From positions 1 through 41,968 of the forward strand of contig CAIPAY010000083.1 in assembly GCA_903863195.1 (NCBI GenBank): a stretch of DNA of 41,968 bases, read 5' to 3'. The notes beneath the pieces were generated by a model. That model was not told the DNA's origin, made no database searches, and saw only the letters and a list, made by a program, of their open reading frames with translations. A program made the position numbers and the translations under genes. Numbering within the stretch: position 1 is the stretch's first letter; every line of letters begins with the position of its first letter. Positions 1 through 41,968 of this stretch are shown piece after piece. This DNA comes from an uncultured Holophagaceae bacterium (GTDB taxonomy: Bacteria; Acidobacteriota; Holophagae; Holophagales; Holophagaceae).

Positions 1-36
1 CGGCCCCGGGGGGCCGCGCTCAAGGAACGAAAGCAG

Positions 37-1326
37 CTACTGCTTGAGGTTCAGCGTGACCTGCATGAGCTGGTCCGTGGTGGTGACGATCTTGGAGTTC
101 GCCTCGTAGCCCCGCTGGCTGAGGATGAGCTTGGTGAACTCGCCCGCCACATCCACATTGGAGAGCTCGAGGTTGGATCCGAGCACGCCGCCCCGGCCAC
201 CCTGGTTGGCAAGGCCGATGGTGGGCGACCCCGAGGCCAAGCTCTGGCCCCAGTGGTTGTTGCCGGTCTGCACCAGGCCGTTCATGTTGTTGAAGGAGGA
301 GATGGCGATCTGCGCCAGGGCGATGACCTGGCCGTTGGTGAAGGTGCCGCTCACGATGCCGTTCTGGTCCACGGTCATGTCCCGCAGGGTGCCGGCGCCG
401 TAGCCATCCTGGAAACTGCTGCTGGTGGCGCTGGCGGCACTGAACTGGGTGATGTTGGTGCTGCCGTCGGTGTTCATGAGGTTGAAGCCGATGGTGCTCG
501 CTGCCGCGCCATTGTTCCAGTTGATGTTCAGCGTCGGGTTCGTGGTGGTCATGGATGGGACGAAGGGCACCGCGTAGGGCGTGGGATCGATGCTGCTCAG
601 CGACCCCGAGGCCGAGAAGGTCAGGCGGCCGGTGGGGCTTCCGGTGATGGCGGCCCCCGCAGGGCCCGTGACCGCATAGTCCCAGGTGTTGCCGCTCGTC
701 TTCGTGTAGGTGACGATCAGGGTCTGGGTGTTGCCCTGGCTGTCGTAGACCTGGACGGGTGTGGTCAGGGTGGAGGTCACATCGGCGCTGGCGGAGGCGT
801 TCAGGTTCACGCCCATGCGGATGTTCGCCGTCTGGAAGGCGCTGGCCGTGGTGCCCGCGTCAATGCGGATCGGCGACAGGGTGGCGGAGGTGTTCACGGA
901 GCCGGTGGCGTCGCGGTTCCACCCCATGACGCTGGAACCGTCGCTGGCCACCAGGAAGCCATCGTTGTTGCGGGAGAAGTTGCCGGCGCGGGAGAAGACC
1001 TGGCGGCCGTCCGAGGTCTGCAGCGTGAAGAAGCCGTTGCCCTGGATGGCCATGTCGAGGGCGTTGCCCGTGCTCTGGAAGGAGGACTGGCTGAAGTCCT
1101 GGCTTACGCTGTTTGTCTGCACACCCAGGCCGAACTGGATGGGGTTGCCGTTGCCCTGGGTGGAGACGCCGCCCAGGCTGGTGCTGAAGATGTCGCGGAA
1201 GGTGGTGCTCGAGCCCTTGAACCCGACGGTGTTGATGTTCGACAGGTTGTTGCCGATCACGTTCAGCGCGTTGGCGTTGGTGGCGAGGCCGGAGAGGCCG
1301 GAGTAGAAGGCAGAGTAGAGGCTCAT
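37..1326 (-). CDS. flgE: Flagellar hook protein FlgE
   Basis: This gene encodes the subunit of the flagellar hook, exported through the flagellar type III apparatus and polymerised outside the outer membrane. The 429-residue product begins with the rod/hook N-terminal signature (SGLSGLATNANALNVIGNN, followed by NTVGFKG) and ends with the matching C-terminal coiled-coil segment (LSNVDVAGEFTKLILSQRGY and a final LNLKQ). The variable middle (about 150-330) is Ser/Thr/Asn-rich, as in hook D2/D3 domains. The start is supported by AGGAG seven bases upstream of ATG. It is the last gene of the fliK-flgD-flgE set, 31 bp after flgD. Length fits the family (about 400-430). FlgG or FlgF are unlikely because those are near 260 residues. 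Confidence 0.95.
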   Translation of the reverse strand: MSLYSAFYSGLSGLATNANALNVIGNNLSNINTVGFKGSSTTFRDIFSTSLGGVSTQGNGNPIQFGLGVQTNSVSQDFSQSSFQSTGNALDMAIQGNGFFTLQTSDGRQVFSRAGNFSRNNDGFLVASDGSSVMGWNRDATGSVNTSATLSPIRIDAGTTASAFQTANIRMGVNLNASASADVTSTLTTPVQVYDSQGNTQTLIVTYTKTSGNTWDYAVTGPAGAAITGSPTGRLTFSASGSLSSIDPTPYAVPFVPSMTTTNPTLNINWNNGAAASTIGFNLMNTDGSTNITQFSAASATSSSFQDGYGAGTLRDMTVDQNGIVSGTFTNGQVIALAQIAISSFNNMNGLVQTGNNHWGQSLASGSPTIGLANQGGRGGVLGSNLELSNVDVAGEFTKLILSQRGYEANSKIVTTTDQLMQVTLNLKQ

Positions 1327-1357
1327 GGATGGCTCCTGGTGAGGGGGACGGGACGGA

Positions 1358-2023
1358 TCAGCTGGCGATTCCGAGGACCTTGGACATGAGGAAGGCGTTC
1401 GAGCCGGAGATGATGGAGATCTCCCCAGTGCTGGAGAAGGCGACTGAGTCGACCTTCATGACCAGGCTCGATTGGTAGGGCACTGCCTTGCCGTCCTTGG
1501 CGTTGGCCTGCACGCTGACGGAATAGGAACCGTCCGGCAGCTGATTCCCGCTGGCGTCCTTGCCATCCCAGTTGACCGTGGCCTTGCCGGAGGCGAGGTC
1601 CCCCTGGGAGAGGGTCCGCACCACATTGCCGTTCGCGTCTTTCACTGTGAGGGTGACGTTCGCGGCGGCAGAGAGATACAGGTTCATGGAGGCCTGGCCG
1701 GACTGCAGGTTGAAGCCTGAGCCGTCCACCTCCACCTTCTTGCCGATAAGAGAGGCGGCCTGGGCTTGGAACAGCCCCATGTTCTGGGTCTGCAGCCCCT
1801 GGAGCAGCGTGTTCGTCTGCTGCGCCTGCTCCAGGCTGGAGAAGCTGGTCAGCTGCTGCACCATGGCGTTCGGATCCTGGCCGGAGCCCGTCGGGTCCTG
1901 GTTCTTGAGCTGGGCCACCAGCAGCTGGAGGAAGCCGTTCTTGTCGATGGAGCTGCTCGGAGTGGTCGTGGTCGTCGCGGCGGTGGTGCCTGTGCTCGTG
2001 GTGCTGATCATTCCGGTTTGCAT
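1358..2023 (-). CDS. flgD: Flagellar hook assembly (capping) protein FlgD
   Basis: FlgD is the temporary cap under which FlgE subunits assemble. The 221-residue product has the conserved N-terminal block (FLQLLVAQLKNQDP, then MVQQLTSFSSLEQ, residues about 30-75) and a C-terminal Ig/tudor-like half with the FlgD signature region NVVRTLSQGDLASGKATVNW and an aspartate/glycine turn (DASGNQLPDGSYSV). The start has a strong GGAGG about five bases upstream. It lies between fliK and flgE on the same strand, which is the usual hook-gene order. A Thr-rich tract near the N terminus is probably a disordered export segment. Confidence 0.95.
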   Translation of the reverse strand: MQTGMISTTSTGTTAATTTTTPSSSIDKNGFLQLLVAQLKNQDPTGSGQDPNAMVQQLTSFSSLEQAQQTNTLLQGLQTQNMGLFQAQAASLIGKKVEVDGSGFNLQSGQASMNLYLSAAANVTLTVKDANGNVVRTLSQGDLASGKATVNWDGKDASGNQLPDGSYSVSVQANAKDGKAVPYQSSLVMKVDSVAFSSTGEISIISGSNAFLMSKVLGIAS

Positions 2024-2063
2024 GTGGACCTCCAGGGGTAGTGAAGAACAGGAACCGTGCCGA

Positions 2064-3584
2064 TCAGGCGTAGAGCTCGACGTGGCGCGCGTTTAGGATG
2101 GCTACGGGGGTGGGGGCGGGTGCTTCTTGCCGGGCCAGAACCGCCTCGGATGGCGTTTGTTCGCGGCTAGCTGGGGCAGCGGGTGTGTCCTGGAAGGGCC
2201 GATGGCCCTGCTGCAGATCGAAACTGCCCAGCGCGAGCCCCTGTTCCTTGAGGGACTGCTCCAGGTGGGGGCGTCCTTCCTGCACGGCCTGGACAGAGGT
2301 CGGCTCCGTGACCCACAGCTTGGCGTGGACCTCACCGCCCTCGACCCGGAGGTGGATGGTGACCTGGCCCAGGGAATCCGGGTGGAGTTGCAGCTGAGCC
2401 TCCTGGGCGCCGGTCTTCAGCATCCAGCGGACGCTGCCGTCCACCTGCTGCACCGGCGCCGTGGGCGGCGGGGCTGGGGCCGGTGCAGGGGCCGGGACCA
2501 GGGCGGCTGGCGTGGCCGCTTCGGGGGCTCGGGCAGCCGTGGTCAGCGCCGCGAGGGATGAGCCGTCCTGCGCGCGGAGGGCTGTCGAGGGCGGCTCCGG
2601 GAGCAAGCCGGCGCCTGTGGCTTCGGGAGCCAGGGGCAGCGGGAAACCCTTGCCCGAGGTCGGTGCAGGGGTGCTTTCCGAATCCGTGAGACCCGGCAGG
2701 GACAGCGCCTTCGGCGGCAGGGCTGCGGGTGTCTGATCCTGGGGCAGCAGCTGCGACGCGGCCAGCTTCGCCACCTTGCCTTCGGCGAGCACGGGACTGT
2801 CGGTGGCGGACCCGGAGCCACGGCTCCCGGAGGCGGAGGGACTGGGTGCGGCAAGGACTGCCTGGATCTGGACAGTGTTTGTCAGATGGGCTGCCGCGGG
2901 TGTTGCAGAGCCCAGGGCTGCGGCCATCGGGGCCAGGCTGGGCTTGAGGGTCTCCTTCAGCTCCGGGTCCAGGGGTGGCACGGCCATCGGGGCTGGGTCC
3001 GGTGCGGGCAGCCTGAGGATCCCAGTGGGCGTCGCCGTGGAAGGAAGAGCGGTGAGGAGGGCCGGGGCTGCGTCGGTCGGGGCCTGGGAGGCTCCCTGCG
3101 GGGGCGCAAGGCCCGGGTCCTGGGTGGGCGGCAGCGCGGAGCCTGGGACTGCGGAAGGGTCGCCCGGGAGGCCCTGGGGGCCGCCTGTGGGCAGTCGGAG
3201 ATCCTTCGGAAGCAGGAGCCCCTGCGGCGCCGGCTCAGGCTGGGCCTGCAGCGCAGAAACCGTCGGTGTCGCCGATGCCGCCGAAGCCGGGGCGGCGGCG
3301 GTTGGCGTGGGCGTGGCCGCTTCGGGGGCCTGGGCCTCGGTGGGGACGGCCGGACCCGGAGAGCCCAGGGCCCCCGCGGGCTGGGCGCCTTCCTTGGGGG
3401 TCTCGCCCTCGGGCTTCGGGGGCTCCCCATGAGTTGGTGCTGACGGGCTGGGCAGGGGCTGGACAAACTGGGCCATCAGGCCGGCGAAAGCACCGTCCGA
3501 GGCGTCTGCGGCCTTGGGGTCCGGGCGGTCTGCCGCCGGGCGATCCAGGCCTGCCAGGGTGGCGACGGAACTGACGGAAGCCAT
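2064..3584 (-). CDS. fliK: Flagellar hook-length control protein FliK
   Basis: FliK measures hook length and switches the export gate from hook to filament substrates. The 506-residue product is very rich in Pro and Ala through residues 30-380, typical of the extended ruler region, and then has the conserved Flg_hook C-terminal domain (residues about 390-470), including DGSVRWMLKTGAQEAQLQL, HPDSLGQVTIHLRVEGGEV and LEQSLKEQGLAL. It precedes flgD and flgE, the structures it regulates. The start has GAGG a few bases upstream. A sigma54-type promoter match lies about 40-50 bp upstream, suggesting fliK-flgD-flgE can be transcribed separately from the flgB operon. Low complexity makes the N-terminal part unalignable, but the C-terminal domain is clear. 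Confidence 0.92.
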   Translation of the reverse strand: MASVSSVATLAGLDRPAADRPDPKAADASDGAFAGLMAQFVQPLPSPSAPTHGEPPKPEGETPKEGAQPAGALGSPGPAVPTEAQAPEAATPTPTAAAPASAASATPTVSALQAQPEPAPQGLLLPKDLRLPTGGPQGLPGDPSAVPGSALPPTQDPGLAPPQGASQAPTDAAPALLTALPSTATPTGILRLPAPDPAPMAVPPLDPELKETLKPSLAPMAAALGSATPAAAHLTNTVQIQAVLAAPSPSASGSRGSGSATDSPVLAEGKVAKLAASQLLPQDQTPAALPPKALSLPGLTDSESTPAPTSGKGFPLPLAPEATGAGLLPEPPSTALRAQDGSSLAALTTAARAPEAATPAALVPAPAPAPAPPPTAPVQQVDGSVRWMLKTGAQEAQLQLHPDSLGQVTIHLRVEGGEVHAKLWVTEPTSVQAVQEGRPHLEQSLKEQGLALGSFDLQQGHRPFQDTPAAPASREQTPSEAVLARQEAPAPTPVAILNARHVELYA

Positions 3585-3620
3585 GGGAACCTCGCGTCCG
3601 GTACATCCGGATGGGCTCTC

Positions 3621-3639
3621 CCCGCCAGGAACGTGCCGC
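3621..3639 (-). promoter_or_regulatory. Putative sigma54 (-24/-12) promoter for fliK-flgD-flgE
   Basis: On the minus strand the sequence reads CGGCACG-TTCC-TGGCG. The GG (3637-3636) and GC (3625-3624) dinucleotides are separated by exactly ten bases as sigma54 requires; the consensus is TGGCACG-N4-TTGCW. It differs at one base in each half. It sits in the 101-bp gap between the motE-like gene and fliK, about 40 bp upstream of the fliK start. Sigma54 control of hook genes is established in several flagellated bacteria; use here is inferred. Confidence 0.55.
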
Positions 3640-3685
3640 GACCGTTGGGCAGAATCGTCCAGGTGCCTCGGCCGGGACGGACTCT

Positions 3686-4225
3686 TCAGAGTTCCTTGGG
3701 CTTCGACATGCCGACGCGCTCGGAGAGGCGCCCCGCGAGCTTGGCGTCCAGAGGGGCCAGCTGGTCCATGAGCTTCCCGGCCTTCTTGGGGGTCATCCCT
3801 GCCAGCAGGGCCACGGCCACTTCCAGGTTCTGGGCCGCCAGCTCCTTCATGGCCTGGGCCCCGGCGGCGGGATCCATGGCTTCATAGGTGCGGATGATCT
3901 GCGGATCGATGGCCGGGCGGACCTTCAGGTTCTCCACCTTGAGCAGGGCTTCCTGGACCGCCCGCTCGCGGGAGGCCAGCTCGCCGCGGTCCTTGTCCAG
4001 TGTGGCCTGCAGGGTATTGAGGCGCTGCTCGAGCTGCCGGAGCTCGGCCTCCTTCTGGGCGATGGCCTTCTCCCGGTTCTGGAGCTGGGAGGCCAGCTCG
4101 ACGATCTTCACGCCTTCCCCGGGGACGCCCTTGAGGTCGCCCTTCGGTTCCTGGGCCGACAGCCAGATGACGCCCGCGGACAGCGCGAGGGGCGCCGAGA
4201 TCCAAAGCAGAAAGCGGGCGTTCAT
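3686..4225 (-). CDS. MotE/YlxF-like flagellar protein with MgtE N-terminal-like domain
   Basis: The 179-residue product starts with a membrane anchor (MNARFLLWISAPLALSAGVI), continues with a coiled coil (residues about 45-100, VELASQLQNREKAIAQKEAE and following) and ends with a segment like the MgtE N-terminal intracellular domain (MAGMTPKKAGKLMDQL, then LAGRLSERVG). This architecture is found in MotE of epsilonproteobacteria, a chaperone of the stator protein MotB, and in YlxF, encoded between fliJ and fliK in Bacillus. The position between fliJ and fliK here matches. I chose the internal ATG because AAGGAG lies just upstream and a signal-anchor follows; a longer reading starting at 4333 would overlap fliJ. 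The exact role (stator chaperone or other) is inferred. Confidence 0.8.
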   Translation of the reverse strand: MNARFLLWISAPLALSAGVIWLSAQEPKGDLKGVPGEGVKIVELASQLQNREKAIAQKEAELRQLEQRLNTLQATLDKDRGELASRERAVQEALLKVENLKVRPAIDPQIIRTYEAMDPAAGAQAMKELAAQNLEVAVALLAGMTPKKAGKLMDQLAPLDAKLAGRLSERVGMSKPKEL

Positions 4226-4241
4226 GGGGGCTCCTTCTTGA

Positions 4242-4691
4242 TCAGGCACTGCGGGGGTGGTGCCGGAGCACCGCCAGCTCATCCATCTCCAGGGCCTCGC
4301 GCAGCTGCTGCTCCTGCTGGTGCTGGAGGGCACGGCGTTCCTTGAGGCGGACGAGCATCAGGTGGTTCCGGTGGGCGAGGCTGAGGGCTTCCCGCTCCTC
4401 GGCCACCTTCACGAGGGCCACCCGGAGGCGCTCGTAGCCTTCCATCTGCCGGCGCTCGAGGACCACCAGGAAGCGCTCCCCATTCCGCCAAAGGTCCAGG
4501 TCCAGGAACTGCCCGGCCGCGAGCCGCCGGGCTTCGAAGAGCGCCTTGCGCTGCTCGGCCATGGCATCCAGCTCGGTCCGGATGTCCCGCTCGGCCTGGA
4601 GGGCCCGGGCGAGGGCCCGCTGCGCCTCTTCCTCCAGGGCCTCCCGCAGCTTGCGCAGGGGCTCGAGGCGGAAGTGGAAGCGGGCGGCCAT
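4242..4691 (-). CDS. fliJ: Flagellar export protein FliJ
   Basis: FliJ is the coiled-coil stalk that inserts in the FliI ATPase ring and contacts FlhA. The 149-residue product opens with the family-typical RFHFRLEPLRKLREALEEEA and is almost entirely charged alpha-helix with heptad-like spacing. Length matches FliJ (about 147). Its ATG overlaps the fliI stop codon by one base (TGATG), indicating translational coupling. Sequence conservation in this family is weak, so identity rests on the N-terminal motif, helix pattern and position between fliI and the motE-like gene. Confidence 0.9.
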   Translation of the reverse strand: MAARFHFRLEPLRKLREALEEEAQRALARALQAERDIRTELDAMAEQRKALFEARRLAAGQFLDLDLWRNGERFLVVLERRQMEGYERLRVALVKVAEEREALSLAHRNHLMLVRLKERRALQHQQEQQLREALEMDELAVLRHHPRSA

Positions 4692-6052
4692 CAGCTGGTC
4701 GCCTTCAGGAAGGGCGCCAGATCGATGCCGAAGATCTGGCCCATGGCGAGCATGGCCAGGCGGTGGTCAGAACTCTCCGCCGTGGCCTGCCGGAGGAAGG
4801 ACTGGATGGCCGGCTGGAACTGGATGGCCTGGTCGATGGCCGTGCTCGAGCCCTTGGTGTAGGCCCCGATCTGGATCAGGTCCTCGGCATCCTGGTAGGT
4901 GGCCATGAGGTCGCGCAGCTTGCTGGCCAGCTGCTTCTGCTCCGGCGGCGCCAGGGCGCTGAAGAGCCGAGAGAGGCTGGAGAGCACATCGATGGCGGGG
5001 AAGTGGTTCTTTGACGCCAGCTTCCGGGAGAGCACCACGTGGCCGTCCAGGATGCCGCGCACAGCATCGCTGATGGGCTCGTTCATGTCGTCGCCCTCCA
5101 CCAGCACAGTGTAGATGCCGGTGATGGAGCCCATCCCTTCGAAGGTGCCGGCCCGCTCCATGAGGCGGGGCAGCAGGGCGAACACCGAGGGCGTGTAGCC
5201 CCGGGAGCTGGGCGGCTCGCCAGCGCTTAGGCCGACCTCCCTCTGGGCCATGGCGAAGCGGGTCACGCTGTCCATCATCAACAGCACGTCCTTGCCCTGG
5301 CGCATGAAGTATTCGGCGACGGTGGTGCCGGCCATGGCGCAGCGCAGGCGCAGCAGGGGCGTCTGGTCGCCGGTGGAGACCACCACCACGCTGCGGCGCA
5401 GGCCCTCGGCGCCAAGGTCGTTCTCGATGAACTCGCGAAGCTCGCGGCCCCGCTCACCGACCAGCGTGATGACGTTGACCTCGGCGGAGGTGTTGCGGGC
5501 CACCATGCCCAGCAGGGTGGACTTCCCCACGCCGGAGCCGGAGAAGATGCCCACGCGCTGCCCCTTGCCGAGGGTGAGCAGCCCGTCCACAGCGCGCACA
5601 CCGGTGGAGAGCACCTCATCGATCCGCTTGCGCCGCATGGGATTGGGGGGCGGCCCCTGGAGGGGCAGGTAGGCAGCCGCCTCGATGGGCGGGCCGCCAT
5701 CCAGAGGCCGGCCCAGAGGATCGATCACGCGGCCCAGCAGCTCATCTGCCACGGGCAGCTCGGGCTGATGGCCGGTGCCTTCCACCCAGAGTCCCGGCCG
5801 GATGCCCTCGGTCTGCTCGATGGGCATGAGCAGCACGCGCTGGCCCGAGAAGCCCACCACCTCCGCATGGAAGAGGCGCGGCTTGCCGGTGGCATCGGTG
5901 CCGTGGATGAGCATCTGCTCGCCCACGGAGCACTCGGGACCCGTGCTCTCGACCACCAGGCCCACCACCTTCGTGACCCGGCCCATCCAGTCGCCCTTCG
6001 GCAGCGCTGCGAGGCGGGCCGCCAGGGCAGCGGGATCCAGCACGGTGTTCAC
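4691..6052 (-). CDS. fliI: Flagellum-specific ATP synthase FliI
   Basis: FliI is the hexameric ATPase that energises and organises flagellar type III export. The 453-residue product shows a Walker A loop (SGSGVGKST, residues about 171-179), Walker B (VLLMMDSVTRFA) directly followed by the family signature AQREVGLSAGEPPSSRGYTP, and an F1-beta-like catalytic fold. Upstream, DPLGRPLDGG is another conserved FliI/YscN block. Its start overlaps the fliH stop by four bases (ATGA) and its stop overlaps fliJ by one. An F-type ATP synthase subunit is ruled out by the GEPPSSRGYTPSVF motif and the flagellar neighbours. Confidence 0.97.
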   Translation of the reverse strand: MNTVLDPAALAARLAALPKGDWMGRVTKVVGLVVESTGPECSVGEQMLIHGTDATGKPRLFHAEVVGFSGQRVLLMPIEQTEGIRPGLWVEGTGHQPELPVADELLGRVIDPLGRPLDGGPPIEAAAYLPLQGPPPNPMRRKRIDEVLSTGVRAVDGLLTLGKGQRVGIFSGSGVGKSTLLGMVARNTSAEVNVITLVGERGRELREFIENDLGAEGLRRSVVVVSTGDQTPLLRLRCAMAGTTVAEYFMRQGKDVLLMMDSVTRFAMAQREVGLSAGEPPSSRGYTPSVFALLPRLMERAGTFEGMGSITGIYTVLVEGDDMNEPISDAVRGILDGHVVLSRKLASKNHFPAIDVLSSLSRLFSALAPPEQKQLASKLRDLMATYQDAEDLIQIGAYTKGSSTAIDQAIQFQPAIQSFLRQATAESSDHRLAMLAMGQIFGIDLAPFLKATS

Positions 6053-6780
6053 AGCGTGCCGCCTTCCCGCAGGCGGGCGATGAGCTGCATGAGCGCCTCG
6101 CGGCGGCGCTCAAGGGTGCCGTTGAAGATGCCCTGGGGGGCCTCGATCCGGAGGCTGCCCCGGGAGAGGCCGCCCTCGCTCAGAAGCTCCAGGCCGGTGT
6201 GATCCGAGAACTGGTCGCCGAGCTGCTCGAGGTCAGAGGGATTGAGGAAGATCTGCATGGGCATCTCGCCATCCCGGCGGCCCCGGGGCAGGGGAAACGG
6301 CAGCTCGTCGAGGACCCGGTCCATCATGGCCCTCACGGCGCCCGGGGCCTGCTCGATCTGCTGGACGGCGAGGTGCTCGCCAACGGCCAGGGCCAGGGCG
6401 ATCAGCTGCTCATCCAGGGCCGCCTGGAGCGTGACGGAGACCGAGGCCAGCTCGGTCAGGTGCTCTTCCAGGCGCTGCATGTAGGTCTTGTACTGACTCT
6501 CGCCGAAGGCGCGGCCCTCGGCCTCACCGGCGGCGAAGCCCTCTTCGTAGGCCCGGCGGGCGATCTCCTGGGCCTGCCGCTCTGCTTCCTGGAGCCGGTC
6601 GACGATGCGCTCCTCGATGGGCACATCGGAAGCCGTGTGATCGCCCAGCTCCGAGGACACGGAGCCCTCGCCCTCCTCGAAGGAGTTAGGGGACTGGAGG
6701 GCGTCCACGGGAAAATACGGGAAGGCCCCCAGGCGCGTGTCCTGGAGGTCCTCGGCCCGGATGAACCCCTTACTGGCCAT
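6049..6780 (-). CDS. fliH: Flagellar assembly protein FliH
   Basis: FliH binds FliI as a stator-like dimer and links it to the C ring. The 243-residue product has an acidic N-terminal part and a central helical segment with small-residue spacing (QEIARRAYEEGFAAGEAEG, about residues 70-90), typical of FliH/YscL. The C-terminal half resembles the V/F-ATPase E/delta-like domain (QIFLNPSDLEQLGDQF). It lies between fliG and fliI with a four-base overlap into fliI. Length agrees with the family (about 230-250). Confidence 0.9.
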   Translation of the reverse strand: MASKGFIRAEDLQDTRLGAFPYFPVDALQSPNSFEEGEGSVSSELGDHTASDVPIEERIVDRLQEAERQAQEIARRAYEEGFAAGEAEGRAFGESQYKTYMQRLEEHLTELASVSVTLQAALDEQLIALALAVGEHLAVQQIEQAPGAVRAMMDRVLDELPFPLPRGRRDGEMPMQIFLNPSDLEQLGDQFSDHTGLELLSEGGLSRGSLRIEAPQGIFNGTLERRREALMQLIARLREGGTL

Positions 6781-6797
6781 GACGGTGCCCTCGCCCG

Positions 6798-7802
6798 CTA
6801 GGTGACATAGTCCTCGCCTCCGCCACCGCCGATGCTGATGACACCTTCCTCCTCGAGCTGCCGGACGATCTCCACCACCTCATGCTGGGACTTCTCCACA
6901 TCCTTCAGCTTCACGGGACCCATGAACTCCATCTCCTCCTTCATGAGCTCCACGGCGCGGCTGGACATGTTCCGGTAGAACTGGTTCTGCAGCTCCTCGC
7001 TGGTGCCCTTCAGGGCGATGGTCAGGGTCTTCTTGTCCGCCCGCTTGAGGATCTCGGTGATGCCGTTGTCATCGATCAGCAGGATGTCGTCGAAGACGAA
7101 CATCAGGTCGCGGATGCTGGCGGCCAGCTGCGGGTTCTCGGTCTCGATCTTCTCCAGCACGGCGCGGCCCGTGTTGCGGTCCATGCGGTTGAAGAGCTCC
7201 GCCACGGCCCGGACGCCGCCATAGGCCTCGGTGGCGAAGGAGCCCAGGGCCTCCAGCTTCTGCTCAAGGATGAGGCTGATGCGGCGCACCACCTCGGGGC
7301 TGATCTCCTGCAGGCTGGCCATGCGCATGGCCACATCGCTGCGCAGAGCCTCGGGCAGGCTGGAGATGAGCTCCGCCGCCTGGGAGGCGTTCAGGTGGGC
7401 CAGGATCAGGGCGATGGTCTGGGGGTGCTCGTTCTGGATGAACTTGGAGAGCTGCTGGGGGTTGGCGCGCTCCAGGCTGGTGAAGCCGGCGCTGGACTCC
7501 AGGGCCTTGACCAGGCGGTCGATGATCTTGCGCGCCACTTCCGGCCCCACGGACTTGATGAGCAGCTTCTTGGCGTACTCGATGCCGCCCTGGCTGATGT
7601 AGCTGCGGGCCTGGGTCATGGTGTGGAACTCTTCCATGACCTCCTCGGCCACTTCCGGCTGCACGTGCTTGGTGATGGCGATCTCGCGGGAGATGGTCTG
7701 GATCTCGTCCTCTTCAAGGTACTTGAAGATGTTGGCTGCGGTCTCGTCCCCGAGGGTGACCATGAGCACCGCGGCCTTCTGCATGCCGGTGAGTTTGGCC
7801 AT
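6798..7802 (-). CDS. fliG: Flagellar motor switch protein FliG
   Basis: FliG forms the torque ring of the rotor, joining FliF to FliM and contacting the stators. The 334-residue product has all three domains: an N-terminal FliF-binding part (residues 1-100), the middle domain with the conserved NEHPQTIALILAHL (EHPQ at about 125-128), and the charge-rich C-terminal torque helix region with LKRADKKTLTIALKGTSEEL (about 240-265) and MKEEMEFMGPVKLKDVE. It follows fliF with two bases between stop and start. The C-terminal glycine-rich tail (GGGGEDYVT) is not general in the family and is probably disordered. Confidence 0.97.
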   Translation of the reverse strand: MAKLTGMQKAAVLMVTLGDETAANIFKYLEEDEIQTISREIAITKHVQPEVAEEVMEEFHTMTQARSYISQGGIEYAKKLLIKSVGPEVARKIIDRLVKALESSAGFTSLERANPQQLSKFIQNEHPQTIALILAHLNASQAAELISSLPEALRSDVAMRMASLQEISPEVVRRISLILEQKLEALGSFATEAYGGVRAVAELFNRMDRNTGRAVLEKIETENPQLAASIRDLMFVFDDILLIDDNGITEILKRADKKTLTIALKGTSEELQNQFYRNMSSRAVELMKEEMEFMGPVKLKDVEKSQHEVVEIVRQLEEEGVISIGGGGGEDYVT

Positions 7803-7804
7803 GG

Positions 7805-9487
7805 CTACCGTCCTTCCTCAAGCAGCCACGACCGCACCAGGGAGGCGATGGTCTCCGGGTCCTCGTGCGAGCCCTCCTGCAGGCGCTTCTTGATGAGCTC
7901 GCGCCGCCGGGCCTCGGGGGCGCTGAAGGCCGCGTCGGCATTCAGCTCCGCCTCGATCTCGGACTCGATCTCGGACATGGACTTCACCTGGACCGGCTTG
8001 CGAGTGGAGCCGCCGCCGGACATGCCGCTCTCGCCGCCCTCCGCGCTGGCTACCCGCATGGGGGCTGGCCGGTTGATGGCGGCCGAGAGGCGCTTCAGCA
8101 TGGGCATGACCAGCATGAAGAAGACCGCCAGGCCCAGGACGCCGTAGATGACGCTCGGCGCGAACTGTCGAACCAGGTCCACCCAGAACTGCTTCTTGGC
8201 CTCGGCCTCCTCCTTGGGGTTGGCCTGGAGGGTGGCGAAGGCCATGTTCTCGACGGTGAGCTCGTCGCCCCGCTTGGCCTGGATGCCCACGGCCGCGGAC
8301 ACCTGGTCGCGGATCTTCTTGAGCTCGTCCGCGGTGCGGGGCGTCAGCTTCAGCACGGGCTCGCCCTTGGGATCCTTCTCCCATGCGCTGGTGTGGTCGA
8401 CGATCACCGCCAGGGTCACCCGCTTGACGGAGCCCGTGGCCTGGTCGACGGCACGGACCGTCTTGGAGATCTCATAGTTGGTGGTGGTCTCCTTCTTGTC
8501 GCTGGTCTCCAGCCCGCTCGACGAGGCCCCCGCGTTGGCCGGGGCCACGTTGCTGGGGGTGCCCGGGACACCGCCGCCGCCCTCGCGCTTCTGGACCTTC
8601 TCATCCTTCTGCTGGACGCTGCGTTCCACCTGGCCCTGGGGGTCGAACCGCTCCTCGTTGATCTTCACCTTGTCGAAGTCCAGGTCCACGTGGGCCGTGG
8701 CTCGCACCTTGCCGAGGCCGACCACGGGCTCGAGCAGGTCCGTGACGCGGCGGACCAGGTGGTCCTCCTCTTCCCGGGCCACCTTCTTCTGGGCGTCACT
8801 GGCACCCACCATGGGGTCTCGGCCCGTGCGGGACAGGATCCGGCTGTGCTGGTCGATGATCACCACCTGGTCGGGCTTCAGGCCCTCCACGCTGGCAGCC
8901 ACCAGGTTCACGATGGCCTGGGTGTTCTCGTCGGGCAGGATGCGGGAGCCGCGCAGCTTGAGCAGCACGCTGGCCTTGGCGTCCTCCTTGTCGGTGAGGA
9001 AGGGGCTGTCGTTGGAGGGGGTGATGTGGACCATCGCCTCGGTGACCTGCTGGAGGCTCATGATCGTCTTGGCCAGCTGGGCCTCCATGGCCCGGCGGTG
9101 GATCACCTTCTGGGAGAAGTCCGTGGTGCCGAGGCCGGCATTCTCGAGCTTCTCGAAGCCGAGTTTGTCCCCGGTCAGCAGGCCGTCCCCGGCGAACTTG
9201 AGCCGGAGGGCTCCCACCTTGCTCTCGGGCACCAGGATGGAGCGTTGGTCGCCGCTGAGCTCGTAGGGGACCTGCATCTTGTCCAGCTGGGCCACGATGG
9301 AGCTGGCCTCCGTGGGGGAGATGTTGGAGGCCAGGACGCCCTTGGTCTCCTGCCCGGCCCAGATCCCGAGGCCGGCCAGGGCCAGGAGCACTGTCATGGA
9401 AATGGCGATGACCATGACGCGCTGGGTGGAGCTCATGCTCCGGAAAGCGCTGGTCAGTTGTTCAGCGAGGTTCGTTTCCCCGGCCAT
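7805..9487 (-). CDS. fliF: Flagellar MS-ring protein FliF
   Basis: FliF builds the MS ring in the cytoplasmic membrane, the foundation of the basal body. The 560-residue product has a first membrane helix at about residues 24-43 (VMVIAISMTVLLALAGLGIW), YscJ-like ring domains (including KVGALRLKFAGDGLLTGDKL and the ALRLKxA-type block), a long periplasmic region with a Gly/Pro-rich loop, a second helix near residue 450 (VIYGVLGLAVFFMLVMPML) and a cytoplasmic C-terminal helix that binds FliG (SLVRSWLLEEGR). Length and order before fliG are typical. Confidence 0.96.
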   Translation of the reverse strand: MAGETNLAEQLTSAFRSMSSTQRVMVIAISMTVLLALAGLGIWAGQETKGVLASNISPTEASSIVAQLDKMQVPYELSGDQRSILVPESKVGALRLKFAGDGLLTGDKLGFEKLENAGLGTTDFSQKVIHRRAMEAQLAKTIMSLQQVTEAMVHITPSNDSPFLTDKEDAKASVLLKLRGSRILPDENTQAIVNLVAASVEGLKPDQVVIIDQHSRILSRTGRDPMVGASDAQKKVAREEEDHLVRRVTDLLEPVVGLGKVRATAHVDLDFDKVKINEERFDPQGQVERSVQQKDEKVQKREGGGGVPGTPSNVAPANAGASSSGLETSDKKETTTNYEISKTVRAVDQATGSVKRVTLAVIVDHTSAWEKDPKGEPVLKLTPRTADELKKIRDQVSAAVGIQAKRGDELTVENMAFATLQANPKEEAEAKKQFWVDLVRQFAPSVIYGVLGLAVFFMLVMPMLKRLSAAINRPAPMRVASAEGGESGMSGGGSTRKPVQVKSMSEIESEIEAELNADAAFSAPEARRRELIKKRLQEGSHEDPETIASLVRSWLLEEGR

Positions 9488-9536
9488 AGGCGTTCCTCAG
9501 TCAGGGGTGAGGCCGCGCCGGGAAGCTAGGCCTGCG

Positions 9537-9857
9537 CTACATCTGCATGCGCATGACCTCGCGGTAGGCATCGATCAGTTTCGACCGAACGGCCATCATC
9601 ATCTGGAAGCTAAGATCGGCCTTCTGGACAGCCAGCATGGCCGTGTGCATGTCTGCACTCTCCCCTGTCATCAAGTTCCGTGCCTCATCTTCAGACTGGG
9701 CGGAAGCCTGGTTCACTTCCTGGAGCGCCTGCTTCAACAAATCCCCGAAAGCGACCCCCCCCTCGGAGCCCGCAGCACCGCTGCCCTGGCCGGATTTCGG
9801 GGATCCGGACACCGGGCTGAGGGGGGAGATCTGGGGGAGGTTCAAGAGTGGGTCCAT
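9537..9857 (-). CDS. fliE: Flagellar hook-basal body protein FliE
   Basis: FliE joins the MS ring to the proximal rod and is the first rod component exported. The 106-residue product has the usual length and the conserved C-terminal region (MLAVQKADLSFQMMMAVRSK followed by LIDAYREVMRMQM), together with FGDLLKQALQEVNQAS near residues 32-50. It lies between flgC and fliF, the standard order. The 74-bp gap to flgC is longer than other gaps in the operon, but I see no convincing promoter in it. Confidence 0.94.
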   Translation of the reverse strand: MDPLLNLPQISPLSPVSGSPKSGQGSGAAGSEGGVAFGDLLKQALQEVNQASAQSEDEARNLMTGESADMHTAMLAVQKADLSFQMMMAVRSKLIDAYREVMRMQM

Positions 9858-9931
9858 GGGGTCAACTCGGGGAATGGCCTTTCACACGATCGGTCGGGGG
9901 AGGGGGCAGGGCAAGTCGAAATTCCGACAGG

Positions 9932-10351
9932 TTACTGGACTCGGAGGATGTCGAGGGCCGAAGAGGCCATGGCTTTGGCGGCCCGGACCACGGCGATGTT
10001 GGCCTCGTAGGCCCGACTGGCCTCGGTGAGGTTCACCATCTCTTCGACCGGGTTGACGTTGGGATAGCTCACCACGCCGTCGGGGTCGGCATCGGGGTGG
10101 CCGGGCTCGTAGCGGGTCAGGAAGGGCTCCTGGCTGGTCTTGACCCCCGCGACCCGGACACCGGCGTTGGCCAAGGCTCCCGCGAAGCCCAGGTCCTGGG
10201 AGGCGAAGACCGCATCCTTGCGCCGGTAGGGGCCACCTTCCTTGGTGCGGGTGGTCTCGCTGTTCGCGATGTTGGCGGCGATGAGCTGGACCCGGAGCCG
10301 CTGGGCGGCCATGCCCGTGCTGGCGATGTCGAGGATCTGCGTGATGCTCAT
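9932..10351 (-). CDS. flgC: Flagellar proximal rod protein FlgC
   Basis: FlgC is a proximal rod subunit. The 139-residue product has the rod N-terminal motif (LDIASTGMAAQRLRVQLIAANIANSETT in essence: helix then ANIANSETTRT), the central VSYPNVNPVEEMVNLTEASR block characteristic of FlgC, and the C-terminal helix YEANIAVVRAAKAMASSALD. Its ATG overlaps the flgB stop by one base (TGATG). Length matches FlgC (about 134-150). Confidence 0.96.
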   Translation of the reverse strand: MSITQILDIASTGMAAQRLRVQLIAANIANSETTRTKEGGPYRRKDAVFASQDLGFAGALANAGVRVAGVKTSQEPFLTRYEPGHPDADPDGVVSYPNVNPVEEMVNLTEASRAYEANIAVVRAAKAMASSALDILRVQ

Positions 10352-10770
10352 CAGTGCGCGCTCGCTTCCCGGATGAGGAGGTAGAGCTTCCGAAGCTCGA
10401 CTTGCATGAAGGTGGAGGCGGTCTGGTAGGCGGTCTGGGTGCGGGCCATGAGCATGTTCTCCCGGTCCAGGTTCACGTCGTTGCCATCGTTGCGCTCGGC
10501 ACTGGGCTTCAGGGCATCCGTACTGGCAGGGAGGCTGCTGCTGGTGCTGCCCTGGAGGTGCATGGGATGGGTCTTGGCCAGGGATGTGGGCGAATTTTGC
10601 CCTTCAATGGCCGATTTCAGGGCCCCCTCGAAGCTGAAGTCCTTGGTCCGGTAGCCCGGGGTGTCGAGGTTGGCCAGGTTGGAGGCAATGAACGCCTGCC
10701 GCTTGGAAGCCAGCGTCAGGCCTTGATCCATGGCCTGGATCATCCTGTTGCCGCTGGTCAGATCGAACAT
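10351..10770 (-). CDS. flgB: Flagellar proximal rod protein FlgB
   Basis: FlgB is the first proximal rod subunit. The 139-residue product has the rod signature KRQAFIASNLANLDTPGYR at residues 24-42, and a C-terminal segment (DVNLDRENMLMARTQTAYQT) typical of FlgB. I chose the internal ATG (MFDLTSGNRM) since FlgB proteins begin close to this helix and an AGGGTG-like ribosome site precedes it; the longer reading to 10821 would run through the putative promoter. It is the first gene of the flagellar cluster running to flgE. Confidence 0.94.
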   Translation of the reverse strand: MFDLTSGNRMIQAMDQGLTLASKRQAFIASNLANLDTPGYRTKDFSFEGALKSAIEGQNSPTSLAKTHPMHLQGSTSSSLPASTDALKPSAERNDGNDVNLDRENMLMARTQTAYQTASTFMQVELRKLYLLIREASAH

Positions 10771-10820
10771 GGTGCACCCTGCAGAATGGGCCGGGTTGGT
10801 TCCGGCTGCTGCCTGATCCA

Positions 10821-10837
10821 TGCAGCCTGCGTGCCGA
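10821..10837 (-). promoter_or_regulatory. Putative sigma54 (-24/-12) promoter for the flgB operon
   Basis: The minus strand reads CGGCACG-CAGG-CTGCA. GG at 10835-10834 and GC at 10823-10822 are separated by ten bases, and the half sites differ from TGGCACG and TTGCW at one base each. The predicted start point is near 10811, about 40 nt before the flgB ATG. This is the best of three such matches in the window, each located directly upstream of a flagellar gene set and on the correct strand. Confidence 0.6.
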
Positions 10838-10871
10838 ATTCGGGGGATGCTACAGGACCCTGCTCTGGACC

Positions 10872-10902
10872 TTGCGCGGGACTGCGCCTCCCTTGATACA
10901 CT
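10872..10902 (+). promoter_or_regulatory. Possible sigma70-type promoter for the STAS gene
   Basis: TTGCGC (10872-10877) is followed by overlapping -10-like hexamers GATACA (10895-10900, 17-bp spacer) and TACACT (10897-10902, 19-bp spacer). The STAS start codon is 22 bp downstream with GAGG before it. The match is moderate; the divergent arrangement against flgB makes a promoter here likely. Confidence 0.35.
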
Positions 10903-10924
10903 GGCCCCTCACCCCGAGGCCTCT

Positions 10925-11260
10925 ATGAAAATGAGTACACGGCAGCACAACGATGTCCTGATCCTCTCCCCGGAAGGAAAAATCACGCTCGGGGATGGAG
11001 ACCAGGAGCTGGGCGAGGCGGTGCGCACGACACTGCAGAACGGCGCTCGGAAGATCGTCATCAACTTTAGCAAGGTGAGCTACCTGGATTCCTCCGGTGT
11101 GGGCGAGCTGGTGGGCTGCTACACCTCCATCAAGGGCAAGGGCGGGGAGCTGCGCATCTGTGGCATGAGCTCCAAGATCTTCAGCCTCATCAAGATGACC
11201 AGCCTCCACTCGGTCTTCGAAGTGAAGGACACCGAGGAAGAAGCCCTCGCCGGTTTCTAG
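10925..11260 (+). CDS. STAS-domain anti-sigma factor antagonist-like protein
   Basis: The 111-residue product is a single STAS domain of the SpoIIAA/RsbV type. Such proteins are switched by serine phosphorylation and in partner-switching systems bind an anti-sigma kinase. The conserved phosphorylation loop is present as YLDSSGVGELVG (D55-S56-S57-G58), and IVINFSKVSYLDSSG is the standard strand-loop. The start was placed at the ATG before KMSTRQHNDV because STAS domains begin there and GAGG lies upstream; the frame is open further upstream without conserved sequence. No anti-sigma kinase gene is adjacent. It is divergent from flgB and only four bases from the downstream Omp85 gene, so the two are probably co-transcribed. 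Confidence 0.88.
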   Translation: MKMSTRQHNDVLILSPEGKITLGDGDQELGEAVRTTLQNGARKIVINFSKVSYLDSSGVGELVGCYTSIKGKGGELRICGMSSKIFSLIKMTSLHSVFEVKDTEEEALAGF

Positions 11261-11264
11261 GGCG

Positions 11265-14200
11265 GTGCCACTCCGCACCGGCCTGATCTTCCTGCTCCTG
11301 GCGCTGGCTCCGGTTGGCGCCCAGGGTGCCGGGGGCGTCCGGCCGCTGACGGCCCTCCGCATCGAAGGCGGCGACCTGGATGATCGCCGCTTCGCCGCTG
11401 CGGCCCTGGGCCTGAAGACCGGGCTGCCTGTGGATGCTGCGGCCCTCCAGCAAGCCCTGGAGGCTGTGCGCCTGGTGGACCGCTACCGCTCAGTGGAAGG
11501 CCGACTGGAGGCAGATGGGGCGGTGCTGCTGGTCCTCGAGCCGCTTCGCCCCGTGGCCTCCTGGACCTGGGAGGGCGACTCGGTGCCGAAGCGCCTCCAG
11601 AAGACCCTGCTGCCGGAGCTTCGCCACGGTCAGCGCGTGGGACCCCAGCGCCGGGCAGTTCTTTCCGGTCTCATCGAACAGCGCCTCCGGGAGGCCGGCT
11701 ATCCCCAGGCCCGGGCCGAGCTGGCCGAGGCGGACCAGGGGCGGCAGCTCCGGCTCCGCGTGAGCCTCGGCGCGCCCCTCCTGGTCCGTGCGATCCGCCT
11801 GGAGGGTGATCCCGCCCCCTACACGCGGGCGGCCCTCCTGAAGGCCGCGGGCCTCGTGGAGGGCGTCTCCATCTGGACGCCGACGATGCTCCGCGAGGCC
11901 CAGCGAAAGCTCCGCCAGCGCTTCGTGAAAGATGACCGCCTCGAGGGCTCGGTGCGTCTCAGTCCGGCGGAAGGCGCCCAGGATGTCCTGGTCATGGAGG
12001 TGCACCCGGGTCCTCTGGTCAAGCTGGAGGCCCGCGGGCTCAGTTTCTTTTCCTCTCTCCTGGGCCAGCCCTCTCTCTCGGAGTTCGTGCCCCTGGCCCG
12101 CGCGGAGCGCTACTCTCCCAGTCTCCTGGATGAAGGGGTCGGCCGGATCACCACCAGCTTCCGCGACCAGGGCTATCCCGAAGTGAAGGTCTCCTACACC
12201 CGGAAGGTGACCACGGGCAGTCTGGAGCGGCCCGAGGCTGTCGCCCTGGTCTACACCGTCGAGCCGGGCCCTCAGCGGACCCTGGGGCAGGTGCACTTTG
12301 AGGGCAACAAGGAAATCTCCGAGCAGGAGCTCCGGGCTACCGTGGTCCTGCCCCGGCGGAACCTCGTCCAGGCCCCCTTCGCCAAGACCGAGGCGGTGAA
12401 GGGCCTTGAGGAGCGGGTCACCGCCCTCTACCTGCAGCGGGGGTTCCCCGAGGTCCGGGTTCGCCGCCGGGTGGACCAGGCCAAGGATGGCTCTGTGGAA
12501 GTGCGGTTCCTCATCCGGGAAGGCCGCCGGCGCTTCCTGGACGCCCTCCTCCTGGAACTGCCCGGAGAGCCTGGATTCCCTCGGGAGCGGCTCGCCCAGG
12601 GGTTGCTGCAGGTCTTCGCGGATCGGCCCAGGGCGGTGCCCGGGACCCATTGCTACCAATCGGACCGCCGCCACATGCAGGGCTTCGAGGGGACCCTCGA
12701 GTCCACGGAGCAGGGTGCGCGCCTGACCTTCAAGCCCCCGCTGCCGCTGGTCCGCAATGACCTGGCGCTGGTGGTGGCGGACCTTCGCCAGCGGCTGTCA
12801 TCTGCGGGGGCCGAGACCCCCCAGGTCAAGCTGGCCCTCGAGGAGGGCGACCTCCAGTCCGTCGTGCGCATCCAGATCCCATCCCAGCCCCTTGACACGA
12901 CGCGCCGCCTCGTGGTGCAAGGCAGCGACCGGACCCGCGCCGAAGCGGTGCTGCGCGAGTTCCCGGCGCTTCCGGGCGCTGCCCTGGATCCCGTGGGGCT
13001 CGACGGAGGCCAGATCCAGCTGGGTGGGCTCGGGGCCTTCCAGCGGGTGGACCTGCTCACGCTGAAGGACCTGCCAGGGCAGGAGGCGCAGACCTGGCAG
13101 CGGGGGGACCTCGCCCTCCGCCTGGAGGAGCGCAGCCCCTGGGTGTTCTCCGAAGGCTTCGGCTACGACAAGACCCAGGGCTACTTCTTCGGGCTCAACG
13201 CCCAGCGCCTGAATGTGGGCGGCATGGGCCGCGCCTTGGACTTCGGGCTACGCGCCGGCGACCAGAGCCTGGACAGCAAGACCCTCCGGCGCGCATTTCC
13301 AACGGGTGAGATCAAGCGGTCGCTGGACAGCTACAGCATCGGCTACACGGATCCCTGGTTCCTGCCCAGCGCCCTGGATGGCTGGCTGGCCGCTCGCACC
13401 CGGTTCCACATGGAGGGCGCCTACCTCGAGGAGGCCCAGGCCGCCTACCTCGCGCGCCGCCGGCGGTTCATCCCGAGCCTGGAGTGGAAGCTCGGTCCGG
13501 TGCAGTCCGTACAGCTGGGCTACCGCTACGAGCGGGTGGAGGTCGCCTCCAACACCGACAGCCATGGCGTACCCCTGATTTCCGACACGGACCTCTCCGT
13601 GATCGCCCGCACGCCGGGCCGGAGCGTCATCTCCGCGCCCTACCTCCAGGTGGCGGTGGATCGCCGAGACCGCCCCTATGATCCCACCCAGGGTTCCTAT
13701 TTCCTGGGGCGGCTGGAGCTGGCCAACCAGGTCTTCGGCACCTCCGCCAACAGCAGCTTCGTGAAGCTGGACCTGCGCCAGCAGTGGAACTGGCCCGTGG
13801 GCTTCCATGCGGAGTACGGCGTGGTCATGGCCAACTTCCGGCTGGGGCTGGCCCGGCCCACGGCCCAGTCCGCTGAGGATCTGCCCCTCTCCGAGCGCTT
13901 CTTCGGCGGCGGCTCTTTCACGGTGCGCGGCGTGGAGCCGGACATGCTTGGGGACATCCGGCGCACCGACTCCAGCGGCAAGACGCTGGTGCAGCCCATT
14001 CCCCTGGGTGGTCAGGGACTTGCCGTCGTGAACCTGGAATACCGATTCCCATTGCTCGGCATGCAGAGCGTGTGGGCCGAGGTCTTCGCCGACGCGGGGC
14101 AGGTCTACCGCAGCCTCCACCCGGATCCCGGCACGCCGGCCCCCTTCCCGGCCCTGCGCACCACGCTGGGAGTGGGCCTCATCCTCAAGCTGGGCTTCCC

Positions 14201-14315
14201 CCTCAAGCTCGAGTACGCCTCAGACTGGAAGCGCATCCTGGGCCGTCCCCGGACCCAGGGCGAGCGGGACACGCAGCTGAAGAGCCTGCTCATCTCCACG
14301 GGCTACCAGTTCTGA
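11265..14315 (+). CDS. Omp85-family outer membrane protein (BamA/TamA-like)
   Basis: The 1016-residue product is predicted to insert beta-barrel proteins into, or move substrates across, the outer membrane. It begins at GTG with a signal peptide (LIFLLLALAPVGAQGAG). Residues about 25-610 look like a chain of six or seven POTRA-like units; the clearest is TLGQVHFEGNKEISEQELRA (about 340-360), with others at LVRAIRLEGD and RRLVVQGSDRTRAEAVL. The C-terminal part (about 630-1016) has the Omp85 barrel features: PYDPTQGSYFLGRLEL, RFFGGGSFTVRGVEPD (the lid-lock VRG/Y motif), LEYRFPL and a terminal Phe (STGYQF). BamA normally has five POTRAs and about 800 residues, so this may be a second Omp85 type rather than the housekeeping BamA. 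bamB-E, skp or lpx genes are not adjacent. Confidence 0.85.
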   Translation: MPLRTGLIFLLLALAPVGAQGAGGVRPLTALRIEGGDLDDRRFAAAALGLKTGLPVDAAALQQALEAVRLVDRYRSVEGRLEADGAVLLVLEPLRPVASWTWEGDSVPKRLQKTLLPELRHGQRVGPQRRAVLSGLIEQRLREAGYPQARAELAEADQGRQLRLRVSLGAPLLVRAIRLEGDPAPYTRAALLKAAGLVEGVSIWTPTMLREAQRKLRQRFVKDDRLEGSVRLSPAEGAQDVLVMEVHPGPLVKLEARGLSFFSSLLGQPSLSEFVPLARAERYSPSLLDEGVGRITTSFRDQGYPEVKVSYTRKVTTGSLERPEAVALVYTVEPGPQRTLGQVHFEGNKEISEQELRATVVLPRRNLVQAPFAKTEAVKGLEERVTALYLQRGFPEVRVRRRVDQAKDGSVEVRFLIREGRRRFLDALLLELPGEPGFPRERLAQGLLQVFADRPRAVPGTHCYQSDRRHMQGFEGTLESTEQGARLTFKPPLPLVRNDLALVVADLRQRLSSAGAETPQVKLALEEGDLQSVVRIQIPSQPLDTTRRLVVQGSDRTRAEAVLREFPALPGAALDPVGLDGGQIQLGGLGAFQRVDLLTLKDLPGQEAQTWQRGDLALRLEERSPWVFSEGFGYDKTQGYFFGLNAQRLNVGGMGRALDFGLRAGDQSLDSKTLRRAFPTGEIKRSLDSYSIGYTDPWFLPSALDGWLAARTRFHMEGAYLEEAQAAYLARRRRFIPSLEWKLGPVQSVQLGYRYERVEVASNTDSHGVPLISDTDLSVIARTPGRSVISAPYLQVAVDRRDRPYDPTQGSYFLGRLELANQVFGTSANSSFVKLDLRQQWNWPVGFHAEYGVVMANFRLGLARPTAQSAEDLPLSERFFGGGSFTVRGVEPDMLGDIRRTDSSGKTLVQPIPLGGQGLAVVNLEYRFPLLGMQSVWAEVFADAGQVYRSLHPDPGTPAPFPALRTTLGVGLILKLGFPLKLEYASDWKRILGRPRTQGERDTQLKSLLISTGYQF

Positions 14316-14321
14316 GCGGCC

Positions 14322-15500
14322 TTAGGCCGACTGGTGGGGCCAGGAATCCGGCTCGGCCACGGGCAGGTGGATGTGGAAGGTCGATCCTTCGCTCGGCCGG
14401 GACTCCGCGCTGATGGCGCCCTGGTGCGCCCGGATGATGGACTCGCAGAGGGCCAGGCCGAGCCCCGTGCCCCGCTTGCTGCCCCGCTCCTTGGTGGAGT
14501 AGTAGGGCTCGAAGATCATGGGCAGGCTCTCTGCCGGGATGCCCATCCCTGAGTCGTGGAGCTGGATGTGGAGATAGGAGCCGGGGGCGAGGCCCTTGTC
14601 ATTCTCCGGCGTGACCTCGCAGAGCTCGGTCGAGATCTCGAACCTGCCGCCGGAAGGTAGGGCCTCGCGGGCGTTCTGGGTCAAGGCCTCGAAGGCCTTC
14701 ATCAGGTTGGCTTCGCTGTGCCGGACGAGCACCTCGCCCGCCCGGAAATCGAACTCCGGGCGGATAGAGGAACCCGCCAAGGTGGCGAGGACCGACCTGC
14801 GCAGCAGGGCATTCAGCGGGCTCACCTGGTTGTGGTGGTTGGAAGGATTGGCGAGCATCAGCAGGCGCCGCCCCAGCTGGCGGACCTGGTCGGAGCTCTG
14901 CTCGCTCTTCTCGAGGATCTGATAGGCCTCGCTGGCGGGATCCAGCTTCACCTGGGCGAGGCTCACGGCGGTCACGATGGCCTGCAGCAGGTTGTTGTAG
15001 TCGTGGGCGATGCCTCCAAGCAGGACGCTCAGGGCGGCATGGTGCCGCAGGCGGGAGGCCTCGGCCTCGAGCTTCTGCTTCTGCCGGAGCTGCTCCTCTG
15101 CGGAGAGGCGGTGGGCGATGGTCATGAGGGCCGATTCGAAGCGCTGCCCCTGGATGGGCTTCAGGACGTACTGGTCAATGCCGATCTCCATGGACCGCAG
15201 CAGGTAGTCCGTCTGCTCGAAGGCCGTGGTGACCAGGATGGGCACGTCCCGGTCCAGGTTGCGGATCTCCCGGGCCATGGTGAGGCCGTCCATGTTCGGC
15301 ATCTGGATGTCGGTGACCACGAGGTCGGTGGGCTTCTTCCGGAAGGCCGCCAGGCCCTCGGCGCCGTCGCTGGCCACCACGAGGCTGCCGGCCCGGCGGC
15401 GGAGGAACACGCCGATCTCCTCCCGGGCACTGGGATCGTCCTCGACATAGAGGATGGTCAGCGACTTCAGGAAGGCGGCGTCCAGGCTGTCATTGGTCAT
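14322..15500 (-). CDS. Receiver-histidine kinase protein (REC-HisKA-HATPase)
   Basis: The 392-residue cytoplasmic protein places a receiver domain before a kinase core. The receiver (about 12-130) has the acidic pair E20/D21-D22, phospho-acceptor D64 (VVTDIQMPNMDG) and K114 (KPI). The kinase core has H166 in GGIAHDYNNLLQ, an N box (ALTQNAREAL), G1 (DSGMGIP) and G2 (GTGLGLAL). There is no membrane segment. Its start overlaps the stop of the CHASE kinase by four bases, so the two are co-expressed and the receiver is a natural target of the upstream kinase. It ends six bases from the convergent Omp85 gene; a CGGCC-TTA-GGCCG hairpin spans both ends. Confidence 0.9.
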   Translation of the reverse strand: MTNDSLDAAFLKSLTILYVEDDPSAREEIGVFLRRRAGSLVVASDGAEGLAAFRKKPTDLVVTDIQMPNMDGLTMAREIRNLDRDVPILVTTAFEQTDYLLRSMEIGIDQYVLKPIQGQRFESALMTIAHRLSAEEQLRQKQKLEAEASRLRHHAALSVLLGGIAHDYNNLLQAIVTAVSLAQVKLDPASEAYQILEKSEQSSDQVRQLGRRLLMLANPSNHHNQVSPLNALLRRSVLATLAGSSIRPEFDFRAGEVLVRHSEANLMKAFEALTQNAREALPSGGRFEISTELCEVTPENDKGLAPGSYLHIQLHDSGMGIPAESLPMIFEPYYSTKERGSKRGTGLGLALCESIIRAHQGAISAESRPSEGSTFHIHLPVAEPDSWPHQSA

Positions 15501-18115
15501 CGCACGGCTCCGCTGACGGGCACCAGGAGGGAGAACTCGGCTCCCTGCGGTAGGTTCCTGGCGGTGATACGGCCTCCCATGTTGCGCTCGATGATCTGCT
15601 TCGACATATAGAGCCCGATGCCGGTGCCCGATTCATGGGTCGAGAAGTAGGGCTCAAAAATCCTATCCAGTAAGGCCTCCGGAATGCCACCTCCATCGTC
15701 CTGGAGTGTGAGGCGGCCTTGGCCCTGGGCCTGTGAGAGCTGGATCCTGATCCGTCCGCCGGTGGCCTTGGTATCCAGGATAGACCTCTTGGCGTTGGTG
15801 AGCAGGTTTAGCAGCACCTGCGAGTATTCATTCGGATGGCCGAAGAGGATGACATCCTCCGGGGCGTCGATGGCGATGGTGATGCCCACGGCCTCGAAGT
15901 TCACGTCCACCAGGGCCAGGGCGGTGCGGACCTGCTCCAGGGCGGAGAAGCTGACCATGGCCTTGTCCGGCCGGAAAAAGTTCCTGAAGTCGTTGATGGT
16001 GGAGGACATCTTCTGGATCAGGAGCTCCCCCTTCGCCAGCGACTGCTCCAGGGACTCCTTGTCGAGCTCCCCGTACTGGAAGGCGTCCCTCACGTTCGCG
16101 ATCACCATGCTCAGCGCGTTCAGGGGCTGGCGCCACTGGTGGGCGATGTTGCCGATCATCTCGCCCATGGCAGCCTGTCGGCTCTGGTTGATGAGCATCT
16201 GGTCCTTCTGGCGCAGCTGGGTGACGGCCTCGCCGACGCGGGCCTCCAGGGAGCGGTTGAGCTCCTCGAGCTGGGTCTGCCGGAGCTGGAGCTCGTCTCG
16301 GATGCGCTTGCGGTCGCTGATGTCTGCGAAGGTCCAGATGCTGCCGGCGGACGGATCGCGAGGGTCGATGGCATTCCCTTGCAGGCTGGCCCAGAAGGTC
16401 GAGCCGTCCTTGCGCGCCAGGGCCAGCTCCGTCCGGAAGACCTCCCCCCGCCAGAGCACGGGATAGGCTTCCAGGCCGAGCGCTTCGTAGGCTTCGTCAG
16501 AGGGGTAGAGGAACCGCGTGCTGAGATCAGCCATCTCCTCCTGGGTATAGCCGCTGATCGAGCACATCCCCGGGTTGCACCAGATCTGCCGGCGGTTCTT
16601 CACGAAGGTGATGCCGATGCTGGCGTTGTCGAGAATGGCCCGCTGCTGCCGGGTGAGCTGGCTGAGCTCCTCCCGGAGGGCCTTCTGCTCCGTGACGTCG
16701 TGGATGATGCAGAAGGCGAGCCGGCCGTGGCCGAAGTCCACGCGGCGGGCGCTCACCTCGGAATCGACGTCACCGCTACTCCTGCGGCGGTGGACCGTCT
16801 CGAAGCGCGCTGAGCCTTGGGTCCAGACGCGTTCCATGCTCTGCTTCAGGGCCGGAATGCCCTCCGGGTCGTTGAGGCTGTCGAGGGTCATGCCCTCCAG
16901 TTCCTCGGGCGAGTAGCCGAAGTGCTCTGTGGCCCGGTCGTTGGCCTCGAGGATCCGTCCCTGGGGGTCCACCAGGAGGATGCTGTTGTTGGCCGACTGC
17001 ATCAGGGCCTTGATGCGCTGCTCGCTGGCCCCGGCCAGCACGACCGCGCGGTCCCGGCTGCGGACCAGGCTCCAGGTGAGCAGGGTCAGCAGCAGGCTGA
17101 CCAGGATGCCGAAGTTCAGGATCGTCCCGGCCTTGCCGGGGCCCAGGCGGGTCGCGAAGGCCGGCAGGGCCCGGATCTTCATGGTCCAGAGGTGGTGGCC
17201 GACCGCGAGCTCGCGCCGGGCCTGGAAGGCCGCTGGGGGGTGGTCCGCCTTCACCTCGGGGTGGCTGTCGAACATGCGGTTCTCGGGGGAGGCCTGGGTG
17301 CCGTCGTAGATCTCGATATCCAGGTCCTGGCCCTGCTCGCCCAGTACGCCGGCCATGAGGTCGTTCATGCGGAAGGGGGCGTAGACCCAGGCCCGGAGCT
17401 CTGAGCGCCGCCGGCTGGCATCGCTGTGCGCGACCTCCTGCAGGCCGGGACCCAGGGCATAGACCGGCAGGTACATCAGGAACCCGGCCTGGATGTCCCT
17501 GTCCGTCTCCTGCACGAGCTTCACCTTCCCGGAGATGGCGATGTCAGCCGTGTCCCTGGCCATGTCCAGGGCGGCCCGGCGCACGGGCTCCGAATACATG
17601 TCGTAGCCGAAGGCCCGGAGGTTGCGGCCTTCGAAGGGCTCGAGGTAGATGATCGAGGTGTAGAGGTCCCGGTCGCCGGCGGGCCGGACGGCGTAGTTCG
17701 GAAAGCCCTCCGCGCGCACCGAGGCGACGTGCCTGGCCAGCTGGGCCCGGGGCACGACCACGGAGAATCCGACGCCCTGGATGCCGGGGTAGTTCTTGCC
17801 AAGGTTCATGCCGGCGATCAGGCGGCCGAACTCCTTCCGACCTACTCGGGCGGTGTTCACGAAGCCGTGGACATCTCGCAGGACCTGCTCATAGGTCTTC
17901 ATGCGCTGCTCGATGCGGAGCTGCGCATCCCGGGTCCGGAACTCGAAGTAGGTCTGCAGCTCCCGCCGCGCCTCCGCCCTGGCGCTCTTCCAGGAGAGCC
18001 AGGTCAGTCCCAGGCCGCCCAGCAGGACCAGCAGGGGCAAGAGGATCCCCTTGGCCACACCCTTGGCAGCGAGCGGCCAGAACGGCCGGGAGCCATCGGG
18101 ATTTCCTGCAGGCAT
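15497..18115 (-). CDS. Membrane sensor histidine kinase, CHASE-PAS-PAS-HisKA-HATPase
   Basis: The 872-residue protein is a periplasm-sensing histidine kinase. In order (approximate): membrane helix 24-43; extracellular CHASE domain 60-290 with PGIQGVGFSVVVPRAQL and YDMYSEPVRRAALDMARDT; second membrane helix 332-352; PAS 365-480; PAS with PAC 492-612 ending in TFADISDRKRIRDEL; a coiled coil; kinase H at about 659 (GNIAHQWRQPLN); N box LNLLTNAKRSIL; G boxes DDGGGIP and GTGIGLYMSK. A GTG at 18118 also starts the frame, but the ATG at 18115 has GGAG at ideal distance. CHASE ligands are small molecules such as cytokinins or unknown ligands; none can be named here. It is coupled to the receiver-kinase gene downstream. 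Confidence 0.92.
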   Translation of the reverse strand: MPAGNPDGSRPFWPLAAKGVAKGILLPLLVLLGGLGLTWLSWKSARAEARRELQTYFEFRTRDAQLRIEQRMKTYEQVLRDVHGFVNTARVGRKEFGRLIAGMNLGKNYPGIQGVGFSVVVPRAQLARHVASVRAEGFPNYAVRPAGDRDLYTSIIYLEPFEGRNLRAFGYDMYSEPVRRAALDMARDTADIAISGKVKLVQETDRDIQAGFLMYLPVYALGPGLQEVAHSDASRRRSELRAWVYAPFRMNDLMAGVLGEQGQDLDIEIYDGTQASPENRMFDSHPEVKADHPPAAFQARRELAVGHHLWTMKIRALPAFATRLGPGKAGTILNFGILVSLLLTLLTWSLVRSRDRAVVLAGASEQRIKALMQSANNSILLVDPQGRILEANDRATEHFGYSPEELEGMTLDSLNDPEGIPALKQSMERVWTQGSARFETVHRRRSSGDVDSEVSARRVDFGHGRLAFCIIHDVTEQKALREELSQLTRQQRAILDNASIGITFVKNRRQIWCNPGMCSISGYTQEEMADLSTRFLYPSDEAYEALGLEAYPVLWRGEVFRTELALARKDGSTFWASLQGNAIDPRDPSAGSIWTFADISDRKRIRDELQLRQTQLEELNRSLEARVGEAVTQLRQKDQMLINQSRQAAMGEMIGNIAHQWRQPLNALSMVIANVRDAFQYGELDKESLEQSLAKGELLIQKMSSTINDFRNFFRPDKAMVSFSALEQVRTALALVDVNFEAVGITIAIDAPEDVILFGHPNEYSQVLLNLLTNAKRSILDTKATGGRIRIQLSQAQGQGRLTLQDDGGGIPEALLDRIFEPYFSTHESGTGIGLYMSKQIIERNMGGRITARNLPQGAEFSLLVPVSGAVR

Positions 18116-18239
18116 CACCTCTCCGGGAACAAATGGGTAAGAAGGGTCTGAACTCGATCCTCCCAGAGTAGCGAGCAGGAGGCCAGGGGCCGAGCACTCT
18201 CCGACCGACCCAAGCGCGGAGGGGACTAAGGGAGCAAGC

Positions 18240-18362
18240 GGCGGACTCCGCCCGACGCGAGCGCGGGGGTCCTGGGGGGAGGCTCCAGCTCCGTCAGCCG
18301 AGGGGCGTGCGGGAGCAACGCAGGGCGTTGCGATAGCTGGAGGCGCGCAGCGCGGAACCCCC
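18240..18362. repeat. Intergenic array of inverted repeats (potential structured element)
   Basis: The 250-bp gap between the tupA-like gene and the CHASE kinase contains several stems: GGCGG-ACT-CCGCC (18240-18252), GCAACGC-AGG-GCGTTGC (18315-18331), CTCCAGCT (18283-18290) pairing with AGCTGGAG (18335-18342), and an enclosing GGGGGT (18265-18270) pairing with ACCCCC (18357-18362). The nested order suggests a folded RNA or DNA repeat. The small stems may act as a terminator for tupA, but no T run follows. Confidence 0.5.
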
Positions 18363-18370
18363 GGAGGAAA

Positions 18371-19192
18371 TTAGCGACGGGCGTCCGGGAAGAACAGCGC
18401 CTGGCCGAAGCGATCCTTGCCGAAGGCCGCGATCACCTTCTGACCCTTGTCCCGATGGACCAGCCAGGCCACGAAGGCCTGGGTCGCGGCGACGTCTGTG
18501 TGGGGGAAGCGGGCTGGGTTCACGGGGATCAGCGAGATCCGGTTGAGCAGGACCTCATCTCCCTCCACCAGGATCTGGAGCTGGATTCGCTCCCGGGCGC
18601 CCAGATAGCTGGCCCGGTCGATGACGGTGTAGGCGCCCCGCTCGCTGGCGGCGACCAGGGTCGCCACGTTGCCTTCGCTGCCCTTCTCGAAGATCTGGTA
18701 CCAGGCCCCCTGGGGCTTCAGGCCAGCCTTGTCCCAGAGCTCCAGCTCTGCCACATGGGTGCCGGACTTGTCCCCCCGGGTGAGGAAGCGCCCAGCCTTG
18801 GCAGCCAGCTTCACCAGAGCCGCCGTGGCGGAGGTCATACCCTTGATTCCTGCCGGATCCGCGGCTGGGCCGACGACGACGAAGTCGTTGTACATGAAAG
18901 GAATCCGTCGGGTTCCATAGCCCTCGGCCACGAACTTCTCCTCCAGGCTCTTGGCGTGCACCAGCAGCAGGTCAAAGCCGCCCCGTCGGGCCATCTCCAG
19001 GGCGGCCCCCGTTCCCGCGCCCGCATGGCGCACCGAAATGCCGGTCTCCTTCGTGAAGGCCGTCTCCAGCGCATCCACGATGCCCGCGTCGATGGGCCCG
19101 ATGGTGCTGGCCAGCATCACGTGGCCGCCCGGTGACTGGGCCGTCAGCAGCGTGCCCGCCAGTAGCCAACCTAAGGCTGTGCGCAGATCCAT
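18371..19192 (-). CDS. Tungstate/molybdate-type ABC transporter substrate-binding protein (TupA-like)
   Basis: The 273-residue product is a secreted periplasmic binding protein of the TupA/PBP-like type II class, expected to bind tungstate or a related oxyanion. It has a signal peptide (ALGWLLAGTLLTAQS) and family hallmarks: GTGAALEMARRGGFDLLLVH, KFVAEGYG, MYNDFVVVGP, the RGDKSGTH oxyanion loop, and AYTVIDRASYLG (seen as GAYTVIDRASYLGARER). The ATG at 19192 has GGGAGG five to six bases upstream; an ATG seven codons earlier is less well placed. The permease and ATPase partners (TupB, TupC) are not adjacent, so this is an orphan binding protein in this window. Confidence 0.85.
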   Translation of the reverse strand: MDLRTALGWLLAGTLLTAQSPGGHVMLASTIGPIDAGIVDALETAFTKETGISVRHAGAGTGAALEMARRGGFDLLLVHAKSLEEKFVAEGYGTRRIPFMYNDFVVVGPAADPAGIKGMTSATAALVKLAAKAGRFLTRGDKSGTHVAELELWDKAGLKPQGAWYQIFEKGSEGNVATLVAASERGAYTVIDRASYLGARERIQLQILVEGDEVLLNRISLIPVNPARFPHTDVAATQAFVAWLVHRDKGQKVIAAFGKDRFGQALFFPDARR

Positions 19193-19238
19193 GGCGTCCT
19201 CCCGACTGCTCATCCTAGCGCACGGTGACTCTGGCCGG

Positions 19239-19246
19239 ATATAACG
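19239..19246. promoter_or_regulatory. Possible ModE-like half site upstream of the tupA-like gene
   Basis: ATATAACG, 47 bp upstream of the tupA-like start, equals one arm of the known ModE molybdate/tungstate operator (TATATAACG-type). The matching opposite arm is not evident, so this is only a half site and weak evidence. Confidence 0.2.
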
Positions 19247-19273
19247 GTCCTGCGGGCGCCCGAGCTGGCTCTG

Positions 19274-20287
19274 CTAGGGCCTGGCCAGCCCCTCCAGCAG
19301 CGCCTTGTGGAAAGCGTCCGGGTCCTGGATCTGCGGAGCATGGCCCAGCGTGGGGAACGCCACCAGGCGGGCGTGGGGGATGAGCTTCGCGGCCCGCCGG
19401 CCCAGCTCCGGGTAGTGGCCCAGCCGGGCCGCCACGGCGGGGGGTGCCAGATCCTTGCCGATGGCCGTGGTGTCGAGCTGGCCGATGAGCAGCAGGGTGG
19501 GCGTCTGCAGGTGGCCGAACTCATGGATCACCGGCTGGGTGTAGATCATGTCGTAGAGCAGGGCCGAGTTCCAGGCCACGAGCTCGCGGCCCGGGCCCCG
19601 GAACAGGCCGGCGAGCATCCGCACGGGGACCTCGAATTCGGGCCGCCACTGGCCGCCATAGTAGGTGGCCTGCTCGTAGGCGCGGATGCGCTGGGCGGTG
19701 ACCCCCAGCTCCCGCTGGTACCACTGGTCCACCGTGAGGGAGGGCACGCCCTCGGCCTTCCAGTCCTCCAGGCCGATGGGGTTCACCAGCACCAGCTGCT
19801 CCACCAGCTGGGGGAACATCAGGGCATAGCGCACCGCCAGCATGCCGCCGGTCGAGTGGCCCACCAGCACGGCCCGCTTGATCCCGAGGCTGTCCAGCAG
19901 CGCCCGGGTATGGTGAGCCAGCTGCTGGAAGCTGTACTGGTAGTGGGCGGGTTTGGTGGACTTGCCGAACCCGATCTGGTCCAGGGCCACCACGCGGTAG
20001 CCGGCGCCCGTGAGTACCTGGATGCTGCGCTCCCAGGTGGCGGCGGTGAAGTTCTTGCCATGCAGCAGCACCACGGTCCTGCCATTGGGGGTGTCGGGCG
20101 CGACATCCAGGTAGGCCATCTGCAGCTTCACACTCTGGGACGTGAAGGCGAACCGCTGGACCGGGAACGGATAGTCGAAGCCTTCCAGCTCGGGGCCGTA
20201 GAGGACTTCGGGTGGCGGGAGAGTGCTGGCGGGCGGGGCGGCGATCGCCGCTACTGTGAGCGCGATGGAGAGGAAGAGGTGTCTCAT
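19274..20287 (-). CDS. Secreted alpha/beta hydrolase
   Basis: The 337-residue product is an alpha/beta-fold hydrolase with a signal peptide (MRHLFLSIALTVAAIAAPPA). Catalytic elements are visible: an oxyanion region VVLLHGKNFTAATW (about 72-85), nucleophile elbow GHSTGG with Ser at about 145, an acid in LIGQLDTTAIG and a histidine in TLGHAPQIQDPDAFHKAL. The substrate cannot be inferred. The start was set at this ATG because GGAGA precedes it and a clean signal peptide follows; the frame is open 45 codons further upstream without secretion features. It precedes the tupA-like gene on the same strand by 81 bp. Confidence 0.85.
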   Translation of the reverse strand: MRHLFLSIALTVAAIAAPPASTLPPPEVLYGPELEGFDYPFPVQRFAFTSQSVKLQMAYLDVAPDTPNGRTVVLLHGKNFTAATWERSIQVLTGAGYRVVALDQIGFGKSTKPAHYQYSFQQLAHHTRALLDSLGIKRAVLVGHSTGGMLAVRYALMFPQLVEQLVLVNPIGLEDWKAEGVPSLTVDQWYQRELGVTAQRIRAYEQATYYGGQWRPEFEVPVRMLAGLFRGPGRELVAWNSALLYDMIYTQPVIHEFGHLQTPTLLLIGQLDTTAIGKDLAPPAVAARLGHYPELGRRAAKLIPHARLVAFPTLGHAPQIQDPDAFHKALLEGLARP

Positions 20288-20520
20288 GGCGGTCTCCAGG
20301 GGAGACCTTCGAGCATAGGCCGCGTCCGGGCCTTGAGGTCGGGACTTCCACTGGACCGAGTGGGGCCTCCGGGCTGACATGCTGGCCATCGCGCTTCCCA
20401 GGGCTCGGTCTGCGAACGGCACCCGACCTGCCTCCAGGAGCAGCCATCAGACACGCCCTCCCATGGCGAAATGTGCCGTACAGAGGACTTGCCCGCCGTG
20501 CGAAGGGCGGTAATCCGAAC

Positions 20521-20575
20521 GATCTATATCAATATTTGATTGGTTTTAAATTGAAAAACATTGGCGGCACCAATG
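20521..20575. promoter_or_regulatory. AT-rich tract with two palindromes
   Basis: The 424-bp gap between the hydrolase start (20287) and the 82-residue ORF (20712) holds an AT-rich stretch unlike the surrounding sequence. It contains ATCAA-TAT-TTGAT (20528-20540) and CATTGG-CGGCA-CCAATG (20559-20575). Two divergent genes flank it, so it may hold promoters and operators, but I could not fix -35/-10 boxes with confidence. I see no gene in the rest of the gap. Confidence 0.35.
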
Positions 20576-20711
20576 CCCAGAACCTAGCATCTACTGTTCA
20601 TCGGATCCCCTCACCCCGGTCGTCCTCGGGAAGGCGGCGAGACGCACCTTCCCCATCCACCTTTGAGCTGGCATGGCCCTGCCGTCGGCCCCCTTTTTCA
20701 GGAGGTGCGAG

Positions 20712-20960
20712 ATGACACTCGTGGAAACCCTAGAGACTCTGACTGCCCGGACCCCCAGTGGTGGAGGGTTCTGGCTTGGCAACAACTATCTCCTGGTGCG
20801 CTACAGCTCCGACGTCTGGGAGTGGGAGTACCGGGGCAACAGCTTCTACGACCTGCAGGACCTTGCAGAGGAGATCCTGCGGCGGAGCAGCCCGAGCTCC
20901 CGCCTGGTGCGCTACTTCAGCCAGATCGTCCCGGACCAGCGACGAGAGCACCGGGCCTGA
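20712..20960 (+). CDS. Hypothetical 82-residue protein
   Basis: I do not recognise this family. The 82-residue product is soluble, with an aromatic-rich centre (DVWEWEYRGNSFYDLQDLAE) and a C-terminal amphipathic helix (LAEEILRRSS, LVRYFSQIV). It is supported as a real gene by a near-perfect ribosome site (AGGAGGTG) six bases before the ATG; the frame is open 13 codons upstream but the ribosome site decides the start. A copy of the tRNA-Val terminator hairpin begins seven bases after its stop, which could end its transcript. It stands alone, divergent from the hydrolase. Confidence 0.6.
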   Translation: MTLVETLETLTARTPSGGGFWLGNNYLLVRYSSDVWEWEYRGNSFYDLQDLAEEILRRSSPSSRLVRYFSQIVPDQRREHRA

Positions 20961-20966
20961 TGTCAT

Positions 20967-21018
20967 GAAAAAAGGCCGCTGGTAGCGGCCTTTGGCTGGT
21001 TGGCGCGGGCGGTCTCGA
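20967..21018. repeat. 52-bp direct repeat, copy A (tRNA-Val 3' end plus terminator)
   Basis: This segment is identical over 52 bases to 21130-21181, which is the terminator and the 3' end of the tRNA-Val gene. The copy contains the CCA end (20997-21000 on the minus strand), the 3' acceptor strand and part of the T arm; similarity continues with mismatches to about 21029. The 5' two thirds of the tRNA are absent. It may be an attachment-site scar from integration at the tRNA 3' end, or a decayed tandem duplicate. Confidence 0.85.
20968..20993 (-). terminator. Terminator hairpin (duplicate copy)
   Basis: A ten-bp stem AAAGGCCGCT-GGT-AGCGGCCTTT, followed on the minus strand by a T6 run. It is the copy belonging to the truncated tRNA repeat. 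On the plus strand it lies just after the 82-residue ORF and may terminate that transcript, though the plus-strand tail is short in T. Confidence 0.6.
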
Positions 21019-21056
21019 CCATCCGACCGCAGCGCAGCGAAGGGAGGATAGGACCG

Positions 21057-21104
21057 CATCGCCGAAGGCGATGGCGGCCCCGAAGGGGTGAGGGCCGGAG
21101 GCCC
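21057..21104. repeat. Three adjacent triloop hairpins between the tRNA repeats
   Basis: Three consecutive stems with three-base loops lie here: CATCGCC-GAA-GGCGATG (21057-21073), CCCC-GAA-GGGG (21078-21088) and GGGCC-GGA-GGCCC (21092-21104). No ORF or RNA family is recognised in this 110-bp spacer between the two 52-bp copies. Confidence 0.5.
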
Positions 21105-21129
21105 GAATCAGCATGCGGCCCTGACACAC

Positions 21130-21234
<105 letters not shown>

Positions 21235-21246
21235 ATGCGAGGTTCT

Positions 21247-21274
21247 ATTCTAGCGGAACCGGCGCGGCTGTCGA
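21247..21274 (-). promoter_or_regulatory. Sigma70-type promoter of tRNA-Val
   Basis: On the minus strand TCGACA (21274-21269) and TAGAAT (21252-21247) each match the -35 and -10 consensus at five of six bases with a 16-bp spacer. The -10 box is 12 bases before the tRNA 5' end. Confidence 0.75.
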
Positions 21275-21320
21275 GGGTGGGTTGCTGGGGGGCCACGGGG
21301 CCAGCCTCAGCGCCACCGGC

Positions 21321-21461
21321 CTAGGAGTTCAGGAGCCACATCAGCAGGGCCGCCAGGGTGATGAAGCCGAGCAGGAGCCAGTTGTCCGCCTGGGGGTGGT
21401 CGATGGCGAACCGCAGGAAGGGGTGGTCCTGATGAGGGTGGTGAGGAAGGTGGGTGCGCAT
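21321..21461 (-). CDS. Small membrane protein, 46 residues (putative)
   Basis: I do not recognise this protein. The N-terminal half is His/Pro-rich (HLPHHPHQDHPFLRF) and the C-terminal half is one membrane helix (NWLLLGFITLAALLMWLLN). A GGAAG sequence lies five bases before the ATG. It is too short for statistical gene calling; support comes from the ribosome-site-like sequence, the coherent single-helix topology and a second small membrane ORF 79 bp upstream on the same strand. The His cluster could bind metal, but that is speculation. Confidence 0.4.
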   Translation of the reverse strand: MRTHLPHHPHQDHPFLRFAIDHPQADNWLLLGFITLAALLMWLLNS

Positions 21462-21540
21462 GGCAGCTTCCGTTTCGGGGGGGGTAGACCCCTCCTAAAG
21501 AATGGGTCGTTCTGCCGGCCATGCCCGAGAAAAGCCCTGA

Positions 21541-21657
21541 TCAGGACGAAAGCCCTGGCCAGAGCAGCCAGGCCAGCAACGCCCCTACCAGGGCTAGCAG
21601 GAGGTTCAACATGGCCTCGCGATCCAGGTTCGGGTTCCGCAGGAAGAAGGTGGTCAT
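21541..21657 (-). CDS. Small membrane protein, 38 residues (putative)
   Basis: The product has a polar start (TTFFLRNPNLDREA) and a single membrane helix (MLNLLLALVGALLAWLLW). GGGGAG precedes the ATG at good distance. It lies 106 bp downstream of glmS on the same strand and upstream of the 46-residue ORF, so the three could share a transcript. No family is recognised; the leader- or subunit-like size recalls small accessory membrane peptides. Confidence 0.45.
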   Translation of the reverse strand: MTTFFLRNPNLDREAMLNLLLALVGALLAWLLWPGLSS

Positions 21658-21763
21658 GGCGCTCCCCTTCAGGCTGGTCCAGCCAATTCAGCATCGGGCC
21701 AGACCCTGATGGGCGCCGTAACCTTTCCGGAACTTGCGAGCTACCTACCCAGCGTCAAGGACC

Positions 21764-23596
21764 CTACTCCACCGTGACGCTCTTGGCCAGGTTGCGAGGT
21801 TGGTCCACGTCGCAGCCGCGCAGGACGGCGATGTGGTACGCCAGCAGCTGCAGGGGCACGGCGTAGACGATGGGGGTCAGCCAGGGGTGGACCGGTGGCA
21901 GCTCCAGCACGTCCTCGGCGATGCCCGCGAGGCCCGTGTCCCCCTCGGTGACCAGGGCGAGGATGCGCCCGTCCCGGGCGGCGGCCTCCTGCAGGTTGCT
22001 GAGGGTCTTGTCCCGGTGGGCGTCCCGGGGCATCAGGGCCACCACGGGCAGGGTCTTGTCGATGAGGGCGATGGGACCGTGCTTCATCTCGCCTGCGGGG
22101 TAGCCCTCGGCGTGGATGTAGGAGATCTCCTTGAGCTTAAGGGCGCCTTCCAGGGCGATGGGGTAGCAGGGGCCGCGGCCCAGATACAGGAAGTCCGTGG
22201 CGCCCTGCCAGCGGTTGGCCCACTGGATGATCTTGGGCTCCAGGGCGTTGAGGCGCTCCAGGTGGGCAGGCAGCTCGCGCAGCCCCTGCAGCAGCTCGGC
22301 CTTCAGGACGGGGTCCACGGTACCCTTGGCCTCGCCGAGCTTGAGGGCCAGCAGGGTGAGCACCGCCAGCTGGGTGGTGAAGGCCTTGGTGGAGGCCACC
22401 CCGATCTCGGGGCCCGCATGGGTGAGGATCGTGGCTTCGGACTGCCGCGTGGCAGTGGAGCCCAGGACGTTGCAGATGGCCAGGGTGCGTGCGCCCCGGG
22501 CGGCGGCCTCCTTCATGGCGGCCAGGGTGTCGGCGGTCTCCCCGCTCTGGGTGATGCCGATGATGAGCGTGCCGGGCTGGATCACCGGCTCGCGGTAGCG
22601 ATACTCGCTGGCGTAGTCCACCTCGACGGCCACCCGGCTCAGCTGCTCGATGAGGAACTTCCCCACGAGGCCGGAGTGCCAGCTGGTGCCGCAGGCCACG
22701 ATGTGGATGCGGGTGAGGGCGGCGAGTTCCTCGGTGGTGAAGGGCAGGTCCAGGGGGATGGGCTCGCTGTCCAGTGGCAGCCGGTTCAGCAGCGTGTTGG
22801 AGAGGGCCTGGGGCTGCTCGAAGATCTCCTTCTGCATGAAGTGCTTGTAGCCGCGCTTCTCGGCGGACACGGGGTCGTAGGGGATGGTAACCACCGGGCG
22901 CTGCACGTCGGTGCCATCCTGCTGGAAGATGCGGGCGCCCTCGCGGGTCAGCTCGGCGAAATCGCCATCCTCCAGGAAGATGACCCGGCGGGTGTGGGGC
23001 AGGAGGGGCACCACATCCGAGGCCAGGAAGGTCTCTCCCTCGCCCAGACCAAGCACCATGGGCGGGCCGCTGCGGGCGGCCAGGATGCGGTCGGGGTCCG
23101 AGGCGTGCAGGCAGGCCAGGGCGTAGATGCCCTTCATGCGGCCCACAGCCTCGCGGAAGGCTTCCGAGAAGGAGCGCCCCTGCTTCATCAGGTAGGACAC
23201 CATCACCGGGAAGCACTCCGTGTCCGTCTCGGAGGTGAAGACCTCCCCGGCGGCCGTCAGTTCCGCGCGCAGCTCCAGGAAGTTCTCGAAGATGCCGTTG
23301 TGCACGGCCACGACCTGGCCGTCCGCGCTGCGGTGGGGATGGGCGTTCTCCTCTGTGGGCCGGCCGTGGGTGGCCCAGCGGGTATGGCCGATGCCCAGCG
23401 GAGTGGGATCGGCCATATCGACCTTTCCCGCGAGGTTCACCAGCTTGCCCGAGGCCCGGGTGATGTGGAACGTGCCGGAGCCCGTGGCAAGGGCCACGCC
23501 GGCGCTGTCATAGCCGCGGTATTCCAGGCTGCGCAAACCGTTCACCAGGATGCCGACGGCGCTCTGGTTGCCAATGTAGCCGACGATTCCACACAT
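21764..23596 (-). CDS. glmS: Glutamine-fructose-6-phosphate aminotransferase (isomerizing)
   Basis: GlmS makes glucosamine-6-phosphate from fructose-6-phosphate and glutamine, the first step to UDP-GlcNAc for peptidoglycan and lipid A. The 610-residue product begins MCGIVGYIG with catalytic Cys immediately after Met, as processing requires, so this ATG is the start (with GGGAG upstream) and the 22 extra upstream codons are not used. The N-terminal glutaminase (1-240; RWATHGRPTEENAHPH) is followed by two SIS isomerase domains (GTSWHSGLVGKF; ITQSGETADTLAA; YLGRGPCYPIALEGALKLKE) and the conserved end LAKSVTVE. No glmS ribozyme is evident in the short leader. Confidence 0.97.
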   Translation of the reverse strand: MCGIVGYIGNQSAVGILVNGLRSLEYRGYDSAGVALATGSGTFHITRASGKLVNLAGKVDMADPTPLGIGHTRWATHGRPTEENAHPHRSADGQVVAVHNGIFENFLELRAELTAAGEVFTSETDTECFPVMVSYLMKQGRSFSEAFREAVGRMKGIYALACLHASDPDRILAARSGPPMVLGLGEGETFLASDVVPLLPHTRRVIFLEDGDFAELTREGARIFQQDGTDVQRPVVTIPYDPVSAEKRGYKHFMQKEIFEQPQALSNTLLNRLPLDSEPIPLDLPFTTEELAALTRIHIVACGTSWHSGLVGKFLIEQLSRVAVEVDYASEYRYREPVIQPGTLIIGITQSGETADTLAAMKEAAARGARTLAICNVLGSTATRQSEATILTHAGPEIGVASTKAFTTQLAVLTLLALKLGEAKGTVDPVLKAELLQGLRELPAHLERLNALEPKIIQWANRWQGATDFLYLGRGPCYPIALEGALKLKEISYIHAEGYPAGEMKHGPIALIDKTLPVVALMPRDAHRDKTLSNLQEAAARDGRILALVTEGDTGLAGIAEDVLELPPVHPWLTPIVYAVPLQLLAYHIAVLRGCDVDQPRNLAKSVTVE

Positions 23597-23701
23597 AGGA
23601 GCTCCCTGTTCTTCTTTCAAGGTAGCGGGGTGGTCCTGCGGATCCAATGTGGTTCCTGCCACCCGGTCTGCGGCAGGGCAAGCCCCACACCCTGTGGCAG
23701 A

Positions 23702-24883
23702 TCAGCCGCGCCTGCCTGTAAAAAAGCGCAACACCTGCTTCTTCAGGCGGCTGGTGAGGAAGGGGCCGAGGCGCTTCTTCTCCCGCAGGATCTGGATGAA
23801 GAGGTCGCGCTTCTTGCGCGGGGGCATGGTCCGGTTGGCGGCGGGCACCAGGCGCAGGGCTCCCTTTTCGCAGGCGGAGATGCAGGCCCCGCAGCCGAGG
23901 CAGACCCGCTCCCGCACGGCGGCGAAGCGGTCTGCCGGGGTCTCGAAGACAGGCCCCTTGGCGAGGCCGATGGCCTTGACATTGCAGGTGCTGAAGCAGG
24001 TGCCGCAGTAGTCGCAGGCCTCGGGATCGATGACGGCCGTGAAGCCGGTCTTGGCGATGCCGTCGTGGTGGCCCATCTGGACGCCGGCCATGAGCTCGCA
24101 GCAGCAGCGGCAGCAGTTGCAGATGAAGGAGGGCTGCTCGCGGATGTTGTCCGTGACGTGGGTGAGGCGCAGGTCCCGGGCCCGGTCGATGACCTCCAGC
24201 AGTTCCGCCTCGGTCTTCAGCTCCGCGAAGCCGCGCCGGGACAGGAACTTTGCCGCGCTGCCCAGGGAGATGCAGATACCCTCCACCGGGGCGCCCTTGG
24301 CGCAGGTCTTCCCCTGGTGCTCCTTCTTGTGCCGGCAGTAGCAGAGGCCCACGGCCCCGGTCCCGGCCCGGCGGATGAGCTCCCGGGCCTGCTCGTAGGT
24401 GGCGATCTCGGAGGTGACGGGGATGTGCTCCTCGTAGGCCAGGGTGCGGGTGAGCTGGGTCTTGCTGCCGAAGAACTCCTTGGCCTGGCTCTCCTCCAGG
24501 TACTCCCGCATCAGCCGCGCCACCCGCTCCATGGGCAGGTCCGTGCGCCGCTTCATGAAGGTGAACTCGAAGAACCCGATGAGCCCGGGCATCAGCAGGT
24601 AGTAGGTCGTGCCGGCATAGGGCATGTCCATGACCAGGCCCTTGTCCGCCATGGTTTCCAGCAGTGGCTGCAGCTCGGCCCCGGGCAGGTCCGTGGCCCG
24701 GACCAGCTCCGCCAGCGTGGCTTCCTCCAGGGGGAACCGCGAGGCCACGAAGGCCTCCCGCTCGTCGAAGAGCAGGCTGAGGATCTCGCGGAGCTTGTCG
24801 CTGTCCACCAGGCCGATGGGGTACTTGTTCAGGCGGTCGATGAGGGGGATCAGGCTGTCTTTGGTGCCGAGGTGGTGTCCCAT
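23702..24883 (-). CDS. Cysteine-rich 4Fe-4S dicluster protein with N-terminal winged-helix-like region
   Basis: The 393-residue product has two C-terminal ferredoxin motifs, CDYCGTCFSTC (C290-C300) and CLGCGACISAC (C328-C338), enough for two [4Fe-4S] clusters. Upstream are extra cysteines at CYCRHKKEHQGKTC (C181-C194), C204 and the dense cluster CNCCRCCC (C255-C262), which may hold a further cluster or metal. Residues about 25-100 look like a winged helix (LAELVRATDLPGAELQPLLE). Proteins with this layout occur in anaerobic and metal-reducing bacteria, but I know of no established function; electron transfer or redox sensing are candidates. It is 105 bp upstream of glmS. No clear ribosome site precedes the ATG. 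Confidence 0.75.
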   Translation of the reverse strand: MGHHLGTKDSLIPLIDRLNKYPIGLVDSDKLREILSLLFDEREAFVASRFPLEEATLAELVRATDLPGAELQPLLETMADKGLVMDMPYAGTTYYLLMPGLIGFFEFTFMKRRTDLPMERVARLMREYLEESQAKEFFGSKTQLTRTLAYEEHIPVTSEIATYEQARELIRRAGTGAVGLCYCRHKKEHQGKTCAKGAPVEGICISLGSAAKFLSRRGFAELKTEAELLEVIDRARDLRLTHVTDNIREQPSFICNCCRCCCELMAGVQMGHHDGIAKTGFTAVIDPEACDYCGTCFSTCNVKAIGLAKGPVFETPADRFAAVRERVCLGCGACISACEKGALRLVPAANRTMPPRKKRDLFIQILREKKRLGPFLTSRLKKQVLRFFTGRRG

Positions 24884-24949
24884 AGGCGAAGTCTAGGACC
24901 GCCGGGCCATGACCAGAAGCACGATGCCCCCAGGACCCAGCCGAGGCGC

Positions 24950-25756
24950 CTAGCGGCTCCGGTTGCCCGGCTGGGAGGTCCACGCCACCGGCGGCCGGTG
25001 CTTGAGCACCCAGGCCGTGTCCACCCAGCCGGCCAGAAGCAGCAGGCCCGCGGTGAGGGCCAGGGTGACCGACACCCAGCGATGGCCCCGCTGCAGATCG
25101 GCCCGGCCCTGGGCCACCTGCAGGTAGCCGGCGATGCCCAGGCCCAGAGTGCCGCCTGCCAGCAGGCCCAGCCACAGGTGGACCAGGTCCTGGAAGGCCC
25201 ACGCTCCCATGAGCCGCTGGCTGAGCCAGCGCACCCCGGCGAAGAAGGCCGTCCAGGTCACCAGGTCCAGCAGCAGCCACAGGGACCGGGAGCGCACCTG
25301 GATGGACACCGCATGAAAGAGCAGCAGCAGGAACAGGCTCCCGGCCAGGCCGATCCCGAGGATGGACCCAGCATCCTTGAGCAGGAACTGCCTCCACATG
25401 CCACCAAGCAGAAGCGCCGGGACGCTGGCGAGGAGGCCTGCGAGCAGGGCCAGGCCAAGGCCCGCCAGCACCTTGCCCAGGAAGATCTGGGCCGCATGGA
25501 GGGGTTGGTTCAGAAAGAAGCCGAAGCGCCGCTCCTCAAGATCCCGGCTCACCATGGTCGCTCCGAACAGAAGGGCGATGACCCAGGCGAGGCCGATCCC
25601 CACTCCTACCGACATGAAGATGGATTTCTCGTAGGCGATCTTCATGTCTGACTCAAAGGACAGCCCGATGAGTTGCAAGACGCTGTAGCCCAGGCCCAGC
25701 AGGAGGACATTGCGGCGGCCGGTCCACTCCCGGCGGGTGACGGCAAGGATGCTCAT
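24950..25756 (-). CDS. ABC transporter permease (ABC-2 type)
   Basis: The 268-residue product has about six hydrophobic segments (for example IGLAWVIALLFGATM, LAGLGLALLAGLLASVPALL, ILGIGLAGSLFLLLLFHAV) and no ATPase motifs. The block TMVSRDLEERRFGFFLNQPL before the second helix resembles ABC-2 type exporters. Its start overlaps the ATPase stop by four bases. The gene is the third of a gntR-ATPase-permease operon; substrate unknown, with efflux of a toxic or antibiotic compound typical for YtrA-controlled transporters. Confidence 0.82.
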   Translation of the reverse strand: MSILAVTRREWTGRRNVLLLGLGYSVLQLIGLSFESDMKIAYEKSIFMSVGVGIGLAWVIALLFGATMVSRDLEERRFGFFLNQPLHAAQIFLGKVLAGLGLALLAGLLASVPALLLGGMWRQFLLKDAGSILGIGLAGSLFLLLLFHAVSIQVRSRSLWLLLDLVTWTAFFAGVRWLSQRLMGAWAFQDLVHLWLGLLAGGTLGLGIAGYLQVAQGRADLQRGHRWVSVTLALTAGLLLLAGWVDTAWVLKHRPPVAWTSQPGNRSR

Positions 25757-26640
25757 GAGGCCACCTCGGCTTCGCCCACCAGGGCGACAAACAGCTCTTC
25801 CAAAGACAAGGGATGGACCTGCAGGCCCGGGAGCTGGCTGGGATCACCCTGGGTGAGAATGGCCTCCCCGCCCAGGCTGCCCGTGCGGCTCCAGAGGGGT
25901 GCGAAGGGAGCAAGGTCGGTGGGGGCCACCGCTTGGCTGGGTGCCCAGCTCACCTTCCGGTGCCTGGCCTTGAGGTCCTCCAGGCTGGCGTCCACCAGGA
26001 GCCGGCCCTGGTGCAGGATGCCGATGCGGTCCGCCAGGCCCTCGATGCCCGCCAGGTCGTGGGTGGTGATGAACACCGTGGTGCCCCGCTCCGCCAGCTC
26101 CCCCAGGAGCTCGTCGTAGACCTCGCGCCGGGCCACGGCGTCCAGGCCCAGCGTCGGGTCGTCCAGCACCAGCAGGTCCGGCTCGGGGCCCAGGGCCAGG
26201 GCCAGGGCGACCTGCCCCTTCTGGCCTCGCGAAAGGCGGCCGAAGGGCAGGTCCAGGGGTATCCGGAAGCGGTCCAGCCGCTCGTCCACGCCCGCCTGGT
26301 CCCAGCTGGGATAGAGGCCCCCGCAGAAGCGGACCAGCTGCCGGGCGGTCATGAGCGGCGGCGCGTCCGGTTCCTCGGCCACCACGCCCACGCGGTGCAT
26401 GAGGGCCTGGCGGGCGGACCAGACGTCCTGGCCATAGAGCTCGACCCGGCCCGCGGTGGGTTTCTGGTGGCCCAGCAGGCAGCGCACCAGGGACGTCTTG
26501 CCCGAGCCGTTGCGCCCCAGCAGGGCGTAGACCTGGCCTGGCTCGACCTGGAAGGTGGCCTCCTCCACGGCCTGGGTTCGGCCGTAGCGCACCCCCACCT
26601 GGCGGCAGGCCACGGGCAGGGTCTCCACTTGGCTGATCAT
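25753..26640 (-). CDS. ABC transporter ATP-binding protein
   Basis: The 295-residue ATPase has Walker A GRNGSGKTS (about 42-50), the signature LSRGQKGQVALALAL, Walker B DLLVLDDPTLGLDAVARREV in two parts, and the switch histidine in TVFITTHDLAGIE. The ATG (MISQVETL) overlaps the gntR stop by four bases and has GGGAGG upstream; the longer open frame to 27000 only runs through gntR in another frame. Together with the downstream permease it forms a two-component exporter. Confidence 0.93.
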   Translation of the reverse strand: MISQVETLPVACRQVGVRYGRTQAVEEATFQVEPGQVYALLGRNGSGKTSLVRCLLGHQKPTAGRVELYGQDVWSARQALMHRVGVVAEEPDAPPLMTARQLVRFCGGLYPSWDQAGVDERLDRFRIPLDLPFGRLSRGQKGQVALALALGPEPDLLVLDDPTLGLDAVARREVYDELLGELAERGTTVFITTHDLAGIEGLADRIGILHQGRLLVDASLEDLKARHRKVSWAPSQAVAPTDLAPFAPLWSRTGSLGGEAILTQGDPSQLPGLQVHPLSLEELFVALVGEAEVAS

Positions 26641-27044
26641 GACTTGCCTCCCGTCCGGACTGGCTTGAGGGTCTTCCAGGCTGTGCCTAGGCTGCCGGTG
26701 GCCTCCGGCAGGTCCGCGCCCACGGAGAGCGCCGTGGTGGCGAAGCGCAGGGCCCCCTCCCGGAGCAGCCCGAGGCGCTCCGCACGGCTGAAGCCCGGGG
26801 GCGTCTCGGCCACGTAGGTACCGTCCCCCCGGCGCACCGTGAGGACCCCCGCCTCCACCAGGTGCTGGTAGGCCCGCACCACGGTGTTGGGGTTCACCCC
26901 CAGCTCCCGGGCGAGGTCCCGCACCGAGGGCATCAGGGCGCCCGCCGCGAGCCCGCCCGTGGCCACCAGACGCCGCACGCCGTCCTCGATCTGCCGCCAC
27001 AGGGGCGCTGCTTCTGCTGGATCCACCTGAAGGATGGCCTTCAT
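26637..27044 (-). CDS. GntR-family transcriptional regulator, YtrA-type
   Basis: The 135-residue product is a short GntR regulator: a winged helix at about 10-75 (LMPSVRDLARELGVNPNTVV, RAYQHLVEAGVLTVRRGDGTYV in two pieces) followed by only about 50 residues, the size of YtrA-type regulators that dimerise by two helices. Such proteins repress their own operon with a linked ABC exporter. The operator-like palindrome just upstream and the coupled ABC genes downstream match that model. The inducer is unknown. Confidence 0.9.
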   Translation of the reverse strand: MKAILQVDPAEAAPLWRQIEDGVRRLVATGGLAAGALMPSVRDLARELGVNPNTVVRAYQHLVEAGVLTVRRGDGTYVAETPPGFSRAERLGLLREGALRFATTALSVGADLPEATGSLGTAWKTLKPVRTGGKS

Positions 27045-27062
27045 GCTGCGTCTCCCGAACGA

Positions 27063-27092
27063 ATTACTGTATCACTGAACTAATACAGTAAT
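27063..27092. promoter_or_regulatory. Palindromic operator of the gntR-ABC operon
   Basis: ATTACTGTAT and ATACAGTAAT form a perfect inverted repeat of ten-base arms around a ten-base spacer, 19 bp before the gntR start. On the minus strand TTGACG (27112-27107) can serve as -35, with a -10-like box (TACTGT or TGTATT, 27090-27082) inside the outer arm, so a bound regulator would block transcription. The arms are AT-rich against a GC-rich background. Confidence 0.75.
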
Positions 27093-27168
27093 CCAGAGAA
27101 GGCAGCCGTCAAGGGGCAACTAATAGCGCCGACCAAGGCGGGTCTCCCGATGCCGGAAGTTGATACAA

Positions 27169-27197
27169 GAGAAAGCCCGGCTGCGCCGGGCTTTCTC
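27169..27197 (-). terminator. Terminator hairpin after the flhA-fliN operon
   Basis: A perfect 13-bp stem GAGAAAGCCCGGC / GCCGGGCTTTCTC with a three-base loop. On the minus strand the tail reads TTTCTCTTGT, T-rich after the stem. It lies 170 bp past fliN and before gntR; it could also work in the plus direction. Confidence 0.7.
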
Positions 27198-27219
27198 GCG
27201 GGGGCGCTGGGGTATGCGC

Positions 27220-27312
27220 GCAGCGCCCTCCGCCTGACGGGCCCTGCCCCGCAGCGCCCTCCGCCTGACGGGCCCTGCCCCGCAGCGCCCTCCGCCTGAC
27301 GGGCCCTGCCCC
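27220..27312. repeat. 31-bp tandem repeat, three perfect copies
   Basis: Units at 27220-27250, 27251-27281 and 27282-27312 are identical, beginning GCAGCGCCCTCCGCCTGACG and ending in GCCCC; a degenerate fourth copy starts at 27313. The repeats sit between fliN and its terminator. The 322-bp gap 27045-27366 contains only this, the terminator and the operator; no gene was seen. Confidence 0.95.
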
Positions 27313-27366
27313 GCAGGGCCCTCCTGCTCGCATGCTCGCAGAGTCGGAGCCTCCCCCCGGAGGATG

Positions 27367-28320
27367 CTAGGCCAGGCTGCGGATCCGGGCGGCTCGCGTG
27401 TCGATCTCCGTGATGCGGAAAGCGAAGTTGCCGTCCACCACCACGACCTCGCCCTTGGCGATGAGCTTGCCGTTCACCAGCAGCTCCACGGGGGCGTCGG
27501 CGCTGCGGTTTAGCTCCAGGATGGAGCCCGGCGTGAGCTTCAGCAGCTCCCCCATCTGCATCTCCGTCTGGCCCATGCGCACGACCACCGGCAGCTGGAT
27601 GTCCAGCAGCAGCTCCAGGTTGCCCGAGTCGTGCATGGGTCCCGCAGCCACCGGTGCCTGATGGCGGGCCTGGGCCGGCGAGGAACCGCCCGAGGGCGCC
27701 TGGGCGGCGCTGGCGGTCGGGACTTCCTCCGGTGGCGGCGCGGCCTGGAGCTCGCCGAAGCCCAGCTTCCGCTTGAGCTGCTGCAGCAGCAGGTCCGGGA
27801 GCAGCAGGTGGATGGTGGTGCTGAGGGAGTCCTGAGTGGTGGCCAGGGCGATGTTCTGGAAGGCGCCCTGACCCAGTTGCTCTTCAAAGGCAGAGGCCTC
27901 GGGGGCCATGGCCAGGATCTCCACGTTCGAGATGGCGAAGGTCTCGCCCGCCAGGTCTGAGAGGGTCTGGTTGGCACTGCCCATGACCTGGTTGAAGGTC
28001 TCGGCCAGGGCGTCCTTGGAGTCGCCCACCAGCTCCTCACTGGGCGCGCCGTCGCCGCCCAGCATGAGGTCCACCAGGATGGTGCCCTCCTTGAGGGGGA
28101 GGCTGAAGATGATCGTGCCGCTCAGGCCCTTCTGGTAGTTCGCCTTCACCAGGACCGAGGTGCCCTCCTGCAAGGCCGCGGTGCCTGCGGCGTCCACCAG
28201 CTCGCCCGGGGCCGCCTTGAGCTGGAACTCCCGGCCGGTGAGCATCGAGAACACCGAGGCCATGCTCTCGGCGAAGGCACTGCCGGTTTTCTGTAAGAAC
28301 TCCGTATCACGGGCATCCAT
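27367..28320 (-). CDS. fliN: Flagellar switch protein FliN/FliY with CheC-like domain
   Basis: FliN forms the base of the C ring with FliM. The 317-residue product has a C-terminal SpoA/FliN domain (about 235-310: LLLDIQLPVVVRMGQTEMQM, PGSILELNRSADAPVELLVN, GEVVVVDGNFAFRI) and a CheC/CheX-like N-terminal domain (1-190), the FliY architecture. One CheC phosphatase motif is intact (D103, E107, N110 in DALAETFNQVMG); I see no second copy. A Pro/Ala-rich linker (190-232) joins the parts. Typical FliN is 100-150 residues. It follows fliM by three bases and ends the operon. Confidence 0.92.
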   Translation of the reverse strand: MDARDTEFLQKTGSAFAESMASVFSMLTGREFQLKAAPGELVDAAGTAALQEGTSVLVKANYQKGLSGTIIFSLPLKEGTILVDLMLGGDGAPSEELVGDSKDALAETFNQVMGSANQTLSDLAGETFAISNVEILAMAPEASAFEEQLGQGAFQNIALATTQDSLSTTIHLLLPDLLLQQLKRKLGFGELQAAPPPEEVPTASAAQAPSGGSSPAQARHQAPVAAGPMHDSGNLELLLDIQLPVVVRMGQTEMQMGELLKLTPGSILELNRSADAPVELLVNGKLIAKGEVVVVDGNFAFRITEIDTRAARIRSLA

Positions 28321-28323
28321 GGC

Positions 28324-29340
28324 TCATCCTTCCGACCGGCTGCCGGTCACTTGGAACACGCGTTTCCCATTGGGGTTCAGGGCCACCAGGCCCCGGTAGC
28401 GCGGAATGCCGTCCACGCAGAGGTCGAGCTCGGCGTCGAAGCGCTTGGTCAGCGGGATGAGGTCGCCGGCCTTGAGCTGGAGGACCTCCTCCATGCTGAG
28501 GCTGGTGCCGTGGATCTCCGCCGCCGCCTCCATGGGGCACTTCTTGAGGCTGGCCATGAGGAGGCGGGCCTCCTCGAAGGACGAGGACTTCTTGTAGCCC
28601 GTGAACATCTCCTGGTCGAACTTGCTGGAGATGGGCTCCAGGATGATGCTCGGGATGGCCAGGTTGATCATCCCCGAGACCGGCCCCATCTTCACCTCGA
28701 AGACCACCAGCAGGACCACCTCGTTGGGCGCCACGATCTGGATGAGCTGGGGGCTGGTCTCCCGGGCCTGGATGCGGAAGTCCAGGTCCACGATGCCGCG
28801 CCAGGATTCCCGGATGTCCTCGAGCAGCAGCTTGAGGATGCCGTCAAAGATGCTCTGCTCGATGTCGGTCATGGTGCGGAGCTGCTTCAGGGGCTCCCCA
28901 GGTCCGCCCAGCATCTTGTCGATGATGGGGAAGACCAGCGTGGGGTTGACCTCCAGGGCCAGGGCACCCTCCAGGGGCTTGATGGAGATGGCGTTGAAGC
29001 AGGTCGGGTCGGGCACGGACAGCAGGAACTCCTGGTAGCTGAGCTGCTCGACGCTCACCAGGTTCACTTCGGTGATGGTGCGGAGGTAGGCGCTCAGGGA
29101 ACTGGAGAAGTTCCGGGCGAAGCGGTCGTGCATGAAGTGCAGGGACCGCATCTGCTCCCGGCTCACCCGGTCCGGTCGGCGGAAGTTGTAGAGGGAGACC
29201 TTGCGCTGGGCCTGGGCTTTTTTTGCCTGGGCCGTCGCCGTCGGCCGCTCCCCGCCGCCCCCGCCCGAAGCCTTCCCGGCCGGCTTGGTATGCGACTTAA
29301 GTAGAGCGTCTACTTCCTCTTGGCTTAGGATCTTGGCCAT
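28324..29340 (-). CDS. fliM: Flagellar motor switch protein FliM
   Basis: FliM receives phosphorylated CheY and transmits it to FliG. The 338-residue product begins with the CheY-binding motif LSQEEVDALL (residues 5-14), then a Gly/Ala/Lys-rich linker, the CheC-like middle domain (YNFRRPDRVSREQMRSLHFM; FLLSVPDPTCFNAISIKPLE; PTLVFPIIDKMLGGPGEP) and the C-terminal SpoA domain (LQLKAGDLIPLTKRFDAELD). Three bases separate it from fliA upstream and fliN downstream. The intact N-terminal peptide predicts chemotactic switching. Confidence 0.96.
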   Translation of the reverse strand: MAKILSQEEVDALLKSHTKPAGKASGGGGGERPTATAQAKKAQAQRKVSLYNFRRPDRVSREQMRSLHFMHDRFARNFSSSLSAYLRTITEVNLVSVEQLSYQEFLLSVPDPTCFNAISIKPLEGALALEVNPTLVFPIIDKMLGGPGEPLKQLRTMTDIEQSIFDGILKLLLEDIRESWRGIVDLDFRIQARETSPQLIQIVAPNEVVLLVVFEVKMGPVSGMINLAIPSIILEPISSKFDQEMFTGYKKSSSFEEARLLMASLKKCPMEAAAEIHGTSLSMEEVLQLKAGDLIPLTKRFDAELDLCVDGIPRYRGLVALNPNGKRVFQVTGSRSEG

Positions 29341-29343
29341 CGA

Positions 29344-30282
29344 TTACCCTTCGATGTGCTTCTCCAGGAGCTTGCCCCGGAGTCGCAGCATGGCCTTCGT
29401 ATGCAATTGGGATACCCGGGACTCGGTGATGTTGAGCAGCGTCCCGATTTCTTTCATGGTCAGCTCGTCGAAGTAGTAGAGCTGGACGACGAACTTCTCT
29501 TTCTTGGGCAAGACCTCCATGGCGTCCCGGAGGATCTCCTTGATCTCGGAGGCCTGGAAGGTCTGGTGGGGATCCTCCGCATCGGGGTCCGGCACGAAGC
29601 TGATGATGCTCTCGCCCTCGCCGTCCTCGCCCACCTCCACGAAGGTGCCGAGGGTGACGCCCTTGAGCTCGTCTAGGTTCTTGTGCAGCTCCTCCAGGGG
29701 GATGCCGAGGTGGACCGCGACTTCCTCGTCCGTGGCGGCCCGGCCCATCTGCTGCTCGAGCATGTGGTAGGAGCTCTCGATATCCTTCTTCTTGCGGCGC
29801 AGGCTGCGGGGCACCCAGTCCAGGTCCCGCAGACCGTCCAGGATCGCGCCCTTGACCCGCAGCTCGGCGTAGGTCTTGAACTTGATGTTGCGGGCGGGCT
29901 CGAACTTCTCGATGGCGTCCATGAGGCCCAGGATGCCGCTGTTGATCAGGTCATCCAGCTCCACGTGCGAGGGCAGCCGCGAGGCGATGCGGTGGGCCAC
30001 GAACTTCACCAGCGGCACGTAGTCCTTGATGATCTGCTCGCGGTTGTTGCGGTCGAAGGGCTCCGGCGCCTCCGCCTCCTGGACCTCGGCCGCGGGGTGC
30101 GGAGTCACCGGCGGGGGTGGCGGGGGCGGGGGCAGGGCGGAAGGCATCCCCTTGCCATAGGCCTTGGCAGCGGCCAGCGCCGCCCAGGGACGCAGCGCCG
30201 CTGGAGCCGCTTCCACGGCCTTCAGGGCCTCGCCGCTGAGGGGCTGGCCGGGAGCGGTGGGTTGGTCCGGAGTCGGGGGCAT
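29344..30282 (-). CDS. fliA: RNA polymerase sigma factor FliA (sigma28)
   Basis: FliA directs transcription of late flagellar genes such as flagellin. The 312-residue product has region 2 (IIKDYVPLVKFVAHRIASRL; LDDLINSGILGLMDAIEKFE; FKTYAELRVKGAILDGLRD), region 3 (WVPRSLRRKKKDIES) and region 4 (LPKKEKFVVQLYYFDELTMK; ITESRVSQLHTKAMLRLR). The start MPPTPDQPT was chosen since AGGA precedes it and it follows the flhG stop by eight bases; the open frame further up overlaps flhG. Residues 1-80 are an unusual Pro/Ala-rich extension with an eight-proline run, absent from the usual 240-250-residue FliA. Confidence 0.94.
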   Translation of the reverse strand: MPPTPDQPTAPGQPLSGEALKAVEAAPAALRPWAALAAAKAYGKGMPSALPPPPPPPPVTPHPAAEVQEAEAPEPFDRNNREQIIKDYVPLVKFVAHRIASRLPSHVELDDLINSGILGLMDAIEKFEPARNIKFKTYAELRVKGAILDGLRDLDWVPRSLRRKKKDIESSYHMLEQQMGRAATDEEVAVHLGIPLEELHKNLDELKGVTLGTFVEVGEDGEGESIISFVPDPDAEDPHQTFQASEIKEILRDAMEVLPKKEKFVVQLYYFDELTMKEIGTLLNITESRVSQLHTKAMLRLRGKLLEKHIEG

Positions 30283-30290
30283 CCAGGGTC

Positions 30291-31160
30291 CTAGGTGGAA
30301 TCGTCTGAGGAGAGCTGTCTCCAGAATGACGCAAAGCCGTTCGGTTGCAAGGATACCCGTCCGAGCAGCTGCTGGGCGAGCGCCTGGAAGGCCTGGGAGG
30401 CCGCACAGCGCGGAAAGAGCTCGACCACGCCCCGCTGCTGGCGCACGGCCTGCAGCAGGTGCGCGTCGTGGGGCACCATGCCCAGCACCTTGAGCTGCTT
30501 GCCGAGGAAGCGCTCGGTGGCGGCCTGGAGCTGGTCCACGGTCTCCTGGGCCTCGTCGGCGCTCTGGCCGTTGTTCACCAGGAGCCACAGCGGCTTGGCG
30601 GCCTCCCGCAGGTGCAGGACCTTCACCATGGCGTAGGCGTCCACGAGGCTCGTGGGCTCCGGCGTGGTGACCAGGATGACCTCCTGGGCGGCCATGAGCA
30701 GCTTGAGGACCGAGTCGTGAATGCCCGCGGCCGTATCGATGAGCAGCCAGTCCGCGGTCTCGGCCACCCGCTGCAGTCCCTGCACCAGGCGCAGCTCGCT
30801 GACGGTGTCCAGGCGGGTCAGCTCCTGGATGCCGCTGCTGGCGGGAATGATGCGGATGCCCATGGGGCCGTCCACCAGGATCTCCTCCAGCACCTTCTCG
30901 CCGCGCAGCACGTGCTCGAGGGTGTATTCAGGGGACAGGCCCAGCAGGATGTCGATGTTCGCCAGGCCGAAGTCGGCGTCCATGACCACCACCCGCTGGC
31001 CCTGCTGGGCCAGGGCGATGGCGAGGCCTGCCACGACGTTGGTCTTGCCGACCCCGCCCTTGCCGGACGTGATGGCGAGCACCCGGGCCGCGAAGAGCGG
31101 GACCTCCGGGCGGAGGCCCTGGGCCATGGTGCGGAGGCGGGAGGCCTGATCGTGGCTCAT
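30291..31160 (-). CDS. flhG: Flagellar number regulator FlhG (MinD-like ATPase)
   Basis: FlhG (FleN/YlxH) is a MinD-family ATPase that limits flagellar number with FlhF. The 289-residue product has the deviant Walker A SGKGGVGKTN (about 32-41), DADFGLANIDILLGL, the switch region WLLIDTAAGIHDSV, and TTPEPTSLVDAYAMVK typical of FlhG. The N-terminal DQASRLRTMAQ resembles the DQAxxLR motif by which FlhG stimulates the FlhF GTPase. Its start overlaps flhF by four bases and fliA follows eight bases after. Confidence 0.95.
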   Translation of the reverse strand: MSHDQASRLRTMAQGLRPEVPLFAARVLAITSGKGGVGKTNVVAGLAIALAQQGQRVVVMDADFGLANIDILLGLSPEYTLEHVLRGEKVLEEILVDGPMGIRIIPASSGIQELTRLDTVSELRLVQGLQRVAETADWLLIDTAAGIHDSVLKLLMAAQEVILVTTPEPTSLVDAYAMVKVLHLREAAKPLWLLVNNGQSADEAQETVDQLQAATERFLGKQLKVLGMVPHDAHLLQAVRQQRGVVELFPRCAASQAFQALAQQLLGRVSLQPNGFASFWRQLSSDDST

Positions 31161-32440
31161 TCGACGTCCTTCGCGGTGGCGGGGAGGATGAGGTCTGCCA
31201 CCCGGCGGCTGGTGGCCAGCTCCAGGGCATCCGGCACTTCCTGGCCCGTGCCCAGGTAGCTGAGGGGGCGCTTGACCCGCACCAGCGTGCTCAGGATGGG
31301 GCCGTAGGTGGAGGTCTCGTCCAGCTTGGTGAAGAGGAGGCGCGTGGGGTGCAGGGGCTCGTAGCGCGCCGCGATCTCGGTCAGGTCCCGGGGCTTGGTG
31401 GTGGCGGACAGCACTAGATGGGTCTCCACGTCCGGCAGCTCCTCGAGCAGGCCCCGAAGCTGGTTCAGGGTCTCCGTGTCCTTGGGGCTGTGCCCGGGGG
31501 TGTCGATGAGCACGAGGGCGCGATCCTGGTAGAAGCGCAGGGCTCCGCGCATGTCCTCCACGGTCAGGGCCACGTGCAGCGGCACCTGCAGGATCTGGGC
31601 GTACTGCTGGAGCTGGTCCACGGCCCCCATGCGGTAGGTGTCGAGGGTGACCAGGGCCACCTTCTGCTTGAGGTGGAGCTGGGCATAGGCCGCGAGCTTG
31701 GCCACGGTGGTGGTCTTGCCCACGCCCGTGGGGCCCACCAGCGCCGCCACGCGCATCTTCCCGGGCTCCACCTGGATGGGGGGCGCCACGGGGATGAAGT
31801 CGGCGATGACCCGGCGCAGGAAGAGGCGCGCCCGCTCGGCGTTCACGGCGCCCGTGGCGGAGTCACCCTCCTGGTCCGTGAGGGCGCGCTGGGCATGCTC
31901 GCAGAGGCGCAGTGCGATGACGGGCTCCACGTCGTTGGCGACGAGGTCGCCGTAGAGTTCCAGCAGGCTCGAGGGCAGGTGCAGCTGGGCCGGGGGCATG
32001 CCCTGGCGCTGGATGCGGCTGAGCAGCGCCTTCATCTGATCCAGCTCTTTCAGGATCGAGCCGTTGCGCTGGTCGTTGTCCTTGAGGGCCGCCACGGCGC
32101 CCTTGATCTCCAGCAGCTCACGGCGCAGGGGCTGGAGGTCCATGGGCGGCGCGGGGGGGGCCGGAGGTGGGACCTGCCGCGCTGCGTGGGCGGGCGGGGT
32201 GGCCAGGGGCGCCCGCAGGCCGTAGGTGAGTGCGGGAGGAGTGGAGGCCCCCGGGGGAACCCCTGCCTGGGCCTCGTCCACGGCCGCGGTGACCTCGATG
32301 ATCGATTCTTCACCGGTGCCCGAGGCCGCCGGGCGTCGCCGGGTCCGGGTGGAGAGGATGAACGCCTCCTCGCCCATGTCCTTCTTCACGACGTCGAGGG
32401 CGTCCTGCATTGAGCCGGCTTCAAAGGTCTTCACGCGCAT
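31157..32440 (-). CDS. flhF: Flagellar biosynthesis GTPase FlhF
   Basis: FlhF is an SRP-type GTPase that places the flagellum. The 427-residue product has the B region with the N-terminal motif MRVKTFEAGSMQDALDVVKK, a Pro-rich linker (about 60-105), an N domain, and the G domain: P-loop GPTGVGKTT (about 236-244), DTYRMGAVDQL, LIDTPGHSPKD (G3), and TKLDETSTYG (G4). SRP54 and FtsY are excluded by the N-terminal motif and the neighbours. It follows flhA by ten bases. Confidence 0.96.
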   Translation of the reverse strand: MRVKTFEAGSMQDALDVVKKDMGEEAFILSTRTRRRPAASGTGEESIIEVTAAVDEAQAGVPPGASTPPALTYGLRAPLATPPAHAARQVPPPAPPAPPMDLQPLRRELLEIKGAVAALKDNDQRNGSILKELDQMKALLSRIQRQGMPPAQLHLPSSLLELYGDLVANDVEPVIALRLCEHAQRALTDQEGDSATGAVNAERARLFLRRVIADFIPVAPPIQVEPGKMRVAALVGPTGVGKTTTVAKLAAYAQLHLKQKVALVTLDTYRMGAVDQLQQYAQILQVPLHVALTVEDMRGALRFYQDRALVLIDTPGHSPKDTETLNQLRGLLEELPDVETHLVLSATTKPRDLTEIAARYEPLHPTRLLFTKLDETSTYGPILSTLVRVKRPLSYLGTGQEVPDALELATSRRVADLILPATAKDVE

Positions 32441-32450
32441 GGGCGGCCCT

Positions 32451-34553
32451 TCATGACACAGTCCCCAGGTTCACGACGCGCACATCCATGGGCACCTCGC
32501 TGTGGCTCAGCACCACCAGCTGCGGCAGCGCCCGCTCCAGGAGCCGTCGCAGGTGGGGTCGCACCACGGGATTGGTGAGCAGCACGGGCTGGGCCCCGGG
32601 CAGCAGGGCGGCGATGCCGGTGGCGATGCGGTTCAGCAGCTCCTGGGTGCGGCCAGGCTCCAGGGCCAGGAAGCTGCCCCGGTCCGTCTGCTCGATGCCG
32701 CCCTGGAGGGTCTGTTCCAGGTTCGGATCCAGGACCAGGACGCCCAGCTCCCCCGTTTCGGAGAGGTGGGGGCTGGTCAGCACCCGGCCCATGGCCTGGC
32801 GGACATACTCGGTGATGAAGCCGATGTCCTTAGTCATGGCCGCGGCGTCGGCGGTGGCCTCCAGGATGCGGCCCAGATCCCGCACGGGGACCCGCTCGCG
32901 CAGCAGGTTGTGCATGACCTTCTGCAGGGTGGTCACGGTGATCACGTTGGGGATGAGGTCGTCCACCAGGCGGGGGCTCGACTCCTTGAGGGTATCCAGC
33001 AGGTGCTGCACCTCGGGCCGCCCCAGCATCTCCGGCGCGTGCTGCTTGATCAGCTCGGAGAGGTGGGTGGTCAGCACGGTGGCCGGTTCCACCACGGTGT
33101 AGCCCAGCATCTGGGCCCGGTCCCGGAGGTTGTCGGGGATCCAGTAGGCGGGCAGGCCGAAGGCGGGCTCGGAGGTGGGGGTGCCCGCGAGCTCCTCCGT
33201 GGCCGTGCCGGGGTTCATGGCTAGGAACTGGGCGGGCTGCAGCTCCGCCCGGGCAATCTCCTCGCCCCGCAGAAGGATGCGGTAGGCGTGGGGGGCCAGC
33301 TGCAGGTTGTCCCGGATACGCACGGGCGGCACTACGATGCCCAGCTCCTGGGCCATCTGGCGGCGGACGCCCTTGATGCGCTCGAGCACGGTGCCGCCCT
33401 GGTTCACGTCGAGCAGGGGGATCAGGCTGTAGCCCACCTCCAGGCCCAAGGGGTCGACCTTGAGGAGGCCCTCCACCTTGTCTGCGGACTCGGCCGCGGC
33501 AGCCTTGGCCTTTTCCGCGGCGGCCGCCTGGTCCGCCACCGTGGTGGGACTCACCTGGGGCAGCTTCCAGGCCGCGTAGGCCATGACCCCGAAGATGGAA
33601 CCCATGACCCAGAAGGGGAAGAGGGGCAGACCCGGCACGGCGCCGAAAAGGAAGAGCACCGCCGTGGCGATGGCCAGTGGCCGGTGGTCTGCGCCCATCT
33701 GGCCCAGGACCTGACTCCCCAGCCCCGTGGCGTCGCTGCCGCTGCGGGTGGTCAGGATGGCACCGCCCACGCTGATGAGCAGGCTGGGAATCACCGTCAC
33801 CAGGCCGTCGCCCACCGTCAACAGGGTGTAGACCTCGAGCGCCTGCAGCACGGGCAGGTTGTAGCGCACCACCCCCAGGATGATGCCCGCCACGATGTTG
33901 ACCGCCAGGATGATCAGGGCCGCCACGGAGTCGCGCTGGGTGAACTTCACGGCGCCGTCCATGGCCCCGTAGAACCCGGCCTCCTCCTGGAGGTCCTTGC
34001 GGCGCTTGCGGGCTTCCTGCTCGTCGATGTAGCCCGCGTTCAGGTCGGCGTCGATGGCCATCTGCTTGCCGGGCAGGGCATCCAGGGTGAAGCGGGCGGT
34101 GACCTCGGCGATGCGGCCCGCGCCATGGTTGATGACCAGGAACTGGATGGCCAGCAGGATCAGGAAGACCACCAGGCCGATGACATAGCTGCCGCCCACC
34201 ACGAACTGGCCGAAGGCCTTGACCATGTGACCGGCGGCGTCGGCGCCCTGGTCGCCGGCATAGAGCAGGATTCGCCGGGTGGTGGCCACGTTGATGGCCA
34301 GACGGAAAAGCGTCACCACCAGCAGCACGGACGGATAGGAGCTGAACTCCTTGGGGCGGGGCACATACATGCCCACCATGAGGATCACGAGGCTGAGGGT
34401 GATGTTCAGGACGATCAGCAGATCGAGCATGAACGCCGGCAGGGGCAGCACCATCACCACCAGCACGATCATGACGAAAATGGGCGCAGCAAGGTCCGAC
34501 CGCCGGCCGAGGCGGCCCATGAATGGAAGCAGACGGTCTAGAAAGGTCAACAT
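32451..34553 (-). CDS. flhA: Flagellar export gate protein FlhA
   Basis: FlhA is the major export-gate membrane protein. The 700-residue product has eight hydrophobic segments within about residues 20-330 (IFVMIVLVVMVLPLPAFML; VIGLVVFLILLAIQFLVI and others) and the FHIPEP family signature GRIAEVTARFTLDALPGKQM (about 146-165), followed by the cytoplasmic domain that binds FliJ and chaperones. It is the first gene of flhA-flhF-flhG-fliA-fliM-fliN. The ATG lacks a strong ribosome site (GGGTG upstream) and the predicted sigma54 leader is very short. Confidence 0.96.
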   Translation of the reverse strand: MLTFLDRLLPFMGRLGRRSDLAAPIFVMIVLVVMVLPLPAFMLDLLIVLNITLSLVILMVGMYVPRPKEFSSYPSVLLVVTLFRLAINVATTRRILLYAGDQGADAAGHMVKAFGQFVVGGSYVIGLVVFLILLAIQFLVINHGAGRIAEVTARFTLDALPGKQMAIDADLNAGYIDEQEARKRRKDLQEEAGFYGAMDGAVKFTQRDSVAALIILAVNIVAGIILGVVRYNLPVLQALEVYTLLTVGDGLVTVIPSLLISVGGAILTTRSGSDATGLGSQVLGQMGADHRPLAIATAVLFLFGAVPGLPLFPFWVMGSIFGVMAYAAWKLPQVSPTTVADQAAAAEKAKAAAAESADKVEGLLKVDPLGLEVGYSLIPLLDVNQGGTVLERIKGVRRQMAQELGIVVPPVRIRDNLQLAPHAYRILLRGEEIARAELQPAQFLAMNPGTATEELAGTPTSEPAFGLPAYWIPDNLRDRAQMLGYTVVEPATVLTTHLSELIKQHAPEMLGRPEVQHLLDTLKESSPRLVDDLIPNVITVTTLQKVMHNLLRERVPVRDLGRILEATADAAAMTKDIGFITEYVRQAMGRVLTSPHLSETGELGVLVLDPNLEQTLQGGIEQTDRGSFLALEPGRTQELLNRIATGIAALLPGAQPVLLTNPVVRPHLRRLLERALPQLVVLSHSEVPMDVRVVNLGTVS

Positions 34554-34574
34554 ACCGACACCCGCAGGGTCAGG

Positions 34575-34591
34575 GGCGAGGGGCGTGCCAG
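34575..34591 (-). promoter_or_regulatory. Putative sigma54 (-24/-12) promoter for the flhA operon
   Basis: The minus strand reads TGGCACG-CCCC-TCGCC. The -24 half is a perfect consensus; the -12 half has one mismatch. GG (34589-34588) and GC (34577-34576) are ten bases apart. The predicted start point near 34564 leaves only about 11 nt before the flhA ATG, which is short and is the main doubt. Confidence 0.5.
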
Positions 34592-34595
34592 AGCG

Positions 34596-34783
34596 GGCTG
34601 TCGGCTGTCAGCTGTCAGCTGTCAGCTCAAGAAGGGCCCGACCCACTTGGGCGGGGGGGGGCTGACAGCCCTCGTGGCTATCGGCTGTCAGCTCTCACCT
34701 ATCAAAAGACAGGACCCGTCCCACATGCAGCGTCCCCGCGGCGCCTTCTTTCACCGAGAGCTGACAGCTGACAGCCGACAGCC
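34596..34783. repeat. 25-bp perfect inverted repeat built of GCTGTCA units
   Basis: 34596-34620 and 34759-34783 are perfect reverse complements and are themselves made of repeated GCTGTC/GCTGTCA words; the left arm has one extra word to 34627. Two further single copies lie between (34661-34670 and 34682-34693). The element fills the gap between flhA and the UPF0102-like gene. No ORF is supported inside. Confidence 0.9.
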
Positions 34784-34791
34784 AGCGCTGC

Positions 34792-35172
34792 TCAGAGCTG
34801 GATCTTCAGCCCATCCCAGCGCTCAGGTGGATGACACCGGCACCGCCAGCCGGCCCAGCTCACCCGCTGGAAGCTCACCTCCCCGGGCCAGGGCACCCGG
34901 TCCAGCCAGGACTGCAGGGCCCGCTGGAGACGCAGGCGCTGCTCGGGCTCCAGGGCTGTGTCGGCCCCCACCCAGGCCCCCGCCCGGCGGGCCTTCACCT
35001 CCAGCAGCCGCAGCTCGGAGCCCCGACTGAGCAGCAGGTCGAGCTCCCAGCGGCCCAGCTTCTGCCGCCAGGCCACCAGGTCCCAGCCCCGCAGCCAGTA
35101 GCGCCAGAGCGTCAGCCGCTCCGACCACACCCCCAGGCGCCGCGCCGCCTCACCGCGCCGCGAGCGGGTCAT
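34792..35172 (-). CDS. UPF0102/YraN-like protein
   Basis: The 126-residue product matches the pattern of the UPF0102 (YraN) family, a predicted restriction-endonuclease-fold group: an N-terminal E-x2-A-like helix (SERLTLWRYWLRGWDLV), the core GRWELDLLLSRG corresponding to GEIDLI, then LRLLEVKARR corresponding to the EVK-R catalytic-type motif, and a following Gln-rich helix (EPEQRLRLQRAL). The initial Asp/Glu and EVK residues are kept, so a nuclease-like active site is possible; the function of the family is unsettled. It is Arg/Trp-rich. Confidence 0.75.
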   Translation of the reverse strand: MTRSRRGEAARRLGVWSERLTLWRYWLRGWDLVAWRQKLGRWELDLLLSRGSELRLLEVKARRAGAWVGADTALEPEQRLRLQRALQSWLDRVPWPGEVSFQRVSWAGWRCRCHPPERWDGLKIQL

Positions 35173-35200
35173 GGCTAGGCCTGAAGGGAGAAAGAAAAAA

Positions 35201-35302
35201 ACTCTCGCAGAGGGGCGCGGAGATAGCTGAGGCTGCGGAGAACTGCGACATCCAGGTCATTCCTCAGCGCCCTCCGCCCTCTCTGCGCCCCTCTGCGAGA
35301 GT
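35201..35302. repeat. 18-bp perfect inverted repeat
   Basis: ACTCTCGCAGAGGGGCGC (35201-35218) and its exact reverse complement at 35285-35302 flank a 66-bp spacer containing further related CTCTGCG/CGGAG words. It fills the gap between the UPF0102-like gene and the membrane protein gene upstream. Confidence 0.9.
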
Positions 35303-35320
35303 AGTTGTTGTTGATTTCCC

Positions 35321-35890
35321 CTACTCGTCCCGCCGGGGCAGGAGGAGGCTTCTCTGGACGCGCTCGAGGTTGCCGTGGATGCGGACGATCTTCCAGGCCA
35401 GGACCATGGCGTAGCCCAGCCAGACCCAGAGGAGGCGGGGGTCCACCGGGGTGCGCTTGAGGGCGTCGGTGCCCAGGTCCAGGCGCAGGCCCTGGAGATA
35501 CCAGACCACGACGCCAAAGGCGATGATCAGGTAGCCCCAGCGGATCCAGTAGGGCCGCAGGCCCTCCTTCACCTTCCAGCGCAGCAGCAGCCAGCGGTCG
35601 AAGCGGTCGCTCTTCTCCTCCGTGAAGTGAACCGCCAGCAGCTGGTCCACCAGGGGGGCGTAGCGGTGCGCCTTCAGCTCCTGGAGCTCCTCTTCGCCGT
35701 TCACCTTGCGCAGGAAGGCCGAGCGGATCTTGCCGATGCACTCCTCCCAGGGGGCCTCCTCCCGCTGCAGCGAGAGATGCAGGCGCACCAAGCCGACCCA
35801 GAGCAGGGCCTGGGCCAGGAGCACCGCCCAGAGGGACATGCCCTGCCAGCCCTGGGTGCGCACGAGGTCGAGGAAGCGGGAGAGATCCAT
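35321..35890 (-). CDS. Hypothetical membrane protein, 189 residues
   Basis: I do not recognise the family. The product has three hydrophobic segments, at about 17-37 (MSLWAVLLAQALLWVGLVRL), 117-137 (YLIIAFGVVVWYLQGL) and 152-168 (LLWVWLGYAMVLAW), with a charged cytoplasmic-type region of about 75 residues between the first two (LQELKAHRYAPLVDQLL). The topology loosely recalls MotA/ExbB proteins but no family motif is seen. It is transcribed toward the UPF0102-like gene and divergent from the 57-residue gene. Confidence 0.7.
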   Translation of the reverse strand: MDLSRFLDLVRTQGWQGMSLWAVLLAQALLWVGLVRLHLSLQREEAPWEECIGKIRSAFLRKVNGEEELQELKAHRYAPLVDQLLAVHFTEEKSDRFDRWLLLRWKVKEGLRPYWIRWGYLIIAFGVVVWYLQGLRLDLGTDALKRTPVDPRLLWVWLGYAMVLAWKIVRIHGNLERVQRSLLLPRRDE

Positions 35891-35976
35891 CCCCGCAGTT
35901 TAGCCGAGGGGCCGAGGGGGACCGGGAACCATGTACCCTGGACAAGGCCGGACGCGAGCCGGCCCGGGAGGATCGC

Positions 35977-36150
35977 ATGGGCACTGAAGACCTGAAGTCG
36001 GCAGCGAACTGGGCCAAGGAGCTGGGCGTGCCCGAGAAGAAGCTCAAGGATGCCCTCAAGGCCGCCGGCATCGAGCCCGACGCCAAGAAGGGCGTCTGCG
36101 CCTTCTACTCCAAGGCCTCCGCCGAGAAGGCGAAGAAGGCGATTAAGTAG
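35977..36150 (+). CDS. Small basic helical protein, 57 residues
   Basis: The product (starts MGTEDLKSAANWAKELGVPE, ends AKKAIK) is Lys/Ala-rich and helical, with a helix-turn-helix-like pattern WAKELGVPEKKLKDALKAAG that recalls the IF2 N-terminal or other small DNA/RNA-binding folds. GGGAGG lies five bases before ATG, and codon usage is like its neighbours. It has a single Cys (GVCAFYS). The gene is convergent with the 243-residue hypothetical gene; their ends overlap by eight bases. Function unknown. Confidence 0.7.
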   Translation: MGTEDLKSAANWAKELGVPEKKLKDALKAAGIEPDAKKGVCAFYSKASAEKAKKAIK

Positions 36151-36874
36151 CAGGGGCCTCAGCGCGGAATCCAGATCGGCTGATGCGGATCTGTCCGGAC
36201 CACCTGGCCCCTACCTTTGCTGCAGCCAGGTCCAGATGGGCGGCGTGCTCGGGCTGGAGGGCCAAGGCAAACACCACGTGCGCCGTCGAGAAGAGTGCGA
36301 GACGAGCCTTGCCCAGTCGGGTCTGGAGGCCATTCAGCAGGCTCGCTTCAAATACGTCTCGGGAAATATGCGGGTAGTGCTGGTAGATGACCAGGGAATG
36401 CCCCCGGTGGAACAATTCCTCGATTTCTTGCCAGTAGACGTATTTCGAGCTGTTCTTCCCTCCGAGCGGTACGGATCTCACCTCAATTCCGTTGTCGGGG
36501 TCCAGGAAAACCAGGGAGCAATTTGATAGCTCCCGCCCGACTTTTTCAACATGGCTCAATCGAATAGGGCGCGCATCCTCGACCAGCGCGTCATGGTAGA
36601 CGCCGCCCGGCAGCAGGTCCCATCTCCGGGCCAGAGAGGTGTGCCTGAGGGTGGCGGGGTCCAGGAGTCCTGAAAGCCGATCGAACAGGACCGGATCGAA
36701 GCGCCTCCAGAGTTCGGGTCTTTGCAGATAGCCACGAAACTCCCCATCCGTCCTCCCATCGTCCGAGGTAAGCCACCAGGCGACGCCCAGGGTCAGGCCC
36801 GTGGCCTCAATCAGACATCGGAGCAGACCGTATTTTCGGTAGTCGTTCACATCGCCAAAATACTGGTGCTTCAC
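36143..36874 (-). CDS. Conserved hypothetical protein, lower GC (possibly transferred)
   Basis: The 243-residue soluble product has the features NDYRKYGLLRCL near its start, WWLTSDDGRTDGEF, LLPGGVYHDAL, LVFLDPDNGIEVRSVP and SKYVYWQEIEELF. I have the impression of a conserved accessory-genome family of unknown function with this pattern, but cannot name it. The DPDNGIE and SKYVYW blocks may mark an active site. Two consecutive GTG codons can start it; the second has AGGAG at the better distance. Base composition looks less GC-rich than the flanks, suggesting recent acquisition. It is convergent with the 57-residue gene. Confidence 0.7.
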   Translation of the reverse strand: MKHQYFGDVNDYRKYGLLRCLIEATGLTLGVAWWLTSDDGRTDGEFRGYLQRPELWRRFDPVLFDRLSGLLDPATLRHTSLARRWDLLPGGVYHDALVEDARPIRLSHVEKVGRELSNCSLVFLDPDNGIEVRSVPLGGKNSSKYVYWQEIEELFHRGHSLVIYQHYPHISRDVFEASLLNGLQTRLGKARLALFSTAHVVFALALQPEHAAHLDLAAAKVGARWSGQIRISRSGFRAEAPAT

Positions 36875-36923
36875 CACTACTCCTGTATCAGGAAAGGCTC
36901 GTGGTCGTTGCGAATCGAGAGGC

Positions 36924-37562
36924 CTACACCTTGCTCCAGGGCACTTCCCCCGCCGCCAGGAAGGCCTCGCCGTCCAGGCCCTGGTCTTCGGCGCGCTTGA
37001 TCAAGTGCTGGAGGGCCTCGCCGGTGGCTTCGGCGTCCTGCAGGGCGCGGTGGGCGCGGGTGTTGGTGATGCCCAGGAACTCGCAGAGCTCGCCCAGGCT
37101 GCGCCGGGGCAGCTCGGGTATGAGCCGCTTGGCCAGCAGCCGGGTGCAGATGAGGCGGTGCCGGCGCCAGACGCCCTCCGGCAGCCAGGCCTTCAGGAAG
37201 CTGCCGTCGTAGGGGGCGTGGTGGGCCACCCAGACGCGGCCTTCGAGCTGGGGCATGAGCTTCAGGGCCACCTGCTCCCAGGGGGGGGCGCCAGCCAGCA
37301 TGGGCAGGGTGATGCCCGTGAGGCGCTGGATCTCCTCGGGCAGGAACCCCTGGATGGAGGCCAGGCTGGAGTAGCGGTCCTCGACCACCACGCCGGAGAG
37401 CCGCACCAGGCCCACCTCGGTGATCTCCGAGGGCTGGATGAACCGGCCATCCTTGCCCCACCGGGCCTTGGGGCTGCCGCCCGTGGTCTCCAGGTCGAGC
37501 ACCGCGAACCTCAGCTCCCGCAGGACGGGGGAGCCGGATTCGAGGAGGGGCTGCTGGGTCAT
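36924..37562 (-). CDS. 3'-5' exonuclease, DnaQ-like (DEDDh)
   Basis: The 212-residue product is an RNase T/DnaQ-type exonuclease: ExoI motif AVLDLETTGG (D23, E25), ExoII AHHAPYDGSFL and ExoIII AHRALQDAEAT with the catalytic His and Asp. It resembles the epsilon subunit of DNA polymerase III or PolC-type exonucleases; without a genome-wide view it cannot be said whether it is the proofreading subunit or a paralogue. Its start overlaps the stop of the upstream zinc-ribbon gene by four bases. Confidence 0.88.
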   Translation of the reverse strand: MTQQPLLESGSPVLRELRFAVLDLETTGGSPKARWGKDGRFIQPSEITEVGLVRLSGVVVEDRYSSLASIQGFLPEEIQRLTGITLPMLAGAPPWEQVALKLMPQLEGRVWVAHHAPYDGSFLKAWLPEGVWRRHRLICTRLLAKRLIPELPRRSLGELCEFLGITNTRAHRALQDAEATGEALQHLIKRAEDQGLDGEAFLAAGEVPWSKV

Positions 37563-37987
37563 GCGCTGACCAGGGTCTTCAGGCCGGACTGGAACAGCAC
37601 GTCCACCTTCTTGCCGAGGCGCCGCTGCACGCGGCCCAGGCCGAAGGTGGGGTGGTCCATCCAGGCGCCCTCCTCCCAGACCTCGGAGACGCGGTAAGGC
37701 CGGGCCGAGGCGCCACCCTGCTCCCGGACCAGGCTCTCCTGGAACTGGGCGGTCAGGGAGTTGGGCCGAGCGCCGCCGGTTTTCGCTGCGGCCGGAAGGC
37801 GCGGGACGCGCGGACTGCGGGCAAGCGGCTCGGGCTTGGCCGCGCGGTACTTGTGCACGGACCGGCAGTTGCCGCAGATGAGCCTGTCGGGCACCCCATC
37901 CGATGCCGTCAGCACCTGGTGGCGGGTCTCCCCACCGCAGCGGCCGCAGGGGGCATCCACATCCTGGCCGGCGTAGTAGATCTTCAT
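37559..37987 (-). CDS. Zinc-ribbon protein of unknown function
   Basis: The 142-residue product has an N-terminal zinc ribbon (C14-x2-C17 and C38-x2-C41), a basic Pro/Ala-rich linker and a C-terminal beta-rich segment (MDHPTFGLGRVQRRLGKKVD then VLFQSGLKTLVSA) that resembles the small Tudor/SH3-like modules seen in other zinc-ribbon hypotheticals. GGGGAG lies upstream of the ATG. It is translationally coupled to the exonuclease gene, so a nucleic-acid role is a reasonable guess only. Confidence 0.65.
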   Translation of the reverse strand: MKIYYAGQDVDAPCGRCGGETRHQVLTASDGVPDRLICGNCRSVHKYRAAKPEPLARSPRVPRLPAAAKTGGARPNSLTAQFQESLVREQGGASARPYRVSEVWEEGAWMDHPTFGLGRVQRRLGKKVDVLFQSGLKTLVSA

Positions 37988-38059
37988 GGCGTGCGACTCC
38001 CCGGGCCCGGGCCCGCAGGCTTCGCCAAAGGCTCCGACTCTCTGTTCATGCCAACCAGA

Positions 38060-40674
38060 CTAGCAGCCCAGCAGCGCCTTCACGTGGGCCAGCCGCTGTT
38101 CCCGCTCCTCGGCCTGACCGCGCAGCTTGCTCACGGCGGCCTCGGGGGCCTTGGTGATGAAGCTGTCGTCCGCCAGGCGGGCGCGGAGGGGCTCCAGCTC
38201 CTTCTCGAGCTTGACCAGCTCCTTCTCGAGCTTGGCCTGCTCCGCGGCGGGATCCTTGAGCCCCGCCAGCTCCAGGGCCACGGTGCCGCCCGCCAGCACC
38301 GCGACGCTGCGGGTGGGCGAGCTGAGGTCGCCCGGGGTGAAGGTGACGGACTCCAGGCGGGCGATGGACTTCAGGGCCTCCGTGAAGGGCTCCAGCTCCA
38401 CCAGCGTGGTGAAGGCCGGCACCCGCTTGGCCGGGTCCACCCCCGGTCCGCCTTGAGCCGCAGGAAGGCCGAGAGCAGCTCCTGGAAGCGCGGGATCAGT
38501 GTGGCATCCCCGCCCTGAATCTGGAGAACCGGCTCATCCACCGGCCAGCTCCGCAGCGCCAGCAGAGGATTTTCTCCCCGAGGCAAGCGCGCAGCGATGA
38601 CTGCCTCGTGGATCTCCTCGGTCAGGAACGGCACAAACGGATGCAGAGCCCGCAGCAGGATGTCCAGGAAGCGCAGGATGGCGGCCTTCTGGCCCGGCGT
38701 GCCGCTCACGAGCTGGACCTTGGCCAGCTCGATATAGGTGGCGCAGAAGTCGTCCCAGACCAGGTGGTAGAGCAGGTCCGAGGCCTCGTGGAACCGGAAC
38801 TCCTCCAGGGCCTTCGTGACGGCGTGGAGACCCTCCCTCATCTTTTTGATAAGCCAGAATTCGGCTTCACCGAATTCTGGCTCCGTCTCCAGCGTGATGG
38901 ACTCATCGAGATTCAATTGGACAAACCGGGATGCATTCCACAGCTTGTTGCAGAAGTTGCGGGAGGCCTCCAGGCGGGCGGTGCTCATGGCGATGTCCGT
39001 GCCCGGCGCGGCCATGATGGCCAGCGAGAAGCGCAGCGCGTCCGTGCCGTACTCCTCCATGACCTCCAGCGGGTCGATGACGTTGCCCTTGGTCTTGCTC
39101 ATCTTCTGCCCGCTGGCATCGCGCACCAGACTGTTGAAGTAGACCTTCCGGAAGGGCACCTCGCCCATCCAGGTGAGGCCCGCCATGGCCATGCGGGCCA
39201 CCCAGAAGAACAGGATGTCGTAGCCCGTGATGAGGACGCTAGTGGGGTAGTAGCGCGCCAGTTCCTTGGTCTCTTCCGGCCACCCAAACACACTGAAAGG
39301 CCACAGCGCCGACGAAAACCACGTGTCCAGCGTGTCCGGGTCTTGTATCAGTTCCTTATCTCCGCATGCGCAGCATGCGGAGGGCGCCTCCATCTCCACA
39401 TGAAGCTCCCCGCACGTGCCGCAGGTCCAGGCGGGAATGCGGTGGCCCCAGACCAGCTGGCGGCTGATGCACCAGTCCTGGATGTTGGTGAGCCAGTGCT
39501 GCCAGACGGCGGCGTGGTGCTCGGGCGTGAACTGGATGGCGCCGGTCTGGACGGCGGCCAGGGCCTTGGCTGCGGCCTCCTTCACATCCATGAACCACTG
39601 CTCGCTCACCAGGGGCTCCAGGGCCGCACCGCTCCGGTCGCTGAGGCTGATCTTGTGGACGTAGTCCTCCACCTTGGCCAGGAAGCCCTGCTCCTCCAGA
39701 TCCGCCAGCACGCGCTTGCGGGCCTCGAAGCGGTCCAGGCCGGCATAGACGCCCGCTGCGGCGGTCATCTTGGCGTCGAAGCCGATGACGGTGATGGAGT
39801 CCAGGTTCAGGCGCTGGCCCGCGGCGAAGTCGTTGGGATCGTGGGCAGGGGTGACCTTCACACAGCCGGTGCCGAAGGCGGGGTCCACGAAGCTGTCGGC
39901 CACCACCGGGATCTGGCGGCCCGTGAGCGGAAGGTTCAGGAACTTGCCCACCAGGCTGCCGTAGCGCTCGTCGTCCGGGTGCACGGCCACGGCGGTGTCG
40001 CCCAGCATGGTCTCGGGACGGGTGGTGGCCACCACCATGTCGCCGCTGCCATCCGCCAGGGGGTAGCGCAGGTGCCAGAGCTTGCCCTTGCGCTCCTCGT
40101 ATTTCACTTCCAGGTCGCTCAGGGCGGTCTGCAGGGCGGGATCCCACTGGATCATGCGGGGGCCGCGGTAGATGCGGCCGGCCTTGTAGCTCTCCACGAA
40201 GACGTGGCGCACGGCCTTGTTCAGCGCCGGATCCAGGGTGAAGCGGTTGCGGGTCCAGTCCACGGAGCAGCCCAGGCGCTTCAGCTGGTGCTCGATGGCG
40301 CCCTGGTTCTTGTCCTTCCAGTCCCAGATCCGCTGTTCGAAGGCGGCGCGGCCCAGCTTGTGGCGGTCGGTGCCCTCGGCCTTGAGCTGGCGCTCCACCA
40401 TCATCTGGGTGGCGATGCCCGCGTGGTCCGTGCCGGGAACCCAGAGCGCGTCGAAGCCCTGGGCGCGCTTGAAGCGGGTCAGCACGTCATGGAGGGTGTT
40501 CACCAGGGCGTGGCCCATGTGCAGGTTGCCGGTGATGTTCGGCGGCGGGATGACGATGGACCAGGGCTCCTTGCCGCTCTCCGGGGCTGCCTCGAAGGCC
40601 CGGGATGCCTCCCACACCGCGTACCAGCGCTCCTGGGCGGTCTTGAAGTCGAATGCCTTGTCCATCTCGCGCAT
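38060..40674 (-). CDS. valS: Valine-tRNA ligase, with an apparent -1 frameshift near its 3' end
   Basis: ValS charges tRNA-Val. The main frame (about 745 residues from MREMDKAFDF) has HMGH (52-55), the editing domain (VATTRPETMLGDTAVAVHP), a zinc-ribbon insertion (C418, C421, C434/C435, C437), GYDILFFWVARM and KMSKT (524-528). The C-terminal anticodon and coiled-coil arm (VDPAKRVPAFTTL, then LEKELVKLEKELEPL to VKALLGC) continues in another frame from about 38440. Adding one base to the C5 run at 38440-38444 restores a protein of about 871 residues, the normal length. Because the gene is essential, a sequencing error is likelier than a real mutation. AAGGA precedes the chosen ATG. Confidence 0.92.
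38852..38882. repeat. 13-bp perfect hairpin inside valS
   Basis: AGCCAGAATTCGG and CCGAATTCTGGCT flank a five-base loop. It lies within coding sequence (product PEFGEAEFW), in a locally AT-richer patch. Confidence 0.9.
39360..39382. repeat. 10-bp perfect hairpin inside the valS zinc-ribbon region
   Basis: CTCCGCATGC-GCA-GCATGCGGAG, a triloop hairpin in the coding sequence for the second cysteine pair (SACCACGDK). Confidence 0.9.
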
Positions 40675-40872
40675 GGGAATCCTTGGGGGCCGGGCCGGGC
40701 TCTGGGTCGGGAAGGCCGACCCGGAAGACAACAAGACACCAAGGAACCCGGACAACCGGCGAGCTCTTGGTCCCGAAGCTACCAGTCTACCTGTGGAGTC
40801 AGACCGCTTCCAGCACGGGGCGCCTGGAGGCCCTGGAATCTGACAGGATGGAGGGGTCCCAGGTGAGCCCCT

Positions 40873-41586
40873 ATGACCCTCCGAGCCCTCGCCCTTGCCT
40901 CGCTGCTGCCGGTCTGGCCGGTGGCCGCCGCGGTGCCCATCGAGGGCCTGATCCTGCCCATCCGCCAGTCGGAGGTCTGCGCCCCCGTGGCCAGCCGCAT
41001 CCTGGAGCTGAAGGTGGGGGAGGGGCAGGTGGTCAAGGCCGGGCAGACCCTGGCCCTGCTCGACGGCAGGCTGGAAGAGCTGGAGATGAAGCGGGCCAAG
41101 CTGCTGCTGGAACGCCGGGAGTTCGAGGCCAAGAGCACCCAGCAGCTCTATGACAGCCGGATCCTGCCCGAGGCCAAGGCCCTGGAGTCGCGCATCGAGC
41201 TGGAGCTGGCCCGGCTGCACTACGAGACCGCCGCAGAGCAGGTCCGTCTGCGCACGATCCTGGCCCCCCTGGATGGCATCGTGGTGGCCCGCAGCCGGGA
41301 AGTGGGCGAGTCCGTGTCCAGCGCGCAGCCGCTGTTCTGCATCCTGGACCTCAGCCGCGTGCTGGTGCAGTGCAGCGTGGTGCCGGAGGCCCTGGGCGCC
41401 CTGAAGCCCGGGCAGAAGCTCAAGGTGCAGCTGCTGCCGTTGGGATCCACCGGCAGCTTCGAGGGCGAGGTGGTCCTCGTCGCTGCCTGCGCTGACAGCG
41501 AGGGCAAGGTTCAGGTGAAGGTGCTGGTGGAGAACCCCGAGCGCCGCATCCGGCCAGGCCTGCGGGCCCAGGTGGAGCTGCCGTAG
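40873..41586 (+). CDS. HlyD/RND-type periplasmic adaptor protein
   Basis: The 237-residue product has a signal peptide (LRALALASLLPVWPVAAA), a lipoyl-like half (APVASRILELKVGEGQVVKAG), a short helical hairpin (about 60-120, rich in Glu/Leu/Arg), the second lipoyl half (ILAPLDGIVVARSREVGESV) and a beta-barrel domain ending IRPGLRAQVELP. This is the order of membrane-fusion (periplasmic adaptor) proteins of efflux systems, but it is shorter than the usual 350-400 residues and lacks a long membrane-proximal domain. No pump or outer-membrane channel gene is adjacent in the window. It is divergent from valS. Confidence 0.8.
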   Translation: MTLRALALASLLPVWPVAAAVPIEGLILPIRQSEVCAPVASRILELKVGEGQVVKAGQTLALLDGRLEELEMKRAKLLLERREFEAKSTQQLYDSRILPEAKALESRIELELARLHYETAAEQVRLRTILAPLDGIVVARSREVGESVSSAQPLFCILDLSRVLVQCSVVPEALGALKPGQKLKVQLLPLGSTGSFEGEVVLVAACADSEGKVQVKVLVENPERRIRPGLRAQVELP

Positions 41587-41727
41587 GCGGCATCGGCCAG
41601 CTGCACCCCTAGAGGATCAACAGCGGAACCGCAGATGACGCCGATTGCGCAGATGGACAGTGGCGCAGAGGGAAGGGGAGAACCGCTACGTGTTCAGTGT
41701 TCGCACCACCGTTGATCACCTGTAAAA

Positions 41728-41740
41728 GGTTCTTCGCGCT
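41728..41740. mobile_element. Possible IS terminal inverted-repeat start
   Basis: GGTTCTTCGCGCT resembles the GGxTCTTC-type ends of ISL3 elements and is similar to the sequence at the transposase 3' end (GGTTCATCGCGCT, 41830-41842). It would mark the element boundary inside the window; the other end lies beyond it. The 245-bp gap 41587-41831 otherwise shows no gene. Confidence 0.3.
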
Positions 41741-41831
41741 GTGGCGGCGTGCCCACCAGGAGCCGTACAGGTCTTGGCAGGACTCCCCAACCTGGAGAAG
41801 CCCATCCCCTGCATCCCTGTTAAAAAAGGGT

Positions 41832-41968
41832 TCATCGCGCTTTACCGGGGAAGGCGGCCTTGATCTTGAGGAAGAAGTAGTCGTCATCGCGGAAGCCGTA
41901 GGCCATGCGCTTGAGGACCTTGACCTTGTTGTTCATGCCCTCCAGCACTGAGGTGTTGAGCTTCCAGC
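41832..41968 (-). CDS. ISL3-like transposase, C-terminal fragment (runs off the window)
   Basis: The last 45 codons read WKLNTSVLEGMNNKVKVLKR, then MAYGFRDDDYFFLKIKAAFP and a short tail. This matches the conserved end of ISL3-family DDE transposases (LEGxNNKxKxxKRxAYGFRD-YF), with the third catalytic Glu (LEG). The gene continues past the right edge, so its completeness is unknown. Confidence 0.85.
   Translation of the reverse strand, partial: WKLNTSVLEGMNNKVKVLKRMAYGFRDDDYFFLKIKAAFPGKAR

Follow-up and report, generated by a model that had tools for sequence, protein, structure and literature searches.

The Cys-dense protein encoded on the minus strand at positions 23702..24883 of the window, i.e. 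the whole stretch of 41,968 nucleotides analysed here, appears to be related to the N-terminal module of IsrA-type NAD(P)H/FAD/Fe-S reductases, but occurs as a separate protein. Its homology to a set of large fusion proteins is evident from profile comparison, while the kinship of these fusions to IsrA is one that we infer. As the front half of the protein is common to a candidate isoprene-reducing enzyme, its role is probably electron transport to an unusual metal site and not the switching of genes. The open reading frame starts with ATG and codes for 393 amino acids, 18 of which are cysteines (4.6% of the residues vs 0.4% in the other called window ORFs of more than 200 aa). Fer4 is the sole Pfam family above cut-off, and among the curated families no NCBIfam model comes close to its cut-off. 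The features of the gene and its surroundings are the following:

23702..24883, minus strand: the gene itself, with winged helix, Cys-rich alpha/beta domain, two Fer4 motifs and C-terminal helices (ORF, Pfam, AlphaFold2)
24587..24808, minus strand: acidic winged-helix domain, residues 26-99 (AlphaFold2 model, structural matches, charge)
24554..24577, minus strand: conserved GFFEFTFM segment after the winged helix, residues 103-110 (69-row alignment)
24098..24466, minus strand: Cys-rich alpha/beta domain, residues 140-262, with a homologue in the N-terminal Cys domain of the putative IsrA-type fusions (profile comparison)
24272..24343, minus strand: C181-x-C183...C194...C204 with the invariant R184 (alignments)
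24098..24121, minus strand: CxCCxCCC, residues 255-262, of which C255, C257 and C262 are part of a six-Cys core (alignments)
23984..24016, minus strand: first Fer4 motif, C290-C300 (Pfam Fer4 in two stretches and Cys pattern)
23870..23902, minus strand: second Fer4 motif, C328-C338 (Pfam Fer4, residues 325-343)
23717..23812, minus strand: C-terminal helices, residues 358-389 (AlphaFold2 model)
21764..23662, minus strand: downstream neighbour with SIS and GATase domains, probably glmS, flanking the insertion site (domains)
24950..27044, minus strand: three genes, for a GntR regulator, an ABC ATPase and an ABC-2-like membrane protein, which separate fliN from the gene (domains)
27367..28320, minus strand: presumably a fliN-like flagellar gene, on the other side of the insertion site (named by reading)

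In addition to the eight Cys of the Fer4 motifs (C290/293/296/300 and C328/331/334/338) the protein has ten further ones, forming an upstream group C181-x-C183-x10-C194-x9-C204 and the group CNCCRCCC at residues 255-262 (C255, C257, C258, C260, C261, C262). The first-pass annotation had listed two ferredoxin motifs together with CxC-x10-C and CxCCxCCC; this is correct and only C204 has to be added. The two CxxCxxCxxxC motifs, above the Pfam cut-off, are shared with bacterial-type 2[4Fe-4S] ferredoxins, but this part comprises only about 60 of the 393 residues and all of the upstream sequence is extra. In an alignment of 69 sequences (A2; the window protein and 68 relatives from many phyla) 17 of the 18 Cys, including all eight Fer4 Cys, are present in 69/69 rows and C261 in 68/69, so the pattern is not a product of chance and extends to the upstream Cys, whose conservation in homologues had been a point to check. 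R184 and N246 are invariant and H185 and H189 near-invariant in the same domain as the ten extra Cys. The N-terminus M-G-H is also kept (M1 and H3 at 90% or more), in the GFFEFTFM segment G103, E106 and M110 are invariant and F104 near-invariant, and the tail 357-393 is basic in most rows.

For a wider count we used 181 distinct rows in four classes of our own assignment, after removal of exact duplicates and of rows with fewer than 90 aligned letters. C181, C183, C204, C255, C257 and C262 are present in every row of each class, with 56 window-type, 101 other stand-alone, 14 short or divergent and 10 fusion rows. The complete set of ten non-ferredoxin Cys is seen in each of the window-type rows (56/56) and in 99/101 of the other stand-alone rows. 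Counted one at a time, C194, C258, C260 and C261 are found in 12, 13, 12 and 13 of the 14 short or divergent rows, and the fusions have them in 9, 7, 7 and 0 of ten cases. We thus see here a six-Cys core with a ten-Cys version in the stand-alone family. The ten-Cys site may hold one large cluster, two clusters or a cluster and another metal.

The family is large and widely distributed among anaerobes. A scan over GTDB species confirmed at least 519 relatives among at least 592 pattern matches, and 39 of the 199 genomes of the window's own phylum have a member at E <= 1e-20. Three plasmid records, two from Cetobacterium and one from Acetoanaerobium, also carry relatives at this threshold, whose annotation goes no further than 4Fe-4S binding or dicluster-binding protein. 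In a tree of 54 members the window protein lies within a clade of 24 rows (support 99/99) together with Desulfuromonadales, Desulfobulbaceae/Desulfopila, Neomarinimicrobiota, Nitrospina, purple sulfur bacteria and some Deltaproteobacteria records; its position next to Geobacter inside this clade is weakly supported (85/79). The same genome holds a second copy, 36% identical and on a different contig, that falls into a distant clade with 4/6 of the other added acidobacterial copies and a Holophagaceae record (L131). A literature search for the motif CxCCxCCC found nothing and one for CNCCGCCC gave unrelated matches only; among the matches listed none names the family in its title or the start of its abstract, and no activity was found reported there for any stand-alone member.

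The link to larger enzymes came from the middle domain. The distant copy L106 comes from the Desulfosporosinus genome G229, and in 199 genomes of that phylum the profile of this domain gave 44 matches at E <= 1e-6 including proteins of 895-955 aa; 10 of the 11 matches in frames of more than 800 aa were taken as the fusion set. Two of these were scanned and have Fer4 motifs, Fer4_20 (PF14691) and Pyr_redox_2 (PF07992) behind the winged-helix and Cys region. A single profile-profile comparison of the window family with the ten fusions of about 900 aa gave a probability of 99.95 and an E of 1.7e-38, and the 302 aligned columns run from the winged helix up to and including the first Fer4. With the family profile all ten fusions are recovered at E <= 8.4e-36; a search in the other direction, with the fusion profile, recovers the window protein at 3e-31 (Z set to 50,000).

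In Acetobacterium wieringae the putative isoprene reductase is IsrA (901 aa), whose role rests on proteogenomics and RT-PCR, not on purified enzyme (Kronen et al. 2023, PMC10134865). According to the same source no domain was predictable for its first ~270 residues, and this stretch can be aligned with a ferredoxin of 350 aa from the isr operon. In the authors' model six Cys including C180-x-C182 and C254-x-C256 are brought together as 'cluster V', which lies beyond four canonical clusters at the end of a substrate tunnel and is discussed as a possible nickel site closest to the substrate (PMC10134865). HypA, HypB and DUF5692 are the reported neighbours of IsrA homologues, with hypA and hypB next to 73% and 56% of 988 of them (PMC10134865). 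Among the literature matches listed, including those from 2023 on, there was no follow-up on IsrA.

The CxC-to-CxC spacing of 74 residues that separates C180/182 from C254/256 in IsrA is the same between 181 and 255 in the window protein and in the five fusions checked (211/285, 188/262, 183/257 twice and 221/295). Because length, domains, neighbours and CxC spacing agree we infer that the fusions are IsrA homologues, and C181, C183, C204, C255, C257 and C262 likely correspond to cluster V, a comparison made by description and through the fusions, with four IsrA Cys positions known. Via the fusions, IsrA and its clade-9 homologues would thus share with the window protein a collinear N-terminal winged helix, the Cys domain with CxC...74...CxC, the six-Cys core and the first Fer4. 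In contrast to IsrA as described, the window protein has 393 aa, no FAD/NAD(P)H part (PF14691 and PF07992) and no HypA/HypB neighbours, and it has a second adjacent Fer4 motif and four extra Cys, of which C261 is absent in 10/10 fusions. The 350-aa '4Fe-4S ferredoxin' of the isr operon (VUZ27135.1) is, like the window protein, stand-alone and has about 270 IsrA-alignable residues followed by a ferredoxin-type domain; for this protein, again compared by description, the authors predict one [4Fe-4S] cluster, whereas the window protein has two Fer4 motifs (PMC10134865).

AlphaFold2, run on the 69-row alignment, gave a model with a mean pLDDT of 92.5 and a pTM of 0.89, reaching 95-98 per ten-residue block over residues 11-100. 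The layout is a winged helix (26-99), an alpha/beta domain (about 140-262), the ferredoxin region and two C-terminal helices. The winged helix that had been suspected in the first 100 residues is therefore borne out by the predicted fold (H29-38, H41-48, H57-64, H68-80, E84-89, E92-97) and by structural matches to TFE-alpha (1q1h, Z 6.2, rmsd 2.3, 76 aligned) and TrmBL2 (5bqt, Z 6.5, rmsd 3.5, 86 aligned), all with Z below 8; a sub-threshold Pfam hint to HTH_IclR (17.2 bits vs a cut-off of 22) was also seen. Although its fold matches that of winged-helix regulators of the TrmB, ArsR and IclR type, the domain differs from them in being acidic, in its fusion to redox domains and in the lack of a conserved basic residue within helix 3 throughout the 69 rows. 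Its net charge is -8 in the window protein (median -3, range -11 to +4, with 10/69 rows positive); the corresponding stretch in the ten fusions, located by offset, ranges from -9 to +1. Segment 66-81 with helix 3 has a net charge of 0 or below in 62/69 rows, and the conserved positions of the domain are mainly hydrophobic. Charge alone is weak evidence, because the GntR and MerR regulators used as controls (0 and +4) are not strongly basic either.

The middle domain taken by itself gave no Foldseek match at E <= 0.001 and a VIA Z of at most 4.3 (98 aligned, rmsd 4.2), and a missing fold match in the PDB does not prove a new fold. By sequence, the best 60 of 70 and 60 of 184 PDB matches all cover the ferredoxin end and none the N-terminal half. 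A membrane-binding amphipathic tail was also considered but is not claimed, as among the 11 rows examined L077 is the only one in which the hydrophobic moment of the tail was clearly above that of the remaining protein.

Of the ten fusion loci, eight have HypA as a neighbour, five HypB and eight a DUF5692 membrane protein. Around fusions L254-L263 an amine-oxidase-like flavoprotein (5/10) and an HTH_23/HTH_Tnp_1-type HTH protein were also noticed. Among the loci checked, HypA occurs only at L254-L257, L259-L261, L263, L264 and L268. Neither HypA nor HypB is found near the window gene, the 30 window-type loci or the 28 control loci described below, except for HypB near the divergent copy L187. 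A HypB 52-57% identical to that of L260 lies near the stand-alone relatives L187 (G311:C54), L108 and L253. HypD is absent in 6/8 genomes with fusions or relatives, of unstated completeness, and present in G520 and G525; its absence fits a use of HypA/HypB for something else than a [NiFe] hydrogenase in these genomes. In the window's genus HypA is present in 6/7 genomes with a window-type gene vs 7/18 without (Fisher p 0.07, with related loci treated as independent); the exception among the seven is G022, which has the gene and lacks HypA.

A metabolic context was found in one class, the Desulfuromonadia. This assignment, that to Bacillota and the names FadH and EMO are based on a reading of sequences and record titles. 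Among 146 genomes 32 window-type matches were found, of which 30 were analysed; the other two had been seen before as L058 and L064, both with the operon. As controls we chose, without random draw, 29 non-window family loci of the same class, nearly all of the main type (L167 and L187 are divergent copies), and dropping L181, where no gene was called, left 28. Genes were called with our own script, the flanks of several loci are cut by contig ends, and the Fisher p-values treat related loci as independent. A FadH-like (dienoyl-CoA-reductase-like) gene lies within 6 kb at 18/30 window-type loci vs 0/28 controls, and at least one of ten operon labels at 23/30 vs 2/28. The other labels within 6 kb of the 30 loci are MBL (18), MerR (13), chalcone-isomerase-like (12), acyl-CoA dehydrogenase (10), hydratase (10), thioesterase (9), EMO-like (4), thiolase (3) and alpha/beta hydrolase (3), while the controls show one hydratase, one thioesterase and none of the remaining labels. 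The window-type gene is often the last in a run of acyl-CoA genes that includes a FadH-like Oxidored_FMN/Pyr_redox protein, an acyl-CoA dehydrogenase, an MBL-fold protein and a 4HBT thioesterase; some operons also have a thiolase, a MerR regulator and an EMO-like protein, the last of these carrying Nitrate_red_gam and CCG domains. An enoyl-CoA hydratase gene precedes it directly with a gap of 12-16 bases in L058, L060 and L067, and a chalcone-isomerase-like gene is 4-5 bases away in L068 and L075.

None of the ten labels occurs at 7/30 Desulfuromonadia loci nor at those from Neomarinimicrobiota, purple sulfur bacteria and Nitrospina. The distant Desulfosporosinus copies L106 and L107 adjoin a FadH-like gene, and in L084 such a gene lies at a distance of four genes; otherwise the labels are rare among L052-L131. 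The main-type relatives (427 aa) share no metabolic operon, and their recurrent neighbours, at up to 10/29 loci, include recD-like and sensor genes, named by reading. At L160-L163, Desulfuromonadia loci with window-type relatives but without acyl-CoA labels, FKBP-like and aminotransferase-like genes (by reading) were seen as a second context, both at L160 and L163 and one of the two at L161 and L162. Another locus, L264 (G525:C8:11000-30500), has four relatives in a 19.5-kb stretch, in a genome with seven matches in total, together with two acyl-CoA dehydrogenases, an enoyl-CoA hydratase, CoA transferases (by reading), HypA, HypB and an ETF-QO-like gene near two of the family copies. The shorter relatives L267, L270 and L271 adjoin genes read as glycine-betaine-type ABC transporter genes and as aldehyde-ferredoxin-oxidoreductase-like or trimethylamine-methyltransferase-like genes.

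In the genus of the window the gene is found in 7/25 genomes and adjoins glmS in 7/7. The fliN gene is its direct neighbour in L007 and L008; in the window the GntR-ABC genes stand between the two. Further, fliN and glmS are adjacent in three genus genomes without the gene (L202, L213, L214). The junction (window 23662-29340; L202, L205, L213, L214) was seen to be variable, holding the gene, the GntR-ABC cassette, a putative glycosyltransferase gene (L003-L005), other genes (L205) or nothing. We reject a functional link with glmS because of this variability and of the Holophagaceae record L056, where the gene is at a different place without glmS, which also counts against a single site. The GntR-ABC genes, seen at the junction in this genome alone among 22 loci with 1.5-kb flanks, are not part of the system. 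From the tree and the empty sites we would assume a lateral gain of the single gene in the genus, with loss in the other genomes as the alternative. A co-transfer of a FadH partner is not supported, as a relative 38-41% identical is present in 24/25 genus genomes with or without the window-type gene.

For the mechanism, we tentatively favour, at a little less than an even chance, that a C=C bond is reduced at a ten-Cys metal site, which receives its electrons via two [4Fe-4S] clusters. A partner flavoprotein would donate electrons to the C-terminal pair of clusters predicted from the Fer4 motifs, from where they would pass to a putative metal in the middle domain held by the core C181, C183, C204, C255, C257 and C262 and the extra C194, C258, C260 and C261. 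The substrate reduced there would most likely be the C=C bond of an acyl or isoprenoid compound, as IsrA and the acyl-CoA operons suggest. Due to its charge, its hydrophobic conserved positions and its presence in FAD/NAD(P)H proteins, the acidic winged helix may be a docking or structural part and no DNA reader. Against this mechanism stands that the acyl-CoA partners did not travel with the gene in this genus, that HypA and HypB are missing near the window gene, that the operon labels are absent at part of the window-type loci and that our literature search found no reported activity of a stand-alone member.

A close rival that we consider somewhat less probable is pure electron transfer, with the protein as a carrier or adaptor whose extra Cys hold further Fe-S clusters and which shuttles electrons between flavoenzymes (acyl-CoA dehydrogenase, FadH-like protein, EMO-like quinone reductase) without chemistry of its own, as the 350-aa ferredoxin may do for IsrA. 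The two Fer4 motifs fit this, the operons already hold flavoenzymes and in 4/30 cases the EMO-like membrane Fe-S protein, the ETF-QO-like gene of L264 points in the same direction, and the isr operon itself has such a ferredoxin with an IsrA-alignable front (PMC10134865). In our judgement, however, nine invariant and one near-invariant Cys together with R184, N246, H185 and H189 seem more than a simple carrier needs, and the matching site in the IsrA model lies beyond the canonical clusters at the tunnel end (PMC10134865). That the protein is instead a metallochaperone or assembly scaffold, whose ten Cys would bind a metal or cluster and pass it on to another enzyme, would agree with the density of the site, with HypA/HypB beside relatives and with the many members without a recurrent neighbour; we regard it as improbable, since a chaperone would not need two Fer4 motifs kept in 69/69 rows and the fusion with an NAD(P)H/FAD module points to electron flow. 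Slightly more improbable still is a redox-sensing transcription regulator in which Fe-S clusters control DNA binding by the winged helix. Its confident fold speaks for such a role, but the domain is acidic without a conserved basic residue in helix 3, the same winged helix stands at the N-terminus of FAD/NAD(P)H proteins, which do not resemble transcription factors, and 13/30 loci already have a MerR regulator nearby. Of the two functions proposed in the first-pass annotation, an electron carrier of unusual cofactor content gains from the conserved extra Cys, the IsrA-type homology and the acyl-CoA redox operons of one class, and the redox-linked regulator loses ground.

Returning to reduction at the ten-Cys site, its widest form is that the stand-alone family, found in many bacterial phyla, is an unrecognised class of reductases with a complex ten-Cys cluster of the nickel-iron-sulfur or double-cubane type, fed by a flavoprotein and hydrogenating acyl or isoprenoid C=C bonds; this we find possible but doubtful. 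By homology, the first ~270 residues of IsrA would consist of a winged helix and a Cys domain that also exist as a separate protein at 519 or more loci, with ten instead of six Cys at the proposed active site. The tie to fatty-acyl genes in Desulfuromonadia suggests candidate substrates, and the protein, being small and made of one chain, lends itself to identifying the metal of this site.
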